A DNA stretch of 64,000 nt from positions 186,001 to 250,000 of the forward strand of contig JAQTTU010000002.1 in NCBI GenBank assembly GCA_028710605.1, in the 5' to 3' direction. A model generated the notes under the pieces. The model saw only the letters and a program-made list of their open reading frames with translations. It was not told the origin of the DNA and did no database searches. Shown here piece by piece: positions 1 through 64,000 of the stretch (position 1 is the first letter of the stretch; each line of letters opens with the position of its first letter). Made by a program: the position numbers and the translations under genes. The DNA comes from Sideroxydans sp. (lineage in GTDB: Bacteria > Pseudomonadota > Gammaproteobacteria > Burkholderiales > Gallionellaceae).

Positions 1-664
1 ACACGCAGTTAAGCAACCCGCCCGAAACCCACCAGAAGGCGCGTTGATTATTCTGCGCGACACAGGAAAGAACCACGCGCACGGCGGACATCATGCCGCG
101 CAAAGCCTCAAGGGTATCGTCTTGGCGCAGCCACTTCAGCAGGTTTTGCTGATAGAGCATGCGCGAACTTTTAATGTGGGCCTGCGCATCAGCCAGCACT
201 TCCTCGTTCAACAGCGCTGGAGGCAAATCAACCTGCAAATCTGGAAAGAACAGATCGGACTCGAAGGCCATCTCCACGCCGCGTGCCTGCTGCAATTCCT
301 GATATTCCTGGAACAAACGCAGAGCGGCATTTGGCGCGCCGGCGGCGAGCGCATCGAGATAGTGGGTCATGCCGAACAGGGCGCGGTGAACGGCATCCTG
401 ACGCATGGTAGAAGTATCCTGCGGATGCGCAGAAAGATCCTGCAACATGGTTTCCAGCTCTGCACAAAACACCACCAAGCCATGCATCAACAGCATTTGC
501 AACACGCCTTTGACGCGATGCAATTCTTCTTTGGCCTTGTTCAGCGATTGCAGATTGCTGCTATCGGAAAAAAATTCTTCCAGATTTCGGCTGATGGTAG
601 CTAACGAGCTATCCAGTTCAGTTTTAACCGACAGCAGCGGCAATGGATTGGACGGAGCGGACAC
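1..664 (-). CDS. ChpA/PilL-type hybrid histidine kinase, N-terminal part (runs off left edge)
   Basis: Reading the minus strand from a GTG at 664 gives 221 codons without a stop up to the window edge, so this is the amino-terminal part of a longer protein. An AAAGGA ribosome site overlaps the end of pilJ and lies 6 bases before the GTG. The visible region is helical, with an HPt-like stretch (LHRVKGVLQMLLMHG, about residues 48-62), as in the long N-terminal regions of ChpA/PilL kinases of the twitching-motility chemosensory system. No kinase domain is visible yet. The call rests mainly on position: it follows pilG-pilH-pilI-pilJ by 9 bases, where chpA is expected. The product would phosphorylate PilG and PilH. 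Confidence 0.75.
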   Translation of the reverse strand, partial: MSAPSNPLPLLSVKTELDSSLATISRNLEEFFSDSSNLQSLNKAKEELHRVKGVLQMLLMHGLVVFCAELETMLQDLSAHPQDTSTMRQDAVHRALFGMTHYLDALAAGAPNAALRLFQEYQELQQARGVEMAFESDLFFPDLQVDLPPALLNEEVLADAQAHIKSSRMLYQQNLLKWLRQDDTLEALRGMMSAVRVVLSCVAQNNQRAFWWVSGGLLNCV

Positions 665-673
665 GATTGTCCT

Positions 674-2725
674 TTACAGTTTGAAGCCGGAAACGGAGCC
701 ATCCAGTTCTGATGCCAAACTTTCCAGCTGGGCAACCGATGCGCTGGTGAGCTGAGTACCTTTTGATGTTTGTTCGGTAATCTTCAAAATATCAGCCATG
801 ATTGACGACACTTCGCGCGCCATATCGTTCTGCACTTGAGTGGATACCGAGATACTGTTTACCAAGTCGGTCAGTTCGCGCGTGGAACGTTCAATTTCCT
901 GTAGTGATTTACCGGCTTCGTCGGAAAGCTTCGCGCCCTCTACCACACCCTGCGTGCTTTTCTCCATCGCCACCACCGCATCTTGCGTATCGCCCTGAAT
1001 CGTTTTGACCAACAGGCCGATCTGTTTGGTCGCCTCGCCGGAACGTTCCGCGAGGCGCTGCACTTCTTCGGCCACCACCGCGAATCCGCGTCCGGCCTCA
1101 CCGGCTGAAGCGGCTTGAATTGCCGCGTTAAGCGCCAGCACGTTGGTCTGTTCGGTAATGTCCGAAATCAGGTCAACGATCTCACCGATCTCCTGCGAAC
1201 TTTCACCCAGCCGCTTAATGCGCTTGGATGTTTCCTGAATCTGCTCGCGGATGCCGTCCATACCTGCAACCGAGTTACGCACAGCTTGCGCACCCTGTTC
1301 GGTTACTTCCAGTGTGCGCCGCGCCACTTTGGAAGACTGAGCCGCGCTGCTATCGACTTCCTGAATTGATCTGGCCATCAAATCGACCGCCCCGCCGGCA
1401 TCGCGAATTTCAGCCGCCTGTTTTTGCGTGGCCGCCAACAGACCCTTGGTTACCGTACCGGCATCACTGGTGGCTTTGGTTACCTGTTGCGACGCGGTGT
1501 TCACACGATCAACCAGTTTTCGCAGCTCATCCGTGGTGTAGTTGATCGAGTCGGCAATGGCACCGGTAATGTCTTCCGACACCGTGGCGCGCGCGGTCAA
1601 GTCACCGTCCGCCAAGTCAGACAACTCGTTCATTAATCGCAAAATCGCGTTCTGGTTCTCACGGTTGATACGCTCTGCTTCACGGCTGCGGCGAACTGAA
1701 TCATCGATAAACTCTTTGACCAGTAACAACAAGTCCCACAACAACAGCAAGGCCAGTATCGGAGCCGCGATGGACGTGATGCGAACCATAAACGGATTGC
1801 GATAAGCGGCGACCAGAACTTCGACCTTGTCCAGAGCGGTTTCAATATCGCGCTGGATCAGAATTGCCAACGCGTTGGTTTCCACCAGATTATTGGCGCG
1901 ACCAACCAGCGTTTCGACACTGGTTTGATAAGGAACAAATAAATTTGCGGCTTCGCGAACCAGCGGATCTTCCGGCGGGAGCATAGCCAGTGCTTCCTCG
2001 GCGGAATACGTGCTTATGCCCAATTGCGCCAATTGTTCCAGCGTGATTTTGCCGTTAAGCATCTTGTCACTGTCTTTGGCAATCTGCTCCACTGCCAGCG
2101 TAAGCTTGACGGCAACCATCTTTTTCTCGCCGCTATAGCTGTCTATCATCTTCTGCAACGGGCCGCGAAATTCAACGTTGAGTTTGCCGACAGCAATAAT
2201 GGCATTGGCCATGGCCAGCAAATCGTCGCGACCTTTCTGCATTTTGTCCACATTCGACAACAAATCATCCGTCACATTCATCAGCGCATTCAGAGGCTCA
2301 CGCGCCGCACCGGTGGTTGCGGGTAAGTTTGCGTCGCCTTTGTTCAGCGCGTCAATAATGCTGCGGATTTCCTCTTTACTCTGTTGCAAGTCATCAAAAC
2401 CTTTAGAACTGCCCGACAGACCAAGCTTGATGTCGCGGGTCATTTTATGCAGCGACACTTGCAGATTGCCCGATTCGGCTGCATAGCGCGAACCGCGAGC
2501 CACCTCAAGGTTGTTCATGGAAACGACCACTGCAACGGCCAGGAAATACATGACGGCTGCCGCACCCAGAATTTTCAATCGCTGTACCACTGGCAAATGC
2601 CTGATCAGCGGCATCGCAAATTCCAAAACCGGCATGATGACGCGGATTACCGGCCAATCGGTATTAACCCCGCCGGATTTGCCGAGAGTTTTCTTGGAAA
2701 TGGGTGATTTCAGTTGTAGTGCCAT
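674..2725 (-). CDS. pilJ: PilJ, methyl-accepting protein of the type IV pilus chemosensory system
   Basis: A 683-residue transducer. A first membrane helix lies near residues 52-70, followed by a long periplasmic helical region, a second helix near 318-340, a HAMP-like linker and a long cytoplasmic signalling hairpin. The hairpin carries the canonical MCP tip (DITEQTNVLALNAAIQAA, then GEAGRGFAVVAEEVQRLAERS). I place the start at the ATG at 2725, because GGAGGAG lies just before it; the upstream possible start at 2743 would bury that site. PilJ senses pilus or surface signals and controls the ChpA kinase through PilI. It sits between pilI and chpA in one minus-strand operon. Confidence 0.95.
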   Translation of the reverse strand: MALQLKSPISKKTLGKSGGVNTDWPVIRVIMPVLEFAMPLIRHLPVVQRLKILGAAAVMYFLAVAVVVSMNNLEVARGSRYAAESGNLQVSLHKMTRDIKLGLSGSSKGFDDLQQSKEEIRSIIDALNKGDANLPATTGAAREPLNALMNVTDDLLSNVDKMQKGRDDLLAMANAIIAVGKLNVEFRGPLQKMIDSYSGEKKMVAVKLTLAVEQIAKDSDKMLNGKITLEQLAQLGISTYSAEEALAMLPPEDPLVREAANLFVPYQTSVETLVGRANNLVETNALAILIQRDIETALDKVEVLVAAYRNPFMVRITSIAAPILALLLLWDLLLLVKEFIDDSVRRSREAERINRENQNAILRLMNELSDLADGDLTARATVSEDITGAIADSINYTTDELRKLVDRVNTASQQVTKATSDAGTVTKGLLAATQKQAAEIRDAGGAVDLMARSIQEVDSSAAQSSKVARRTLEVTEQGAQAVRNSVAGMDGIREQIQETSKRIKRLGESSQEIGEIVDLISDITEQTNVLALNAAIQAASAGEAGRGFAVVAEEVQRLAERSGEATKQIGLLVKTIQGDTQDAVVAMEKSTQGVVEGAKLSDEAGKSLQEIERSTRELTDLVNSISVSTQVQNDMAREVSSIMADILKITEQTSKGTQLTSASVAQLESLASELDGSVSGFKL

Positions 2726-2765
2726 GTTATTTCTCCTCCCCAAACGGGGTTGCTATACGGAAATG

Positions 2766-3260
2766 CTATGTGCCAATTTGCAAAAACTCCGCCTGCTCCA
2801 GAAGCTGGGGAACGTCCAGCTTGCGCCACATCTGCCCGTTTTCATCGCGTAACAGAGTTGTTCCGTCCTGCTCGACAGGATGCCAATCCTTGGAATTGCG
2901 CAGGCCGAGCACACGCGATACCAGTAGCCCGGCGTTGAAGGCGAATTTCTGTCCTATCAGCAAGACTCTGCTTTGCCCCTCGTGCAGGATAGGTGCGCCG
3001 CCCGAGTACAAGCCGAAATCAATGATGCTGTAAAGATTGCCACGCACATTGGCAATGCCGCAATACCAAGGCTTGGTCAGGGGAACCGGGGTAAGCATGG
3101 GTAAAGACATGACTTCGCTGATGTCCGGCATATCCACCAGCCAATACTGTTCGCCAACCTGCACGCCAAGCGTGGAAACCTGAGCGGTCTTGGACTTCTG
3201 CTCCTGAAGTCGATTCAGCAGTTGCTGCTGGAATTCACGCAGGTCGAAGCGCTTGGACAT
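2766..3260 (-). CDS. pilI: PilI, CheW-like coupling protein
   Basis: A 164-residue protein that is essentially a single CheW domain (about residues 25-160). It has the conserved core around WYCGIANVRGNLYSIIDFG. It should link PilJ receptor arrays to the ChpA kinase. It lies 12 bases downstream of pilH and about 40 bases upstream of pilJ on the same strand. No strong ribosome site precedes the ATG, so translation may be coupled to pilH. The CheW fold is clear; the pilus assignment comes from the neighbours. Confidence 0.92.
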   Translation of the reverse strand: MSKRFDLREFQQQLLNRLQEQKSKTAQVSTLGVQVGEQYWLVDMPDISEVMSLPMLTPVPLTKPWYCGIANVRGNLYSIIDFGLYSGGAPILHEGQSRVLLIGQKFAFNAGLLVSRVLGLRNSKDWHPVEQDGTTLLRDENGQMWRKLDVPQLLEQAEFLQIGT

Positions 3261-3272
3261 GATACGGTCGAA

Positions 3273-3638
3273 TTATCCGAGAGCAGCGATCTTGCCGAGC
3301 AACTCGTCGGCATTGATCGGCTTGGTGATGTAATCCTTGGCACCTTGACGCATGCCCCAAATCTTGTCGGTCTCTTGTCCCTTGGAGGTGCAGATGATGA
3401 CAGGAATATGTTTTGTGGCTTCGTCCTGGGTAATGGCACGGGTCGCCTGAAACCCGTTGAGGCCGGGCATCACGACATCCATCAGCACAAGATCCGGCAT
3501 TTCAGATTTGGCACTTGCCACACCTTGCTCTCCGCTCTCGGCATACACAACCTGAAACCCTTTCTTTCCCAGCAACTCACCCAAAACGAGACGCTCAGTT
3601 GGGGAGTCATCCACGACCAGTATTTTACTAATTGCCAT
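3273..3638 (-). CDS. pilH: PilH, single-domain response regulator
   Basis: A 121-residue stand-alone receiver domain. All catalytic positions are visible: the acidic pair in LVVDDSPTERL, the phosphoacceptor aspartate in LVLMDVVMPG, a Thr/Ser in IICTSKG and the lysine in YITKPIN. There is no output domain, as expected for PilH, which acts in PilT-dependent retraction control. The ATG overlaps the last codons of pilG by 11 bases, and a GAGGA site lies inside pilG, so the two are translationally coupled. Confidence 0.92.
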   Translation of the reverse strand: MAISKILVVDDSPTERLVLGELLGKKGFQVVYAESGEQGVASAKSEMPDLVLMDVVMPGLNGFQATRAITQDEATKHIPVIICTSKGQETDKIWGMRQGAKDYITKPINADELLGKIAALG

Positions 3639-4035
3639 AATTCATATCCTCATATCGTTTGGTATGTTCAATAACCGCCTCGATCAGACTTTTTTTACTG
3701 AACGGCTTGGTCAGATATTGATCGGAGCCAACCAGCTTGCCGCGTGCGCGGTCGAACAGAGTGTCCTTGCTAGTCAGCATTACAACAGGTGTACTTTTAA
3801 AGTCGCGGTGATTCTTGATGAGCGCACAAGTCTGATAACCATCCAGTCGCGGCATCATTACATCGACGAAGATGATGTCCGGTTTGGTATCGACCACTTT
3901 GGACAAACCGTCAAAACCATCCTCCGCTAGCACTACCTTGGCACCCGCTTGTGAAAGAAAAATCTCACCGCTACGGCGTATGGTATTGCTATCGTCTATG
4001 AGCACAACTTTGATGCCGGACAGACTTTCGCTCAC
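3628..4035 (-). CDS. pilG: PilG, single-domain response regulator
   Basis: Stand-alone receiver domain of 135 residues. Conserved residues are seen in VVLIDDSNTIRRS, IIFVDVMMPRLDG, VVMLTSKD and YLTKPFSK. I prefer the GTG at 4035 (MSESLSGIKV) because an AAGGTGG site lies about 7 bases ahead of it; a GTG at 4044 is an alternative that adds three residues. PilG normally promotes pilus extension and cAMP signalling. It is the first gene of the pilGHIJ-chpA operon, so the promoter should lie in the gap at 4045-4136. Confidence 0.92.
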   Translation of the reverse strand: MSESLSGIKVVLIDDSNTIRRSGEIFLSQAGAKVVLAEDGFDGLSKVVDTKPDIIFVDVMMPRLDGYQTCALIKNHRDFKSTPVVMLTSKDTLFDRARGKLVGSDQYLTKPFSKKSLIEAVIEHTKRYEDMNYGN

Positions 4036-4136
4036 GTTGACCACCTTAAACTAATGTTAAGAACCCTCGCCAGACGGCGAAAATTTCTCTCCTAGAAGCG
4101 GATGCTACCTCAATTATCTGTATCTGCTCAATGTGT

Positions 4137-5594
4137 TTATCTCCGCCAGAATTGCGGGGTGAACAGAATCAGCACGGTGAATATCTCCAATCGCCCGATC
4201 AACATTCCAAATGTGCACACCCACGTCTGGAAATCGCTCAATCCCTGATAATTGGAAGCGGGGCCAACCATCCCCAAGCCCGGACCGCAATTGTTGACAC
4301 AGGCCAACACAGCCGTCAATGCGGAGATGAAATCCATGCCGCTGATGAGCAGAACAAAAGTCAGCGTAGCGAGGGTCATGAAATACAGAAAAATAAAGCC
4401 GAGTACGGAAAATACAATATTGTTGGCGATGACATGCCCGCCGATTTTCATCGGGTTGACGACCGTCGGGTGCGACAACTTGAGAAATTCGCGCCCAGCC
4501 TGTTTTACCAGCACCAGCGTGCGTATCATTTTGATGCCGCCGCCAGTCGAGCCGGAACTGGCCGCAATTGCAGTCAAAAACATCATCCACATCGGCGCGA
4601 AGATCGGCCATTGTGCATAGTCAACACTGGCGTAGCCCGAACTGGTGGCGATGGATACCAGATTAAAGCTGGCATAGCGCAAAGCCACTCCAAAATTGGC
4701 ATACACGTTTTGCCACCACAGAAAAAATGCGATGCCCACGCAACTGCCCAGGATCAGACTCAGAGATGCGATCGCTTCCGCATCGTACAGATAGGCTTTA
4801 AGGTTTTTGCCGCGCCAGGCGAGAAAATGGGTAGAGAAGTTGATAACTGCAAACAGCATGAACAGGATCATGACGAACTCGATTAGCGGCGAATTGAAAT
4901 AGCCGATACTTGCATCATGGGTGGAAAACCCGCCTAGCCCCATCGCCGACATGGAGTGGCACACAGCATCCAGCCAATTCATGCCAGCCCATTTCAGTGA
5001 GCCGACACATAGCAGCGTGATAATAAAATAAACAATCCACAAGTTGCGCGCAGTTTCGGCGATGCGCGGAGTCAGCGCATTGTCCTTCATCGGCCCCGGT
5101 GTTTCCGCCTTGAACAACTGTCGCCCGCCAATACCGAGCAAAGGCAGCACCGCCACCGCCAATACGATGATACCCATGCCGCCCAGCCAGTTTAATTCGT
5201 GCCGCCACACATTGATGGCGGGAGGCAGGAAATCCAGCCCGGTAAGGACGGTCGCGCCTGTAGTTGTGATGCCGGACATGGTTTCGAAATACGCATCTGT
5301 AAACGACAAGCCGTTGATGACCAGCAACAGCGGCAATGTCGCAACGGCGGGCATCGCCGTCCACATTGCCACCACCAGCAGATAGCCGTGGCGGATGGAC
5401 AGTTCGCCTTTATAACGCCGGGTCAGAATCCACAACAACAGGCCCATGCCGAAAGTCCCCAGCATGGCCAGCAGAAATTCGTACAGTGTATTGTCGTGAT
5501 AAATGACGGCAGCCGAAATGGGGAGGATATAACTGATGCTGAACATAACCAGCATCAATCCCAGCGCATTGAGAACCGTTAGTGCGCGTCCCAT
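4137..5594 (-). CDS. trkH: TrkH potassium uptake channel subunit
   Basis: A 485-residue inner-membrane protein with about ten hydrophobic segments. The four pore-loop filters of the Trk/Ktr/HKT family can be seen: GITTTGATV, SAMGLGGFST, SGSTGGGIKM and NCGPGLGMVG. It imports K+ together with the cytosolic gating protein TrkA, encoded just upstream. The start codon shares one base with the trkA stop (TGATG), which indicates tight coupling. Length and filter glycines are normal for TrkH. Confidence 0.96.
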   Translation of the reverse strand: MGRALTVLNALGLMLVMFSISYILPISAAVIYHDNTLYEFLLAMLGTFGMGLLLWILTRRYKGELSIRHGYLLVVAMWTAMPAVATLPLLLVINGLSFTDAYFETMSGITTTGATVLTGLDFLPPAINVWRHELNWLGGMGIIVLAVAVLPLLGIGGRQLFKAETPGPMKDNALTPRIAETARNLWIVYFIITLLCVGSLKWAGMNWLDAVCHSMSAMGLGGFSTHDASIGYFNSPLIEFVMILFMLFAVINFSTHFLAWRGKNLKAYLYDAEAIASLSLILGSCVGIAFFLWWQNVYANFGVALRYASFNLVSIATSSGYASVDYAQWPIFAPMWMMFLTAIAASSGSTGGGIKMIRTLVLVKQAGREFLKLSHPTVVNPMKIGGHVIANNIVFSVLGFIFLYFMTLATLTFVLLISGMDFISALTAVLACVNNCGPGLGMVGPASNYQGLSDFQTWVCTFGMLIGRLEIFTVLILFTPQFWRR

Positions 5595-6967
5595 CAGAAG
5601 AATCCGAGGCTGACCTGAAACAGTTTTTCGATCTTCTTCACCATTTTTTTATCGACAACGAAAACGATCACATGGTCTTCCGATTCGATCACCGTATCGT
5701 GATGGCCGATAATGACTTTGTCGCCGCGCACCAGTGCGCCAATGGTTGCTCCTTTGGGCAAATCAATCTCGTCAATGCGTCGTCCCACCACACGCGAAGA
5801 ATCACGGTCGCCGTGCGCCACCAGTTCCAGCGATTCCGCTGCACCGCGCCGCAGCGAATGCACCGCCACCACATCGCCATGCCGCACGTAAGCCAGCAAT
5901 GAACCGATGGTGACCTGCGCCGGGGATAGCGCGATGTCGATCTTGCCGCCCTGCAACAGATCGACGTAAGCGCTGCGGTTGATGAGCGCCAGCACCTTGC
6001 GCGCGCCGTTGTGTTTGGCCAACAGCGCCGACATGATGTTGTTCTCGTCGTCGTTAGTGAGCGCGCAAAACACATCGACATCTTCGACGTGTTCCTGTTG
6101 CATCAGTTTTTCGTCCGTGCCGTCGCCGTTCAGCACCAGCGTGCTGGTCAACTCGCCGGCCAACGCTTGGCAGGACTTCTTGCTGAATTCGATCAGCTTG
6201 ACTTGATAGTCGCGCTCCAATGCTTTCGCCAAGCGTCTCCCGATGTTGCCACCGCCGACAATCATCACACGTTTTGCAGGCTTGTCCAGCTTCCGCATCT
6301 CTTTCAATACGCGGCGGATATGATCTGAAGCCGCGATAAAAAATATTTCGTCTCCAGCATGCACCACCGTGCTGCCCTCGGGAATGATCGCTCTATCCTG
6401 GCGGAAAATCGCCGCTACGCGCGCCTCGACCTGCGGCATGTGCGAGCGCAAAAAACTTAGCGGCTTGCCTACCAGCGGCCCGCCTTCAAACGCGCGCACC
6501 GCCACCAGCGATACCTTACCGTCGCCGAACTCAAGCACTTGCAGCGCTTCGGGAAACTCGATCAGTTTGGCGATGTACTCGGTAAGAATCTGCTCGGGGC
6601 AGATGGAAAAATCGACACAGAAATTATCCGTGTTGAACAGTTCTTCGCGCTTGAGGTAATCGACGGTGCGAATACGCGCGATGCGTGTCGGCGTGTTGTA
6701 TAGACTCGCTGCCAGCTTGCAAGCAACCAGATTCACTTCATCGCTTTGCGTTACCGCCAGCAGCATATCGGCATCGGCGATGCCAGCCTGCTCCAGCGTG
6801 GAAGGGTGCGCCGCGTTGCCGACCACCGTGCGCAAATCCAGCCTGTCCTGCAACTGCACCAGCTTCGCGCCGTCCGAATCGACCACGGTGATGTCGTTCG
6901 CCTCGCTCACCAGATTTTCCGCCACCGTCGAGCCGACTTGTCCCGCACCCAAAATGAGAATCTTCAC
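5594..6967 (-). CDS. trkA: TrkA, NAD-binding regulator of Trk potassium uptake
   Basis: A 457-residue cytosolic protein built from two tandem RCK units. Each begins with a Rossmann nucleotide-binding loop: GAGQVG at about residue 7 and GGGNIG at about residue 240. Each is followed by a TrkA-C domain. It binds NAD(H)/ATP and gates TrkH. Its ATG overlaps the stop of the upstream thioredoxin-like gene (ATGA), and its stop overlaps the trkH start, so the three form one minus-strand operon. Confidence 0.96.
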   Translation of the reverse strand: MKILILGAGQVGSTVAENLVSEANDITVVDSDGAKLVQLQDRLDLRTVVGNAAHPSTLEQAGIADADMLLAVTQSDEVNLVACKLAASLYNTPTRIARIRTVDYLKREELFNTDNFCVDFSICPEQILTEYIAKLIEFPEALQVLEFGDGKVSLVAVRAFEGGPLVGKPLSFLRSHMPQVEARVAAIFRQDRAIIPEGSTVVHAGDEIFFIAASDHIRRVLKEMRKLDKPAKRVMIVGGGNIGRRLAKALERDYQVKLIEFSKKSCQALAGELTSTLVLNGDGTDEKLMQQEHVEDVDVFCALTNDDENNIMSALLAKHNGARKVLALINRSAYVDLLQGGKIDIALSPAQVTIGSLLAYVRHGDVVAVHSLRRGAAESLELVAHGDRDSSRVVGRRIDEIDLPKGATIGALVRGDKVIIGHHDTVIESEDHVIVFVVDKKMVKKIEKLFQVSLGFF

Positions 6968-7521
6968 GCTTCAACCTTCCATTTAATCGAGCAGCCCATG
7001 CTGGCGATCTGCTCGCGCGGCCCCTGTCTAGTTAACGCCACTTGCAGCATGGCATTGAACAAATCGCGCGGCGCATCCGCCGCCGCCTCTTTGCGCGAAG
7101 CATCCAGCCGTCCGCGATACTGCAATTCCAGATCCGCATTGAAACCGAAGAAATCCGGGGTACACACTGCGCCGTAATCACGGGCAGTTTGCTGCGTTTC
7201 GTCCCGCACGTAAGGGAAAGGATAGTCGTATTGCTGCGCCACCAGCTTCATGTTGTCGAACGAATCTTCCGCATAATCGGCGGGATCGTTGGACATGATA
7301 GCGATACTGTTGATGCCGTGCAGTTGCAACTCGCGCGTGTCGCGGATGATGCGCTCGCGGATGGATTTCACATAAGGGCAATGGTTGCAGATGAACATCA
7401 CCAGCAGCCCGTTCTTGCCGCGCGAATTCTCCAGCGTGTAACGTTTGCCGTCCACGCCCAGCAGGTCGAACGGGCGTGCCTTCCAGCCGAAATCACACAA
7501 AGGGGGTTGCAGACTAACCAA
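6964..7521 (-). CDS. Thioredoxin-fold redox protein (peroxiredoxin/TlpA-like)
   Basis: A 185-residue protein with an AhpC/TSA-like thioredoxin fold and the active-site string CNHCPYVKSI at about residue 45. CNHC is a CxxC pair of the thioredoxin type. No signal peptide is seen, so it is probably cytosolic. Families with this CNHCPYV motif are widely annotated as thioredoxin-family or redoxin proteins, but their substrate is not established. It is the first gene of an apparent operon with trkA and trkH. A link between thiol redox state and K+ uptake is possible but is inference. Confidence 0.85.
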   Translation of the reverse strand: MVSLQPPLCDFGWKARPFDLLGVDGKRYTLENSRGKNGLLVMFICNHCPYVKSIRERIIRDTRELQLHGINSIAIMSNDPADYAEDSFDNMKLVAQQYDYPFPYVRDETQQTARDYGAVCTPDFFGFNADLELQYRGRLDASRKEAAADAPRDLFNAMLQVALTRQGPREQIASMGCSIKWKVEA

Positions 7522-7561
7522 GAATTTTTCTCCAAATAATTATTGAATCAAAAGCTATTTA

Positions 7562-7691
7562 GCCGCAGAGAACACAGAGCACACAGAGAATTCGGCAGGA
7601 TGTCATCACGCGGCAAATCATGCATTGGGCTTGGCTGAATAGTTGGGGAACGCAGTTTCATCTCTGTGACCTCTGTGTTCTCTGTGGCAAA
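7562..7691. repeat. Inverted repeat element, CACAGAG family
   Basis: Two arms rich in CACAGAG/CTCTGTG (about 7562-7590 and 7658-7691) face each other across about 67 bases. The same arm type recurs at 40764-40872 inside apbE. Here it fills the gap between the divergent redoxin operon and rsmE. Confidence 0.8.
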
Positions 7692-7759
7692 TTGGATTTT
7701 CTAGGGTTATTGTTCTGCGCATTATATTATCACGCCCGTCCCCAAGCCCTTTGCCCCCT

Positions 7760-8497
7760 ATGTCCGCGCCAAGATTCTACTGCCCGCCGCCGTTGCCCCA
7801 AAATTCCAATTGCGAACTGCCGCCCGAAGCCGCCCACCACGCCAGCCGCGTGTTGCGCCTGCGCGTGGGCGATGCCGTGCAAATCTTCGACGGGCAAGGC
7901 AATGCACTCGATGCCATCATCGCCGACATCCATGGCAAACATGTAACACTCGGCAATCTGCAACCCTGCCCGGGACAAACAGAAACCAGCCTGCGCATTG
8001 TGCTGGCGCAGGCGATGAGCAGCAGCGAAAAAATGGACTGGGTGGTACAGAAAGCCACCGAACTGGGCGCGGACGAAATCGTCCCCGTGCAGACCCAGCG
8101 CAGCGTGGCCAAACTCAGCGGCGACCGCGCCGAAAAGCGCACCGAACACTGGCGCAACGTCACCGTCTCCGCCTGCGAACAAAGCGGGCGCAACACCCTG
8201 CCGCAACTGCATGCACCGCAAGAATTAAGCACATGGCTGCACGAAATGCGCCATGAACCCGGCAGCAAATTCATCCTGCTCCCCGGCGGCTCCGGCAACC
8301 TACAATCCCAGCCCAAACCCACAGGCCGCGCCACGCTGCTCATCGGCCCGGAAGGCGGCTTCACCGGCGACGAAGCCAGTCTCGCCCAACAAGCCGGATT
8401 CATCCCCGTCCTGCTCGGCCCGCGCGTGCTGCGCACCGAAACCGCCGCTATCGCTGGTATTGCCGCGCTGCAAACGTTGTGGGGGGATTTTCAATAG
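7760..8497 (+). CDS. rsmE: RsmE, 16S rRNA m3U1498 methyltransferase
   Basis: A 245-residue SPOUT-class RNA methyltransferase with an N-terminal PUA-like part (residues 1-70) and a knotted C-terminal SAM site. The site shows LLIGPEGGFTGDE and LGPRVLRTETA. It methylates N3 of U1498 in 16S rRNA. I chose the ATG at 7760 (MSAPRFY) over an in-frame TTG at 7751. It stands alone on the plus strand. Confidence 0.95.
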   Translation: MSAPRFYCPPPLPQNSNCELPPEAAHHASRVLRLRVGDAVQIFDGQGNALDAIIADIHGKHVTLGNLQPCPGQTETSLRIVLAQAMSSSEKMDWVVQKATELGADEIVPVQTQRSVAKLSGDRAEKRTEHWRNVTVSACEQSGRNTLPQLHAPQELSTWLHEMRHEPGSKFILLPGGSGNLQSQPKPTGRATLLIGPEGGFTGDEASLAQQAGFIPVLLGPRVLRTETAAIAGIAALQTLWGDFQ

Positions 8498-8814
8498 CAC
8501 GGCATCGCGCCAAGCCAGTAAATACGGGCATCTCCATCAAATGCATGAGGTAGATCGCCGAATGAGGTGCACACCCTACCTGGCTATGTAACGCAAGGAA
8601 CGGACGGAGTGATATTGCGACCGGTAACGGCAGGCATTCCGATCATTGATTATTTTGCCAAGAATTCTGTATTGGGATAAGTTAGGCAAGAACGACACCT
8701 ATCCGGTGCAGATACACAAAGGCGGATGGGCTTTTACCAATTCAATTCATCGGCTATCGTGGCCGATATTCGCAACCGCGAGAACAACTAAACCACATCG
8801 ACTGACACCTACCT
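8498..8814. other. Intergenic stretch with repeat-C fragment and possible gene relic
   Basis: There is no convincing gene in these 317 bases. At 8519-8570 a degraded copy of the dispersed repeat family C is seen in reverse (aaatacgggcatctccatc, then tagatcgcc). From about 8610 to 8800 there are short open stretches in different frames, without a start site or length that would support a gene. This may be the remains of a decayed gene. Confidence 0.5.
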
Positions 8815-9300
8815 ATGCTCTCTTCATTCATCCCGATTTTTTACGTTCAGCTATCCCCGCAGCGATTGACGGTACGCAATGCCAGGACCGGAGAAAGCAT
8901 TTCAGAAATCCCGGAGGTTGCCATCGCGCGCGTTCCAAAAACAAGCATCGTCGGCTTTGGCGCTGAAGCGCGTTTGCACACAACAATGCAATCAGTCGAG
9001 ATCACCAACCCGTTCGCACATCCGCGCACACTTGTATCCGACTTTACGGTTGGCGAACAATTGCTGAAGGCGTTCCTGCGCCGCATGGTCGGCAGTTCCA
9101 TTTTTGCCGTCTCACCAAAGGTGGTGTTGCACCCGCTTGGCGACCCCGAAGGCGGATTTACCCAAATCGAAATCAGGGCTCTGCATGAAATGGCGATGGG
9201 CGCTGGAGCATCAAAAGTAATCATCTGGCAAGGTCGCGCGTTGAGCGATCAGGAACTTCTTTCGGGAAAATTTCCAAGCGACGGAAGCATCCTTTCTTAA
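8815..9300 (+). CDS. MreB/actin-like half-domain protein
   Basis: A 161-residue protein that aligns by eye only with the N-terminal part of MreB. Examples are the segment LVSDFTVGEQLLKAFLRR (like the VADFEVTEKMLK region) and IEIRALHEMAMGAGASKVI (like ERRAIRESALGAGAREV). MreB is about 345 residues; this protein stops where the second half would begin, so the full ATP-binding cleft cannot form. The frame is intact and codon use resembles that of its neighbours, so it looks like a real short gene rather than a fresh truncation. The start ATG lacks an obvious ribosome site. Function unknown; binding to MreB is a guess. Confidence 0.75.
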   Translation: MLSSFIPIFYVQLSPQRLTVRNARTGESISEIPEVAIARVPKTSIVGFGAEARLHTTMQSVEITNPFAHPRTLVSDFTVGEQLLKAFLRRMVGSSIFAVSPKVVLHPLGDPEGGFTQIEIRALHEMAMGAGASKVIIWQGRALSDQELLSGKFPSDGSILS

Positions 9301-9386
9301 AGTGACAAGCAGTCGGGCTGTATCCAGAATTGCATCGAGCCGATGGCACGGCGAGTTCTTGCCCCGTCCATCCCCATGATTTGAAA

Positions 9387-9392
9387 TATAAT
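9387..9392 (+). promoter_or_regulatory. Probable -10 box of the argA promoter
   Basis: A perfect TATAAT lies 44 bases upstream of the argA ATG. No good -35 element is found at 16-18 bases, so the promoter may be weak or activator-dependent. Confidence 0.45.
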
Positions 9393-9436
9393 GCGACCAA
9401 CAATCGCCCACCTGTCAGAGGAGTGAATCCGCCACC

Positions 9437-10771
9437 ATGCCCGCCGCCCCCATCACCTCATCGCCCGATTTCGTTTCCTGGTTCCGTTCCGTTGCGCCTT
9501 ACATCAATGCCTTTCGCGGCAAGACGTTTGTGGTGGCGTTCGGCGGCGAGGTGGTGGCGGACGGCAAGTTTGTCGAGCTGACACACGATTTCAATCTGCT
9601 GGCGGCGCTGGGCATTCGCTTGGTACTGGTGCATGGCGCGCGGCCGCAGATCGAGCAGCATCTGGCGCGCAACGGTTTGGCGGGCACGTTTCATCAGGAC
9701 ATACGGCTCACCGATGCCGAGACTTTGCAATGCGTGAAAGAAGCGGTGGGGCGCGTGCGGCTGGAGATCGAGGCGCTGCTGTCGATGGGGCTGGCGAATT
9801 CGCCGATGGCGAATGCCGACATCCGGGTGGCGGGCGGCAATTTCATCACGGCGCAGCCTATCGGCATCATCAACGGCGTGGATTTGCAGCATACCGGCAG
9901 GGTGCGCAAAGTGGATGTTGCGGCACTGCGCGACCGCATGGAATTCGGCGAAGTGGTGTTGCTGTCGCCGTTGGGTTATTCGCCCACGGGCGAGGTGTTC
10001 AACCTCACCCTGGAAGACATCGCCACCGCTACCGCGATCGCGCTGGATGCCGACAAGCTGGTATTCATGATGGATACTGACGGCGTGCAGGAAAAGCGCG
10101 GCAAGCTGTTCAAGGAGCTGACTATCGCGCAGGCGCAGGCCGTGCTCGACAACAAGAAACGCGCGCTGCCGGACGACGTGGCGCTGTTCCTGCCGTGCGC
10201 GGTGCGCGCCTGCGAAGCGGGCGTGGCGCGCACCCATCTCATCAGCCGCCATACCGACGGCGCGCTGTTGCAGGAATTGTTCAGCGACGAAGGCATAGGC
10301 ACCATGGTGGTCGAATCCACGCTCAACACCTTGCGCGCGGCGACTATCGAAGACGTGGGCGGCATCCTGCAGTTGCTGCGCCCGTTGGAAGAAGAGGGCA
10401 TTCTGGTGCGCCGTTCGCGCGAATTGCTGGAGCGCGAGATCGCGCGCTTCGAGGTGCTGGAACACGACCACCGCATCGTCGGCTGCGCCGCGCTGTATCC
10501 GTTCCCGAATGAGGCATCGGCGGAACTGGCTTGTCTGGCGGTGGATGCGCAATGCCGCGATCGGGGTTACGGCGAGGCGATCCTCACGCATATAAGCAAC
10601 CTGGCGAAAGCGCAGGGTATGCAAAAATTATTCGTGCTGACCACGCGCACCGCGCACTGGTTCATCGAACGCGGCTTCGGCGAAGCGGGCGTGAACCAGC
10701 TGCCGAAAGAAAAGAAGGAGCTGTATAACTATCAGCGGCGGTCTAAGGTTTTTGTGAAAAATTTGAGGTAG
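9437..10771 (+). CDS. argA: ArgA, N-acetylglutamate synthase
   Basis: A 444-residue two-domain enzyme. An amino-acid-kinase fold (about residues 25-270, with FVVAFGGEVV and LVLVHGARPQ) is followed by a GNAT acetyltransferase domain (about 305-440, with LACLAVDAQCRDRGYGEAIL). This is the classical ArgA layout. It catalyses acetyl-CoA + glutamate to N-acetylglutamate, the first step of arginine synthesis, and the kinase-like domain binds arginine as feedback inhibitor. GAGGAG lies 13 bases upstream of the ATG, slightly far. Convincing at full length. Confidence 0.96.
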   Translation: MPAAPITSSPDFVSWFRSVAPYINAFRGKTFVVAFGGEVVADGKFVELTHDFNLLAALGIRLVLVHGARPQIEQHLARNGLAGTFHQDIRLTDAETLQCVKEAVGRVRLEIEALLSMGLANSPMANADIRVAGGNFITAQPIGIINGVDLQHTGRVRKVDVAALRDRMEFGEVVLLSPLGYSPTGEVFNLTLEDIATATAIALDADKLVFMMDTDGVQEKRGKLFKELTIAQAQAVLDNKKRALPDDVALFLPCAVRACEAGVARTHLISRHTDGALLQELFSDEGIGTMVVESTLNTLRAATIEDVGGILQLLRPLEEEGILVRRSRELLEREIARFEVLEHDHRIVGCAALYPFPNEASAELACLAVDAQCRDRGYGEAILTHISNLAKAQGMQKLFVLTTRTAHWFIERGFGEAGVNQLPKEKKELYNYQRRSKVFVKNLR

Positions 10772-10815
10772 GTCGGGCTTTAGCCCGACATGTCGGGTTG
10801 AAACCCGACCTACAA
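10768..10815. repeat. Repeat B (double hairpin)
   Basis: Two back-to-back hairpins, GTCGGGCTTTAGCCCGAC and GTCGGGTTGAAACCCGAC, inside an outer inverted TAGGTCGGG...CCCGACCTA. It starts at the argA stop codon and may act as a transcription end. Other full or partial copies lie at 15833, 43328, 56353 and 63938. Confidence 0.85.
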
Positions 10816-10900
10816 TCTAATGAGTTATTTGAAGTAATCGGAGAGTTTCATCTGCGTGTAATATTGCGCATCTAATATCAACCTGTTGTGGAGAATCAAA

Positions 10901-11173
10901 ATGGCAAGAATGGTGCAATGTGTGAAATTGGGGCGCGAGGCGGAAGGGCTGGAGCGTCAAACTTATCCCGGCGCGCTGGGTCAGCGCATTTTTGAAAACG
11001 TGTCGAAAGAAGCGTGGCAGGGCTGGATCAAATTCCAGACCATGCTGGTGAACGAAAACCGCCTGAATCTGGCGGACATCAAAGCGCGCCAATATCTGGC
11101 GCAGCAGATGGAAAATTATTTCTTCGGCGAAGGAACGCAAATGCCCAACGGCTACGTTGCGCCGAAACATTAA
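10901..11173 (+). CDS. yggX: YggX, Fe(II)-trafficking / oxidative damage protection protein
   Basis: A 90-residue protein matching the YggX family throughout: it begins [17 protein letters not shown], with the conserved cysteine at position 7, and ends ...[10 protein letters not shown]. YggX is a small cytosolic protein that protects Fe-S clusters and limits free iron. GGAG lies 8 bases before the ATG. It sits between argA and ppk1 on the same strand, only 16 bases before ppk1, so the two may be co-transcribed. Confidence 0.95.
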
Positions 11174-11189
11174 CCCAAAGTAAAAATCC

Positions 11190-13280
11190 TTGGCTAAAAA
11201 CTATCCCGCACAAAATTTTCTCAACCGTGAACTCGGTTTGCTGGAGTTTAACCGCCGCGTTTTGGCGCAAGCCGAGGATGCCTCCGTTCCCCTGCTGGAG
11301 CGCCTGAAATATCTGTGCATCGTCAGCAGCAATCTGGATGAATTTTTCGAGATCCGCGTGGCCGGGCTGAAGGAGCAAGCCAAGCTGGGCGGGCTCGCCG
11401 CCGGCCCGGACGGGCTGGAAGCCACGCAGATTCTCAAGCGCCTGCACACCCCGACGCACCAGCTCATCGCCAGACAATACCAGCTGTTCAATGAAGAACT
11501 GATTCCCGCGCTCGCCGCGCAAGGCATCAAATTTTTGCGCCGCACGAAATGGAACGAGGCGCAGCAAATCTGGGTGAAAGATTTCTTCCTGCGCGAAGTG
11601 ATGCCGGTGCTCACTCCCATCGGCCTCGACCCCGCGCACCCGTTCCCGCGCGTGCTGAACAAGAGTCTGAATTTTGCCGTCGGCCTGCAAGGCAAGGATG
11701 CGTTCGGGCGCAACTCCGCCAAAGCCATCGTGCAAGCGCCGCGCGTGCTGCCGCGAGCTATCTTGATGCCGCCGGAGATTTCCGGCTGCCCTTACGGCTT
11801 TGTGTTTCTTTCCTCCATCCTGCACGCGCATGTGGGCGAGCTGTTCTCGGGCATGGAAGTGCTGGGCTGTTACCAGTTCCGCGTCACGCGCAACAGCGAC
11901 CTGTTCGTGGATGAAGAAGAAGTCAAAAACCTGCGCATCAGCTTGCAGGGCGAGTTGCCGCAACGCCATTTCGGCGACGCGGTGCGGCTGGAAGTGGCGG
12001 ACAACTGTCCGCAGGAATTGGCGGACTTTCTGTTGCAGCAATTCGAGCTGAAGGCGGACGATTTATTTCGCGTGCACGGCCCGGTGAATCTGGTGCGCCT
12101 GATGCGCATCCCCGATCAAGTGGCGCGCGACGATCTCAAGTTCGCGCCGTTCGTGCCCGGCATGCCGCCGCTGTTGCAGAAAAAAGGCGCGGACATGTTT
12201 AAGGTGCTGCGCAAAAACGACGTGCTGCTGCACCATCCCTACCAGTCGTTCAAACCGGTGATCGACTTTATCCAGCAAGCCGTGGCCGACCCCAGCGTGG
12301 TCGCCATCAAGCAAACGGTGTATCGCACCGGGGTCGATTCGGAACTGATGGAAGCGCTGATCGCCGCCGCGCGCGCGGGCAAGGAAGTCACCGTGGTGGT
12401 GGAGTTGCTGGCGCGCTTCGACGAAGAGGCCAACATCAACTGGGCCAGCCGTCTGGAAGAAGTCGGCGCGCATGTGGTGTATGGCGTGGTCGGGCACAAG
12501 ACCCACGCCAAGATGCTGATGGTGGTGCGGCGCGAAGACAACAAGCTGCGCCGCTATGTTCACCTCGGCACCGGCAACTATCACCCGCGCACCGCCCGGC
12601 TTTATACCGACTTCGGCATGTTCACCGGCAACGAAGAAGTGTGCGCCGACGTGAACGAAGTGTTCATGCAGCTCACCGGTTTGGGCAAGGCCAGCAAGCT
12701 GAAACACCTGTGGCAATCGCCGTTTACGCTGCACGCCAAAATTCTGGAAGCCATCGCCAACGAAACCAGACTCGCCAAAGAAGGCAAGCGCGGCCACATC
12801 ATCGCCAAGATGAATTCGCTGCTGGAACCGGAGACCATCACCGCGCTGTACGAAGCATCGCAGGCGGGCGTGAAAATAGACCTGATCGTGCGCGGTGTGT
12901 GCGCCCTGCGTCCCGGCGTGGCCGGACTGTCGGAGAACATCCGCGTGCTGTCCATCATCGGGCGTTTCCTCGAACACACGCGCATTTTTTATTTCCGCAA
13001 CGATCTGGCGAACAATGTTTATCTGGCCAGCGCCGACTGGATGGACAGAAATTTCTTCCGCCGCATCGAAGTGTGTTTCCCCGTGCTCGACGAGAAACTC
13101 AAAAAGCGCGTGTTGGACGAAGGACTGAAGAGTTATCTGAAAGACAATTGCCAAGCGTGGGAAATGGACTGCAACGGCTTCTGGCACCGCAAGACCGCCG
13201 GTCGCAGCATCGCCACCTGCGCGCAAAACGCGCTGCTGCAAGAATTGGGACAGCCGCAGGTTGCGGCTGAGGCTGAATAA
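11190..13280 (+). CDS. ppk1: Polyphosphate kinase PPK1
   Basis: A 696-residue enzyme with all four PPK1 domains. The N-terminal helical part contains LNRELGLLEFN, and the two phospholipase-D-like catalytic domains follow. The autophosphorylated histidine is in VGHKTHAKMLM, followed by HLGTGNYHPRTARLYTDFG; the second catalytic histidine is in LEHTRIFYFRN. It makes polyphosphate from ATP reversibly. The start is a TTG at 11190 with a weak ribosome site; no better start is available. It opens a polyphosphate-related block with sixA and a PPK2 enzyme. Confidence 0.97.
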   Translation: MAKNYPAQNFLNRELGLLEFNRRVLAQAEDASVPLLERLKYLCIVSSNLDEFFEIRVAGLKEQAKLGGLAAGPDGLEATQILKRLHTPTHQLIARQYQLFNEELIPALAAQGIKFLRRTKWNEAQQIWVKDFFLREVMPVLTPIGLDPAHPFPRVLNKSLNFAVGLQGKDAFGRNSAKAIVQAPRVLPRAILMPPEISGCPYGFVFLSSILHAHVGELFSGMEVLGCYQFRVTRNSDLFVDEEEVKNLRISLQGELPQRHFGDAVRLEVADNCPQELADFLLQQFELKADDLFRVHGPVNLVRLMRIPDQVARDDLKFAPFVPGMPPLLQKKGADMFKVLRKNDVLLHHPYQSFKPVIDFIQQAVADPSVVAIKQTVYRTGVDSELMEALIAAARAGKEVTVVVELLARFDEEANINWASRLEEVGAHVVYGVVGHKTHAKMLMVVRREDNKLRRYVHLGTGNYHPRTARLYTDFGMFTGNEEVCADVNEVFMQLTGLGKASKLKHLWQSPFTLHAKILEAIANETRLAKEGKRGHIIAKMNSLLEPETITALYEASQAGVKIDLIVRGVCALRPGVAGLSENIRVLSIIGRFLEHTRIFYFRNDLANNVYLASADWMDRNFFRRIEVCFPVLDEKLKKRVLDEGLKSYLKDNCQAWEMDCNGFWHRKTAGRSIATCAQNALLQELGQPQVAAEAE

Positions 13281-13292
13281 ATCAAAACCTTG

Positions 13293-13427
13293 TTTGCCCG
13301 CAGATTACACAGATTCACGCAGATTATCAGAGGCGAATCCGCAAGCAGTTCGTCACCATCAATGATGAGGTGACAATTTAGGTTTTCTGTTTTTAATCGG
13401 TTTAATCTGTGTAATCTGCGGGCAAAC
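13293..13427. repeat. Repeat A, inverted pair (copy 1)
   Basis: Left arm 13293-13328 (tttgcccgcagattacacag...) and right arm 13401-13427 (...tgtgtaatctgcgggcaaa) are inverted copies flanking about 70 unrelated bases. It lies between the converging ends of ppk1 and the basic-protein gene. Three more copies are at 25512, 38951 and 62220. Confidence 0.9.
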
Positions 13428-13432
13428 CGGTT

Positions 13433-13774
13433 TTAGTCTTTCTTCGGGCGACCCGTCTTGATCTTTTCCAGCCCCGAGATCGCTTTCTTCAGTTGCGCTT
13501 CGCCCAGTTTGGATAATGCCTGCAAGCTCACGCGCAGCAGCTCGCTCTTTTTCACATGCAGCCCGGATTTCAACGCCTTCGCCTTGAGTTCGGCGATCAA
13601 GTCGTAATCCGCCTGCGGCATGGTGAAACTGTCGCGCACCACTTTCACTTTGGCGGAGGCCTTCTTTTCTTTTTTCAGCTTTTTCTCCGGTTTGGTTACG
13701 GCCTTGGACACGGCGGGTTTGGGTGCGGCAACAGACTTTTTCGCGGCAGCTTTGAGCGGGTTAGCATCGTTCAT
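13433..13774 (-). CDS. Small basic protein, histone-H1-like tail
   Basis: A 113-residue protein. Residues 1-45 are a low-complexity Lys/Ala/Pro tail (for example KPEKKLKKEKKASAK), like bacterial histone-H1-type proteins. Residues 48-105 form a compact conserved region beginning DSFTMPQADYDLIAELKAKA. The end, TGRPKKD, resembles an AT-hook. The ATG at 13774 is preceded by GGAG; an upstream TTG would overlap that site. DNA binding is inferred from composition. It is convergent with ppk1 and divergent from sixA. Confidence 0.75.
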   Translation of the reverse strand: MNDANPLKAAAKKSVAAPKPAVSKAVTKPEKKLKKEKKASAKVKVVRDSFTMPQADYDLIAELKAKALKSGLHVKKSELLRVSLQALSKLGEAQLKKAISGLEKIKTGRPKKD

Positions 13775-13857
13775 GTCAGTCTCCAAAAGTGAATGTGGCG
13801 AAAACAGTATATACGGTATATCCTGACATCCGATAGTGTAATAAACGGGAGCGAGAG

Positions 13858-14310
13858 ATGGAGTTAATTCTTTGGCGACACGCGGAAGCTGCGGATGGCA
13901 CCCCCGACGAAGCGCGTCCGCTCACCGCAAAAGGCCGGCGACAGGCCGAGCGCATGGCGCATTTCCTTGCCAACAGGCTGCCGCCCAAGACGCGCATTCT
14001 GGTCAGTCCGGCATTCCGCGCGCAACAAACCGCAGGCGCACTCACCGAAAAATTCATCACGGTTCCCGAAATCGGCCTGCACGCCACGCCCAAGAGCGCC
14101 CTTGCCGCCGCCGGTTGGCCGAAGGCGGGCGGGGCGGTGTTGTTGGTCGGCCACCAACCGTGGCTGGGCGAGTTGGCCGCGCTGTTGCTGACCAACCGCG
14201 AGGAATATTGGAGCATCAAGAAGGGCGCGGTGTGGTGGTTCAGCAGGCGCGAACGCGAGGGCGATTACCAGACCCTGTTGCGCCTCGCCATCGCGCCGGA
14301 TCAGTTGTAA
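13858..14310 (+). CDS. sixA: SixA, phosphohistidine phosphatase
   Basis: A 150-residue histidine-phosphatase-superfamily protein with the RHAEA signature at residues 7-11, a second Arg/His region in ILVSPAFRAQQTA and the distal histidine in LLVGHQPWLGEL. SixA removes phosphate from phosphohistidine, for example on HPt domains or PTS proteins. GGGAG lies just before the ATG. It is 18 bases upstream of the PPK2 gene, so probably co-transcribed with it. Confidence 0.93.
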   Translation: MELILWRHAEAADGTPDEARPLTAKGRRQAERMAHFLANRLPPKTRILVSPAFRAQQTAGALTEKFITVPEIGLHATPKSALAAAGWPKAGGAVLLVGHQPWLGELAALLLTNREEYWSIKKGAVWWFSRREREGDYQTLLRLAIAPDQL

Positions 14311-14328
14311 TAACCTCAAGGAGGCATC

Positions 14329-15822
14329 ATGTTTGAATCTGCCGAACTCGGACACAAAATAGACAAAGCCACTTACGACAAGGAAGTGCCCGCGCTGCGC
14401 GAAGCGCTGCTCAACGCGCAATTCGATCTGTCGCAGAAAGGCAAATTCCCGGTCGTCATTCTGGTGGGCGGCGTGGATGGCGCGGGCAAGGGCGAGACGG
14501 TGAACCTGCTCAACGAATGGATGGATCCGCGCTACATTCAGGCGCACGCCATGGGCGAAAAAACCGACGAGGAGCAGCAGCATCCGCCCATGTGGCGCTT
14601 CTGGCGCGCGTTGCCGCCGAAAGGCAAGATCGGCGTGTTCTTCGGTTCGTGGTACACCGCGCCCATCGTGCAGCGCGTGCTAAAACAAACCACTGCGGCG
14701 GCGCTGGATAGAGACATCGAACAGATCAACCACTTTGAAAAAATGCTGACCGACGAGGGCACGCTGATTATCAAATTCTGGTTTCACCTGTCCAAAGACG
14801 CGCAGCAAAAACGCCTGAAGGCGCTGGAGAAAAATCCCGATACGCGCTGGCGCGTGACCAAGCTGGACTGGGAACGTTTCAAAATCTACGACAAGTTCCG
14901 CAAGGTTTCCGAGCATGCGCTGCGCGAAACCAGCACCGCCGAAGCGCCGTGGATCGTGGTGGAAGGCGCGGATGCGCGCTACCGCAATCTGACCGTGGGC
15001 AAGATATTGCTGGAAGCCTTGCGCAAGCGCATCGACAACCCGGTCAAACACGTTGCGCCCGATGCCGCGCCGCTGCAAGCGCCCATCGACAAGCTCAACG
15101 TGCTCGACAAACTCGACATGTCGCAGAAGATCGAAAAAAAGAAATTTGACCTAGAGCTGGAAAAATACCAGGGCAAACTCAACCTGCTCACGCGCGATCC
15201 GCGCTTCGGCAAAATTTCGGTGCTGGTCGCGCTGGAAGGTTCGGACGCGGGCGGCAAAGGCGGCGCGATCCGCCGCATCACCAGCGCGCTCGACGCGCGC
15301 CATTACCATGTCATCCCGGTCGCGGCACCCACCGAAGAAGAACGCGCGCAGCCCTATTTGTGGCGTTTCTGGCGCTACATTCCGCGACGCGGCCACTTCA
15401 ACATTTTCGACCGCACCTGGTACGGGCGCGTGCTGGTGGAGCGCGTGGAAAAATATTGCTCCGAAGCCGACTGGATGCGTGCCTACAGCGAGATCAACGA
15501 CTTCGAACAGCAACTGGTGGATAGCGGCATCGTGCTGGTGAAATTCTGGCTGGCCATCACCAAGGAAGAACAACTGCGCCGCTTCAAGGAACGCGAACAG
15601 ATCGGTTTCAAGCGCTTCAAGATCACCGAAGAAGACTGGCGCAACCGCGAAAAATGGGATGCCTACGAACGCGCCGTGTGCGACATGGTGGATAGAACCA
15701 GCACCGAAATTGCGCCGTGGACGCTGGTGGAAGCCAACGACAAAAACTTTGCGCGCATCAAGATTCTGAAAACGTTGTGCCAGCGCATCGAAGCGGCGTT
15801 GAAGAAAGTGCCGAAGGAATAA
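14329..15822 (+). CDS. pap: Polyphosphate:AMP phosphotransferase (two-domain PPK2)
   Basis: A 497-residue protein made of two tandem PPK2 domains. The first has a Walker A loop GGVDGAGKGE near residue 46 and the second EGSDAGGKGG near residue 303. The C-terminal unit keeps the full lid and Walker B motifs (DRTWYGRVLVERVE). The N-terminal unit has FFGSWYTAPI instead, so only the second half is likely fully active, as known for class II PPK2. It uses polyphosphate to phosphorylate AMP to ADP. A strong AAGGAGG site lies ahead of the ATG. With ppk1 upstream it allows polyphosphate to be built and spent. Confidence 0.95.
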   Translation: MFESAELGHKIDKATYDKEVPALREALLNAQFDLSQKGKFPVVILVGGVDGAGKGETVNLLNEWMDPRYIQAHAMGEKTDEEQQHPPMWRFWRALPPKGKIGVFFGSWYTAPIVQRVLKQTTAAALDRDIEQINHFEKMLTDEGTLIIKFWFHLSKDAQQKRLKALEKNPDTRWRVTKLDWERFKIYDKFRKVSEHALRETSTAEAPWIVVEGADARYRNLTVGKILLEALRKRIDNPVKHVAPDAAPLQAPIDKLNVLDKLDMSQKIEKKKFDLELEKYQGKLNLLTRDPRFGKISVLVALEGSDAGGKGGAIRRITSALDARHYHVIPVAAPTEEERAQPYLWRFWRYIPRRGHFNIFDRTWYGRVLVERVEKYCSEADWMRAYSEINDFEQQLVDSGIVLVKFWLAITKEEQLRRFKEREQIGFKRFKITEEDWRNREKWDAYERAVCDMVDRTSTEIAPWTLVEANDKNFARIKILKTLCQRIEAALKKVPKE

Positions 15823-15832
15823 ACGAGGTTTT

Positions 15833-15859
15833 GTAGGTCGGGCTTTAGCCCGACTTACA
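15833..15859. repeat. Repeat B, short form
   Basis: A single hairpin version (tgtaggtcgggctttagccc...) just after the PPK2 stop. It is followed at 15881-15901 by a repeat-C copy. Confidence 0.8.
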
Positions 15860-15880
15860 ACACCCCAACCCCGTGAAGAT

Positions 15881-15901
15881 GCCCGTCAATAGGCGATCTA
15901 C
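15881..15901 (+). repeat. Repeat C copy (GCCCGTCAATAGGCGATCTAC)
   Basis: A 21-base match to a dispersed repeat seen also at 28543, 36851, 47010 (reverse), 49324 (reverse) and 59219 (reverse). It lies between converging genes. Confidence 0.8.
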
Positions 15902-15906
15902 AAGGG

Positions 15907-16221
15907 CTACTGTAACTTTTCCGCCACCTGCACCAGCACATACGGGCTGACCACCACCGCCCACACCGTGGTGTCGGCCTCATACCATTGCAGCGCTTGC
16001 GCATCCGACACCGGCGCGACTTGTCCGGCCTCCATCCATTGCGCCACTTGCTCGCGATTGTCGGCGGAAATCTGAAAACCCACTTCAATCAAATCCAGCT
16101 CCGCGCTCACCGCAATCGCCGCACCGCTGGCAAAGAAACGCTGCAACTCGCGCCAACGGATGCGCGACGTTTCCTGGTTCAATTTGGCGCGGGGGTCTTC
16201 TTCAAAAATACTGCTGTTCAT
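15907..16221 (-). CDS. DUF2288 family protein
   Basis: A 104-residue cytosolic protein matching the DUF2288 family (core RAKLNQETSRIRWRELQRFFASG, shown here only as residues 11-33). No catalytic motif is recognised. The ATG overlaps the end of the carbonic-anhydrase-like gene by four bases (ATGA), so the two are translated together. An in-frame extension upstream would read through the neighbouring gene in another frame and was not used. Function unknown. Confidence 0.85.
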   Translation of the reverse strand: MNSSIFEEDPRAKLNQETSRIRWRELQRFFASGAAIAVSAELDLIEVGFQISADNREQVAQWMEAGQVAPVSDAQALQWYEADTTVWAVVVSPYVLVQVAEKLQ

Positions 16222-16778
16222 CTGCGCATTCTTTCCAATTGTGGTTCTACTTCGTTCAGATAATCGTTCTTCACATGCACGTAATGCTCGGCGGAATATT
16301 TCAGCTTGGCGATTTCCTCCGCACTCAGCGCGCGTACCGCTTTGGCCGGACGGCCCATATACAACATGCCGCTTTCCAGCGTCTTGCCCGGAGACACCAG
16401 ACTGCCCGCGCCAATCATCACCCTGTCGGGAATCACCACATCGTCCATGATGAGACAACCCATGCCGATCAAACATTCGTTGCCGATAGTGCAACCGTGC
16501 AAAATCACCGAATGGCCTATGGTCACATAATCGCCGATGATGAGCGGCGAACCCTCCGGCTTGTCCGCCGACTTGTGCGTCACATGCCCCATGGTCAAAT
16601 CCTGCACATTCGTCCCGCGCCCGATCACGATGCGGTTCACATCGCCGCGCAACACCGTGTTGCACCACACGGAACTGTCGTCGCCGATTGTTACATCGCC
16701 GATGACTTGGCAGGAAGGGTGAAGATAAACACGCTCGCCGAGGACGGGGGAGGTGTTGAGGTAATTGGAAATGGGCAT
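16218..16778 (-). CDS. Gamma-carbonic anhydrase family protein
   Basis: A 186-residue left-handed beta-helix protein with regular hexapeptide repeats (VIGDVTIGDDSSVWCN and similar turns). The three zinc histidines typical of the family can be placed in MGHVTHKS and IGHSVILHG. Related proteins (YrdA/CaiE type) bind zinc; carbonic anhydrase activity is proven only for some. It is coupled to the downstream DUF2288 gene. The upstream toxin gene ends only 6 bases away, but may belong to a separate unit. Confidence 0.92.
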   Translation of the reverse strand: MPISNYLNTSPVLGERVYLHPSCQVIGDVTIGDDSSVWCNTVLRGDVNRIVIGRGTNVQDLTMGHVTHKSADKPEGSPLIIGDYVTIGHSVILHGCTIGNECLIGMGCLIMDDVVIPDRVMIGAGSLVSPGKTLESGMLYMGRPAKAVRALSAEEIAKLKYSAEHYVHVKNDYLNEVEPQLERMRR

Positions 16779-16784
16779 AACAAA

Positions 16785-17069
16785 TCACAAACTTTCTGGC
16801 CACAATCTGGCCGTATGGATCACTGACAATATTTGTACTTCATCCGCATCCACGCGATATGCCAGCACGAACGGAAAATGTCCTACTGCCAATTCGCGTG
16901 TTCCGGCAATCCGTCCAAGCTTGCCGATCAAGGGATTTTGCGGCAGCGCTACTGCGGCTTTGCGTATAAGCGCAATCACACGTCTTGCTGCTGAAGGGTT
17001 TTCTTGCGCGATGAAATCGTGAATGTCCGCAAGGTCAAATTTGGCTTGCGGGGTGAAGCGCAATTTCAT
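16785..17069 (-). CDS. ParE/RelE-family toxin
   Basis: A 94-residue protein with the ParE/RelE fold. It begins MKLRFTPQAKFDLADIHDFI, has the conserved basic helix RRVIALIRKA, and ends in the typical FPFVLAYRVDADEVQILSVIH strands. It overlaps the antitoxin gene by four bases (ATGA), the usual type II layout with antitoxin first. ParE relatives poison gyrase and RelE relatives cut mRNA; the target cannot be told from sequence. Confidence 0.9.
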   Translation of the reverse strand: MKLRFTPQAKFDLADIHDFIAQENPSAARRVIALIRKAAVALPQNPLIGKLGRIAGTRELAVGHFPFVLAYRVDADEVQILSVIHTARLWPESL

Positions 17070-17305
17070 GCTTGCGGCTCGGAATAGCGCGCGAAAAACA
17101 CCTCCATCTCTTCATCGGAAACGAATTCGCCGCGCTGTGCCTGCGCCAGCCCTTCCTGAATGCGAGCCGAAATACGGCGCTGCTGGACAAGATAAAGCGA
17201 AACCGCCTCGTTCGCCAAATCACGTTCGTCGCGGTGGCTTTCCACAGCCAGATGGTCAAGCTGAATTTTCAGGTCAGGCCGGATTTCAACAGTGGTTGCG
17301 CTCAT
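17066..17305 (-). CDS. RHH-type antitoxin partner of ParE/RelE toxin
   Basis: A 79-residue protein with a likely ribbon-helix-helix start (TTVEIRPDLKIQLDHLA) and an acidic C-terminal toxin-binding tail (FVSDEEMEVFFARYSEP). GGAG precedes the ATG. It is first in the pair and probably represses the operon. The gap upstream (17306-17425) holds four CGATTATT direct repeats that could be its operator. Confidence 0.85.
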   Translation of the reverse strand: MSATTVEIRPDLKIQLDHLAVESHRDERDLANEAVSLYLVQQRRISARIQEGLAQAQRGEFVSDEEMEVFFARYSEPQA

Positions 17306-17359
17306 GGTGATTCTCCGAAATTGGGTTAAAAAACATTACGCAAAATATCGTGGTGTCCC

Positions 17360-17400
17360 CGATTATTCCGCGATTATTCCGATTATTAGTCCCGATTATT
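17360..17400. promoter_or_regulatory. Four CGATTATT direct repeats, candidate antitoxin operator
   Basis: CGATTATT occurs at 17360, 17371, 17380 and 17393, with 11, 9 and 13 base periods, 55-95 bases upstream of the antitoxin start. Direct repeats are typical RHH binding sites, but the role is inferred. Confidence 0.5.
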
Positions 17401-17425
17401 AGAAATAGACATAATGATCCGTAAG

Positions 17426-17734
17426 TCAGAGCTGTTTAGAGTTGCCGCTATGATATTCAGCCAGTGCTTCTGAAGCCATCAATTCGAGAGAATATGAATT
17501 AGCTTGTTGCAGTCCGGCCAGCAAAGTTTCGGGCGCAATATCTTGTTCATGCGGCCAAGTGACCGCCCCGAACAGAATGCCAACTTGCTTGAAATATTGC
17601 ATATCTCGCAGCTCGCGGAACACACCAAAATCAAGATATGGCTTCATATCAAAAACACCTTTGCGCCCATCTTCAACCTCAACATAAATGCGGAAGTCAG
17701 GCAAAGGTTTTACGATTTTCACATCCCAATACAT
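17426..17734 (-). CDS. DUF2442 family protein
   Basis: A 102-residue protein beginning MYWDVKIVKPLPDFRIYVEV and carrying the DUF2442 core (GVFDMKPYLDFGVFRELRD, then VTWPHEQDIAPETL). GTGAGG lies before the ATG at 17734, so I did not use the longer upstream frame, which overlaps the preceding gene. DUF2442 genes often follow DUF4160 genes, as here (7-base gap), and the pair is suspected to be a toxin-antitoxin-like module, unproven. Confidence 0.88.
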   Translation of the reverse strand: MYWDVKIVKPLPDFRIYVEVEDGRKGVFDMKPYLDFGVFRELRDMQYFKQVGILFGAVTWPHEQDIAPETLLAGLQQANSYSLELMASEALAEYHSGNSKQL

Positions 17735-17741
17735 GGCAGCC

Positions 17742-18008
17742 TCACAAAGGTGCAATCTTGTAGGGGCTTTCGCCGCTCGCGGCAATCTCCCAGTCGGCCA
17801 TCAACTCATCCCGATGCAACTCTATCCAGGCCTGAACCAGACGCAACTGTTTGCGCGGCAACTTGCCGGAAAGAATTTCGCCATCTTCGATAGCGATGGA
17901 TGCCTCAAACTCCGCGTACTTGGCATGCAGGTGCGGCAGATTGTGGTGCTGATTGTCGATTAAATACAGCCGGATGATGATCCCGTAAAACATGGAGATG
18001 ATTGGCAT
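17742..18008 (-). CDS. DUF4160 family protein
   Basis: An 88-residue protein with the DUF4160 pattern: MPIISMFYGIIIRLYL, then HHNLPHLHAKYAEFEASI with its conserved PHxHA. It is the first gene of a two-gene unit with DUF2442. The conserved histidines might bind metal or act in catalysis, but no activity is established. It lies in an accessory patch with a toxin-antitoxin pair and a TIR-like gene. Confidence 0.9.
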   Translation of the reverse strand: MPIISMFYGIIIRLYLIDNQHHNLPHLHAKYAEFEASIAIEDGEILSGKLPRKQLRLVQAWIELHRDELMADWEIAASGESPYKIAPL

Positions 18009-18096
18009 AGAAGGCCTCCAACTGCATGACGTTTAACTACTGCGGTCTTACTCTAAGTCAATTCGAGTCTGACCCTATTTTTCTATTTTTCTCAGG

Positions 18097-18861
18097 CTAA
18101 AAGGGGATTTCTGGTTCATCTTTGTTGGGACGCTTGAGTACAAACTGCTGCTTATTCTCAAGAATCCATTGCCATCCTGTCTCAGAAAGGGAATAACCAG
18201 TGTAGTTTTCGCCTTCGTAGTCTCTGTAGTTACCAGTTTCAATCATGCCCTTATCGCTTAACGTTTTTAGGGCGATTGTTGTAGCTAGCTTTGTAAGGCC
18301 GTAGTTCTCCATGTCTCGGCGGATTTGATAGATGGCTGCGACATCTTCGGTTGTATCGATATTTTCGCCGATTGCCGCCAAGGCCATTACCTCGTGTTGA
18401 TCAAGACCTTCAATCTTTTTCAACTTCGACATATCTGAAATTGTCGATAGTGTTTCGGCTTTTTGTAGCAACGCCTTAATTCGCTTAATGATGTTCTGGC
18501 GAAGGACATCGAAATCTCTTGGAGCTCCGGTGCTGTAACGAATAATGCTTCGATGTTGAACATCGAACGGGAACTTTGATTGCCGTTGATCCGAACAGAC
18601 GAGCACAACGTCTTTGAATGACGCAATTGCAAAACCGAGTTCGAACCAAACGTTTGGATTGTCGAGACTGATGTCAGCCAAGCAAAGACGAGAATCTCGA
18701 ATTCCGCTCTCGATGTCTTGGATGGGAATGCTGACTTTGGGGTCTTGGTCGACACGATACGGCTCCAGCCCTGCATCTCGAATTGCCGGAGCGAATATGT
18801 CTTCGAAGCGGCTGTCGAAAACCCCTCCGTCAAATGGTTGCATTACAAAACATCGATCCAT
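18097..18861 (-). CDS. TIR-like / nucleoside 2-deoxyribosyltransferase-like domain protein with winged-helix tail
   Basis: A 254-residue protein with a strong AAAGGAGC ribosome site. Residues 1-125 form a Rossmann-like alpha/beta domain: FVMQPFDGGVFDSRFEDIF, then an Asp-rich stretch (YRVDQDP), a central glutamate context (IQDIESGIRDSRLCLADIS) and DNPNVWFELGFAIAS. The ADIS...NPNVWFELG pattern is typical of the nucleoside 2-deoxyribosyltransferase/TIR-related superfamily used in several antiphage NADases. Residues 140-240 look like a winged helix (YGLTKLATTIALKTLSDKGM). Base use is more AT-rich than in the neighbours, suggesting transfer. No partner gene is adjacent, so it may be stand-alone. 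NAD or nucleotide cleavage is inference. Confidence 0.65.
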   Translation of the reverse strand: MDRCFVMQPFDGGVFDSRFEDIFAPAIRDAGLEPYRVDQDPKVSIPIQDIESGIRDSRLCLADISLDNPNVWFELGFAIASFKDVVLVCSDQRQSKFPFDVQHRSIIRYSTGAPRDFDVLRQNIIKRIKALLQKAETLSTISDMSKLKKIEGLDQHEVMALAAIGENIDTTEDVAAIYQIRRDMENYGLTKLATTIALKTLSDKGMIETGNYRDYEGENYTGYSLSETGWQWILENKQQFVLKRPNKDEPEIPF

Positions 18862-18995
18862 TAGTGCTCCTTTGCATGTGCGACTTCAGTAGATGCCCAC
18901 CGTGAAGTAGGCACCCTAAAAACCGCCAAAATATACATCTTTATGGAGTCTATTCTGGCGCTCTTTACAAAATGCCTTGTTCTAATTGAGCCCGC

Positions 18996-19074
18996 GTAGG
19001 GCGCAATAACCAACGGGCATTGCGCCGGATTTAAATTTCAAAGGTGCAATGCGCTTCGCTTATTGCACCCTACC
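18996..19074. repeat. Imperfect inverted repeat GTAGGGCGCAATAA / TTATTGCACCCTAC
   Basis: The arms at about 18996-19010 and 19060-19074 face each other, with a second inner pair of GCAAT-rich segments. It sits downstream of pyrC and upstream of the TIR-like gene. The rest of the 18862-19078 gap shows nothing clear. Confidence 0.65.
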
Positions 19075-19078
19075 TCAT

Positions 19079-20110
19079 CTATACCAACTTCCACTTCATA
19101 ATCTCCCCCGCCCGCAGCGGCACCAGTTGATGCTCGCCGAATCCAACTGACGCAGGCATTTGCCACTCTTCGCGCTTCAGCGTGATGGTGTCTGTGTTAC
19201 GCGGCAAGCCGTAGTAATCCGCGCCATAAAAGCTGGCGAACCCCTCCAATTTCTCCAGCGCGCCCGCTGCTTCAAACGCTTCGGCATACAGTTCGATGGC
19301 GCTGTGCGCGCTGTAGCAACCGGCGCAGCCGCAGGCGTTTTCTTTGGTGTGTTGGGCGTGCGGGGCGCTGTCGGTGCCGAGGAAGAATTTTTTGTTGCCG
19401 CTGGTGGCGGCTTTGATTAACGCTTCGCGGTGAGTTTCGCGTTTGAGTATCGGCAGGCAATAGTAGTGCGGGCGGATGCCGCCGACCAGCATGGCGTTGC
19501 GGTTGTACAGCAGGTGTTGCGGGGTGAGCGTGGCGGCGATGGTGGCGGGGGCGCTGGTGACGAATTGCGCGGCTTCGCTGGTGGTGATGTGTTCGAACAC
19601 CACGCGCAGCTCGGGCAGGTCTTTCAGCAGCGGTTGCAGCACGCGTTCGATGAATACGGCTTCGCGGTCGAAAATGTCGATGTCGTTGCCCGTCACTTCG
19701 CCGTGCACCAGCAGCGGCATGCCGCAGCGTTGCATTTCTTCCAGCGCGGCGTAGGTCTTGCGCAGGTCGGTCACGCCCGCGTCGGAGTTGGTGGTCGCGC
19801 CCGCCGGGTACAGCTTTACCGCATGCACTGCGCCGCTGGCTTTGGCTTGGCGAATTTCTTCCGCACTGGTGTTGTCGGTGAGGTATAGCGTCATCAGCGG
19901 TTCGAACTTCAAACCTGCCGGCAACGCGGCGAGGATGCGCGCCTTGTATTCCAGCGCTTGCGCGGTGGTGGTGACGGGCGGTCTGAGGTTGGGCATGACG
20001 ATGGCGCGGGCGAATTGGCGCGCGGTGTCGGGCAGCACGGATTGCATCAGCGTGCCATCGCGCAGGTGCAGATGCCAGTCGTCGGGGCGGGTGAGGGTGA
20101 GTGTATTCAT
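19079..20110 (-). CDS. pyrC: Dihydroorotase PyrC
   Basis: A 343-residue amidohydrolase (class II dihydroorotase). Zinc ligands and active-site residues are visible: DWHLHLRDG near the start, the carboxylated lysine in [13 protein letters not shown], histidines in LVHGEVTG and FEHITT, and the catalytic aspartate in LGTDSAPH. It closes carbamoyl-aspartate to dihydroorotate in pyrimidine synthesis. The start is the ATG at 20110 ([12 protein letters not shown]), as in homologues; an upstream extension adds 17 unlikely residues. Confidence 0.96.
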
Positions 20111-20167
20111 GCGCGGTATTTTAGCAGTTGGCGGGGGGAGGTATTGAATACGAAAAATCAACTAAGC

Positions 20168-20293
20168 CGTCATTCCGGCGCAGGCCGGAATCCAGTTGAT
20201 TAAACAAGCCCGCGTAGCGGTACAACTTCTTTTAATCTGTCCGCTTCGCGGAATGTTTGTTTCTGCTGGATTCCGGCCTGCGCCGGAATGACG
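20168..20293. repeat. Inverted repeat GTCATTCCGGCGCAGGCCGG
   Basis: Left arm 20168-20196 and right arm 20264-20293 are near-perfect inverted copies around about 67 bases. Each arm also contains its own hairpin (CCGGCGCAGGCCGG). This widespread element type fills the gap between flavodoxin and pyrC. Confidence 0.85.
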
Positions 20294-20302
20294 TGGCTTT
20301 TG

Positions 20303-20896
20303 TTAATCGATGAACTTGCTAAACGTATCTTCCTTCCTGCTTCCTGCGACCCATTGCTCGGCCACTTCGGCCACGCGCTGGCCGAACTGTTTGGCGGTTT
20401 CCAGATCGCCGGGCAACATTTCGGCGGGTGAAGCATCCGAGGGCGTGGTGGACATCGCGCCGCAGAATGAGCCGACGTAGTTCACGTCGTTGCGCTGTGA
20501 CGCTTTGCTGTTGGACGGCATCATGCCGGTGCCCGCCCAGATCATACCGTGCTGCATGGCAAGGGTGAACAGGTAATGCAGTGATGAAAGTTTGTCGCCG
20601 TTCATGGTGGAGGAGTTGGTGAAACCGGCGGCGATTTTGTTTTTCCATTTCTGGCCGGACCACGGTTTGGACGAAGCATCGGCGAATTTTTTGAACTGCC
20701 AGCTCACCATGCCCATGTAGGTGGGCGAGCCCATGATGATGGCATCCGCCGCATCCAGCGCCGCCCACTCGCTCTCGGTGAGATTGCCTTCGGAGTTGAT
20801 CGCAATGTGCACCGCACCCGCGCCCGTCGCAACCGCTTCTGCCAGCCTGGCGGTATGGCCGTACCCGCTGTGATAAACCACGATGATGTTTGCCAT
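20303..20896 (-). CDS. Flavodoxin-like NAD(P)H-quinone oxidoreductase family protein
   Basis: A 197-residue flavodoxin-fold protein. The FMN phosphate loop is at the start (IIVVYHSGYGHTARLA), and later loops are SPTYMGMVSWQFKKF and GFTNSSTMNGDK, a pattern shared with WrbA-type quinone reductases. No signal peptide. It probably reduces quinones or serves as an FMN redox protein. It is a single gene; the exact substrate is unknown. Confidence 0.88.
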   Translation of the reverse strand: MANIIVVYHSGYGHTARLAEAVATGAGAVHIAINSEGNLTESEWAALDAADAIIMGSPTYMGMVSWQFKKFADASSKPWSGQKWKNKIAAGFTNSSTMNGDKLSSLHYLFTLAMQHGMIWAGTGMMPSNSKASQRNDVNYVGSFCGAMSTTPSDASPAEMLPGDLETAKQFGQRVAEVAEQWVAGSRKEDTFSKFID

Positions 20897-20971
20897 GATG
20901 TTCTCCCTTCGGTGAATGATGCATGAAGCGTAACACTTTGGCGGTATATGGCAACCCTGCGCGTGCTCCGA

Positions 20972-21838
20972 TTATTCCGCCGCCGCTTTCAACGCTAGCG
21001 CGCGCTGGTACAACTCGTTCTTGCCCGCGCCGGTGATCTTTACCGCCAGTTGCACGGCCTGTTTCAGCGGCAGTTCTTCCAGCAACAAGCCCAGCGTGCG
21101 CTCGACTTCGGCATCCAGACCTTCATGCGGCAGTGCGCCGGAAATCAGCAGCACGAACTCGCCGCGCTGGTTGTTGGGATCGCTGTGCAGCCAGTCCATC
21201 GCCTCGCCCAGTTTGCAGCGGTGGATGCTCTCGAACAGTTTGGTAATCTCGCGTGCAAACACGATCTCGCGCTCGTCGCCGAACACGGCGTGCAAGTCTT
21301 CCGTGCATTCCAGAATGCGGTGCGGTGCTTCGTAGAACACCAGCGTGTATGGATGTTCGACCAGCGCTTGCAACGCGGTGCGCCGCGCGCCGGATTTGTT
21401 CGGTAGGAAACCGTAAAACAGAAAATGCGGTGCGGCCAAACCGGAGGCGGACAGCGCTGTTACGGCGGCGGAAGCACCAGGAATCGGAATCACGCGGAAG
21501 CCTGCGCTGCGTACTGCTTCCACCAGCACCGCGCCGGGATCGCTCACCGCAGGGGTTCCGGCATCGGTCACCAGCGCCACGCTTTGCCCTTGTTGCAACA
21601 ACGCGATGACTTTTTCCGCCGCGCCGCGCTCGTTGTGCTGGTGCAGCGCCAGCAGCCGCGCATCGCCGATGCCGTGGTGTTGCAGCAGGTGTTTGCTGTT
21701 GCGCGTGTCTTCCGCCGCAATCACATCGGCAGTGCCCAGCACTTGCAGCGCGCGCAGGGTGATGTCACTAAGATTTCCAATCGGAGTAGCGACTACATAT
21801 AATGCGCACTCTAATTGTTGTTTGGTTTCGATATGCAA
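20972..21838 (-). CDS. rsmI: RsmI, 16S rRNA 2'-O-ribose C1402 methyltransferase
   Basis: A 288-residue tetrapyrrole-methylase-fold protein with the RsmI signatures LYVVATPIGNLSDITLRA, AEDTRNSKHLL, LVTDAGTPAVSDPG and FYEAPHRI. It 2'-O-methylates C1402 of 16S rRNA. The only suitable start is a TTG at 21838, supported by AGAGG seven bases ahead. That site lies inside the 5' end of the divergent lpoA gene, so the two genes abut or overlap. Confidence 0.95.
   Translation of the reverse strand: MHIETKQQLECALYVVATPIGNLSDITLRALQVLGTADVIAAEDTRNSKHLLQHHGIGDARLLALHQHNERGAAEKVIALLQQGQSVALVTDAGTPAVSDPGAVLVEAVRSAGFRVIPIPGASAAVTALSASGLAAPHFLFYGFLPNKSGARRTALQALVEHPYTLVFYEAPHRILECTEDLHAVFGDEREIVFAREITKLFESIHRCKLGEAMDWLHSDPNNQRGEFVLLISGALPHEGLDAEVERTLGLLLEELPLKQAVQLAVKITGAGKNELYQRALALKAAAE
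21775..21803 (+). promoter_or_regulatory. Promoter of lpoA inside rsmI
   Basis: TTCCAA (21775-21780), 17 bases, then a perfect TATAAT (21798-21803). A start about 7 bases later would give a 20-30 base leader before the lpoA ATGs at 21833 and 21842. The whole promoter lies within the first codons of rsmI. Confidence 0.6.
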
Positions 21839-23074
21839 ACTATGGCCTCTGTACTGAAATTGACTCGCGGTTTATTGCTCGCCGCACTATACGTGAGCAT
21901 GTTTGGCTGCGCCACTGCGCCGACGACTCCTCCGCCCGCTGCCGCGCCCGCTCCGGTTGCCGCACCTGTTGCGCCAACACCCGAAACGCCTCCGGCAGTG
22001 GTGACCGGCGTGGTGAGTGAACCCGCACCGGTCGTGTTATCCATCACGCCCGCCGTTGAAGGGGCGACTGCCGAACCGCACATCGCGCTGATCCTGCCGC
22101 TGAAATCGCCGGTCTTCGGCAAAGCGGCGGAGGCCGTGCAACAAGGGTTTGTCGCAGCCGCAACGATGCAGAATAGCGGTTTCCCGATTCGGGTTTATCC
22201 GGCCAACGACGAGAAAATCGAAATCAAAACGCTGTACGAGCAAGCGATCAAGGCGGGGGCGGTGGCCGTGGCAGGTCCGCTCACGCGCAGCGGCGTGGCG
22301 GCTTTGGCTGAAAATCCAAACCTGATTGTGCCCACGCTGGCGCTGAACGTTGTTGATTCAAAACGCACCGATCAGTTGTATTTCTTCGGCTTGCCGCCCG
22401 AAGCGGAAGCGTCGCAGACCGCGCAACTGGCAGCCAAAGCGGGCATGCTGAACGCTACTATTGTGCGCACCGATACGACTTTGTCCAAACGCCTGTCGCA
22501 GGCGTTTGCGGAGAAATGGAAAAAAAGCGGCGGCAAGATTCAGGGCGAGATCGTCTATGCCGGAGATCCCGCACCGCTGCGCTTGCTGGACACCACGCCG
22601 GGCAATATGGTGTTCCTCGCGGCAGAAACCGATCAGGCGCGCTTGCTGCGCCCCTACATCACTACTTTGTTGCCGGTGTATGCCACCTCGCAAATCTTCG
22701 CGGGCAATTCCAACAACATGATCAATTTCGATCTGGCCGAAGTGCGCTTTGTGGAAATGCCCTGGGTGATTCAGCCCGAGCATGCGGCGGTGATGGTTTA
22801 TCCGCGCGCCAATCCGCCGCTGACGCTGGATATGGATAGACTGTATGCGTTCGGTATTGACGCTTACCGCGTGCTGCAAGTGCTTTACAGGCACAACACG
22901 ATCAATGCCCTGCCACTGGACGGGGTGACCGGCAAACTGTATCTGACCGACCATCTGCTGGAACGCGATGCCGCGCCGTCGGTGCTGCGCCAGGGGCAGG
23001 GTTACGCGCTCGACAGCAAGAATCTTCCCGCGCAATATCAGCCGCCGCCTGCGGACAGTCTGCCCAAGCCATGA
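21833..23074 (+). CDS. lpoA: LpoA-like penicillin-binding protein activator, lipoprotein
   Basis: A 413-residue protein with a lipoprotein signal (lipobox MFGC), an Ala/Pro-rich linker (about 25-75) and a periplasmic-binding-protein-like domain (IALILPLKSPVFGKAAEAVQ onward). E. coli LpoA activates PBP1A from the outer membrane; this version is shorter because the N-terminal TPR half is absent. The start may be the ATG at 21833 or at 21842. Gene order with rsmI, yraN, diaA and a BON lipoprotein matches the conserved proteobacterial locus, which supports the call. The stop overlaps yraN (ATGA). Confidence 0.88.
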   Translation: MQTMASVLKLTRGLLLAALYVSMFGCATAPTTPPPAAAPAPVAAPVAPTPETPPAVVTGVVSEPAPVVLSITPAVEGATAEPHIALILPLKSPVFGKAAEAVQQGFVAAATMQNSGFPIRVYPANDEKIEIKTLYEQAIKAGAVAVAGPLTRSGVAALAENPNLIVPTLALNVVDSKRTDQLYFFGLPPEAEASQTAQLAAKAGMLNATIVRTDTTLSKRLSQAFAEKWKKSGGKIQGEIVYAGDPAPLRLLDTTPGNMVFLAAETDQARLLRPYITTLLPVYATSQIFAGNSNNMINFDLAEVRFVEMPWVIQPEHAAVMVYPRANPPLTLDMDRLYAFGIDAYRVLQVLYRHNTINALPLDGVTGKLYLTDHLLERDAAPSVLRQGQGYALDSKNLPAQYQPPPADSLPKP

Positions 23075-23415
23075 AATCAGGCGCGCTGGCCGAACAAACA
23101 GCCGCGCGCTATTTGCAGCAGCAGGGCTTGCAGTTGGTGCAGTCCAACTACCGTTGCCGCATGGGCGAGATCGACTTGATTCTGCGCGACGGCGAGATGC
23201 TGGTGTTCGCCGAAGTGCGGCTGCGTTCACGCAGCGATTTCGGCGGCGCGGCGGCCAGCATCGACAGCCACAAACAAACCAAACTCGTGCGAGCCGCGCA
23301 ACATTACCTCTCCAGCTTGCCGCGCATTCCGCCCTGCCGTTTCGACGCGCTACTGCTGGCTTCGGCGGAAGGTAAGGACGGCATCGAGTGGATAAAGAAC
23401 GCATTCGAGCTTTAA
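23071..23415 (+). CDS. yraN: YraN family (UPF0102) nuclease-fold protein
   Basis: A 114-residue protein with the restriction-endonuclease-like core of UPF0102: GALAEQTAARYLQQQGL, then NYRCRMGEIDLILRDG, with the E-x-D and VFAEVRLR (usual E-V-K replaced by E-V-R). The catalytic lysine of related nucleases is therefore an arginine here. It is coupled to lpoA by a four-base overlap. The family has a Holliday-junction-resolvase-like fold and an uncertain role. Confidence 0.92.
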   Translation: MKSGALAEQTAARYLQQQGLQLVQSNYRCRMGEIDLILRDGEMLVFAEVRLRSRSDFGGAAASIDSHKQTKLVRAAQHYLSSLPRIPPCRFDALLLASAEGKDGIEWIKNAFEL

Positions 23416-23420
23416 GGTAG

Positions 23421-24043
<623 letters not shown>

Positions 24044-24044
<1 letters not shown>

Positions 24045-24601
24045 TGCGTAATGTATGGATATTGTCGTTGTTGATGGTGGCTGGAATGTTGGCCGGATGC
24101 GCGCAAACGGGCGGAGCAGGTTCGGCGATTCAACCCGGCGAACGGCGCACGCAAGGCACGGTGCTGGATGACCAGAACATCGAAAGCAAGGCGCAACAAC
24201 GCATTGCGGAGAAATACAAATTCAACGCGCAAGCGCATGTGACCTGCTTTAACCGCTACGCGCTGATTACCGGACAAGTGGCGAACGACGCGGCCAAGAT
24301 CGACATCGAACGCATGGTCGGCAGCATTCCACCGGTGAAAGGCATCGCCAACGAACTGGAAGTGGCAGGCGTATCCAGCAGCGGCGCGCGCAGCAGCGAC
24401 AGCGGCGTGACGGGCGATGTGCAGCGGCGCTTCCTCAGCAGCAAAGCCTTCAACCGCGACCACATCAAAGTGTTCACCGAAAACGGCGTGGTCTATCTGA
24501 TGGGCATTGTGAACCATGCCGAAGCGGATGCGGCCTCCGAAATCGCCAGCACCACGGCGGGTGTGCAGAAAGTGGTGCGCGTGTTTGAGTATATGGACTA
24601 G
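24044..24601 (+). CDS. BON-domain lipoprotein (DolP/YraP-like)
   Basis: A 185-residue secreted lipoprotein with lipobox LAGC at residues 15-18 and two BON domains (about 45-110 and 118-185). The start ATG shares a base with the diaA stop (TGATG) and has GGAGGTG at good spacing, so I use 24044 rather than the GTG at 24041. DolP maintains outer-membrane integrity in E. coli and sits at the same place in the gene order. Confidence 0.9.
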
Positions 24602-24611
24602 CCGCATTGCA

Positions 24612-24643
24612 TTTGTAGGTGCGAATAAATTCGCACCTACAAA
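24612..24643. repeat. Repeat E, TTTGTAGGTGCGAATAAATT hairpin
   Basis: A near-perfect palindrome (tttgtaggtgcgaa / ttcgcacctacaaa) 10 bases after the BON gene. It may serve as terminator. A longer copy is at 57106-57167. Confidence 0.8.
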
Positions 24644-24669
24644 CGCTTTAACAACGATATTAAATTTAC

Positions 24670-25155
24670 GTGTACCCGACTCCCGCTTTCGAAAACAAAA
24701 TCTGTACGGCGCAAGACCTCGCGGTGAAAGTCGCTGCGTTGCCGCGTCCGCTGGTGTTCACCAACGGCTGTTTCGACGTGCTGCATAGAGGTCATGTCAC
24801 TTATCTGGCGCAAGCCCGCGCGCTGGGCGCATCGCTCGTCATCGGCGTGAACAGCGATGCCTCGGTGAAGCGTCAGGGCAAAGGCGATGACCGCCCGATC
24901 AACGCCGAACAAGATAGATTGGCCGTGCTGGCCGCGCTGGAAGCCGTGAACCTGGTGGTGTTGTTTGAAGAAGACACACCGCTCAACCTCATCCTCGCCT
25001 GCCATCCCGATGTGCTGGTCAAGGGCGGCGACTGGAAACCGGCCAACATCGTCGGCAGCAAGGAAGTGCTTGGCTGGGGCGGCAGCGTCCACAGCATTCC
25101 TTTTCTGCACGAACGTTCCACCACCTCATTACTCAAGAAAATACGCTCACTATGA
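24670..25155 (+). CDS. rfaE2: RfaE2, D-glycero-beta-D-manno-heptose 1-phosphate adenylyltransferase
   Basis: A 161-residue cytidylyltransferase-like enzyme with FTNGCFDVLHRGHVTYL (HxGH motif) and VKGGDWKPANIVG. It corresponds to the C-terminal half of E. coli HldE; here the kinase half is a separate gene not in this window. It activates heptose 1-phosphate with ATP for LPS core synthesis. The start is a GTG without a clear ribosome site. The stop overlaps the next ATG (ATGA). Confidence 0.95.
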   Translation: MYPTPAFENKICTAQDLAVKVAALPRPLVFTNGCFDVLHRGHVTYLAQARALGASLVIGVNSDASVKRQGKGDDRPINAEQDRLAVLAALEAVNLVVLFEEDTPLNLILACHPDVLVKGGDWKPANIVGSKEVLGWGGSVHSIPFLHERSTTSLLKKIRSL

Positions 25156-25499
25156 TCCCAACCGAAATCACCCTGCACCAACAATCCAGAATGCTGGAGA
25201 TCGCCTTCGACGAAGGCTCGCGCTTCAAATTGCCGTTCGAGTTTTTGCGCGTGAATTCCCCCTCCGCCGAAGTGCGCGGCCACGGCCCCGGTCAGGAAAC
25301 GCTGCAAGTCGGCAAGCGCAACGTGCTGCTGGTGAATGTCGAACCGGCCGGCAGCTACGCCGTCAAACTGATCTTCGACGACGGCCACGACAGCGGTCTC
25401 TACACCTGGGAATACCTGTACGAGCTGGGCAAATATCAGGATGCGATCTGGCAGGAATATCTGAACAAACTGGAAGCAGCGGGCGCATCGCGCGATTAA
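25152..25499 (+). CDS. DUF971 domain protein
   Basis: A 115-residue protein that is a single DUF971 domain. This domain also forms the N-terminal part of gamma-butyrobetaine hydroxylases. Core segments are LEIAFDEGSRFKLPFEFLRV and FDDGHDSGLYTWEYLYELG. It is a stand-alone cytosolic protein, coupled to rfaE2 by a four-base overlap and 110 bases ahead of ubiE. Role unknown; links to Fe-S or metal handling are suspected for the family only. Confidence 0.9.
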   Translation: MIPTEITLHQQSRMLEIAFDEGSRFKLPFEFLRVNSPSAEVRGHGPGQETLQVGKRNVLLVNVEPAGSYAVKLIFDDGHDSGLYTWEYLYELGKYQDAIWQEYLNKLEAAGASRD

Positions 25500-25511
25500 C
25501 AAAACAAACCC

Positions 25512-25589
25512 TTTTGCCCGCAGATTACACAGATTAACCTAGATTAAAACCGAACCAAAATCTGCGTGAATATGTGTAATCTGCGGGGA
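25512..25589. repeat. Repeat A, inverted pair (copy 2)
   Basis: Left arm ttgcccgcagattacacag at 25514 and right arm tgtgtaatctgcgg at about 25573-25586, with only a short spacer. It lies directly upstream of ubiE, so the ubiE promoter or leader must include it. Confidence 0.88.
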
Positions 25590-25609
25590 AAAAGTTTTTG
25601 GAGAACACC

Positions 25610-26344
25610 ATGAGCAAAACCACCCATTTCGGATTCAAAACCGTCGCCGAGGAAGAGAAGGCCAAACACGTCGCGGGCGTGTTCACCTCCGTCGCCAGCA
25701 AATACGACATCATGAACGACCTCATGTCGGTCGGTCTGCACCGCGTCTGGAAACCGTTCGCCGTGGGGCTGGCCAACGTGCACGAAGGCCAGCGCGTGCT
25801 GGACGTGGCGGGCGGCTCGGGCGACATGACCAAACTGTTCCTGAAAAAAGTCGGGCGTAGCGGACAAGTCGTGCTCACCGACATCAACAACGCCATGCTG
25901 CGCGTAGGCCGCGACCGCATGATAGACGACGGCAACCCCACCCCCACCGCACAATGCGATGCCGAAAAACTGCCCTTCCCCGACAACTACTTCGACTGCG
26001 TCAGCATCGCCTTCGGCCTGCGCAACGTCACCCGCAAAGATGCCGCGTTACGCGAAATGAAGCGCGTCCTCAAACCCGGAGGCCGCGTCATCGTGCTGGA
26101 ATTTTCCAAAATCGCCAAACCGCTGGAAAAAGCCTACGACCTCTATTCCTTCAAGCTCCTCCCCAAAATGGGCGAACTCATCGCTAACGATGCCGACAGC
26201 TATCGTTATCTAGCTGAATCCATCCGCATGCATCCGGGACAGGAAGAACTGAAGCAGATGATGATTGATGCGGGGTTGGAGCGGGTGGAGTACTTCAATA
26301 TGACGGGCGGGGTGGTGGCGGTGCATAGAGGGTATAAGTTGTAA
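25610..26344 (+). CDS. ubiE: UbiE, ubiquinone/menaquinone C-methyltransferase
   Basis: A 244-residue class I methyltransferase with [15 protein letters not shown] (SAM loop), [15 protein letters not shown], and the UbiE signatures [16 protein letters not shown] and [11 protein letters not shown]. It methylates the benzoquinol ring in ubiquinone synthesis. The ATG at 25610 is used because GGAG lies 7 bases ahead; an upstream TTG would overlap that site. It is followed by a small unknown gene. Confidence 0.96.
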
Positions 26345-26369
26345 GCTACAGCTACTGGGAGCCTTGCCA

Positions 26370-26813
26370 ATGAATATGCGCGCTCGAATTGATGATGCGA
26401 CATTCCTCTGGAAACATGGGCACAAAGAGGGCGCATTTTTAATGGCGCTGGTTGCTATTGCTGCTACTTCACGACTGCGTTTTCCTAACCGTAAAGCTGT
26501 CAGTGATGGTGATGCCTTTGAGCAATTCTTAACTAGTGTGCGTCCCGGTCGTATTGGCGCTGAGTATCGGGGCGAAATGCATTCCGTCGAACATATTTTT
26601 TACAAATGGCTGCGTTGCGCTCTTATTCATGAAAGCGGACTACCCGAAGATATTAAGTTTATGCCAGACATTAAACCCGGCACATTTACTATTCGCGCAG
26701 GTGGTGCACCGGAATACGTATTAAAACTATCAAATGGTTGGTTCAATTATTTAATTGATGCCGTTGTTACTGCACCTGAAAACGCCGCTGTATTTTCCAA
26801 TTTGAAACGTTAA
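26370..26813 (+). CDS. Hypothetical protein, AT-rich
   Basis: A 147-residue protein that I do not recognise. No signal peptide or membrane segment is seen. GGAG lies 9 bases before the ATG at 26370. Features include [22 protein letters not shown] near the start and [22 protein letters not shown] in the middle, a pattern somewhat like HEPN-type or abortive-infection C-terminal helices, but this is weak. Codons are clearly more AT-rich than in ubiE, suggesting transfer. It is followed by a palindromic repeat. Confidence 0.65.
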
Positions 26814-26822
26814 ACATTGCCA

Positions 26823-26896
26823 GCGTAGCCCGGATGGAATGCAATGTAATCCGGGTTGTTCTCTCCCGGATTTCGCTACGCTTCATCCGGGCTACA
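26823..26896. repeat. Palindromic repeat GTAGCCCGGATGGAATGCAA type
   Basis: Outer arms gtagcccggatg (26825) and catccgggctac (26884) enclose inner arms aatccggg and cccggatt. This is a common cruciform-type intergenic repeat, just upstream of yjdM. Confidence 0.85.
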
Positions 26897-26926
26897 TATT
26901 TTTTTAAATCATTAACAGGAATTACC

Positions 26927-27268
26927 ATGACCGCTTTACCCAAATGCCCCAAATGCAGTTCCGAATACACCTATGAAGACGGCAGCAATTACGTTTGCCC
27001 CGAGTGCGCGCATGAGTGGGCTAAAGATGCGCCTGCCGACAGTGACGAGCAGGCGCGCGTTTACAAGGATGCGTTCGGCAATATGCTGGTGGATGGCGAT
27101 TCGGTGACGGTGATTAAGGATTTGAAAATCAAGGGTTCGTCGTCGGTGGTGAAGGTGGGTACCAAGGTGAAGAACATTCGTCTGGTGGACGGCGACCATG
27201 ACATCGACTGCAAGATCGACGGTATCGGCGCGATGCAGTTGAAGACCGAGTTTGTGAAGAAGGCGTAG
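26927..27268 (+). CDS. yjdM: YjdM/PhnA family zinc-ribbon protein
   Basis: A 113-residue protein with an N-terminal zinc ribbon (CPKC near residue 8 and CPEC near residue 25) and the PhnA/YjdM domain ([21 protein letters not shown]). An ACAGGA site precedes the ATG at 26927. YjdM was once called PhnA from its position near phosphonate genes; its function is not established. It is followed after 5 bases by a small four-cysteine protein gene. Confidence 0.93.
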
Positions 27269-27273
27269 TTGAA

Positions 27274-27471
27274 ATGAGCGGTTGGGGTTGTCCGCACGAA
27301 TTCGATGGCAAGTGCCAGAAGGTGCTGAATAAGCCGTGCGATATTGGAATGAAGGGCTGCGTGCTGGCCGGACGTTTCCGCTTTGCCGATCCAAGCAAGA
27401 ACAGGCCGAAAAAAACACCGCTCGCGGAAACGCCATCAAGCAGCGAGCAACAAGCTGATCAGCAGGGATAA
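27274..27471 (+). CDS. Small four-cysteine protein
   Basis: A 65-residue protein with four cysteines at positions 6, 14, 22 and 29 (GCPHEFDGKCQKVLNKPCD, then KGCVLAGRF), spaced as in a metal-binding knuckle. The tail is polar and low-complexity. It follows yjdM by 5 bases, so the two are probably co-translated. I recall similar small proteins in betaproteobacteria but no function. Confidence 0.75.
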   Translation: MSGWGCPHEFDGKCQKVLNKPCDIGMKGCVLAGRFRFADPSKNRPKKTPLAETPSSSEQQADQQG

Positions 27472-27476
27472 GAATT

Positions 27477-28526
27477 ATGATGACGTTAGATCTCTTTCAA
27501 AGCCCCTCTCCCGCAGGCGGGAGAGGGGTTGGGGTGAGGGGTGTCGGGCTGAATCAAATCTTGCGAATTACCACAGACCCTCATTCCCAGCCCTTCCACC
27601 CGCAAGGGGTACGCCGGTGGGTGCCCCGCTGCTGTGCAGCGACCCTTCCGCAGTCCCGCCTGCGGGAGAAGGGAGTTGGGTTTGCATTGGTGGTGCTGGT
27701 GACGCTGGGTCTCGCGCAATGCGCCAGTGCCGCAGCGCAAGTGTTGCCGCGTCCCGATCACATCGTGATCGTGGTGGAAGAGAACAAGTCGTTCGCGCGC
27801 ATCATCGGCAACAAGGATGCGCCTTACCTCAATGCGCTGGCGCAACGCGGCGTGTTGTTCACCCAGTCCTTCGGCATCACCCATCCCAGTCAGCCGAATT
27901 ATCTGGCGCTGTTTTCCGGTACCACGCGCGGCATTAGCAGCAATTCCTGTCCTTTGGAATTGACGGGAGAGAATCTGGGCGGCGCGTTGATTGCGCAGGG
28001 GTTGAGCTTCGTCAGTTACTCCGAATCCATGCCGCAAGCGGGCTTTGAAGGTTGCCGCTACGGCGCTTACATGCGCAAACACAATCCGGCGGCGAACTGG
28101 AAAGAGCTGGCCGCATTCAATCAGCCGTTCAGCGCGCTTCCAACCGACTTCGAGAAATTGCCGACGGTATCGCTGGTTGTGCCCGACCAGAACAACGACA
28201 TGCACGACGGCAGCATCGCGCAGGGCGATGCGTGGCTGGAGCAACACATCGAGCAATATGCGCAGTGGGCGCTGACGCACAACAGTCTGCTGATCGTGAC
28301 TTGGGATGAAGGCGATTACATCGGAGAGAATCGCATCGCCACGATTTTTGCGGGGGCGATGGTGCAGCCCGGCACATCCGCACAGCGCATCAACCACTAC
28401 ACGCTATTGCGCATGATCTCGGAGATGTACGGCTTGCCGATCTTGGGCGAGAGTGCCAACGAGAAGTCGATTGCGGGTGTGTGGAAAAGCCAACCCGCAG
28501 ACAGAAAAAAAGCAAAATTCAAATAA
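27477..28526 (+). CDS. Phosphoesterase / acid phosphatase family, secreted, with repeat-derived leader
   Basis: A 349-residue protein. From about residue 92 it is a phosphoesterase-family enzyme (alkaline-phosphatase superfamily; phospholipase C and AcpA relatives): IVIVVEENKSFARIIGN, THPSQPNYLALFSGT, VSLVVPDQNNDMHDG and IVTWDEGDY contain the metal-binding Asp/Glu/Asn/His set. A secretion signal (FALVVLVTLGLAQCASA) is at about residues 68-85. The first 68 residues, however, read through a palindromic repeat (SPSPAGGRGVGVRG and more). The ATG at 27477 has an AGGGA site, but the original start may have been displaced; a GTG near 27691 could also serve. Confidence 0.85.
   Translation: MMTLDLFQSPSPAGGRGVGVRGVGLNQILRITTDPHSQPFHPQGVRRWVPRCCAATLPQSRLREKGVGFALVVLVTLGLAQCASAAAQVLPRPDHIVIVVEENKSFARIIGNKDAPYLNALAQRGVLFTQSFGITHPSQPNYLALFSGTTRGISSNSCPLELTGENLGGALIAQGLSFVSYSESMPQAGFEGCRYGAYMRKHNPAANWKELAAFNQPFSALPTDFEKLPTVSLVVPDQNNDMHDGSIAQGDAWLEQHIEQYAQWALTHNSLLIVTWDEGDYIGENRIATIFAGAMVQPGTSAQRINHYTLLRMISEMYGLPILGESANEKSIAGVWKSQPADRKKAKFK
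27503..27680. repeat. Repeat D, palindromic segments inside a coding region
   Basis: A hairpin at 27503-27528 (cccctctcccgc / gcgggagagggg) and a second at about 27652-27671 (tcccgcctgcggga) flank a GC-rich core. They occupy the region between the start codon and the signal peptide of the phosphoesterase gene. Confidence 0.75.
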
Positions 28527-28542
28527 GCAACTCCTCGGGAAG

Positions 28543-28563
28543 GCGCGTCAATAGGCGATCTGT
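28543..28563 (+). repeat. Repeat C copy
   Basis: gcgcgtcaataggcgatctg, followed at 28573-28593 by a second module (cttgatggagtgcgcgtatt). The same two-module order is seen at 36851-36903. Confidence 0.75.
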
Positions 28564-28609
28564 GTGCCGTACTTGATGGAGTGCGCGTATTTATTGACTT
28601 GCGGGCAAG

Positions 28610-29046
28610 GAGGTAGGCTAGTGCAACAGCCTGATCGAAAGTCTTCCCGGTAAGCATGGCATTCCACACCTTGTTAGGGGATGCCCAATTCAGAGTCTTC
28701 CGAGGGCGTTCATTGAGCTTCCGAGCGATCCAGTTCAGTTCGATCTGGGTCACCTCGCGCATGTCCATGCCCTTAGGCATGGTACTGGCGTAATAGCCCG
28801 TTGATGTTCTCACAGCCCCCTCGCTGCCCTGATCGTAGGTAAGCGTCTTGCGTCAGGGAAGCGGTATGGTCGCCAGTTTTTGTTTGAAGCCCAGATAGGT
28901 ACTGTAGGCATCGTGGCGCTCGAGCTCACGAGAAATGGTGTTCGGACTGCGTGTAGTCTGCGGACAATCTCCCGCAAACTACTGCCCTGCGCCAATCTGC
29001 AACTGATCCGCTCTCTTTCTTCCGCGCTTAATTGCGTATAGTTCAT
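28610..29046 (-). pseudogene. IS30-family transposase remnant
   Basis: Pieces of an IS30 transposase can be read in shifting frames on the minus strand. The HTH start is MNYTQLSAEERERISCRLAQ, continuing as PNTISRELERHDAYSTY in another frame. Then come KTLTYDQGSE, with the catalytic aspartate, and finally IARKLNERPRKTLNWASPNK. The middle catalytic part is deleted, and there are at least three frameshifts in under 450 bases. No terminal inverted repeats were found. Dead element. Confidence 0.85.
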
Positions 29047-29113
29047 TTCCTCTTCCTCATTCCTCCATCTCCACATAGAAGTATTGCACTTGGAGGTCGA
29101 GACCGCCGTATGC

Positions 29114-32100
29114 TCAGGCCGCCGTTTTTGCGACCAGCACCAGCACGACATCCTGTGTTTCCGATTCCGCGTTCATCTGGTGGCTGAAGCAGTCGTACTC
29201 GGCATCTTGCTGATTTCTCCAGCCGCGCAATTCGCCCGAGCCGTCGCGCACAGCCTGTTGCGCCAAGTCGTTCAGGGTCGCTGGCAAGCACTCGGCGGCA
29301 ACGTGTCCCAGCAGGGTCGCGCCCAGAATTTCCTCGGCCTTGTTATTCGCCACGATGATCTTGCCGTCGATGTCGATGCCGATCACGCCGGTGGGCAGAT
29401 ATTCCAGCACTTCCTGCGAGGCTTTGAGCGACACCAGACTGTTCAGCGAATCGAGCAGGGTCTGGTCCACTTTGCGTTCCAGCAATTGTTTGGCGAGGGT
29501 CAATTCCTTGTTGGTTGCGGCGAGTTGCGCGAGCAGTGAATCGTGCGCTTGTTTCAATTCATAGCTCTGCATCGCTTCGCGTATCTGGCCGCGCAGTTGC
29601 TCGTGATCCCACGACTTGGACAGGAATTTATACACCGCGCCTTCGTTGATCGCGTCGGCCACCGCTTGCAGATCGGTATGGCCGGAAAGCACCAAGCGCA
29701 TGCTGTCGGGATAGAGCTGCTTGGCGCGGCGCAGCAATTCCATGCCGCTCATTTCCGGCAGATGCTGGTCGGTCACGATCACGCCCACGCGGTGGCTGGC
29801 CAGCATGCCCAGCGCATCCTGCGCGCTGCCGGTGCGCAGCACGTGACAACCGTCGCGGCGCAACAGTTGGGCGAGCGCGTCCTGACTATTTCCCCCGTCT
29901 TCCACCAGCAAAACGGCGGCCGGCTGTTCGCCGGTGTTCAAGTCCGGCGCGAGCTGTGTGCCCTGTTGCAGCATGGCGGTGATTTCCGCGTCGGGTTTGG
30001 GTTTGCTGAAATAGTAGCCCTGGATTTCGTCGCAGTGTCGCAGGCGCAGGAAAGCCAGTTGCTCTTTGGTCTCCACGCCTTCCGCGATCACTTTGAGCTT
30101 CAGGTCATGCGCCATGGAAATGATGGCCCCGACGATGGCGGCATCTTCCGGGTCGCTCACGATGTCGCGCACGAAAGTCTGGTCGATTTTCAAACGGCCG
30201 ATCGGGAAACGCTTGAGATAGCTCAGCGATGAATAGCCGGTACCGAAATCGTCGAGCGCCAGCACGATGCCCATCGCGCGCAACTGCTGCAACACTTCGA
30301 ACACGTATTCGGCCTGCTCGATCAGGATGCCTTCGGTCAGCTCCAGCTCCAGATAGCGCGCTTCCAGATCGCAGGCCAGCAGGGCATCGCGCACCGACTG
30401 CACGAAGCCGCGCTCCCTGATTTGACGCGCAGACAGATTCACCGCGACCACGATGGGCAGCCCCTGATCTTGCCACGCCTTGGCCGCGCGACAGGCCTGT
30501 TGCAGCACCCATTTGCCGATGGGAATAATCAGCCCGCACTCTTCGGCCACGGGAATGAATTTGGCCGGAGACACCCAGCCCAGTTTCGGGTGATGCCAGC
30601 GCAGCAGCGCCTCCACTCCCACGATGTTGCCGCTTTTCAAATCCACTTGCGGCTGGTAGTTCAGCGTCAATTCGTCGTGCTGCAAAGCGCGGTGCAAATC
30701 GCTGCCGAGACTCAGCGACTCGGCGGCGCGCTGGTTCATTTCCGGCGCGTAGAACTGGTAGTGGTTGCGCCCTCTATCCTTGGCGCGGAACATGGCCAGT
30801 TCGGCATGTTTGAGCAAGCCTTCCGCATCTTCGCCGTCCTGCGGATAGACGGCGATGCCTATGCTCGCGGTGACGTACAAATCCTGCATGTCGCGCAGCA
30901 TGGCTTCGGAAAATGTCTTGAGCAATTTGTCCGCGACGATGGCCGCATCCTCGATTTTTGCCAGCTCGGGCATGGCGATCACGAACTCGTCGCCGCCCAG
31001 CCGCGCCACCGTGTCCAGCTCGCGCACACAGGCCGACAGGCGCGCCGCCACTTCCTGCAACACCATGTCGCCCGCGTGATGGCCGAGGCTGTCGTTAACC
31101 AGCTTGAAACTGTCCAGGTCGAGCACCACCAGCGCGATGAGGCCGTCGTTGCGCTGCGCGTGCACGATGGCCTGCGACAGGCGATCCTGAAACAGGTTGC
31201 GGTTGGCCAGCCCGGTCAGGGTATCGAAGTTGGCCATGCGTTCCAGCTCCGTCTCATAGTTCTTGCGCCGCGTGATGTCGCGCGCCACGCCGATGAAATG
31301 CGTCACCTCGCCGCTGTCGTCCCATACCGGCGACACATACAACTCGTTCCAGAACTGGCTGCCGTCCTTGCGGTAATTGCGCAACACGGCGTGGCTGTCG
31401 CGCCGCTCGCGCAGCGCGCTGCGGATGTTTTCCATCTCCGGCTGTTCGCGGTCGCCGCCCAGCAGAAAACGCGGATTGCGGCCCAATACTTCCTCCGCGC
31501 TGTAGCCGGTGATGCTGGTGAAAGCCGGGTTGACATAGATCAGCGGCAGTTGCGGCTGGGTGACATCGACGATGGCGATGGAGTTGTCGCTGGCCTCCAG
31601 CGCCCGCCCGTACAGGCGCAGCTTCTCCTCGGCGCGCATCTCTTCCGTTCTATCCAGCAGGCTCAGCACCAGCCCGGTGACGTGTCCCCGCGTATCCTTG
31701 ACGGGTTGCAGGCTCCAATCCCAGTAAGTGACCCCGCGCTCCTTGTTGTGTTCATACACGAAAGGCTTGGCGAACACGGTATAGGGCAGGCCGCGCTCAA
31801 GCACGTCGCGGAAAATTTGCTCGTTTTCACTGTTGGGGAACAACTGAAAATGGTTCTTGCCGACAAAATAGTCCGGGGGGTGCCCGTCCGCAGCGGCATA
31901 CGCTTGGTTGACGCGGATGAAATTGAAATCGGCATCCATATAGGCGATCAGCGTGCGCAGGTTGGCGAAGATGCGCTCCAGCAGTTCGTTGGTTTTGAAC
32001 AGGCTTTGCTGGTACAGCTTGCGCTCGGTGATGTCGCTGAAAAATCCGATCAGCGCTTTGCGTCCGTCCAGGTTAAGGGTCGATGCCTTGATCGACACAT

Positions 32101-32509
32101 CCAGCAATTCTCCGTACTTGGTGACAAGCTGCGTCTCGATGCGCTCGCCGTCCGCGCCGGCAAGATGTTGCGCGAAACAGCTGGAGACCGCCGCTTGCCC
32201 CGCTTCGGCGGGGTGGAGTATTTTTTGCGGTTTGCCGACAAGCTCGGCTTTGTCCCAGCCGGATAGCCGTTCCATCGCGCGGTTGAGATCGAGGAGTTCG
32301 CCGGTTTGCGCATCGGCGATGCCGATGGCGAGGGGGGCTTCTTCGAACAGCTGGCGGTAATGCCGCGCGCTTTCCATGGAATCCGCCGCCATGCGCCGCG
32401 CCAGGTCGAGCGCGCTGGTTCTGCTTTTTGCCATATTGCGAAACACGGCGAACAGCAGCAGGCTGATCGCCAGACCGGCCAGCAGAATGGGAATCAGAAA
32501 ATACGACAT
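29114..32509 (-). CDS. Membrane GGDEF/EAL hybrid with PAS domains, receiver and C-terminal PAS
   Basis: About 1131 residues: one N-terminal membrane helix, three PAS domains (about 50-420), GGDEF (about 430-590), EAL (605-855), a receiver (885-1000) and a fourth PAS (1045-1125). RLGGDEFVIA is intact and the inhibitory RxxD (RELD) lies five residues ahead. The EAL part keeps VEALLRW, ELTEG, DDFGTGYSS and EGVET. The receiver keeps VEDGG and a phosphoacceptor aspartate in VIVTDQHLP. It should make and/or degrade c-di-GMP. A receiver placed after EAL is unusual. The start may be the ATG at 32509 or a GTG at 32524; neither has a clear ribosome site. Confidence 0.93.
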   Translation of the reverse strand: MSYFLIPILLAGLAISLLLFAVFRNMAKSRTSALDLARRMAADSMESARHYRQLFEEAPLAIGIADAQTGELLDLNRAMERLSGWDKAELVGKPQKILHPAEAGQAAVSSCFAQHLAGADGERIETQLVTKYGELLDVSIKASTLNLDGRKALIGFFSDITERKLYQQSLFKTNELLERIFANLRTLIAYMDADFNFIRVNQAYAAADGHPPDYFVGKNHFQLFPNSENEQIFRDVLERGLPYTVFAKPFVYEHNKERGVTYWDWSLQPVKDTRGHVTGLVLSLLDRTEEMRAEEKLRLYGRALEASDNSIAIVDVTQPQLPLIYVNPAFTSITGYSAEEVLGRNPRFLLGGDREQPEMENIRSALRERRDSHAVLRNYRKDGSQFWNELYVSPVWDDSGEVTHFIGVARDITRRKNYETELERMANFDTLTGLANRNLFQDRLSQAIVHAQRNDGLIALVVLDLDSFKLVNDSLGHHAGDMVLQEVAARLSACVRELDTVARLGGDEFVIAMPELAKIEDAAIVADKLLKTFSEAMLRDMQDLYVTASIGIAVYPQDGEDAEGLLKHAELAMFRAKDRGRNHYQFYAPEMNQRAAESLSLGSDLHRALQHDELTLNYQPQVDLKSGNIVGVEALLRWHHPKLGWVSPAKFIPVAEECGLIIPIGKWVLQQACRAAKAWQDQGLPIVVAVNLSARQIRERGFVQSVRDALLACDLEARYLELELTEGILIEQAEYVFEVLQQLRAMGIVLALDDFGTGYSSLSYLKRFPIGRLKIDQTFVRDIVSDPEDAAIVGAIISMAHDLKLKVIAEGVETKEQLAFLRLRHCDEIQGYYFSKPKPDAEITAMLQQGTQLAPDLNTGEQPAAVLLVEDGGNSQDALAQLLRRDGCHVLRTGSAQDALGMLASHRVGVIVTDQHLPEMSGMELLRRAKQLYPDSMRLVLSGHTDLQAVADAINEGAVYKFLSKSWDHEQLRGQIREAMQSYELKQAHDSLLAQLAATNKELTLAKQLLERKVDQTLLDSLNSLVSLKASQEVLEYLPTGVIGIDIDGKIIVANNKAEEILGATLLGHVAAECLPATLNDLAQQAVRDGSGELRGWRNQQDAEYDCFSHQMNAESETQDVVLVLVAKTAA

Positions 32510-32707
32510 GGCGGCGCTTGTCACTTGAGCGGCGATTTAACCGCCAGCCGCTGGCGATAACCGGCGACATCCGACGAGATCGGGGACGGGAAGCTCGGTG
32601 CTTGCCATGGCCGCACTTGTTTGTTGGTAGTCAGACACTGGCTTCTCCCTTCATGATGTTGCCGCTATTTCGATGCACCGGCAGATACAGCAAGCAAACG
32701 TGCAAAC

Positions 32708-33418
32708 TCAATCCGTTGCCTGTGGACTCAACTCCCGATACTCGAAAAAATGCGGAAAAAATGCCGGATGCTGCGTTTCCATCGGCGTGCGCCGGTGTTT
32801 GTGGATGCAATGGCAGCCGAACGCGGTGATGGACAGGCGCACCAGTTCGACCAGCGACGTTGCCCCCAGTTTTTTCATCAACCTCGCGCGGTGAAATTCC
32901 ACGGTGCGCGCGCTCATGTTCAATAGCTCGGAAATTTCGCGGCTGGACTTGCTTTCCAGCATGCTGTTCAGGATTTCCCGCTCGCGCCGGGTGAGCTGTT
33001 CAAACAGTTGGCGCACCTCGTGCTGATGGCGCAAAGCCCGGCGGTTGGCGCTGTCCAGGCTGATGGCATTCCTGACCGACTCCAGCAAGGCTTCGCCCTC
33101 GACCGGCTTCTCGAAGAAATCCAGCGCGCCGTTTTTGAGCACCGCCAGCGCGCCGCGCGCGTCGCTCAACGTGGTCAGAATAATGACGGGAAGCACGACA
33201 TGGCGCTGGACAAGCAAACGATGCAACTCCGCCCCGCCCATTTCCGGCACCGACATATCCAGCAGCAAACAGCCGGGACGCTCAACGTTGCAGGTTTCCA
33301 GAAAGGCTTCGGCAGTCGTGAAAATTTCGTAGCGCAGTTTGGCCTGGTCGAACAAATTGGCCAGCGTCTTGAGCAAAGCCGTCTCGGCAGCGGCTACAAA
33401 TATGGTAGGTCTCTGCAT
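32708..33418 (-). CDS. FixJ/LuxR-type response regulator with degenerate acidic pocket
   Basis: A 236-residue protein with a receiver (5-120) and a LuxR-type helix-turn-helix (about 138-200: LTRREREILNSMLESKSSRE, then SARTVEFHRARLMKKLG). The phosphoacceptor site (LLLDMSVPE), Thr (ILTTLSD) and Lys (FFEKPV) are present. The usual acidic pair after strand 1 is replaced: IFVAAAETAL instead of VDDD. Metal binding and phosphorylation are therefore doubtful. AAGGTGT precedes the ATG. It lies upstream of the GGDEF/EAL gene on the same strand and may be co-transcribed with it. Confidence 0.9.
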   Translation of the reverse strand: MQRPTIFVAAAETALLKTLANLFDQAKLRYEIFTTAEAFLETCNVERPGCLLLDMSVPEMGGAELHRLLVQRHVVLPVIILTTLSDARGALAVLKNGALDFFEKPVEGEALLESVRNAISLDSANRRALRHQHEVRQLFEQLTRREREILNSMLESKSSREISELLNMSARTVEFHRARLMKKLGATSLVELVRLSITAFGCHCIHKHRRTPMETQHPAFFPHFFEYRELSPQATD

Positions 33419-33958
33419 ACACCTTATTCTTATCGAAAAATTAAACTCCCCCGGTCATTCCGATGAAGCCCGGCTAAAACCGGCGCTTCAATTTGCGGCT
33501 GTATTGCCCGTCTTTACGCGATTTCGACCCATCATACTTTTCCTGATCGCGCGGAACATACCCGTCCCGATTGTAAGGAAATCGTACAAGAAAGAATATC
33601 CGTAGATATACCGGCTTGGGCCGTGCCGCCAGCGAAAGCTGCAACGGATGAAGAGGCAGAAAAGACGGGCATCTTCGGGCAGTGACCGGCGGCAACAGGC
33701 AAATGATTATTGCTGCGCCGCGCGCGTCTTGGGATAAGCTGGCAATCGGCGCTGGAGTTAACCCAAATAATCCATTAGAACCAAACTCACTCCTTCCCCC
33801 TTGCAGGGGGAAGGCTGGGATGGGGGTAGAGTTGCTGAACGGCCACATTTCTACCTCCTCCCTAACCCTCCCCCTGCAAGGGGGAGGGGACGTTTCGGCT
33901 AATGAATTATCTGGGGTTAAACTACAACCATAGACGCAATTAAAATTTCGAGGTCGCC
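33419..33958. other. 540-base gap with repeat D
   Basis: There is no convincing gene here. It contains the divergent promoters for the FixJ-like regulator and the HlyD-like gene. At 33786-33891 there is a repeat-D inverted pair (tccttcccccttgcaggggg and ccctgcaagggggagg). Confidence 0.6.
33786..33891. repeat. Repeat D, inverted pair
   Basis: Arms at 33791-33832 and 33855-33891, each a hairpin around CCCTTGCAGGGG/CCCCTGCAAGGGG. It lies about 70 bases upstream of the HlyD-like gene. Confidence 0.8.
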
Positions 33959-34747
33959 ATGAATCCATCCCGACTGCTGTTGCTCGCGTTGAGTTGCGCC
34001 CTGCTCGCCGCATGCGGCGAGTCGGCCGCGCCGTTTTATCAGGGCTACGCGGAAGGCGAATGGCTGTATCTTGCCGCGCCGCAGGGCGGCTATCTGGAAA
34101 CGCTGAATGTGGCGCGCGGCGCGCGCGCGACCAAGGGCGGCAAGGCCTTCACTTTATCCAGCGAGCAGAACGCCGCGCGGAACGACAGCAGCACCGCCGC
34201 GCTGGAAGCGCAATTGCGCGCCGCCGAGTCGGCGCTCAAATTCGCCAACGCGCAACTCAAACGCCAGCAGGAATTGGCCAAACAGAATTTCGCCTCGGCC
34301 TCGCGCACCGATGAATTGCTTTCCGCGCAATCGCAAGCGGCGGCGCAGGTGCGCGTGCTGCGCGAACAGTTGGGCAACAAGACGGTGCAGATTCCCGAAA
34401 GCGGCGAAGTTTCCGAAACCTATTACCGCCCCGGCGAATGGGTGCCGCCCGGGCAGCCAGTAATGAGCCTGTTGCCGGACGACAAACGCCGCATCCGTTT
34501 CTTCGTGCCGGAAACACAATTGGCCAACACCGCCATCGGGCAGAGCATCGAAGCGCGTTGCGACGGTTGCGCCGCGCCGATCGCGGCCACCATCAACTTC
34601 ATCGCCGCGCAGGCCGAATACACGCCACCGGTGATCTACAGCCAGGGTTCGCGCGAAAAACTGGTGTTCCGCGTGGAAGCGATCCCGTCGCCGCAGGATG
34701 CCGCGCGCCTGCGTCCGGGGCTGCCGCTGGAGGTCACGCTCAAGTGA
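33959..34747 (+). CDS. HlyD/YbhG-type periplasmic adaptor lipoprotein
   Basis: A 262-residue membrane-fusion-type protein with a lipoprotein signal (LLAACGES, cysteine 19). It is followed by biotinyl-lipoyl-like halves around a coiled-coil hairpin (about 75-135) and a beta-barrel part with VPPGQPVMSLLPDDKRRIRF. It is the adaptor of an ABC exporter of the YbhG-YbhF-YbhS type. Its stop overlaps the ATPase start (GTGA), so the three genes form an operon. The substrate is unknown; E. coli relatives affect drug tolerance. Confidence 0.9.
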   Translation: MNPSRLLLLALSCALLAACGESAAPFYQGYAEGEWLYLAAPQGGYLETLNVARGARATKGGKAFTLSSEQNAARNDSSTAALEAQLRAAESALKFANAQLKRQQELAKQNFASASRTDELLSAQSQAAAQVRVLREQLGNKTVQIPESGEVSETYYRPGEWVPPGQPVMSLLPDDKRRIRFFVPETQLANTAIGQSIEARCDGCAAPIAATINFIAAQAEYTPPVIYSQGSREKLVFRVEAIPSPQDAARLRPGLPLEVTLK

Positions 34748-35667
34748 CTTTCGCCATCGACGTGCGCGGCATCAACAAACATTTCGGCGACAAGCACGTC
34801 GTGCGCGATCTCGCCCTGCAAGTCAAACAGGGCGAGATCTTCGGCTTCCTCGGCCCCAACGGCAGCGGCAAAACCACCTCCATCCGCATGCTGTGCGGGC
34901 TGCTCACGCCGGACAGCGGCTCGGGTACGTGTCTGGGTTACAACGTGCTGAGCGAAAGCGTGGAAATCAAAAAGCTCGTCGGCTACATGACGCAGAAATT
35001 TTCGCTGTGGGACGACCTGACCATCGCCGAGAATCTGGATTTCGTGGCGCGCATGTTCGGCATGCAAGAACGCAAGCAAGCTGTCGCGCAGGCGCTCGAA
35101 GAACTGGGATTGACGGCGCGGCGCGACCAGCTCGCGGGCACGCTTTCCGGCGGTTGGAAACAGCGGCTGGCTTTGGCCTCGTGCCTGCTGCACCGCCCGA
35201 AATTGCTGTTGCTGGACGAGCCGACCGCCGGAGTCGATCCCAAAGCGCGCCGCGATTTCTGGGAAGAGATTCACCGCCTGTCGGCGGCGGGTATCACCAT
35301 TCTGGTTTCCACGCATTACATGGACGAGGCGGAGCGCTGCCACCGTCTGGCTTACCTCGCTTACGGCAACCTGCTCGCCAGCGGCACCGCCGACGAGATC
35401 GTCGCCGCGCAGCAACTGAGCACCTGGATCGTCGGCGGGCAGGACACGCAACGCCATGTCGAGGCCATCCGCCAGTTGCACGGCGTGGAGCAAGTCACCA
35501 CCTTCGGCATGACGCTGCATGTGAGCGGCAGAGATGCCGGACGGCTCGAAACCGCGCTCACGCAATTCGGCCGACAACACCGATTGCAGATCGAACGCGG
35601 CACGCCGTCGCTGGAAGATGCGTTCATCCATTTGATGCGCGATGCGCGCGACCAGTTCGAGAACTGA
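34744..35667 (+). CDS. ABC exporter ATP-binding protein (YbhF-like, single domain)
   Basis: A 307-residue ATPase with Walker A GPNGSGKTTS, signature LSGGWKQRL, Walker B LLLLDEPTAGVDP and switch histidine STHYMDEAE. It starts at a GTG overlapping the previous stop. E. coli YbhF has two ATPase halves; this one has a single domain and may dimerise. An upstream in-frame extension into the adaptor gene was rejected. Neighbours are the adaptor and permease. Confidence 0.93.
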   Translation: MTFAIDVRGINKHFGDKHVVRDLALQVKQGEIFGFLGPNGSGKTTSIRMLCGLLTPDSGSGTCLGYNVLSESVEIKKLVGYMTQKFSLWDDLTIAENLDFVARMFGMQERKQAVAQALEELGLTARRDQLAGTLSGGWKQRLALASCLLHRPKLLLLDEPTAGVDPKARRDFWEEIHRLSAAGITILVSTHYMDEAERCHRLAYLAYGNLLASGTADEIVAAQQLSTWIVGGQDTQRHVEAIRQLHGVEQVTTFGMTLHVSGRDAGRLETALTQFGRQHRLQIERGTPSLEDAFIHLMRDARDQFEN

Positions 35668-35669
35668 GC

Positions 35670-36821
35670 ATGCCCGCGCGCTTCCATTCGCATCTCCGCC
35701 GCATGTCGTGGAACCGCTGGCTGGGCATCGTCATCAAGGAATTCATCCAGCTCAAACGCGACCGGCTCACCTTCGGCATGATCCTGGGCTTCCCCATCGT
35801 GCTGCTGATTATTTTCGGCTACGCGCTCAACTCCGATCCCAGGCATTTGCCCACGGTGGTGCTGATACACGAAGACAGCCCGTTCACCCGCGACTATGTG
35901 GCCGCGATGAAGAACAGCGGCTATTTCGACTTCGCCGGCAGGGTCGATAGCGAACAGGAAGCGGAGGACATGCTTGATCGAGGCGAGGTGCAGTTCGTGC
36001 TCACCTTCCCGCAGAATTTCCAGCGCGCGCTGGTGCGCGGCGAACGCCCCGCGATTCTGGTGCAGGCCGATGCCACCGATCCGGTCGCCGCCAGCGGCGC
36101 GCTGGCGGTGCTCAACCGCATCGGCAACGAAATCTTCGCGCCGGATTTGCCCGGCCTTATTCGCCCGGCACCGGGCGGCCTGATCGAACTGCGCGTGCAG
36201 AAACGCTACAACCCGCAAGGCATCACCGCTTTCAACATCGTGCCGGGATTGCTGGGCGTGATCCTGACCATGACCATGGTGCTGATGACCGGCCTCGCCA
36301 TGACGCGCGAACGCGAGCGCGGCACGTTCGAGACCCTGCTCGCCACGCCCGCCACGCCGCTGGAAGTGATGACCGGCAAAATCATGCCTTACATTTTCAT
36401 CGGGCTGATCCAGGTCACGGTGATCCTGCTGGCGGCGCACTGGATTTTTCATGTGCCCATGCTGGGCAGCCTCGCGCTGCTGTATGGCGTGGTGCTGATT
36501 TTCATCTGCGCCAACCTCACGCTGGGCATGACCTTCAGCTCGCTCGCGCGCAACCAGTTGCAGGCGATGCAAATGACGTATTTTTTCTTCCTGCCGTCCA
36601 TGCTGCTGTCCGGCTTCATGTTCCCGTTTCGCGGCATGCCGCAATGGGCGCAGATCGTCGGCAACTGTTTGCCGCTCACGCATTTTTTGCATCTGGTGCG
36701 CGGCATCATGCTCAAAGGCAACGACTGGCAGCTGCTGCTGCCGCACATCTGGCCGCTATTCCTGTTTATCGCGGTGGTGCTGGGGATAGGGCTGAAGACA
36801 TTCCGGCGCACGCTGGATTAG
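35670..36821 (+). CDS. ABC-2 type permease (YbhS/YbhR-like)
   Basis: A 383-residue permease with one N-terminal membrane helix (about 37-55), a large periplasmic domain (about 60-185) and five C-terminal helices. It has the conserved ABC-2 motif TRERERGTFETLLATPATP. It starts 2 bases after the ATPase stop. E. coli has two permeases here (YbhS and YbhR); only one is present, so it probably homodimerises. The alternative start at 35703 (MSWNRW) is possible. Confidence 0.92.
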   Translation: MPARFHSHLRRMSWNRWLGIVIKEFIQLKRDRLTFGMILGFPIVLLIIFGYALNSDPRHLPTVVLIHEDSPFTRDYVAAMKNSGYFDFAGRVDSEQEAEDMLDRGEVQFVLTFPQNFQRALVRGERPAILVQADATDPVAASGALAVLNRIGNEIFAPDLPGLIRPAPGGLIELRVQKRYNPQGITAFNIVPGLLGVILTMTMVLMTGLAMTRERERGTFETLLATPATPLEVMTGKIMPYIFIGLIQVTVILLAAHWIFHVPMLGSLALLYGVVLIFICANLTLGMTFSSLARNQLQAMQMTYFFFLPSMLLSGFMFPFRGMPQWAQIVGNCLPLTHFLHLVRGIMLKGNDWQLLLPHIWPLFLFIAVVLGIGLKTFRRTLD

Positions 36822-36850
36822 CAATTTTCAAAACCCAACCTCGCGGAAAC

Positions 36851-36903
36851 GCCCGTCAATAGGCGTTCTACGCATTGCGCCTGATGGAGATGCCCGTGTT
36901 TAT
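36851..36903 (+). repeat. Repeat C, two-module copy
   Basis: gcccgtcaataggcgttctac (36851-36871), followed by ctgatggagatgcccgtgtt (36881-36900). It lies between the converging permease and ptsI genes. Confidence 0.78.
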
Positions 36904-36928
36904 TCGCTTGCGATCAAGGTGGAAATGT

Positions 36929-38656
36929 TTAAACCGCGTTCAACTTGTCCAGCATGTCCCGGATTTTGGCCGGGTCGTCCGCGCGCAAAATTTTCTGGGT
37001 GAAGGTGGTGACTTCGGGCAGGCTGGTGGTGAGCACGCGCTGTTTGGTGGCGAGCAGTTGTGCCGGGTGCATGGAGAATTGGCGCAAGCCCAAGCCGAGC
37101 AGCAGGCGCGTGTAGGAAATTTCGCCCGCCATTTCGCCGCACACCGAAACGGGAATGCCCGCCTTGTTCGCGCCGTTGATGACATGCGACAGCAGCAGCA
37201 ATACCGCCGGATGCAGCGGGTCGTACAGGTGCGCCACTTCCTCGTCGGTGCGGTCGATGGCCAGCGTGTACTGGATCAAGTCGTTGGTGCCTATGGACAG
37301 GAAATCCAGTTTCTTGACGAAGGCGTTGAGCGCCAGGGCGGCGGCGGGAATTTCTATCATGCCGCCGATTTGCACGCTGGGGTTGTAGGCGATGCCCTGG
37401 TCGGCCAGATCGAATTTGACGCTTTCGATCATGTATAGCGTCTGGTTGATCTCCGCCGCGCCGGACAACATCGGCACCAATATTTTCAGATTGCCGTGCA
37501 CCGAGGCGCGCAGCAGCGCGCGCAACTGGGTGCGGAACAATTGCGGTTCGGCCAGACACAGGCGGATGGCGCGCAGTCCCAGCGCGGGATTGCTGGCGAC
37601 GCGGGTCACGCCTTTGAGCTGTTTGTCCGCGCCCAGATCGTAGGTGCGTATGGTCACCGGCAGCTCGCCCATACCTTCCAGCACCGTGCGGTAGGCGAGG
37701 TATTGCTCTTCCTCGTCCGGCAGGTCGTCGCGGTTGAGGAACAGGAATTCGCTGCGGAACAGGCCGATGCCGGTCGCGCCGTTTTCTTTCACCTGCGCCA
37801 CGTCGCCGGGCATTTCGATGTTGGCCTGCAACCCGATGTCCGTGCCGTCCAGCGTAGTGGCGCGCGCGGTTTTCAGGCGCTTGAGTTTTTGCCGTTCCAG
37901 CACCCATTCGCTTTGGCGCAGTTTGTATTCCGCCAACAGGCTCTTGTCCGGGTTGACGATGACCACGCCCTGCGCGCCATCGACGATCAGCATGTCGCGG
38001 TCTTTGATCAGTTCGCGCGCGTGCAGCAAGCCGACCACGCACGGCGTGTTGAGGCCGCGCGCGACGATGGCGGTGTGCGAAGTCGCGCCGCCCACGTCGG
38101 TGAGGATGGCGCAGAACTGGTGCGGCTTGAGCTGGATCAGATCTGCCGGGCTGACATCGTGCGCCACCAGCACCATATCGCTGTCGTGTTGCGGCGCGGG
38201 CGGCACGTGGCCGGGATGGCCGCTCAACACCTTGAGCACGCGCTCGACCACTTGCACCACGTCGGTGCTGCGTTCGCGCAGATAGCCGTCATCGAACGCT
38301 TCAAATTGCGCGACCAGCGCATCCATCTGCGATTTCAGCGCCCACTCCGCGTTGCATTGTTCCTCCTGCACCATGGCGCGCGCGGCCTGGCTGATGTGCT
38401 CGTCGTCGAGAATCATCAGGTGCAGATCGAGGAAAGCCTCGAACTCGGCAGCGGCTTGTTGCGGGCGATTGGCGCGCAGCGAAGTCAGCTCGTCGCGCGT
38501 GGCCTTCAGCGCCGCATCCAGCCGCGCCACTTCCTCCGCCAGCAAATGCTTGGGCAACACGTAATGCGCCACTTCCAGCGAAGTGTGCGAAACCAGATGC
38601 GCATGGCCGATGGCGATGCCGCTGGAGACGTGAATGCCGTGCAGGGTGAAACTCAT
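36929..38656 (-). CDS. ptsI: PtsI, PTS enzyme I
   Basis: A 575-residue PEP-protein phosphotransferase. The phosphohistidine is in GGATSHTAIVARG; the PEP-binding domain shows GIGLFRSEFLFLNRD, IGTNDLIQYTLAIDR and the catalytic cysteine in SVCGEMAGE. It passes phosphate from PEP to HPr. The ATG overlaps the HPr stop (ATGA). No sugar EIIB/EIIC genes are nearby, so the chain probably serves regulation rather than transport. Confidence 0.97.
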   Translation of the reverse strand: MSFTLHGIHVSSGIAIGHAHLVSHTSLEVAHYVLPKHLLAEEVARLDAALKATRDELTSLRANRPQQAAAEFEAFLDLHLMILDDEHISQAARAMVQEEQCNAEWALKSQMDALVAQFEAFDDGYLRERSTDVVQVVERVLKVLSGHPGHVPPAPQHDSDMVLVAHDVSPADLIQLKPHQFCAILTDVGGATSHTAIVARGLNTPCVVGLLHARELIKDRDMLIVDGAQGVVIVNPDKSLLAEYKLRQSEWVLERQKLKRLKTARATTLDGTDIGLQANIEMPGDVAQVKENGATGIGLFRSEFLFLNRDDLPDEEEQYLAYRTVLEGMGELPVTIRTYDLGADKQLKGVTRVASNPALGLRAIRLCLAEPQLFRTQLRALLRASVHGNLKILVPMLSGAAEINQTLYMIESVKFDLADQGIAYNPSVQIGGMIEIPAAALALNAFVKKLDFLSIGTNDLIQYTLAIDRTDEEVAHLYDPLHPAVLLLLSHVINGANKAGIPVSVCGEMAGEISYTRLLLGLGLRQFSMHPAQLLATKQRVLTTSLPEVTTFTQKILRADDPAKIRDMLDKLNAV

Positions 38657-38922
38657 TCACCTTCTCCGAAAAAATTGTTGATGAGCGCCAGCAGCGCCGT
38701 CATCGCTTCCTCTTCGCGCTCGCCGCTGGTTTCGATGGCGATGGTCGAACCCTTGGCGGCCGCCAGCATCATCACGCCCATGATGCTTTTCGCATTCACG
38801 CGGCGACCGTTGCGCGACACCCACACTTCGCAGGGAAATTGCGAAGCGAGCTGGGTCAGCTTGGCCGAGGCGCGCGCATGCAGGCCGAGGTTGTTGATGA
38901 TTTGTGCGTCTTGTTTTTGCAT
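38653..38922 (-). CDS. ptsH: HPr phosphocarrier protein
   Basis: An 89-residue HPr with the phosphohistidine in NNLGLHARASAKLTQL and the serine site in AKSIMGVMML, the usual target of HPr kinase. It transfers phosphate from EI to EIIA. It is coupled to ptsI by a four-base overlap. A repeat-A element separates it from the upstream EIIA gene. Confidence 0.96.
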   Translation of the reverse strand: MQKQDAQIINNLGLHARASAKLTQLASQFPCEVWVSRNGRRVNAKSIMGVMMLAAAKGSTIAIETSGEREEEAMTALLALINNFFGEGE

Positions 38923-38950
38923 CAGTTTTCCCTAGTTCTTAAAAAGGCCT

Positions 38951-39082
38951 TTGCCCGCAGATTACACAGATTAAACAGATTAAAAGCAGGCAACACCGGA
39001 CTGCTTACTTACATGTTGGATTATTCGACACTCGTTCTTACAAGTTTGAATCTGCGTTAATCTGTGTAATCTGCGGGCAAAA
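38951..39082. repeat. Repeat A, inverted pair (copy 3)
   Basis: Left arm ttgcccgcagattacacag (38951) and right arm ctgtgtaatctgcgggcaa (39062-39080), spaced by about 65 bases. It splits the EIIA-ptsH junction of an otherwise compact operon. Confidence 0.9.
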
Positions 39083-39094
39083 CAGGTTTTTTTG

Positions 39095-39487
39095 TTAATC
39101 GTCCTTGTTCATCGCCACAATACATTCGCGTCCGCCTTCGAGCGCGATCTGCGCCAGCTCCGGCGTGGTCTTGTTGGGGTAGCACACCACGCGCAACAGC
39201 ATGGGCAGGTTCACGCCCGCCACGCCCATCACATGCCGTTCATGGCAAAGCTGGCGCGCCACGTTGCTGGGTGTTGCGCCGAAAATATCGGCGAGGATCA
39301 GCACGCCGTTGCCGTTGTCCAGTTGCTTGATGAGCTTGCGCCCTTCTTCCAGTTTTTGCTGCGGATCGTCGGCGGCATACACCGAAAGCACTTCCAGATT
39401 TTGCGGCACGCTGCCCAGCACATGCGCCACGCAATCCACCAGACTTTCGCCCAGTGCGTTGTGCGCCACCACCAGAATACCGGCCAT
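39095..39487 (-). CDS. Mannose-family PTS EIIA protein
   Basis: A 130-residue EIIA of the mannose/fructose family; the active histidine is in ILVVAHNALGESL (residue 9). The conserved core LILADIFGATPSNVA follows. No EIIB, EIIC or EIID is present. Such EIIA-HPr-EI sets are known from betaproteobacteria, where they regulate carbon and nitrogen metabolism. It directly abuts the small membrane protein gene upstream. Confidence 0.93.
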   Translation of the reverse strand: MAGILVVAHNALGESLVDCVAHVLGSVPQNLEVLSVYAADDPQQKLEEGRKLIKQLDNGNGVLILADIFGATPSNVARQLCHERHVMGVAGVNLPMLLRVVCYPNKTTPELAQIALEGGRECIVAMNKDD

Positions 39488-39687
39488 CAGATGACTCCAA
39501 AAACACGCGCCAGCAGCGCGATAAACAGCAGCAAAACCAGCCAGCCGTAACGCATTATCCAGCGCAGCGCGCGCGCCTTGAACGCATCGTCTTCATTCGC
39601 TTCATCCACCAGCACGCGCACCTGCTTCAGCGCGTGCATGGCGGTGGTGCGGCGTATGTTTTGTTGCAGCGGGTCGTCGGTAGTCAT
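39487..39687 (-). CDS. Small membrane protein
   Basis: A 66-residue protein with a polar N-terminal half and one membrane helix at the end (YGWLVLLLFIALLARVFGVI). Its start overlaps the apbE stop (ATGA) and its stop overlaps the EIIA start. The tight coupling on both sides supports a real gene. Family not recognised. Confidence 0.75.
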   Translation of the reverse strand: MTTDDPLQQNIRRTTAMHALKQVRVLVDEANEDDAFKARALRWIMRYGWLVLLLFIALLARVFGVI

Positions 39688-40886
39688 GGTTCGATTCTGG
39701 AAATGGTTTTGCTGTCGGTGAATTCTAGCCGTTTCTGCATGGCGGCGGTGAGGTGAACCACGCCATCGGCATCAATCAGCAAGGCCTCCTCAAGCTGCAT
39801 TTTGTCGGCGGCGGCGCGCCAGCCGGACGCGCCGGAAATGAACAGCGGCTTGGACGAAGCGTCCGACAACAGCCCCGCGCGCGCGCCGTGCGTGATGATC
39901 GTGACCGCCTGCACGCCCTGCACCGATTGGCCGGTGCGCGGATCAATCACGTGGCAAAAGCGTTTGCCGTCCAGCTCGAAATAGCGCTGGTAATCGCCCG
40001 ATGTGCCGATGGCTTCGCCGTCCTGCAATGCCAGCGTGGCAATCGGGCCGGGGTGGCGCGGATGCTGGATGCCCACGCGCCACGGGCGGTCGCCATGCGC
40101 GCCCAGCGCCAGCACATTGCCGCCGATATTGATGAGCGCGTTGCGGATGCCGTTCTGTTTGAGAATCGCCGCCGCTCTATCCAGCGCGTAGCCTTTGGCG
40201 TAACCGCCGAGGTCGAGTTTTACGGATTTGTTTTTGCTGCTAACTGCAACCCACCCCAGCCCTCCCTTGTCAGGGAGGGAGCGCTCGGCTCCTCCCCTGA
40301 TAAGGGGAGGCTGGGAGGGGTTTGGGTATAAATCAAAAACCAAATCGCCCATCTGCGGATTCGCCTTCACCAGCGCGGCGATCTTGTTTTCATCCGGCAG
40401 CACCGCCTTGAAATCGTCGGCCTGAAAGCCCCAGGTCTGAATCAAGCCGCCGATCGCGGGGTTGAACAAGCCGCCGGATTCGGCAGAAAGTTGTGCGGCA
40501 TCCTTGAGCATCGCCGCCAGTTCCGGCGACACGGTTTTGCTTTTGCCCTGCGCGAAAGCCGCATTCAATTCGCTCAACTCGGAAGGTTTCCACGCGTGCA
40601 GCAAATCGTGCAGGCGCTGGAATTCGCGCATCACCGCCGTCACCCCCTGCTTGGCGCGCGCCTCGTCTTCGCCATAAACGCTGACCTCGACCAGCGTGCC
40701 GAACACATAGCCTTGTTCCTGATAGGTCGGTGGTTGTTTGCTGCAACCCGTTAAAGTCAAAACCCACCACAGAGACACAGAGACACAGAGAAAACCGAAA
40801 AAAGCAGAAGCAAAAGTTGCAGAAGAATTTTGTTTTGCTTTTCCTCTGTGTCTCTGTGTCTCCGTGGTGAAAGGTTTTTCAAACAT
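39684..40886 (-). CDS. apbE: ApbE, FAD:protein FMN transferase, with two repeat-derived segments
   Basis: About 400 residues. ApbE core motifs are present: GTLVEVSVYG, LSELNAAF, LDLGGYAKGYALDRA, NIGGNVLALG and the C-terminal HVIDPRTGQ. It is a periplasmic lipoprotein enzyme (lipobox LTGC) that attaches FMN to threonine residues, for example in Rnf/Nqr or NosR. The leader (TTETQRHRGKAK, then FLCVSVSLWWVL) is encoded by a CACAGAG inverted repeat. A loop before LDLGG (NPSQPPLIRGGAERSLPDKG) is encoded by repeat D. Both keep the frame. The ATG at 40886 shares a base with the gshA stop. Confidence 0.92.
   Translation of the reverse strand: MFEKPFTTETQRHRGKAKQNSSATFASAFFGFLCVSVSLWWVLTLTGCSKQPPTYQEQGYVFGTLVEVSVYGEDEARAKQGVTAVMREFQRLHDLLHAWKPSELSELNAAFAQGKSKTVSPELAAMLKDAAQLSAESGGLFNPAIGGLIQTWGFQADDFKAVLPDENKIAALVKANPQMGDLVFDLYPNPSQPPLIRGGAERSLPDKGGLGWVAVSSKNKSVKLDLGGYAKGYALDRAAAILKQNGIRNALINIGGNVLALGAHGDRPWRVGIQHPRHPGPIATLALQDGEAIGTSGDYQRYFELDGKRFCHVIDPRTGQSVQGVQAVTIITHGARAGLLSDASSKPLFISGASGWRAAADKMQLEEALLIDADGVVHLTAAMQKRLEFTDSKTISRIEP
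40252..40327. repeat. Repeat D inside apbE
   Basis: Two hairpins, ccctcccttgtcagggaggg and ctcccctgataaggggag, read in frame as about 25 extra residues of ApbE. The same hairpin pair occurs in the intergenic region at 59340-59421. Confidence 0.85.
40764..40872. repeat. CACAGAG inverted repeat in the apbE leader
   Basis: Arm 40764-40790 (accaccacagagacacagag) and arm 40843-40872 (ctctgtgtctctgtgtctcc) flank about 50 bases. Together they code for the ApbE N-terminus. Confidence 0.88.
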
Positions 40887-42160
40887 CACGCGATCATTCC
40901 CTCGATCTCTACCGCCGCCGCCAGCATCGCCAGCCTGCCCACTACGCCGTAGGCATAGAAGCGGTTGGGCGTGTCGTCGGGCGCGCAGTCGGGGTTGGGG
41001 AAGGCGCAGCAGGATTCAAAGGCCAGCGGCAGAAACTGCATGCCCGGCGCGTTCAGGTTTTCATCCACGCCGCGCGCGGTGTGCACGCGGTAAAAACCGC
41101 CGACCACGAAGTGATCGACCATATACACCACGGGCTCGGCCACCGCGTTGTCTATGGTCTCAAAGGTATAAACCCCTTCCTGGATCAGCACGTCGGAAAC
41201 CTGCAAGCCCTCTTTCACCACCGCCATTTTGTTGCGCTGTTTGCGGTTGAGGTCGCGTATTTCGCTGCCGTCTTTCACCGTCATGATGCCCATGCCGTAA
41301 GTGCCCGCGTCGGCTTTGACGATAACGAAGGGATCGTCTTTCACGCCGTACTCGTCATATTTGGCGCTAATCTTTTCCAGCACCAGATCCACTTTCGCCG
41401 CCAGACAATCTTCGCCGGTGCGCGCGTGAAAATCCACTTTGTCGCACACATCGAAATACGGATTGATAAGCCACGGATCAATGTGCAGCAGTTCGGCGAA
41501 TTCATTGGCCACGCGGTCATACGCACCGAAGTGCTGCGACTTGCGCCGCGTTGTCCAGCCCGCTTCCAGCGGCGGCAACACGCTTTGCTCCAGGTTCTTC
41601 AATACATCCGGCACGCCTGCGGACAGGTCGTTGTTGAGCAGCACCACGCACGGGTCGAATCCGTCGGCCATACCCAAACGGTTACCCTTGCGCAATATCG
41701 GTTCCAGCGTCAGTGTCGCGCCGTTGGACAAGTCCAGCGTGGTCGGCTGCGTGATCTCCGGCAGCAAACTGCCGATGCGCACCATCAACCCCGCATTGCG
41801 CAGAATTTGCGCCAGTTGCGCCACGTTCTGCAAATAGAACTGGTTGCGCGTGTGGTTCTCGGGAATCAGCAACACGCCGCGCGCTTCAGGACAGATTTTT
41901 TCGATCGCGCTCTGCGCGGCCTGCACGCACAGCGGCAAAAAATCCGGGTTGAGATTGTTGAAACCGCCGGGAAACAAATTGGTGTCCACCGGCGCGAGCT
42001 TGAAGCCGCTGTTGCGCAGATCGACCGAGGTGTAGAACGGGATGGTGTGCTCCAGCCATTTGCTGCGGAACCAGCGCTCGATGGCGGGCTGCTCTTTGAG
42101 AATGCGCTGCTCCAGTTCAAGCAGCGGGCCTTTTAATGCGGTGGTGAGGTGGGGAACCAT
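40886..42160 (-). CDS. gshA: Glutamate-cysteine ligase, acidithiobacillus type
   Basis: About 424 residues, belonging to the proteobacterial GshA class first defined in Acidithiobacillus, unlike E. coli GshA. Conserved parts include PFYTSVDLRNSGFKLAPVD, PGGFNNLNPDF, FVIVKADAGTYGMGIMTV and the C-terminal VHTARGVDENLNAPG. It makes gamma-glutamylcysteine, the first step to glutathione. The ATG at 42160 is preferred; a TTG at 42175 is possible. The stop overlaps the apbE start. Confidence 0.93.
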   Translation of the reverse strand: MVPHLTTALKGPLLELEQRILKEQPAIERWFRSKWLEHTIPFYTSVDLRNSGFKLAPVDTNLFPGGFNNLNPDFLPLCVQAAQSAIEKICPEARGVLLIPENHTRNQFYLQNVAQLAQILRNAGLMVRIGSLLPEITQPTTLDLSNGATLTLEPILRKGNRLGMADGFDPCVVLLNNDLSAGVPDVLKNLEQSVLPPLEAGWTTRRKSQHFGAYDRVANEFAELLHIDPWLINPYFDVCDKVDFHARTGEDCLAAKVDLVLEKISAKYDEYGVKDDPFVIVKADAGTYGMGIMTVKDGSEIRDLNRKQRNKMAVVKEGLQVSDVLIQEGVYTFETIDNAVAEPVVYMVDHFVVGGFYRVHTARGVDENLNAPGMQFLPLAFESCCAFPNPDCAPDDTPNRFYAYGVVGRLAMLAAAVEIEGMIA

Positions 42161-42180
42161 ATATTCAATATCCAATAAAA

Positions 42181-43260
42181 TTACAGAGCGTTTTCCTGCG
42201 TCACGAAACGTCCGCTACGGGCATCCAGTGTAACCTTGGGCAGCGCTCTGCCAAAAGCTTCTGTCACCTTGACCAGCAAATCCGGCGCAATTCGCGCGAA
42301 CCCGCTATTCACGTAATGGGGCAAAGCATCATTTCGCTTATAGACTGATTCCATCGCGAGCATCAACACACCGGGATTATCTTGGGCCAGGATGTCCAAT
42401 AGTGTGCTGGCTTGGGCTATATCCTTGCGAATTTTGGCCTGAAGCCCCGCCGGGCGCAGTTGCGAGATGGCCAATTTGTGCAGGGCAAAACGCGCCGGAT
42501 CGGGCACGGTCACGGCGATGCCCGCACCGTTCAACACCACCGCATTTTGCGCATCCGCCAACAGATAATCCATAAAATCGAGCGGCTGCGCATAGACATT
42601 GAAGCGCTCGATATGCACGGGCGCATCTTCAGAGGCAGCCAGTTTGCTGGTCAGGAATTCCACCTTGAAACCGTCCGGGGCAACCATCTCGAAGGGAATG
42701 ATGCGGGGATTGATTTGCACCGGTTCGCGCAGTTCGGGTTCGGCATCCTGCAACACCGCTTTCATGTTGCGGCTAAAGGCGATGTCCACCGTCCTCTCTA
42801 CCGAAAAATCAATGTCTTCAGTCCGGCTCAATGCGCCCGAGGTTTTAACTCCCAACATATTGCCGTAACAGGCAAAGGCAAAAGAGCCCACCATCACACC
42901 GCCAGCGCCAAACAGCCCGGCATCGGACAGTTTGCCGATGATTTTTGTGACGCGACCTTTTTCCAAATGCGCACCCGCCGCACCCAGCATGGCGACCAAA
43001 CGCCGCCGTTCAAGCAACAGTTCATGCTGGCGCAGCAAGTCTTGTTTGCGTGCTGCAATGTCAGCCAATAATGCGTCAGACTCCTGCCCCAGATAAGCCT
43101 GCTTCCTTCCCGCAACGGTATCGGTTTGGTGATACCAGTAGCGCTTGCCATTGATCGTTTTTGAAACGAAAGCGCCCTGAGTTGCGGGCGCATACAGCGC
43201 GACCTTTTGCAGCAAGTCGGCGTAAAGCAATGAGCAGTTATCGGGCAGGCGGGAAAACAT
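42181..43260 (-). CDS. GSU2403-type nucleotidyltransferase-fold protein
   Basis: A 359-residue protein. After a helical region (about 60-105) it has a nucleotidyltransferase-like core: AGGVMVGSFAFACYGNMLG, then the acidic motif SRTEDIDFS. This matches the GSU2403 family, related to AbiEii/MNT-type nucleotidyltransferases. The remainder carries HKLAISQLRP, seen in related proteins. It ends 20 bases before gshA on the same strand, but probably is unrelated in function. A defence or toxin role is suspected for relatives, not shown. Confidence 0.8.
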   Translation of the reverse strand: MFSRLPDNCSLLYADLLQKVALYAPATQGAFVSKTINGKRYWYHQTDTVAGRKQAYLGQESDALLADIAARKQDLLRQHELLLERRRLVAMLGAAGAHLEKGRVTKIIGKLSDAGLFGAGGVMVGSFAFACYGNMLGVKTSGALSRTEDIDFSVERTVDIAFSRNMKAVLQDAEPELREPVQINPRIIPFEMVAPDGFKVEFLTSKLAASEDAPVHIERFNVYAQPLDFMDYLLADAQNAVVLNGAGIAVTVPDPARFALHKLAISQLRPAGLQAKIRKDIAQASTLLDILAQDNPGVLMLAMESVYKRNDALPHYVNSGFARIAPDLLVKVTEAFGRALPKVTLDARSGRFVTQENAL

Positions 43261-43327
43261 GATTCATTGAATTTGAACAATGTTGGCGCATCTTATACGC
43301 TTGCAACATCAAGTCAAGCGTATAAGT

Positions 43328-43374
43328 TGTAGGTCGGGTTTTAACCCGACATGTCGGGCTGAAGCCCGACCTAC
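43328..43374. repeat. Repeat B (double hairpin)
   Basis: taggtcgggttttaacccga followed by catgtcgggctgaagcccga and cctac. It lies between the kinase end and the nucleotidyltransferase start. Confidence 0.85.
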
Positions 43375-43413
43375 GTTGCAATGGAATATCTGGGTTAAAG
43401 CTTGTCGTCGCAA

Positions 43414-44661
43414 TCATTGCCCGGCATTTTCGCCGGACAGGCTGCTCAAGGGCACGACCAGCCTTACCCGGCAACCATGCGAGTCGGCGCTTTCCCATTG
43501 CAGCGAAGCATTCAAAACCTGTGCGCGGGCGTGCATGCCTTTCATGCCGCGATGCTGTTTGATGTCGGATGCGGGGCAGCCTTTGCCGTCGTCTTCCACC
43601 ACCAGCACGAAACCATTATTTTCGATTTTCGCCAGCAGGGTAATGCGCTTGGCTCCGGCGTGGCGCAACACGTTGGTGACGGCCTCGCGCAGGATGCGGC
43701 TCAGGTGCAGCGCGACTTCGGAATTGGTTTGAATTTCCGAATTGATAAACGGAGACTGCCAGTCCATTTGCAGGCCGGAAGCGAGGATGCGCTGCTCGGC
43801 TTCGGCGCGCAAATCGACGATCAGGTCGCGCAGCAGAATGGTCGGGTGCGCCGAGCGCGAGACCACATCGCGCAAATCGTGCAATGCCGAGCGCGCCAGA
43901 TCGGCTTCGAGAAACAGGTTTGAACGCTGTGCCGAAATCGCCAGCCCCAACAGTTTTGCGCCCACATCGTCGTGCAGGTCCTGATAGATCCGCTCGCGTT
44001 CCGCCTTCTGCATGGCGATGGCTTTTTCCTGGATCAGCGCCTCGTTCTCGAATTGCAGTTGCAGCGAATGCAGAATAGTTTTCTGCGCGCTGAAGGCGGT
44101 GTAGGCAATCACCAGCAAATAGAAAAACAGCAGCATGCCCAACGTGCGGGCGTGCACGCCGAAACCTTCATCCAGCAAGGGATACATCGCCAGCCCGGAA
44201 CAGGCCAGACCGACCATCAGCGCGCGCTGCGAATGGCTGCCGTGAGTGGTCACCGCCCCCGCCGCCACGCCCAGATAGATCAGCAGCACCGCCAGATTCA
44301 ACTCCAACTGGCCGGGGACGAACAGCAAACCGGCAGCCCCCCAGGCCATGCCCGTGAACGCGATAAAAAACAAACCGTGCCGCCGCCATGACTTGAGCTC
44401 GGCCGCGTCCGGCACGCTGCCGGGAGGCAACCTGGAAAAACCGAAATGCATGTAAGCGGCATGCAGCGACGACACCGCCATCAGCGTCAGCCAAATGATA
44501 AGCCTGTCGCCGCGCAGCACATCGCCGAAACCGAGCACCATCAGCAACGGAATAACGATGGGCGAAACGACCCCCATGAACACATTGCGCCGCGCCAACT
44601 CGAACAAGGCCGCCTCGGTTCTGGCATCGCGCGCGGGGTTGAGCAAGTTGATTAGATTCAC
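43414..44661 (-). CDS. HPK7-type sensor histidine kinase, integral-membrane sensor
   Basis: A 415-residue kinase with six hydrophobic segments (about residues 27-192) and no large periplasmic domain. A HisKA_3 dimerisation region follows, with the phosphoacceptor histidine 230 in ERERIYQDLHDDVGAKLLGL, and then an HATPase domain (NVLRHAGAKR, VEDDGKGCP). No regulator is adjacent. The DHp/ATPase half is nearly the same as in the kinases at 49454-51256 and 57222-59120. It probably phosphorylates a NarL-type regulator, perhaps one encoded in this island. Confidence 0.92.
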   Translation of the reverse strand: MNLINLLNPARDARTEAALFELARRNVFMGVVSPIVIPLLMVLGFGDVLRGDRLIIWLTLMAVSSLHAAYMHFGFSRLPPGSVPDAAELKSWRRHGLFFIAFTGMAWGAAGLLFVPGQLELNLAVLLIYLGVAAGAVTTHGSHSQRALMVGLACSGLAMYPLLDEGFGVHARTLGMLLFFYLLVIAYTAFSAQKTILHSLQLQFENEALIQEKAIAMQKAERERIYQDLHDDVGAKLLGLAISAQRSNLFLEADLARSALHDLRDVVSRSAHPTILLRDLIVDLRAEAEQRILASGLQMDWQSPFINSEIQTNSEVALHLSRILREAVTNVLRHAGAKRITLLAKIENNGFVLVVEDDGKGCPASDIKQHRGMKGMHARAQVLNASLQWESADSHGCRVRLVVPLSSLSGENAGQ

Positions 44662-44723
44662 GTTGAATTCTTGTTGTTATATGGGAAGGATTCTAGCCGG
44701 AATATTGGCTTCCTGAAAAACGA

Positions 44724-44748
44724 AACCGCCCGAACGAGTCGGGCGGTT
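44724..44748 (-). terminator. Rho-independent terminator of the lipoprotein gene
   Basis: A 10-base perfect stem (aaccgcccga / tcgggcggtt) with a 5-base loop. On the minus strand it is followed by TTTCGTTTTT. It lies 27 bases after the stop codon at 44776. Confidence 0.9.
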
Positions 44749-44775
44749 GAGCATTACATTTACGCCAACTGACTA

Positions 44776-46836
44776 TTACGGCGTTGTAAAAATCTGCACT
44801 CCGCCAACAGCCATGAAGGTGTTATTCAGGAACTTGAGTGATGTCACCCCGACACCGGACAAGCCTGTCGAAGCATCCTGAGTCCAGTTCAGTCCATCCG
44901 TGGAAGTAAACACCTTTCCCGACGTACCTGCCGCGACAAAACTGCCATTGCCGTAGGCGACCATGTTTAAAGTATTGAAATAAACAGCGGATGCCGGTGT
45001 TGCTGCTGTCCAAGTGATGGCATCTGGAGATGTCCACACTCCTGTGCCTGCCGCGACATATAGATTATTGGCAAATACCACCGAGCCCAGATTAATGGCG
45101 TTCTGTGGTAGCACCGGGTAGCCGGGATACGTGATCTGTCCACGATCTGTCCACGTGACCGCATCCGGCGAGGTCAAAATGCGACTGCCAACGGCGACAT
45201 ATTGCGTACCGGACCAGATCACCTTGTTAAGCGTTCCAACAGCAGGAACGATACGAGTTGACCAGGTAATGCCGTCTGCTGAAGTCAGGATTCCACCGCC
45301 GCCATCTGTCAGGAAGAATTTCCCGTTCGCAAAATCGACACCGTTCTTGTTCTGGTAATTTCCGGCACTCAACCGCCCCGTCCAAAGCGCGCCGTCAGGC
45401 GAAGTGTAGGCCTGTCCATAGTTATCAACGCCGACAAACACGCCATTGCCGTATGCGACCTTGGTAAGAATGAGCGCTGCCGAAGCCGGTGTTGCTCCCG
45501 GATAAGTAGCGGCCAAACTGCCCCACGTAACTGCATCTGTCGAAGATGCAACTTTGTTTCCGACACCTACCGAAAGATATTGAGTTCCGCTCCAAGCCAC
45601 ATCCGACAGGTAACCTTGAAGCAGCGTGATACCGGTGACCGAATGTGCAGTCCAGTTGAGTGCAGCCGGAGCACCACCACCAGCCGCACTGGTTGTCGCA
45701 TTGACTTCAGCTGAACCCGCGCTTTCTCCCGCCGCATTGACTGCTGTCATTCTGTAGTAGTAGGTCGTCGCTGCAGTGAGTCCGGTATTCGGGAATGGCC
45801 CTGACGTGGGTTGCGCGATGACAGGCGTGATTTTGTTGGCGGCGATGATCTGCACGGGGGATGTGGTTGAACGGTAAATGTTGTACGCAGTAGCCCCCGT
45901 TACGTTGGTCCAGTTGATATTGATCTGGGTCGCGCTGCTGGCCGTCGCAGACACCCCTGTCGGTGCGGATGGAATAGTCGATCCCGCCGCCACCGCACTC
46001 GCATACAGCGCACCATAAGTGGCCGTCGGAATAGCGGGAGAAGACGGTGCGGAAGCGCCAGCCGCCATCACACTCGAAGCCCCGCTGGTCATCGCGAGCA
46101 GCGCCGCATCAAACGTTGCCTGACTGACCACCGAAGTCGGCGCGCTGGCCGGGTTCACCAAGCCGGTCGCCAAAGCCTGCGCCCTGTCCGCCAAGGTTGT
46201 TCCGCTTTGCCCGTTTGCCGCCATCGCCCACGCGGAAAGCAGCAGCGTGTTCGTATCGCCGGTGTGGTTTGTGGCCGGATCGAATGCCGGAACCGCAGAA
46301 GCCGGAACACCGAAAATCGTTCCGGCGACGCTCATCGCGGCAACCGCAGAAGCCGCCTGAATCGGGTGCGCCGCAGAGAACCCGCCCAAACGCGTTTGCA
46401 AATCCGTCACGGCGGTTTCGGTAACCAGCGTCACAGGCACACCCGTCGCTGCCGCCCCCGCACTCTGAATCAAACCGCGCAATGGCGTGCTTCCGGTTTC
46501 CGGCGCACCGGTCACCTCGTTGAAATAACTGCCCGTCACTTCCACGATCAGCGGATAAGTCACGCTGGCGGGGAATGTCACCGAAGCCACACCGCTGGCG
46601 TTGACCGTGCCGCCGGATACCAACGTGATCGGGTTGCCGCTGGCATCTTTGAGAACAACGGTTGCTCCGCTGTAATACGGGCCTTTGTAAGGCGTGACGC
46701 TGGCGGTTACGGTAGAAGCGCCGCCGCCCGTGGTCGTGCCGCCCCCCCCTCCGCATCCGGCGAGAATCAAAGTGGCAATGGCAGTAAGACCTATGCCCAG
46801 TTCAGTGGCTTTGCGTAAAGCGGGTTTGAGTAGCAT
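44776..46836 (-). CDS. Secreted lipoprotein with FnIII and BNR/propeller-like repeats
   Basis: A 686-residue lipoprotein (lipobox LAGC followed by a glycine run). It has a beta-rich N-terminal region (about 40-115), a helical Ala-rich part, one fibronectin type III domain (APTGVSATASSATQININWT, about 290-385), a linker ATTSAAGGG, and a C-terminal propeller made of repeats like GTQYVAVGSRILTSPDAVTW. It is probably exposed outside the cell or in the periplasm. The ATG at 46836 follows GGGAGCG. It is a paralogue of the gene at 47113-49161, sharing the leader, FnIII, linker and upstream region, but with a different C-terminal repeat type. No enzymatic site is recognised. Confidence 0.88.
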   Translation of the reverse strand: MLLKPALRKATELGIGLTAIATLILAGCGGGGGTTTGGGASTVTASVTPYKGPYYSGATVVLKDASGNPITLVSGGTVNASGVASVTFPASVTYPLIVEVTGSYFNEVTGAPETGSTPLRGLIQSAGAAATGVPVTLVTETAVTDLQTRLGGFSAAHPIQAASAVAAMSVAGTIFGVPASAVPAFDPATNHTGDTNTLLLSAWAMAANGQSGTTLADRAQALATGLVNPASAPTSVVSQATFDAALLAMTSGASSVMAAGASAPSSPAIPTATYGALYASAVAAGSTIPSAPTGVSATASSATQININWTNVTGATAYNIYRSTTSPVQIIAANKITPVIAQPTSGPFPNTGLTAATTYYYRMTAVNAAGESAGSAEVNATTSAAGGGAPAALNWTAHSVTGITLLQGYLSDVAWSGTQYLSVGVGNKVASSTDAVTWGSLAATYPGATPASAALILTKVAYGNGVFVGVDNYGQAYTSPDGALWTGRLSAGNYQNKNGVDFANGKFFLTDGGGGILTSADGITWSTRIVPAVGTLNKVIWSGTQYVAVGSRILTSPDAVTWTDRGQITYPGYPVLPQNAINLGSVVFANNLYVAAGTGVWTSPDAITWTAATPASAVYFNTLNMVAYGNGSFVAAGTSGKVFTSTDGLNWTQDASTGLSGVGVTSLKFLNNTFMAVGGVQIFTTP

Positions 46837-46924
46837 GGTGGCGCGCTCCCTGTGAAAGTTGGACAGCAAATAATTGATTCGGAAATTACAGGGTGCAGGC
46901 TAACCCATCGAATAGGCGATTCAT

Positions 46925-46945
46925 ATCCCGTGTTCAGGGGGGTAG
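46925..46945 (-). promoter_or_regulatory. Candidate operator, CCCCCCTGAACACGGGAT (site a)
   Basis: On the minus strand: ctacccccctgaacacggga. It ends 88 bases before the lipoprotein ATG at 46836. It is the same spacing and orientation as site b (49250-49270), and similar to site c (52454-52474). Confidence 0.6.
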
Positions 46946-47009
46946 GCTGACAGATGAATTGTGGTGGATTTGCTACTGGAAGGAGTGGATGGGGAGCTGG
47001 AAATAGGCT

Positions 47010-47030
47010 GTAGATCGCCTATTGACGGGC
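47010..47030 (-). repeat. Repeat C copy (reverse)
   Basis: gtagatcgcctattgacggg plus c: the reverse of the 15881 copy. It lies upstream of site a, within a block also duplicated at 49324. Confidence 0.8.
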
Positions 47031-47059
47031 TTCTTCACGAGGTGTCTGGGTTGATAATG

Positions 47060-47092
47060 AAAAAGCCACCCGCAAAGCGCGGGCGGCTTTTT
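47060..47092 (-). terminator. Terminator (probably bidirectional)
   Basis: aaaaagccacccgc / gcgggcggcttttt hairpin with A-tract and T-tract, about 20 bases after the stop of the NHL-repeat lipoprotein gene. Confidence 0.88.
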
Positions 47093-47112
47093 ACGGAACT
47101 CCGAAAAGCGAA

Positions 47113-49161
47113 TTACTGAATCTTGCGGATCTCGTTATTGGTGGTATCCGCCACATACAAGTTTGTGCCGTCAGAGGTAATCCCGTTCGGATTCCAGAAC
47201 GAAGCTGCTGTACCTACTCCGTCCGTGGCCTGCGCAAAAGCATTTCCCGCAACAGTCGTGACGCCCCCCGAAGAGATCACCACCTTGCGCACATTGTGGC
47301 TACCCGCGTTCTGGCTGGTGACATACAGGTTGGTGCCGTCGGTGGTAATGCCCATCGGAGTGTTGAACGATGCAGCGGTTCCCGTGCCGTCGGTGTAAGC
47401 CTGCGTTCCCGAACCGGCCAAGGTCGTCACGGTAGCCGAAGCGATCACAATCTTCCGAATCTTCTGGCTATTGGTATCGGCCACATAAAGGTTGGTGCCG
47501 TCGGTCACAACGCCTCTGGGAAAGTTGAAGGTTGCCGCACTTCCAATGCCGTCTGCCGACCCGGCATTTTGCCAGCCCGCTCCGGCCAATGTCGTCACCT
47601 GCCCCGTGGCAATAACCACCTTGCGTATGGCGTTGTTGCCTTTGTCCGCCACGTACAGATTGCTTCCGTCAGTCGTAATCCCGGAAGGCGTATTAAACAG
47701 AGCCGCAGTACCTGTACCTTCCGCATAACCCATTGCCGCACCAACCAATGGCGTTACAGTTCCCGTGGCAATATTGATTTTGGAGATGCCGGAAGTGTTG
47801 TTGACGATATCGACATAAGTAAAATAGGTTGCGTACAAGTTAGTGCCGTCCGTCGTGATGCCATATGCGCCTGGCAGCGAAGCCAGCGTCGTCACCGCAC
47901 CTGTGGCAATCACGACTTTGTAGATGCTGCCGCTGTTTGCCACATACAGATTCGTGCCATCGGTGGTAACGCCCGTTGGCCCCATGATCGGAGATGAGGT
48001 CGGTGTTGCCGTTGCGGGACCAACCAAGGTGGAGACTGTGGTGGAAAGCACCAGCGGTGTGCCTTGTATTGTGCCGCCCATCAATCCGGCAACGGCTCCG
48101 CCGCCCGCCGCACTGGTTGTGGCACTCACCTCAGCCGAAGCCACGCTTGCTCCCACCCCATTCAACGCCACCACCTTGTAGTAATAGGTCGTGGCAGCGC
48201 TCAGCGCATAAGAATCGTTCAGCGAAGTAGCCACAGTCGAAGGCCCCACCAAGGCGGAACCGCTGGTGACATTGGTCATCGAAGCAACGGGCAAGTTCGC
48301 AGTGGTTGCACGATAGACGTAATAGGCTGCTGCCCCCGACACCGCAGACCAGCTCAAATTGATTTGAGACGAACTTACTGCCGTTGCAGACACACCCGTT
48401 GGCGCTGCCGGAACCGCTGTTGCCGCCGTCACATTAAATGTCCCCACCGCAACCACACCCGTGCCGTCGAAATTGGACAGCGTGATCGCCGTATTGCCAA
48501 TCACCACTCCATGCGGAACCGTGACTGTGATCGCCGTTGCTGTTGCCGACGAAACCGTGGCCACGATGGTGCCGAACTTGACCACTGGCGCGGGTGTGAA
48601 ATTGCCCAGGTTGGTGCCGCTGATGGTGACGCTCGTCCCCTCCGGCCCCGTTGCCGGAGTAAAGCCGCTGACGGCAGGCGTTGCTCCGGCAGGTGCAGCC
48701 CCGTACACCCCGGTCAAATCCGGCAAGTTGCCGGTGAACGAAGCATCGGCCATGAAATCGACCGCGCCCGTCGTGCCAAATTCCACATAGATCATCGGCA
48801 ATGTCGTGTCCTTGCAAATCGAATTGACCGTCTGCGCTGCACCGTTGTAAGTCAAGCTGCCGCCGCTGGCCAACACAAAAGTCGCCGCGCCGCCGTCCGA
48901 AGTGAACACGCCTGTATTGAATGTGCCGGTGTTGCCGTTGTAAGTCCTGGCGTAGGTCGCCATATCTCCGGCGGTCGGTACGGCAACTGTACCAGCGGTG
49001 TAATGCGCGGTAGTGCAACTGAGCGAACCGCCGCCTGATCCGCCTCCAGTGCCGGTGCTGGTACTGCCACCACCCCCGCATCCGGCGAGAATCAAAGTGG
49101 CAATAGCGCTGAGGGCTATGCCGAGTTTTGTGGCTTTGCGTAAAGCGTTTTTGAGTAGCAT
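47113..49161 (-). CDS. Secreted lipoprotein with IPT/TIG, FnIII and NHL repeats
   Basis: A 682-residue lipoprotein (lipobox LAGC, then Gly/Ser/Thr-rich linker). In order: a beta-rich domain, an IPT/TIG domain (about 160-245, VSGFTPATGPEGTSVTISGT), one FnIII domain (about 255-345), the ATTSAAGGG linker, and an NHL-type propeller of at least six repeats with VTTDGTNLYVAD cores. Leader and linker match the paralogue at 44776-46836 closely. The ATG at 49161 has GGGAGCG upstream. NHL propellers usually bind ligands or surfaces; the target is unknown. Confidence 0.88.
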   Translation of the reverse strand: MLLKNALRKATKLGIALSAIATLILAGCGGGGSTSTGTGGGSGGGSLSCTTAHYTAGTVAVPTAGDMATYARTYNGNTGTFNTGVFTSDGGAATFVLASGGSLTYNGAAQTVNSICKDTTLPMIYVEFGTTGAVDFMADASFTGNLPDLTGVYGAAPAGATPAVSGFTPATGPEGTSVTISGTNLGNFTPAPVVKFGTIVATVSSATATAITVTVPHGVVIGNTAITLSNFDGTGVVAVGTFNVTAATAVPAAPTGVSATAVSSSQINLSWSAVSGAAAYYVYRATTANLPVASMTNVTSGSALVGPSTVATSLNDSYALSAATTYYYKVVALNGVGASVASAEVSATTSAAGGGAVAGLMGGTIQGTPLVLSTTVSTLVGPATATPTSSPIMGPTGVTTDGTNLYVANSGSIYKVVIATGAVTTLASLPGAYGITTDGTNLYATYFTYVDIVNNTSGISKINIATGTVTPLVGAAMGYAEGTGTAALFNTPSGITTDGSNLYVADKGNNAIRKVVIATGQVTTLAGAGWQNAGSADGIGSAATFNFPRGVVTDGTNLYVADTNSQKIRKIVIASATVTTLAGSGTQAYTDGTGTAASFNTPMGITTDGTNLYVTSQNAGSHNVRKVVISSGGVTTVAGNAFAQATDGVGTAASFWNPNGITSDGTNLYVADTTNNEIRKIQ

Positions 49162-49249
49162 GGCGGAGCGCTCCCTGTAAAAATTGGACAGCAAATTGTT
49201 GATTCGGAAATTACAGGGCACAGGCTATCGCATCGAATATGCGATTCAT

Positions 49250-49270
49250 ATCCCGCGTTCACGGGGGGTG
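49250..49270 (-). promoter_or_regulatory. Candidate operator (site b)
   Basis: Minus strand: caccccccgtgaacgcggga. It ends 88 bases before the ATG at 49161, the same distance as site a. The following 90 bases are also alike in both copies, including a possible -10 TGTAAT. Confidence 0.6.
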
Positions 49271-49323
49271 AGATGTGTGGTGTATTTGCTACTGGATAGG
49301 TCGGCCAGAAAGCGCAGGGGGCT

Positions 49324-49344
49324 GTAGATCGCCTATTGGCGGGC
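49324..49344 (-). repeat. Repeat C copy (reverse)
   Basis: gtagatcgcctattggcggg plus c. A partial repeat-B relative (ttgtcgggttgccccgcagg) follows at 49366-49419. Confidence 0.75.
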
Positions 49345-49453
49345 TTGTACGTGAATGCTGCCGACTTGTCGGGTTGCCCCGCAGGGGTTCTTGCACCCCT
49401 GGGTGAAACCCGGCCTTCGAATTCATCAACCATGTTATTGAACTCAGAACTCT

Positions 49454-51256
49454 TCAACCGAAATACTGAGTTTGTTCCACAGAAGAATTTTCTTGTTCGG
49501 CCACTATCTTCGACGTGTCGAAATCCGGTGTGATGTGGTGTACGGAAACTTCGATGGCGACCATGCAGCCGTTGGGCGAACGCGGCTGCCAGATGATGCT
49601 GCCGCCCAGTGCCGCAGCGCGGGCGCGCAGGCTGCTCATGCCGCGATTCGGTTTCGCTCCCGCTTCGGGCAGTCCCACCCCGTCGTCCTTGATGGTCAGC
49701 ATCAATTTTTCTTCGTTCCACGCAATATCCACCGTGATGCGGGTGGCGCTGGCGTGGCGCAGCACATTGGTGATCGTCTCGCGCAGGATACGGCTCAGGT
49801 TGAGCGCTGCGGCGGCGCTGACCGGCAGCGGGAATTCGATGTCGGAAATGCGCCAATCCAGCTCCAGGCCGGCCGCATGGACGCGCTGCTGTGTTTCCAC
49901 GCGCCAGTCGGCCACCAGGTCGTCCAACGGGGTGGCGGGATGCGCGGAGCGCGATACCACGTCGCGCAAGTCGCGCAGTGCGGAACGCGCCAAGTCGGCT
50001 TCGCGCGGCTGATTGGCGCGCTGTGCGGAAATCGCCAGCCCCAGCAGTTTTGCGCCGAGGTCGTCGTGCAGATCGCGGAAAATGCGTTCGCGTTCGCCCG
50101 CTTCGGCATGCTTGATTTCCAAAGCCCGCCGCTCTTTGAAGCTGGCTGAAAGCGAAGTGTGCGCAGCGGCGATACGCTGCTCAAGTTTCCGGTTCATTTG
50201 CCTGGATTTAATCAGCAGAAAAACGATGGTGGCGACGATGGTCAACAGCAGGGTGACGGCGATGGCGCGATACAGCCAGGTCAAATCGTGCTGCGGATCT
50301 GGATCGTACAAAAAACCGTCCAGCGAAAAGTTTCGCGGCAGCATGCCGATGTCGGAATATGTGTCGGCAATATGCCGCCAGCGGCTGGCGTTCATATAAC
50401 CTACTTCGATCAGTTCCGGGTGCATCAGCGCGATGGTCTCTTTTGCTTCAAACAAAAAGTAGTCGCGCGAATGCCGCTGCGAATAACGGGCGAGGATCAA
50501 ATCCGCCATTTGCTCCGGGTGCTCCACGGCATATTTCCAGCCGCGCAAACTGGCTTCGCGGAATGCGCGCACGCGCTCCGGGTGCTCCTTCAGTTGCTGT
50601 TCGGTGGTAAACAGATTGTCGCCGTAAAAATCGATCCCGGCGGAACGCGGCGTGTAGATGTAATGGGCAAATCTCGCGCGTCTCAGGTAGTACGGCTGAT
50701 TGGTGGCATAGCCCGCAATCGCATCAACCTTGCCGTCGATCAAATCCTGCGGATCGTAGCTGTGCTCAACCTGCGTGATCTGGCTGAGCGGAATTCCCTC
50801 TTTCTGGAGATAGGCCAGCAACTCGTCCGCCTGCGGCTCAAGCATCACGCGCTTGCCGACAATATCGTGAATATCCTGCGTGGTTTTGAGCTGCCGCGCG
50901 ATCAGCACGTAAGGCGAATGCTGGAATATCACGGCCAGCGCCACCACGGGCTGACCGGCTTTGCGCTGCAACAACAAGGCGCTGGTGCCCACCCCGAACT
51001 CGGCACGCCCATCCAGCACATTCTTGACCGGATCATCGCCGGGCAACGCTTCCACAATCTTTACATCCAGACCCGCCTCGCGGTAATAGCCCCGCTCTTT
51101 CGCCGCGTAGTAACCGGCGAATTGAAAAGCATGCGTCCACTTCAATTGCAGCGTAACGCTATCCAGTTCGCTGGAGGTTTCTTGCGCCAGCGCAGGTAGT
51201 GCCAGCAGCGAAGTGGCAAGCAGCAAAGATAAACAATAGCGGGAAATGGTATGCAT
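49454..51256 (-). CDS. Sensor kinase with NMT1/THI5-like periplasmic binding domain and HPK7 core
   Basis: A 600-residue protein: signal peptide (1-24), a solute-binding domain of the NMT1/SsuA/THI5 type (about 32-320: LQLKWTHAFQFAGYYAAKERGY, then DGRAEFGVGTSALLL), one membrane helix (329-349), a coiled coil, the HisKA_3 histidine 397 (RIFRDLHDDLGAKLLGL) and an HATPase domain. The NMT1 fold normally binds thiamine precursors, sulfonates or nitrate. Here it is fused directly to a kinase, suggesting small-molecule sensing. The ATG at 51256 gives a clean signal peptide. No regulator is adjacent. Confidence 0.9.
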   Translation of the reverse strand: MHTISRYCLSLLLATSLLALPALAQETSSELDSVTLQLKWTHAFQFAGYYAAKERGYYREAGLDVKIVEALPGDDPVKNVLDGRAEFGVGTSALLLQRKAGQPVVALAVIFQHSPYVLIARQLKTTQDIHDIVGKRVMLEPQADELLAYLQKEGIPLSQITQVEHSYDPQDLIDGKVDAIAGYATNQPYYLRRARFAHYIYTPRSAGIDFYGDNLFTTEQQLKEHPERVRAFREASLRGWKYAVEHPEQMADLILARYSQRHSRDYFLFEAKETIALMHPELIEVGYMNASRWRHIADTYSDIGMLPRNFSLDGFLYDPDPQHDLTWLYRAIAVTLLLTIVATIVFLLIKSRQMNRKLEQRIAAAHTSLSASFKERRALEIKHAEAGERERIFRDLHDDLGAKLLGLAISAQRANQPREADLARSALRDLRDVVSRSAHPATPLDDLVADWRVETQQRVHAAGLELDWRISDIEFPLPVSAAAALNLSRILRETITNVLRHASATRITVDIAWNEEKLMLTIKDDGVGLPEAGAKPNRGMSSLRARAAALGGSIIWQPRSPNGCMVAIEVSVHHITPDFDTSKIVAEQENSSVEQTQYFG

Positions 51257-51368
51257 ACTGAAACGCGCGCCTAATACAAATACCGACAATGTTGAGGAGT
51301 CATAAGCATATCCCATTACCGGAGGAGACTGGCTTTTGCCTCCAAGCAGAACAAGCCGTTGTTATACG

Positions 51369-51405
51369 AAAAAAAACCGCCCGCAACCTGAATTGGCTGG
51401 GGCGG
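51369..51405 (-). terminator. Terminator after the lipoprotein gene
   Basis: On the minus strand CCGCCC...GGGCGG closes a stem, followed by eight T residues. It lies about 55 bases after the stop at 51459. Confidence 0.8.
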
Positions 51406-51458
51406 ATTGAGGGGTTTGCAAAAGAAAAAATGCTGTTGCTGCTTCCCGCGAAACCGGG

Positions 51459-52361
51459 TTACTTGGCAGAAATCTGGAATGCGAGACGCTCCGCAATCGC
51501 CTTGGCCGCTTCTTCAAACTTGGGCGACAAGGCTTTCCAGTATTCGAGGTTCTTGTGGCTTTCGCCGCTGGGCACGCTGATCTCGTCCGGGTTCACGGAA
51601 AGCGACAGCAGCAGTTTGCCGTTGCCGCCCAGCCAGCCTTCGCGCTTGCCGTAGCAGCGCAAAGTCAGGTCGCGCACGCGCATAACTTTGCGGTCATTCA
51701 CCACGTTGACTTGCCAAGCCAGCACCAGCGGCGCGCCAGTGGCATCCTGAATGGCGGCAGCAAAATCATCGGACGTAGCACCGGAGAATATGCCCGCGCT
51801 GCGATATTTGAAGCCCGCCACGGGCACGTTGTAGTAGCCCAGGTACAGATCGGGGTTAAACATCTTGCCCTTGATGAACTGCGTGTCCTTGGTCAGGCCT
51901 TTCTCGCCTTCGGATTTTGCGAACGCGGGCAATGCCTGCACGGCTTTGTTATCCATCATATCCAGCCCGCTTGCTTGCAGCGCGTTGTTCAGAATCTTGG
52001 CAATATCGTCGCCCATTTTTTTCGCGTCGGCTTCGGAAAGATGGTCTTCCACCGGCTCGCGCGAGGCGAAGTCCGTACCGCCCCCCGCTCCCATCATGGT
52101 GAATGCGCCGGCCAGCGCTGCACTCGCCAATTTTTTGCCGGTATGGCCTTCGCCGCTCAACAGGGTAAGACGTTCCAGATGTACTCCCTCGCTCACGTTC
52201 ATGCCGCTGACGGCCAGTTTTTTGCCCTTGATGGCGGCGGTATTGCCGAGGTCGCCCGCCACATTCAGCGCCACACTGCTTTTGGGGGCCGAGGTTGCGC
52301 ACGCGGTTAACACTAGCGCTGCCAGCAGCACAGAGACGGTCTTGGTGAAATGCAATTGCAT
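51459..52361 (-). CDS. Lipoprotein of unknown function
   Basis: A 300-residue protein with a lipoprotein signal (LVLTACATS, cysteine 21). The rest is an unrecognised globular region with a conserved-looking LTLLSGEGHTGKKLASAALAGA and WQVNVVNDRKVMRVRDLTLRC. GGGAG lies ahead of the ATG. It is divergent from the kinase gene at 52531. The 169-base gap between them holds candidate operator site c. No link to the FnIII lipoproteins beyond the shared upstream motif. Confidence 0.8.
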   Translation of the reverse strand: MQLHFTKTVSVLLAALVLTACATSAPKSSVALNVAGDLGNTAAIKGKKLAVSGMNVSEGVHLERLTLLSGEGHTGKKLASAALAGAFTMMGAGGGTDFASREPVEDHLSEADAKKMGDDIAKILNNALQASGLDMMDNKAVQALPAFAKSEGEKGLTKDTQFIKGKMFNPDLYLGYYNVPVAGFKYRSAGIFSGATSDDFAAAIQDATGAPLVLAWQVNVVNDRKVMRVRDLTLRCYGKREGWLGGNGKLLLSLSVNPDEISVPSGESHKNLEYWKALSPKFEEAAKAIAERLAFQISAK

Positions 52362-52453
52362 AATTTTCTCCCTGAAATATATTGATGACGACGAAACAGA
52401 ACGGACGCGGTATTACTTGGATGCAAGATTATGAGATACGCATAACTCAAACA

Positions 52454-52474
52454 ATCCCGCGTTCAGGGGGGTAG
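52454..52474. promoter_or_regulatory. Candidate operator (site c), between divergent genes
   Basis: Minus strand: ctacccccctgaacgcggga. It ends 92 bases before the lipoprotein ATG at 52361 and is 56 bases before the kinase ATG at 52531. It could control both. Confidence 0.6.
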
Positions 52475-52530
52475 CTTTAGTTTTGGCATTTGCTAAAGTC
52501 GCAGCGTCGAAATCCATTGAAAATCCAGAG

Positions 52531-54654
52531 ATGCACCAGCTGTACAAACGACCATCCTTTCTGTTGCAACTGCTGTGGCTGGGCTGTTTGGCAGCGTGCG
52601 CGACCACGGCGTGGCTCGCCCTGCAAGAGCCGTGGCTGGGCGTAAAGATGGAAGTGGACGGCGACAAGCTGCGTGCCACTGTGGATTATTCGCAACAGAT
52701 TCCGCCCGGAGCAGAAGTGCACCGTGTGATTTCTGCAACAGGAAACTCTATCGATTTGCAGCCGCTGGATTTGACCGAGAATCTGGATTCATTCGCGAGC
52801 TATATTGAGAAAGACAAATTCTTTGCCAAGCAATCTGCATTGAATGCGATGTTGTACTTGGGCAAGGTAAGTCTTGTCTGGGCGGACAAAAACAACTTAG
52901 AGCACATCACAACGATCACCCCCCGCCCTCGCCCGTTAGCCAGTTTGTCGGCCATGTTCTGGTTCACCTTGTTCGTGGTGAGTACGGCCTTCATGATTTC
53001 CTGCTGGGTGTATCTCATGAGCCCGAAAGATTGGGGATCGCGCATGTTTGCGCTGACCGGGCTGATGTTGCTGTTTGGGGGGATTACCGGGGCATTGATT
53101 AGCGAAAGAGCCTTGGCCTTGGATGGTGCATGGTTCGGCAAGCTGGATGATTTCAATGCGCTGTCGGGACAAGCGATGGGGGGCGCAATTCTGGCCATGT
53201 TTTTAAGTTTCCCGCGCCAATTGGTTGCACCGCGCACCTTGTTGTGGATTCCGGCCATCTTCTTTCCATTGTGGCTGGCAAATACCCTCCACTTATTGCC
53301 CGACTCACGAGAACCATTGCTGGCCATTTCCAGCCAGATGTTTCTGGCATTGATCGTCGCGGTGATGCAGTGGCGGCACACGCGCGGACAGCCGATAGAG
53401 CGCGCCGCATTGCGCTGGTTTGTCCTGTCTGTATTGCTCGGCAGCTCGCTGTTCATGGTCACCAATATCATCCCGCTCATTTTCGACAAGCCCGCGTTGT
53501 TGCCCATGGGCTATGCCATCGGTTTCTTCCTCATCATGTACGTCGGCATCGCGCTGGGTCTGCGCCGCTACCGCTTGTTCGATATTGACGAATGGGCGTA
53601 CCGCGTGTTTTTGTGGGTGGCGGGCGCGACCTCGGTGATTGCGCTGGATGTGTTGCTGATCTTTACGGGAGTGACCGAAGGCGCGTCGCTGGGCATCAGT
53701 TTGCTGTTGTGCGGCTGGTTATATTTCCCGTTCCGCCAATGGCTGTGGGAACGCATCGTGGGCGCGAAAGCCCCCAAATTTGACAACCTGTTACCCGAGC
53801 TTTCCGCGATTGCTTTCACTGCGTCCGGCAATGAGCAGCAGGCGCGCTGGGAAGCTCTGCTGCGGCGCATTTACGATCCGTTGGAATTGAAACAAAGTGA
53901 ACAGGACGAAGCGGGAGGTGTGCGCGAAGAAGGGCTGGGATTAGCCGTTACGGCTTGCGGCGATTTGCCCGCATACATGCTGCGTTATGCCGGGCGAGGA
54001 GCAAAATTATTTTCCACGCGCGATGCGCAATTCGCCGCGTCGTTGAACCAGTTGCTGCAACAGATCATGAGCGGGCGCACCAGTTACGAAAAAGGCGTGA
54101 CGCAAGAGCGGCTGCGCCTCGGGCGCGATTTGCACGACAACATCGGCGCGCGACTGCTAAAACTCATCCACCATTTGCGCGGCACACCGGATGCCGACGT
54201 GGCGCGCGACGCGATGAAAGATTTGCGCACCGCCATCGCCGCCATGGACTCGCGTCCCGTGCCGTTAAGCAACGCGCTGGCCGACTGGCGCGCCGAGGCC
54301 GGGTCGCGCTGCGAAGCGGCGGATTGCCGTTTGCGCTGGCAGCAAAGCGAAGCGTTGCCGGGCATCGAATTGCCGCCGCGCAGGAAAGCCATGCTGGAAT
54401 CGGTGCTGCGCGAGCTCATCACCAATGCGCTGAAACACGCCGCGCCGTCCGCTATCAAAGTTGAAATTTCCGTGAACGGAATGCAGCTAAAAGCCAGTGT
54501 GGAAAATGACGGCAACATCGCCGATCCGCTCACTTGGCGCGAAGGCTACGGCCTGCGCAACATTCGCGGAAGGCTGGAAGAATTGGGCGGCGGATTGAGC
54601 ATCGACTCCGCCGAAAACAAAGTGCAAATGACGATAGAAACGCCACTGACATGA
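52531..54654 (+). CDS. Membrane sensor histidine kinase, HPK7 family (divergent member)
   Basis: A 707-residue kinase with an N-terminal membrane helix (about 13-32), a short periplasmic domain (to about 145), about seven further helices (150-410), and a soluble GAF-like region (430-510). HisKA_3 follows with histidine 535 (RLRLGRDLHDNIGARLLKL), then HATPase (ELITNALKHA; last G-box GYGLRNIRGRLEELGGG). Its kinase core is more distant from the other three in this island. The stop overlaps the following regulator start (ATGA), so the two form a two-component pair. Start at ATG 52531; a TTG at 52483 is an alternative. Confidence 0.92.
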   Translation: MHQLYKRPSFLLQLLWLGCLAACATTAWLALQEPWLGVKMEVDGDKLRATVDYSQQIPPGAEVHRVISATGNSIDLQPLDLTENLDSFASYIEKDKFFAKQSALNAMLYLGKVSLVWADKNNLEHITTITPRPRPLASLSAMFWFTLFVVSTAFMISCWVYLMSPKDWGSRMFALTGLMLLFGGITGALISERALALDGAWFGKLDDFNALSGQAMGGAILAMFLSFPRQLVAPRTLLWIPAIFFPLWLANTLHLLPDSREPLLAISSQMFLALIVAVMQWRHTRGQPIERAALRWFVLSVLLGSSLFMVTNIIPLIFDKPALLPMGYAIGFFLIMYVGIALGLRRYRLFDIDEWAYRVFLWVAGATSVIALDVLLIFTGVTEGASLGISLLLCGWLYFPFRQWLWERIVGAKAPKFDNLLPELSAIAFTASGNEQQARWEALLRRIYDPLELKQSEQDEAGGVREEGLGLAVTACGDLPAYMLRYAGRGAKLFSTRDAQFAASLNQLLQQIMSGRTSYEKGVTQERLRLGRDLHDNIGARLLKLIHHLRGTPDADVARDAMKDLRTAIAAMDSRPVPLSNALADWRAEAGSRCEAADCRLRWQQSEALPGIELPPRRKAMLESVLRELITNALKHAAPSAIKVEISVNGMQLKASVENDGNIADPLTWREGYGLRNIRGRLEELGGGLSIDSAENKVQMTIETPLT

Positions 54655-55301
54655 AAACTGTTTTGCTGTTGGAAGACCTGCCCGAGTCGCAACTACTGCT
54701 GTGCGAAGTCATCCAGACCGCATTCCCCGGCGCGCGGGTGCGCAGCGAATCCGAAGTGGCCGGGGCGATGAAGATCATCAAGCAGTTCCAGTTCGACCTG
54801 GCGCTGATTGACCTTTCGCTGCCGGACGGCGACGGCACGAAAGTGATCGAAGCGATGGCGGCGCGCTTTCCCAAATGCACCATCGTGGTCGCCACCATCT
54901 TTGACGATGACGAACATCTGTTCCCCGCACTGCGTGCCGGTGCGCAGGGCTATTTGTTGAAGGACCAGACGACGGAACAATTGGTCAAACAACTGCGCGG
55001 CATCGTCGAAGGCCACCCGCCGCTGTCGCCTTCAGTCGCGCGCCGATTGCTCGAACATTTCCGAGAAGAAAAACCGGCGGCCACTACAACCGAAGTCATC
55101 GCGGACGAAGCCGACCTCACCCCGCGCGAACGCGAAGTGCTGGTGCAACTCACGCGCGGCATCAGCATCGCCGACATCGGCGGCGTGATGAACATCTCGC
55201 GCCACACCGTGAACGATCACGTGAAGAATATTTACCGCAAGCTGAACATCTCATCGCGTGCCGAAGCGACGTTGCGGGCGAAGGGCATGGGGCTGGTGTA
55301 A
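54651..55301 (+). CDS. NarL/LuxR-type response regulator paired with the kinase at 52531
   Basis: A 216-residue regulator. Receiver: LLLEDLPESQ, phosphoacceptor LALIDLSLPDG, VVATIFDDDEH, YLLKDQTTEQ. LuxR helix-turn-helix: LTPREREVLVQLTRGISIAD, then SRHTVNDHVKNIYRKLN. All key receiver residues are intact. It overlaps the kinase by four bases. It is paralogous to the regulator at 56446-57075; both share the GAQGYLLKDQ segment and the MGLV end. Confidence 0.95.
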   Translation: MKTVLLLEDLPESQLLLCEVIQTAFPGARVRSESEVAGAMKIIKQFQFDLALIDLSLPDGDGTKVIEAMAARFPKCTIVVATIFDDDEHLFPALRAGAQGYLLKDQTTEQLVKQLRGIVEGHPPLSPSVARRLLEHFREEKPAATTTEVIADEADLTPREREVLVQLTRGISIADIGGVMNISRHTVNDHVKNIYRKLNISSRAEATLRAKGMGLV

Positions 55302-55321
55302 TCCGAAAGAAAACAGTTCCT

Positions 55322-55415
55322 CACCCTTCAAGGGGGAGGTTAGGTGGGGGATGGGGTGGAATCTCCGAGCATTTTCCCCATCCCCTCCCCAACCCTCCCC
55401 TTGAAGGGGCGGGAG
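55322..55415. repeat. Repeat D, inverted pair
   Basis: caccccttcaaggggg-type arms at 55322-55357 and 55374-55415 are inverted copies. A repeat-C second module (cttgatggagatgggcgtat) follows at 55429. Confidence 0.8.
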
Positions 55416-55468
55416 TGAGGTGGATGCGCTTGATGGAGATGGGCGTATCTACTGGTTTTGCGGCATTT

Positions 55469-56173
55469 TCATTGCGGCAACTTGCCGCGCAGCACGTCCC
55501 GATCAAACCACCATTTATCGCCGACCATCGCGTTCAATACCGAGGCTAAACGCGGCAGAAACACTTGCGGATCGCGCAACTCCAGTTGATCCAGCCAACT
55601 GTCCAACGCGTCCTGATCCCGCACATTGCCGTGGCGCTTTGCCACCATCGCAATCAGATTGTCGGCGAGAAAAGAAAGGTTTTCATGCTGCTCGTCATCA
55701 GCGCGCAGATCGACCACATAGCGCGCGGTGATCGCCGCCAGTGCGCCGTCATCCGCCGCATCCGGGGTTTCTTCCGCCAGATGGATCAGCATTGCCAGCG
55801 TCACTTCCGCCTCGACCGGGAACGTCACCGCCAGCCAGATACCCATGCACAGCGCCGCCATCGAATCCGGCTGTCCGGCTTGAAACAGCACGTCGCACGC
55901 CTCCACCGCATCCTGCCAGGATTCCTGTTGCATCGAGATATGAAACGCCGCGCGCGCGATTTCCCACGCTTCATTTTTGCGCTCCAGCGCATTCAGAATT
56001 TCGGCGATGTCCAGCTGCAGCCGTGCGCGCTGCAAAGGTTCGGCGCTTTCAAGCGCACTGAGTTGCTTGAGTTTTTCGGCAAGCTGTTTTTTCAGAGCAA
56101 CTTGCTCTTCTGCTGTCGGGCCGTCTTTCGCGTCTTTGATTAACGGACCGACGTTGAGAATATTTTTTGTCAT
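55469..56173 (-). CDS. Hypothetical cytosolic helical protein
   Basis: A 234-residue protein with a coiled-coil start (EEQVALKKQLAEKLKQLSAL), then repeated helical pairs of TPR-like character (LQLDIAEILNALERKNEAWEI and AVEACDVLFQAGQPDSMAAL). No signal peptide or catalytic motif. It is flanked by repeat-D elements on both sides and convergent with the regulator gene upstream. Not recognised; a protein-interaction role is plausible. Confidence 0.75.
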   Translation of the reverse strand: MTKNILNVGPLIKDAKDGPTAEEQVALKKQLAEKLKQLSALESAEPLQRARLQLDIAEILNALERKNEAWEIARAAFHISMQQESWQDAVEACDVLFQAGQPDSMAALCMGIWLAVTFPVEAEVTLAMLIHLAEETPDAADDGALAAITARYVVDLRADDEQHENLSFLADNLIAMVAKRHGNVRDQDALDSWLDQLELRDPQVFLPRLASVLNAMVGDKWWFDRDVLRGKLPQ

Positions 56174-56240
56174 GCGAATGCTAAAGCTGGAATATTGAAT
56201 GTCGGCAGTTTAACCCGGAAAATCCATTGAGCCGGACCTG

Positions 56241-56311
56241 CTCCCTCCCCTTCAAGGGGAGGGTTGGGGAGGGGATGGGGTTTGATATGACTCAAGAACC
56301 CATCCCCATCC
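56241..56311. repeat. Repeat D copy
   Basis: ctccctccccttcaagggga hairpin followed by inverted gggatgggg / ccccatccc. It lies upstream of the hypothetical gene. Confidence 0.78.
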
Positions 56312-56352
56312 TAGTGCAGTGCATCGTTCTTGACAGCACTTATGTGCAGCCC

Positions 56353-56403
56353 TTGTAGGTCGGGCTTTAGCCCGACATGTCGGGTTGAAACCCGACCTAC
56401 AAA
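56353..56403. repeat. Repeat B (double hairpin)
   Basis: A complete copy, nearly identical to 10768-10815. It lies 45 bases after the regulator stop at 56446 and may end its transcript. Confidence 0.85.
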
Positions 56404-56445
56404 ACCATTCTGCTAGATGGCATAAATTACAGATAGCGTGCAACA

Positions 56446-57075
56446 CTACACCAGCCCCATCTGCTGCGCCGACAGCGCCGCTTCCGCCCGCGATGAAACA
56501 TTGAGTTTGCGGTAGATGTCTTTCACGTAACCGGAAACGGTGTGCGGGCTGATGGCGAGCATGCGCGCGGTTTCCGGCAGCGTCAGCCCTTTGGAGATGC
56601 AGCGCAGGACTTCGTTTTCGCGGTCGGTAAGTTGCTGCTGGTAAGGTTGCGGGCTGGGCTTGAAATAGCCCAGCATCTTGCGCGCCACGGCGGGCGACAG
56701 CGGCGGTCGGCCTTGCGAGATGCCTTCGAGCAATTCGATGATTTGCTCCAGCGGTTGATCCTTCAGCAGATAGCCTTGTGCGCCGGCGCGCAGGGCGGGG
56801 AACAGATGCTGGTCATCGTCGAAAATGCTGGCCACCACGCATACCGTTTTGGGCGAAGTGCGGTTGAGCTGGGCGATGAGTTCCACACCGCTGCCGTCCG
56901 GCAGGCCGAGGTCGATCAACGCCAATTCCGGTGCGGGGTTGACGCTGAGCCAAGCGCGCGCTTCGGCGAGGCTGCCGGTGCAGCTAAACGTGATGCCGGG
57001 GAAGGCGGCAATCAACGCCTGGCTCAGCCAGATTTGCGAGTCGGCAACGTCGTCGAGAATGAGGGCGGTTTTCAT
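56446..57075 (-). CDS. NarL/LuxR-type response regulator
   Basis: A 209-residue regulator with an intact receiver (LILDDVADSQ, LALIDLGLPDG, CVVASIFDDDQH, YLLKDQPLEQ) and a LuxR-type DNA-binding domain (LTDRENEVLRCISKGLTLPE, then SPHTVSGYVKDIYRKLN). It lies downstream of the kinase at 57222 on the same strand, 146 bases away, so the two are likely cognate. That gap contains a repeat-E palindrome, and the kinase 3' end carries site e. Confidence 0.95.
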   Translation of the reverse strand: MKTALILDDVADSQIWLSQALIAAFPGITFSCTGSLAEARAWLSVNPAPELALIDLGLPDGSGVELIAQLNRTSPKTVCVVASIFDDDQHLFPALRAGAQGYLLKDQPLEQIIELLEGISQGRPPLSPAVARKMLGYFKPSPQPYQQQLTDRENEVLRCISKGLTLPETARMLAISPHTVSGYVKDIYRKLNVSSRAEAALSAQQMGLV

Positions 57076-57105
57076 TGGGTGAAATATTCTTGGTTAGTGA
57101 AGGTT

Positions 57106-57167
57106 TTGTAGGTGCGAATTCATTCGCACATTGCACATCGCTTGTGCGAATAAATTCGTACCTACAT
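57106..57167. repeat. Repeat E, long copy
   Basis: Outer arms tttgtaggtgcgaatt and aaattcgtacctaca with an inner inverted pair. It lies 30 bases upstream of the regulator ATG. Confidence 0.8.
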
Positions 57168-57221
57168 ACACCTTAATTGAGTTATTCATTGTCAATGATA
57201 ATAACAATTCGCCGCGCAAAG

Positions 57222-59120
57222 TCAGCCCCGCGTTTCGGGGGGTAGGCTTTGCAGCGGGACGCTCAGCCTGACTTTGCAGCCGTGCGGTTCGATACTCGTC
57301 CATTCCAGCGTTCCATTGAGCGTCGCCGCGCGCGAACGCATGCTGGTCATGCCCCGGTGCATTTTGAGGTTTTCGGCCGGGCAGCCTTTGCCGTCGTCCG
57401 CGACTTCGATCACAAATTGATCCTGCCAGATTTGCGTGACGATGGAAATGCGTTTTGCTTCCGCGTGGCGCAGCACGTTGGTCACCGATTCGCGCAGGAT
57501 GCGGCTCAGGTTGAGCGCGGCTTCGGCGCTGATCATCAAATCGGTTTCTATGGTCGGAAAACTCCACGCCAGTATCAGCCCGGCCGCATTCACGCGCTGT
57601 CCGGTCTCAACGCGCAGATCGGCGATCAGGTCGCCCAGCATGGTTTCGTTTTGCGCCGAGCGCGACACCACGTCGCGCAAATCCTGCAACGCGGAGCGCG
57701 CCAGATCGGCATCCTGCACCTTGTTCGCGCGCTGGGCGGAAATCGCCAGCCCCAGCAATTTCGCGCCCACATCGTCGTGCAGATCGCGGTAGATGCGCTC
57801 GCGTTCGCCCGCCGCCGCGCGGCTGATTTCCAGCACGCGCAACTCTTCAAAACTGGCCGCCAGCGCTTTCTGCGCGGCATCGACGCGCTGTTCCAGCGTG
57901 ATGTTGAGTTGCTCGGATTCGCGCAGCGCTTCGATAAAGCGGCCGGTGAGATACCAGCCGATGTAGAGAATCAGCAGCGGTGCGGAGTACGGCAGGATGT
58001 GGTTGATCAGCGGCGACCAGTGCGGGATGAAATTCGATTGCAGCAGCCAGTCGTGGATGCCGGTCACCAGCACCGCCGCGATGCTGATGCCCAGCCAGAT
58101 AATGTGGCGCTCGCGCCGCGCTTCGCCCAGCAATTCCCACACCACGATAAAGCCGATGGCCAGGCTGCCCACCTGCCAGATCACCGTGGTCTGGCTGATG
58201 AAGCGCAAGTCGCTCAGGGCGTAGGCCAGCGTGGAAAGCGTCGCCCAGATGAGAAAGCCTTTTTCCAAACGCGGACGCACTATTCGGGCGGCGCGATGCG
58301 AGAAGATAGCCAGCGTCACCGTCCACCACGCGATGCAGCTGTAGATGATCCAGTCCCAAATTCTGGCCGGTACCGGAATATCGCGGATCACGTTGTTGCT
58401 GGTGTACAGCGTCCAGATCAGCGCCATCAGCGCGTACCACAAATACATGTTGTCCCCGCGCCGCCGCAGCCAGATGCCGAAGATGAAAACGGAAGCGAAC
58501 AAAGTGCCGAGAATCAGCACGCCGTTGAGATCGTTCTGCACCAGCACCTGCGTTTCATACAGCGGGCGCAGGGCGGATTCCGGGCCGATGGAAACCGGAT
58601 CGAGACGGCCATAGCCGGGGTAGGATTTGAGGCGGATGTGAATGACGTTGCCGCTGTTTTTCCAATGCCCGGGCGAGATGACGAAGAACAGCGGACGGTT
58701 CCAGTTGCGCGCCATCGGCTCTTTGAACTGACCGCCGTCGCCCAGATAGTAATCGTTGAAAAACACCGCGCAATTCATGTTGAGCCGGGGAATATAAATG
58801 CCCCAGTTCTCCTTGGGCTTGCCCGACAGCTCAATATCGAAGCGGTACCAGCCGTTATCGCCGTCCGCATAGCGCGCGGCAGTCCAGACATCGGGCAGCG
58901 TAACGTTTTTCCAGTCGTTGTAGGTCGGCGGCTGCACCGTTTCGGTTAGCTGAAACGAAGCACTTTTCAACTGGATGAAAGCGGTAGTCTGATCCGCCGC
59001 AACGGCGGATGGTGCGATAAGCAAAGCCAACGCGACCAGCGTTGAGCGGCGCAGCCATTGGCGGAAAAATTCAGTCAGCACCGGAATCGATCTTCTAAAG
59101 TAATAAGTTGCCGCGAGCAT
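57222..59120 (-). CDS. 7TMR-DISM-type sensor histidine kinase, HPK7 core
   Basis: A 632-residue protein: N-terminal signal/anchor (about 25-42), a periplasmic beta-sandwich domain of 7TMR-DISM type (50-190: GWYRFDIELSGKPKENWGIY), seven membrane helices (about 200-395), a coiled coil, the HisKA_3 histidine 448 (RIYRDLHDDVGAKLLGL) and an HATPase domain. It is paired with the regulator at 56446. The kinase core closely matches those at 43414 and 49454. Its last codons overlap candidate operator site e, and site d lies 22 bases before its ATG. Confidence 0.92.
   Translation of the reverse strand: MLAATYYFRRSIPVLTEFFRQWLRRSTLVALALLIAPSAVAADQTTAFIQLKSASFQLTETVQPPTYNDWKNVTLPDVWTAARYADGDNGWYRFDIELSGKPKENWGIYIPRLNMNCAVFFNDYYLGDGGQFKEPMARNWNRPLFFVISPGHWKNSGNVIHIRLKSYPGYGRLDPVSIGPESALRPLYETQVLVQNDLNGVLILGTLFASVFIFGIWLRRRGDNMYLWYALMALIWTLYTSNNVIRDIPVPARIWDWIIYSCIAWWTVTLAIFSHRAARIVRPRLEKGFLIWATLSTLAYALSDLRFISQTTVIWQVGSLAIGFIVVWELLGEARRERHIIWLGISIAAVLVTGIHDWLLQSNFIPHWSPLINHILPYSAPLLILYIGWYLTGRFIEALRESEQLNITLEQRVDAAQKALAASFEELRVLEISRAAAGERERIYRDLHDDVGAKLLGLAISAQRANKVQDADLARSALQDLRDVVSRSAQNETMLGDLIADLRVETGQRVNAAGLILAWSFPTIETDLMISAEAALNLSRILRESVTNVLRHAEAKRISIVTQIWQDQFVIEVADDGKGCPAENLKMHRGMTSMRSRAATLNGTLEWTSIEPHGCKVRLSVPLQSLPPETRG
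57224..57245 (-). promoter_or_regulatory. Candidate operator (site e)
   Basis: Minus strand: ctaccccccgaaacgcgggg. It overlaps the last codons of the kinase gene and lies 148 bases before the regulator ATG at 57075, in the same orientation as sites a-c. Confidence 0.45.
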
Positions 59121-59142
59121 AACTTAACGAAAGCGAAAATAC

Positions 59143-59163
59143 CTCCCCCGATTCACGGGGGAC
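59143..59163 (-). promoter_or_regulatory. Candidate operator (site d)
   Basis: Minus strand: gtcccccgtgaatcggggga. It is a perfect CCCCC-N7-GGGGG dyad with the same GTGAA core, 22 bases before the kinase ATG at 59120. Confidence 0.5.
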
Positions 59164-59218
59164 GGGGTGAATGCGGGAGGGCGGAGAACGATACGGGAAT
59201 CGCCATCAAGGGCGGGCT

Positions 59219-59239
59219 GTAGAACGCCTATTGACGGGC
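59219..59239 (-). repeat. Repeat C copy (reverse)
   Basis: gtagaacgcctattgacggg plus c, matching the 36851 copy including its aacg variant. Confidence 0.8.
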
Positions 59240-59339
59240 ATTGCGGAGCAGTTGGTTTAGTTCCCTCTCCCACCGGGGGAGGGCTAGGGTGGGGGAACAC
59301 TCTATTGATCCGGCCAAGTGAAGTTTGAAGTATGAGAAC

Positions 59340-59421
59340 CAAACCCCCTCCAACTCCCCCTTATCAGGGGGAGAGCAGAGTCTGCTCCTCCCCTGATAAG
59401 GGGAGGCTGGGAGGGGTTGGG
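59340..59421. repeat. Repeat D, same pair as in apbE
   Basis: ctcccccttatcagggggag and ctcccctgataaggggag hairpins in the same order as at 40252-40327. It is an intergenic copy of the element that is translated in ApbE. Confidence 0.82.
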
Positions 59422-59532
59422 GTGTAATGGTCTTCCGAGCGCTGCGCGACTTTATCGCGCAGCGTCCAGCGACCGAAGAGAGCGAGGTTGAGCGCAATGT
59501 TAGCGCCACCATCGCTGAACGAAGACGAGAGA

Positions 59533-60069
59533 TTACTGAGCGGACTCATCGTATTGAAAGGGCGCTGGGATCGAGTACAAAAGGCTGAACCGCCCGCTAT
59601 CAAAGACCCAGAACTGCACGGCCCGGTCTTTAGGATCAGCCCCTTCTTTGTCCTCGACACCAACGGTCAGGAATAGGCGGCTATCAATGCGAAAAGCGGG
59701 ATTTGGGCTGTCTCCTTTCCCCTCCGGTAACGGGATGCCAAAACCACCCGCGAGCGAGATGCATCCGAAAGGAGGCCAGTAAACTTGGCCGGTTTTTTCA
59801 TCAACCACCGCGATAAAGAATGAGTCCATCCCGCAGCCGACAACCACCATTGTGTAATGCCCGGCGAAATTTGGTCCTTCTTTTGCATGTTGACGAAGCA
59901 CGGTTCTAAAGAGCCGGTCTTTGGCGCTGACGAGTGCCACGGGAGCCGGCTTTCCAGCAAACCTTTCGTGAACCGCATGATCCTCAGACCGAGGCGCGTG
60001 CTCCCAGTCTCCACCAAAGGCGGGGGGCGTAGCGAGAAGCAAGATGCATGTAAGAAATCGCAGGTACAT
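59533..60069 (-). CDS. Secreted protein of unknown function
   Basis: A 178-residue protein with a signal peptide (MYLRFLTCILLLATPPAFGG). The mature part has GPNFAGHYTMVVVGCGMDSFFIAVVDEKTGQVYWPPFG, split by a conserved-looking CG, and several beta strands. I recall similar periplasmic proteins without a function. The ATG at 60069 gives the clean signal peptide; an in-frame extension to 60114 overlaps the end of higA. Two cysteines (in GCGM and FGCIS) may form a disulfide. Confidence 0.78.
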   Translation of the reverse strand: MYLRFLTCILLLATPPAFGGDWEHAPRSEDHAVHERFAGKPAPVALVSAKDRLFRTVLRQHAKEGPNFAGHYTMVVVGCGMDSFFIAVVDEKTGQVYWPPFGCISLAGGFGIPLPEGKGDSPNPAFRIDSRLFLTVGVEDKEGADPKDRAVQFWVFDSGRFSLLYSIPAPFQYDESAQ

Positions 60070-60082
60070 GGGTTTTGTGGTT

Positions 60083-60433
60083 CTAACGAAGCTGTAGAAA
60101 AACTCGATTTTCACAACAGAATTCAGGACATTGCGAAGCAGATGATGCCGCCAGCGGCATCATCTGTTCCAGTTGATCCTTGATCGTTTCGCGTGCGTCG
60201 CGCAGTTCGCATTCGTCCTGCAAGCCCATCCAGAATTGCACGGATGTGCCAAACACTTGGGCGAGGCGCAGGGCGGTGTCGGCGGTGATGCCGCGTTTGC
60301 CCAGCACGATTTCGTTGATACGGCGCGGTGGTACGCCGATGGTATTGGCCAATCTGGTTTGGCTGATTTCCATCGGAATCAAAAATTCTTCGAGAAGAAT
60401 TTCGCCGGGGTGAATATTTTGTAATTTGTCCAT
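60083..60433 (-). CDS. higA: HigA-family antitoxin, orphan, with extended tail
   Basis: A 116-residue XRE-family protein: IHPGEILLEEFLIPMEISQT, then the helix-turn-helix TRLANTIGVPPRRINEIVLG and TADTALRLAQVFGTSVQFWM, the HigA signature. Start at ATG 60433. The first 90 residues are normal; the last 20 or so (after MMPLAAS) read through a 28-base palindrome and look like an abnormal tail. No HigB toxin gene lies in the 140 bases upstream. It may be a free regulator or a decaying module. Confidence 0.85.
   Translation of the reverse strand: MDKLQNIHPGEILLEEFLIPMEISQTRLANTIGVPPRRINEIVLGKRGITADTALRLAQVFGTSVQFWMGLQDECELRDARETIKDQLEQMMPLAASSASQCPEFCCENRVFLQLR
60139..60166. repeat. Perfect 12-base inverted repeat in the end of higA
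   Basis: cagatgatgccg and cggcatcatctg flank the loop ccag. No T-tract follows, so it is not a standard terminator. Confidence 0.85.
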
Positions 60434-60579
60434 GTCAGTCGCTATTGATTGAAGCGCAAATCCGATAACCATGCGACAGCGTAACGTATGTCGTTGTTTG
60501 GCGCTATGGCTGAGTTCAAGTTGAGCCGACCGCTATTTCCATCGCGTAAACCCAAAGTTCGGCTACGCCCCGTCAGTGG

Positions 60580-60585
60580 TAGAAT
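60580..60585 (+). promoter_or_regulatory. Possible -10 box of ybiT
   Basis: TAGAAT, 27 bases upstream of the ybiT ATG, with a poor -35 (TTCGGC) at 16 bases. Tentative. Confidence 0.35.
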
Positions 60586-60612
60586 GCGCGCCTTCAAAAT
60601 TTAGGCAACATC

Positions 60613-62208
60613 ATGTTATCCACAGCAAATATCACCATGCAGTTCGGCGCGAAGCCGTTGTTTGAAAACGTCTCGGTCAAGTTCGGCGACGGCAACCGTT
60701 ACGGTTTGATCGGCGCGAACGGCTGCGGCAAATCCACTTTCATGAAAATCCTCGGGCGCGATCTGGAGCAGACTTCGGGCGAGGTGATGCTGGACAAGAC
60801 CGAGCGTCTGGGCAAGTTGCGCCAGGATCAGTTCGCTTACGAGGATGTGCGCGTGCTGGATGTGGTGATGATGGGGCACGAGGAAATGTGGGAAGCGATG
60901 TCGGAACGCGACGCGATCTACGCCAATCCCGATGCGAGCGAAGAAGATTACATGCGCGCCGCCGATCTGGAGGCGACGTTTGCCGAATACGACGGCTACA
61001 CCGCCGAAGCGCGTTCGGGCGAGTTGTTGCTGGGGCTGGGCATCGCCATCGAATTGCATCAGGGCAACATGAGCGCCGTGGCACCCGGTTTCAAGCTGCG
61101 CGTGCTTCTGGCGCAGGCGCTGTTTTCCAACCCGGACATTCTGCTGCTGGACGAGCCGACCAACAACCTCGACATCAACACCATCCGTTGGCTGGAAGAC
61201 ATCCTCAACGCGCGCAATTCGACCATGGTCATCATCTCGCACGACCGCCACTTTTTGAACAGCGTGTGCACGCACATGGCCGATCTGGACTACGGCAAGA
61301 TCACCGTGTATCCGGGCAACTACAACGATTACATGCTGGCCTCGACGCAGGTGCGCGAGCAGCAGGCCGCCGACAACGCCAAGGCCAAAGAGAAAGTGGC
61401 CGAACTGAAGGCGTTCGTGGCGCGCTTCTCGGCCAACGCGTCCAAGGCCAAACAAGCCACCTCGCGCGCGCGCCAAATCGACAAGATCAAGATCGAGGAT
61501 TTCAAACCGTCCAGCCGTCAGTATCCGTTCATCCGCTTCGACTACGACGAGCGCGACAAGCTGCACCGCGTCGCGGTGGAAGTGGAGAAGATGGCAAAAG
61601 GGTACGACCGCATGCTGTTCTCCAACGTGAATTTCCGCATCGACGCGGGCGAGAAAGTCGCCATCATCGGCCCCAACGGTATCGGTAAAACCACGCTGTT
61701 GCGCTGTCTGGCGGGCGATCTGGCACCCGACACCGGCACGATCAAGTGGGCGGAAAAAGCCAAGCTCGGCTATTACGCGCAGGATCACGCCGCCGATTTC
61801 GCCGAGCCGAAGTCGATGATGGAGTGGATGACCGACTGGCGCGGCCCCAACGACGATGACCAGGTGGTGCGCGGCACGCTGGGGCGTTTGCTGTTCTCCG
61901 GCGACGACGTGAAGAAAATGGTGAAGGTGCTGTCCGGCGGCGAGAAAGGCCGCATGTTGTTCGGCAAGCTGATGCTGGCCAGACCCAACGTGCTGCTGAT
62001 GGACGAGCCGACCAACCACATGGACATGGAAGCCATCGAATCGCTGAACACCGCGCTCGATTTGTTCAAGGGCACGCTGATTTTCGTCAGCCACGACCGC
62101 GAATTCGTGTCGTCGCTGGCCACGCGCATCATCGAAATCTCGGCCAAGGGCGTGAACGATTACCACGGCACGTATGAAGAGTTTTTGCGCGACCAGATGG
62201 TGGATTAA
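60613..62208 (+). CDS. ybiT: ABC-F family ATPase, YbiT type
   Basis: A 531-residue protein with two ATPase domains and the ABC-F linker (about 240-300). First domain: GANGCGKST, then [17 protein letters not shown] (YbiT-type changed signature) and [12 protein letters not shown]. Second domain: [24 protein letters not shown] and [15 protein letters not shown] proteins act on the ribosome rather than in membranes; YbiT is linked to translation rescue. It is a single gene. Confidence 0.95.
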
Positions 62209-62219
62209 CTGCAAAAAGC

Positions 62220-62350
62220 CGCCCGCAGATTACGCAGATTAAACAGATTAAAACCAGAACTACAAACCAGAAAAACACGTAACAAGCTGGTTTCATCCAA
62301 TTGGGCAATCCGGGTTTTAATCTGCGTGAATCTGTGTAATCTGCGGGCAA
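62220..62350. repeat. Repeat A, inverted pair (copy 4)
   Basis: Left arm gcccgcagattacgcagatt (62221) and right arm tctgtgtaatctgcgggc (62331-62348), spacer about 60 bases. It lies between ybiT and murI, ending 15 bases before the murI ATG. Confidence 0.9.
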
Positions 62351-62364
62351 AAGGGTTTTGACTT

Positions 62365-63159
62365 ATGGGCAGCTCAATCGGCGTTTTTGATTCCGGCGTA
62401 GGCGGTCTTTCCGTCTTGCACCACATTCGCCAAACCCTGCCGCACGAACGCCTGATCTACGTGGCCGATTCCGCACACGTACCCTACGGCGACAAGACTC
62501 CCGCCTACATCGAGCAACGCTCGCACACCCTCACGCAGTTTCTGCTCGAACAAGGCGCTTCCGCCATTGTCATCGCCTGCAACACCGCCACCGCCGCCGC
62601 CGTGCACAGTTTGCGCGAAAAATTTTCGCTGCCCATCGTCGGTATGGAACCGGCGGTGAAACCTGCGGTTGCAGCAACGAAGAGCGGCGTGGTCGGTGTG
62701 CTGGCGACGGTGGGCACGCTGGCGAGCGCGCGCTTCGCGGCGCTGTTGGGAAAGTATGCGGGCGAGGTGAAGATCATCACGCAAGGCTGTCCCGGTCTGG
62801 TGGAGCAGGTCGAACGCGGCGAATTGCACAGCATGAAAACGCGCCGCTTGGTAGAGCGCTACACCGCGCCGCTATTGGCGCAGGGCGCGGACACGCTGAT
62901 TCTCGGCTGCACGCATTATCCGTTTCTCGCGCCGTTGATCCGCGAAGTGGCGGGCGACAACATCACGCTGGTGGATACCGGAGAGGCCGTCGCGCGTCAG
63001 TTGCAACGGCGCATGCAAACCGAATTGCCCGAACGAATTTCCGGTGATGCCTCAGCCCAATTCTTTACCAGCGGCGATGCCGCACAAGCCTCGCGCATCA
63101 TGTCGGTGTTGTGGGGCGAACAAGTGATGGCGCAACAATTGCCGAGCGAGAGCTTGTAG
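62365..63159 (+). CDS. murI: Glutamate racemase MurI
   Basis: A 264-residue enzyme with IGVFDSGVGGLSVL at the start and both catalytic cysteines: IACNTATAAAVH and LGCTHYPFLAP. It makes D-glutamate for peptidoglycan. The ribosome site must lie in or right after the repeat-A right arm (AAAAGGG at 62349-62355, ten bases before the ATG), so the repeat contributes to the leader. It precedes a deacetylase gene by 2 bases. Confidence 0.96.
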   Translation: MGSSIGVFDSGVGGLSVLHHIRQTLPHERLIYVADSAHVPYGDKTPAYIEQRSHTLTQFLLEQGASAIVIACNTATAAAVHSLREKFSLPIVGMEPAVKPAVAATKSGVVGVLATVGTLASARFAALLGKYAGEVKIITQGCPGLVEQVERGELHSMKTRRLVERYTAPLLAQGADTLILGCTHYPFLAPLIREVAGDNITLVDTGEAVARQLQRRMQTELPERISGDASAQFFTSGDAAQASRIMSVLWGEQVMAQQLPSESL

Positions 63160-63161
63160 CC

Positions 63162-63893
63162 ATGCGACCAATTATCCTGATGCTTGCCATGCTGCTGACT
63201 CCGCTTGCTGCGCTGGCCGCGCCGCATCCGATTGAAATTCACGACCAACTGGTGGCACAGCCGGAGCAGCCCAAGCGCATCGCGCTGACGCTGGATGCCT
63301 GCTCTGGAAAATACGACGACGATCTGATCAGTTTTTTGATCCGGCACCGGATCAAGGCAACCATCTTCGCCACCAAAAAATGGCTGGATCAAAATCCGCA
63401 CGGAGTCTTTGTCATCAAGGCCAATCTCGATTTGTTCGATGTCGAGGATCACGGCGAAAAACACATTCCGGCGGTCATCGGTGCGGGCAGAAAAGTGTAT
63501 GGCATTCCCGGCGAGCCGGACGTGATCCATCTGCGGCGCGAAGTGGAAGCGGGCGCGCACGCGGTGGAACAAGCGACCGGCATCGCGCCGCGCTGGTACC
63601 GCGATGCCACCGCCGAATACGATAGCCAGGCCATCGGCGAGATCGACAAAATGGGCTACAAGATCGCGGGATTTTCGGTGAATGCGGATGAAGGTGCCAC
63701 GTTGAAGAAACTCGCCATCGAGAAAAAACTGGAGCATGTGAAAAGCGGCGATGTCATCATCGCGCACATGAACAAACCGACATCCGATACGGCGGAAGGA
63801 CTTGCCGTCGGCCTGAGATATTTGCTCAAAGCGGGATTTGTTTTCGTGCGGCTGGATCAAGTTGATTTGCAGCAAATTCCCGCCAAGCCGTGA
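63162..63893 (+). CDS. Secreted polysaccharide-deacetylase-fold protein
   Basis: A 243-residue protein with a signal peptide (MRPIILMLAMLLTPLAALAA) and a NodB-like fold. IALTLDACSGKYDDDLISF corresponds to the TFDDG motif but with DAC in place of DDG. HRIKATIFATKKWLDQNP and RWYRDATAEYD follow the usual layout. This subgroup is common in proteobacteria. The metal site looks altered, so deacetylase activity is uncertain. It probably acts on peptidoglycan or an exopolysaccharide, and starts 2 bases after murI. Start ATG 63162. Confidence 0.85.
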   Translation: MRPIILMLAMLLTPLAALAAPHPIEIHDQLVAQPEQPKRIALTLDACSGKYDDDLISFLIRHRIKATIFATKKWLDQNPHGVFVIKANLDLFDVEDHGEKHIPAVIGAGRKVYGIPGEPDVIHLRREVEAGAHAVEQATGIAPRWYRDATAEYDSQAIGEIDKMGYKIAGFSVNADEGATLKKLAIEKKLEHVKSGDVIIAHMNKPTSDTAEGLAVGLRYLLKAGFVFVRLDQVDLQQIPAKP

Positions 63894-63937
63894 ACAGCGG
63901 ATTCGCGCTGAAACTATATTCTCGGCTCTTGTCTTTC

Positions 63938-64000
63938 GTAGGTCGGGCTTTAGCCCGACTTGTCGGGTTGCACCCAGAGAGTACGAGAACCCCTGCGGGG
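63938..64000. repeat. Repeat B with long partial extension (runs to right edge)
   Basis: taggtcgggctttagcccga followed by cttgtcgggttgcacccaga and a segment ending cccctgcgggg. The extension resembles the reverse of 49366-49419, so both may be parts of one longer element. Confidence 0.75.

Follow-up and report, generated by a model that had tools for sequence, protein, structure and literature searches.

What are the five closely similar inverted repeats that punctuate an island of signalling and lipoprotein genes in a Sideroxydans genome, and which proteins would read them? A preliminary description of the window (the whole 64 kb stretch of DNA analysed here) had proposed that they are binding sites for one of two NarL-type regulators. 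The regulon idea now finds strong support in a fixed spacing to the predicted -10 element, in exported targets, in strict cores that within the family occur only in genomes carrying the system, and in recurrence at orthologues. On these grounds we consider it highly likely that the five sites serve as operators for a two-component regulon that controls itself. Through this motif, a membrane sensor and its partner regulator very probably switch on the genes of secreted lipoproteins as well as their own, and the same switch very probably recurs where iron-oxidising and more distantly related bacteria carry related sensor genes.

Five dyads in a signalling and lipoprotein island

The genes of the island and one associated hairpin are as follows.

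43414..44661, minus strand: HK_415, histidine kinase with membrane input, no detected operator, own promoter-like site
44724..44748, minus strand: terminator-like hairpin between LP1 and HK_415 (terminator scan)
44776..46836, minus strand: LP1, lipobox lipoprotein with fn3 domain
47113..49161, minus strand: LP2, lipobox lipoprotein with TIG, fn3 and NHL repeats
49454..51316, minus strand: HK_NMT1, histidine kinase with NMT1/THI5 input domain, no detected operator
51459..52361, minus strand: LP3, lipobox lipoprotein of 300 aa without Pfam or NCBIfam family
52531..54654, plus strand: HK_plus, histidine kinase with TM1, a predicted periplasmic PDZ-like domain, about 8 TM and HisKA_3/HATPase
54651..55301, plus strand: RR_plus, NarL-type response regulator proposed to read class A sites
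56446..57075, minus strand: RR2, NarL-type response regulator proposed to read class B sites
57222..59120, minus strand: HK_7TMR, 7TMR-DISM histidine kinase

Both regulators match Response_reg and GerE (LuxR-type HTH) above the Pfam cut-off, and the closest solved structures to the system's regulators are VraR and NarL. No NCBIfam equivalog reaches its cut-off against RR_plus among the best 25 of 85 families (MadR, 111.7 of 300 bits; NarL, 111.0 of 250). HisKA_3 and HATPase_c lie above cut-off in HK_7TMR and HK_NMT1, the latter combining an NMT1/THI5-like binding-protein input domain with a transmitter 59% identical to that of HK_7TMR. Relatives of HK_plus match HATPase_c in 32 of 33 cases and HisKA_3 in 30 of 33 (E up to 0.1), the HisKA_3 match of the window's own protein being below cut-off.

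The dyads, in which class A denotes one arm of exactly three bases (GGGAT, for example) and class B at least four bases in either arm, are distributed thus.

46925..46943, minus strand: operator 1, class A, ACCCCCCTGAACACGGGAT, 5' of lipoprotein LP1
49250..49269, minus strand: operator 2, class A, ACCCCCCGTGAACGCGGGAT, 5' of LP2
52454..52472, minus strand: operator 3, class A, ACCCCCCTGAACGCGGGAT, in the intergenic region of LP3 and the divergently transcribed HK_plus
57226..57243, minus strand: operator 4, class B, ACCCCCCGAAACGCGGGG, 5' of RR2 and within the final codons of the 7TMR kinase gene
59144..59162, minus strand: operator 5, class B, TCCCCCGTGAATCGGGGGA, 5' of the 7TMR kinase

All five minus-strand copies lie where the preliminary description had placed them, and its remark that the motif had not been noticed elsewhere in the window is borne out by a generalised core, CCC-N2-RWWY-N2-GGG (a 14-bp dyad), which matches these five places and no others in the 64 kb. 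A stricter GWWC form of the core has three matches (mean 0.2 and maximum 3 in 200 shuffles) and a gapped form four, against 0.04 expected. Allowing up to three mismatches to the 16-mer CCCCCNTGAACNCGGG gave 11 matches in the window against a shuffle mean of 7.7, a count reached by 17 of 100 shuffles and so not above chance.

Distances of 88, 88 and 92 bases from sites 1–3 to the lipoprotein ATGs are correct, as is the earlier caution that the first two copies are duplicates: they precede two paralogous lipoproteins. Site 4 does lie upstream of RR2, at 148 bases, and it is also coding, falling at the end of the 7TMR kinase gene (stop codon at 57222-57224). The 148-base gap holds a palindromic insert that the orthologous region of another genome (G017) lacks; this insert, GTAGGTACGAATTTATTCGCAC ... 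GTGCGAATGAATTCGCACCTAC, occupies about 57090-57170 of the window, between the -10 and the ATG of RR2. Site 5 likewise stands upstream of the sensor kinase, the 22 bases reported being counted to an ATG at 59120; since this codon falls within the predicted -10, translation of HK_7TMR probably begins at a GTG further on, near 59081, as judged by eye. The proposed tie to four kinases finds no support, as only two of the four carry sites: the genes at 43414-44661 and 49454-51316 have no dyad. HK_415 sits behind the hairpin at 44748-44724 and has a promoter-like site of its own, both coming from scanning that gave totals no higher than those of shuffled sequence, and HK_NMT1 sits behind a hairpin with a T-run that was seen by eye and is not among the terminator-scan matches.

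Across the 3.36 Mb genome, the strict form ACCCCCN{6,8}CGGGAT has five matches, namely sites 1–3 and two on contig C14, and its reversed control none. All five are intergenic and ahead of exported proteins, and occurrence at random or intragenic places at similar frequency, which would speak against a regulon, is not seen. One C14 site precedes an exported WD40 protein, with a divergent operon for LPP20- and MltC-type lipoproteins; the other precedes an exported protein with WD40 and FGE-sulfatase domains. A scan with CCCNNGWWCNNGGGRT returned the same five sites and one intragenic match (six in all; two in the reversed control). The giant exported WD40 proteins and the LPP20/MltC operon lie at L210 6500-15544 (G000:C14), on a contig other than that of the island, and each of the two WD40 proteins also seems, on inspection, to include a caspase-like stretch that does not figure in the Pfam families shown.

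Conservation and two proposed operator classes

An orthologue of LP3 (E of 0.001 or better) is present in only 1 of 60 relatives, and the LP3 family alignment has little conservation; upstream conservation was therefore examined through the kinase and the regulators. The family set comprised 150 genomes, and the 24 counted as carrying the system had a match to HK_plus at E 1e-40 or to the regulators at E 1e-55. The counts that follow are subject to two reservations, in that both the search patterns and the rules defining the classes were adjusted in the light of known examples and that related genomes are not independent; L155 and L248 were excluded from alignments. The search pattern yielded 111 matches in 61 family genomes, 30 of these with the strict core (GAAC or GTTC before NCGGGAT). 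Strict-core sites occur in 14 of the 24 genomes with the system against 0 of 126 without (Fisher, 1.1e-13), the strictest form thus being missing from 10 of the 24, and a looser core rule captures 18 of 24 system genomes together with 9 of the 126 others. As judged by a simple ad hoc rule for signal peptides, 21 of the 30 strict sites precede lipobox lipoproteins, 7 precede other signal-peptide proteins and 2, one of them at a contig end, are followed by no qualifying ORF; among 600 random positions drawn from these loci, 28 precede lipoproteins and 93 precede other exported proteins. A one-mismatch pattern matched 72 of 100 genomes with many chance matches, the recurrent CGCCCATGAACGCGGG among them, and was for that reason used solely for locating clusters.

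Conservation upstream of orthologues, the lack of which would also count against a regulon, is found on both sides of the island. Among 17 HK_plus orthologues of at least 48% identity, counting the window's own, 16 show a dyad upstream in the divergent region, one of these dyads being degenerate; in the exception, L114, the kinase gene follows another kinase gene. RR2 orthologues of at least 74% identity (own included) have it directly 5' of the regulator in 8 of 8 cases, mostly overlapping the end of the upstream gene. Relatives of RR2 at 63% (one) and 52-54% (three) lack an upstream dyad, two of them having one behind the gene; this comparison covered 12 of 26 regulator matches. Site 5 is conserved in two relatives. 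In G017 (L082 2023), ATCCCATGAACGTGGGAT stands before a third lipoprotein; here A and T pair at the inner arm positions, so that dyad symmetry is kept differently.

Of 24 kinase loci from outside the family, 16 carry a dyad in the 300 nt upstream and 8 do not, the background being 1.2% per 300 nt (15 elsewhere in 372,571 nt). The loci include Rhodoferax, Ottowia, Comamonadaceae, Sulfitobacter, Sagittula and Zhongshania, and are 24 of 43, after exclusion of 18 from Gallionellaceae or close relatives and a partial Bacillota match (L166). The corresponding binomial value of 1e-25 overstates independence, because the pattern was chosen post hoc and four loci are from Zhongshania.

In most of the linked NarL-type regulators the recognition helix carries a common signature that ends in (I/L/V)Y-x-KL, and the class of the nearest dyad follows the residue at helix position 2. 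With D at this position the nearest dyad is class A for 25 regulators and class B for one; with G, S or Q it is class A for 4 and class B for 12 (42 distinct regulators; Fisher, 1.9e-6; duplicates and five regulators without a dyad within 3.2 kb excluded). The lone D regulator with a class B dyad is the window's own RR_plus, where the nearest dyad is operator 4, that of RR2. Because the outer bases of the dyad covary with the recognition helix, we infer two related regulators, one for sites 1–3 and one for sites 4 and 5: most likely, RR_plus would read the class A sites 1–3 and RR2 the class B sites 4 and 5. The earlier proposal of NarL-type regulators as the binding proteins stands in so far as covariation predicts them to be the likely readers, and falls in assigning all five sites to a single one, since the sites are of two classes. 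A single regulator reading all five is a possibility to which we give limited credence: the common core and the placing of RR_plus and RR2 in one clade by helix signature are consistent with it, whereas the tracking of helix types by operator classes (D versus G, S or Q) and the class B assignment of the site upstream of RR2 in 7 of 8 orthologues point to two.

The regulators are physically linked to the sites, hence their association alone is no proof of binding. A different transcription factor, encoded elsewhere and perhaps a global regulator with the two-component genes among its targets, might instead use the dyads as operators; the association with the linked regulators would then reflect linkage, and two of the sites in this genome do lie on a different contig. 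We regard such a factor as quite unlikely, given the absence of strict sites from the 126 sampled family genomes without the system, the covariation of outer operator bases with the recognition helix of the linked regulator, and the way the dyad follows the kinase and regulator family into other proteobacteria.

Predicted promoter geometry and look-alike elements

Two regulators, each reading its own class of operator, remain the preferred reading, and the predicted promoters are arranged around the dyads as follows.

46897..46902, minus strand: predicted -10 TAGCCT of LP1, 24 nt after the GGG of operator 1
49222..49227, minus strand: predicted -10 of LP2
52426..52431, minus strand: predicted -10 TAATCT of LP3
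52494..52499, plus strand: predicted -10 TAAAGT of the divergent kinase HK_plus
57198..57203, minus strand: predicted -10 TATTAT of RR2
59116..59121, minus strand: predicted -10 TATGCT of HK_7TMR, holding the ATG at 59120

Among 34 hand-picked lipoprotein-side sites (window site 2 included), xAxxxT stands 24 nt after the GGG in 27, with the full TAxxxT in 11; at other offsets the same element is found in 11 sites at 25 nt and in 5 at the next best. On the kinase side, TAxxxT lies 24-25 nt from the dyad core in 21 of 27 regions (12 at 24 nt, 9 at 25 nt), these loci having been hand-picked because a dyad had already been seen there. For 12 further hand-picked sites, comprising those of regulators and 7TMR kinases and other class B sites, TAxxxT occurs at 23, 24 and 25 nt in 5, 3 and 3 cases, respectively. 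From the fixed spacing to the -10, the dyad would cover about -53 to -35 of both promoters, and the equal spacing on either side suggests a symmetric two-way activator site centred near -43.5. A TTG-like -35 would adjoin the dyad on the lipoprotein side. A layout fitting a class II activator, with a dyad near -40 at a fixed distance from a -10-like hexamer, is seen at 27 of 34 and 21 of 27 predicted promoters. A consensus promoter scan gave three sites against 6.3 in shuffles, none of them for LP1–LP3 or operators 1–3, and placed a sigma-70-like promoter at operator 4, its totals being no higher than those of the shuffles.

The same geometry bears on whether the dyads could act as RNA hairpins, either terminators or leader structures, rather than as protein-binding DNA. 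They are GC-rich inverted repeats, site 5 is terminator-like in a simple scan (whose total of 18 equals that of its shuffles), and site 4 lies at a gene end. Yet, standing upstream of the predicted -10 at a fixed spacing, the dyads would be absent from the downstream transcript; moreover, sites 1–3 are not on the terminator-like list and the pairing of inner bases is not kept between species (CTGAACGC versus GCGTTCGC). Together these observations make a role as RNA very unlikely. That the dyads are dispersed REP-like DNA found by chance in the island is scarcely credible, since the similar GC-rich palindromic repeats of this genome (seven copies of CCCCCGCGAAGCGGG, at least three of CCCCCTTGAAGGGGGG) are different elements and have been set aside as a source of motif matches, while the dyads face genes at fixed positions, are conserved across genera and, in place of many scattered copies without gene polarity, comprise five strict sites each before an exported gene, by which this reading is already largely refuted.

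Both repeats mimic the motif and are unrelated to it. Genome-wide, CCCCCN{1,3}GAAN{1,3}CGGG has 12 matches, of which five are the sites themselves and the other seven belong to a single dispersed repeat of another kind; the seven copies of CCCCCGCGAAGCGGG lie in a dispersed palindromic repeat on contigs C3, C8, C17, C22, C23, C24 and C30 (L001-L004, L010-L012), and the copies of CCCCCTTGAAGGGGGG lie in another repeat.

A predicted self-regulating circuit and its relatives

We postulate that the phosphorylated NarL-type regulators bind the dyad as dimers near -43.5, adjoining the -35, and that the bound dimers would activate transcription as class II activators, the one dyad between LP3 and HK_plus serving two divergent promoters. 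The PDZ-like domain of HK_plus probably detects a ligand in the periplasm, RR_plus being the regulator that this kinase would feed; RR2 probably receives its input from the three kinases whose transmitters are closely related. The predicted outputs are surface or periplasmic lipoproteins and the sensors themselves, which would amount to positive feedback.

Two-component regulons with NarL-type regulators are an already known kind. ComA of the ComP-ComA system, part of ComQXPA quorum sensing, is a NarL-type regulator, like the partner regulator here, and the dyad operator presumably differs from the ComA box. With NarX/NarL, UhpB/UhpA and other HisKA_3/NarL-type systems the present one has its kinase and regulator superfamilies in common; the input domains of NarX/NarL and UhpB/UhpA differ from those here, no listed NCBIfam equivalog reaches its cut-off, and the dyad is, we assume, unlike the NarL heptamer. 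ComP of Bacillus, in the predicted model given in PMC9620489, is laid out as TM1, an extracytoplasmic PDZ domain, many membrane helices and HisKA/HATPase. HK_plus would have the same layout, its predicted PDZ-like domain falling between TM1 and the multi-helix membrane region; the ComP-ComA system belongs to Bacillus, whereas the present one is found in Proteobacteria and has lipoprotein targets. Pfam searches of selected neighbouring ORFs list neither a comQ isoprenyl transferase nor a comX pre-peptide among their families. QseE/QseF with the lipoprotein QseG, and similar systems, likewise tie a sensor kinase genetically to an envelope lipoprotein, but QseG is reported to be an accessory of its kinase, whereas the lipoproteins here are predicted outputs that differ between species.

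More speculatively, and in our judgement improbably, a ComP-like PDZ kinase might read a periplasmic peptide and switch on itself and fast-evolving surface lipoproteins through the two-way dimer site. It is similarly improbable that this peptide would be the C-terminal tail of an exported protein or a secreted pheromone, the whole then forming a closed circuit for surface remodelling or cell–cell signalling. To our knowledge, closed circuits of such a sort come only from Gram-positives.

Text searches of the literature with the motif strings returned no paper on this motif, a CRISPR survey that matched them being judged a chance match. Among papers on Gallionellaceae or Sideroxydans, on lipoproteins with two-component systems and on PDZ kinases, we recognised nothing as this regulon, and a ComP-like PDZ kinase combined, in Proteobacteria, with lipoprotein targets and a symmetric two-way operator did not come up in the literature searched. 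For a two-component family of iron-oxidiser relatives, most of them uncultured, and of cultured Beta-, Alpha- and Gammaproteobacteria, the analysis gives a predicted operator, the regulators likely to read it and a list of targets, and it connects ComP-like PDZ kinases with control of surface lipoproteins. The two-way promoter and the helix–operator covariation make specificity testable in named strains such as Ottowia thiooxydans.

Two further observations concern individual proteins of the island. LP1 has six weak relatives among viral contigs, all aligned from query residue 298 onward, in the fn3 region. A 234-aa protein without Pfam family, encoded at 55469-56173 of the window, also adjoins two-component genes in L079, L080 and L085.
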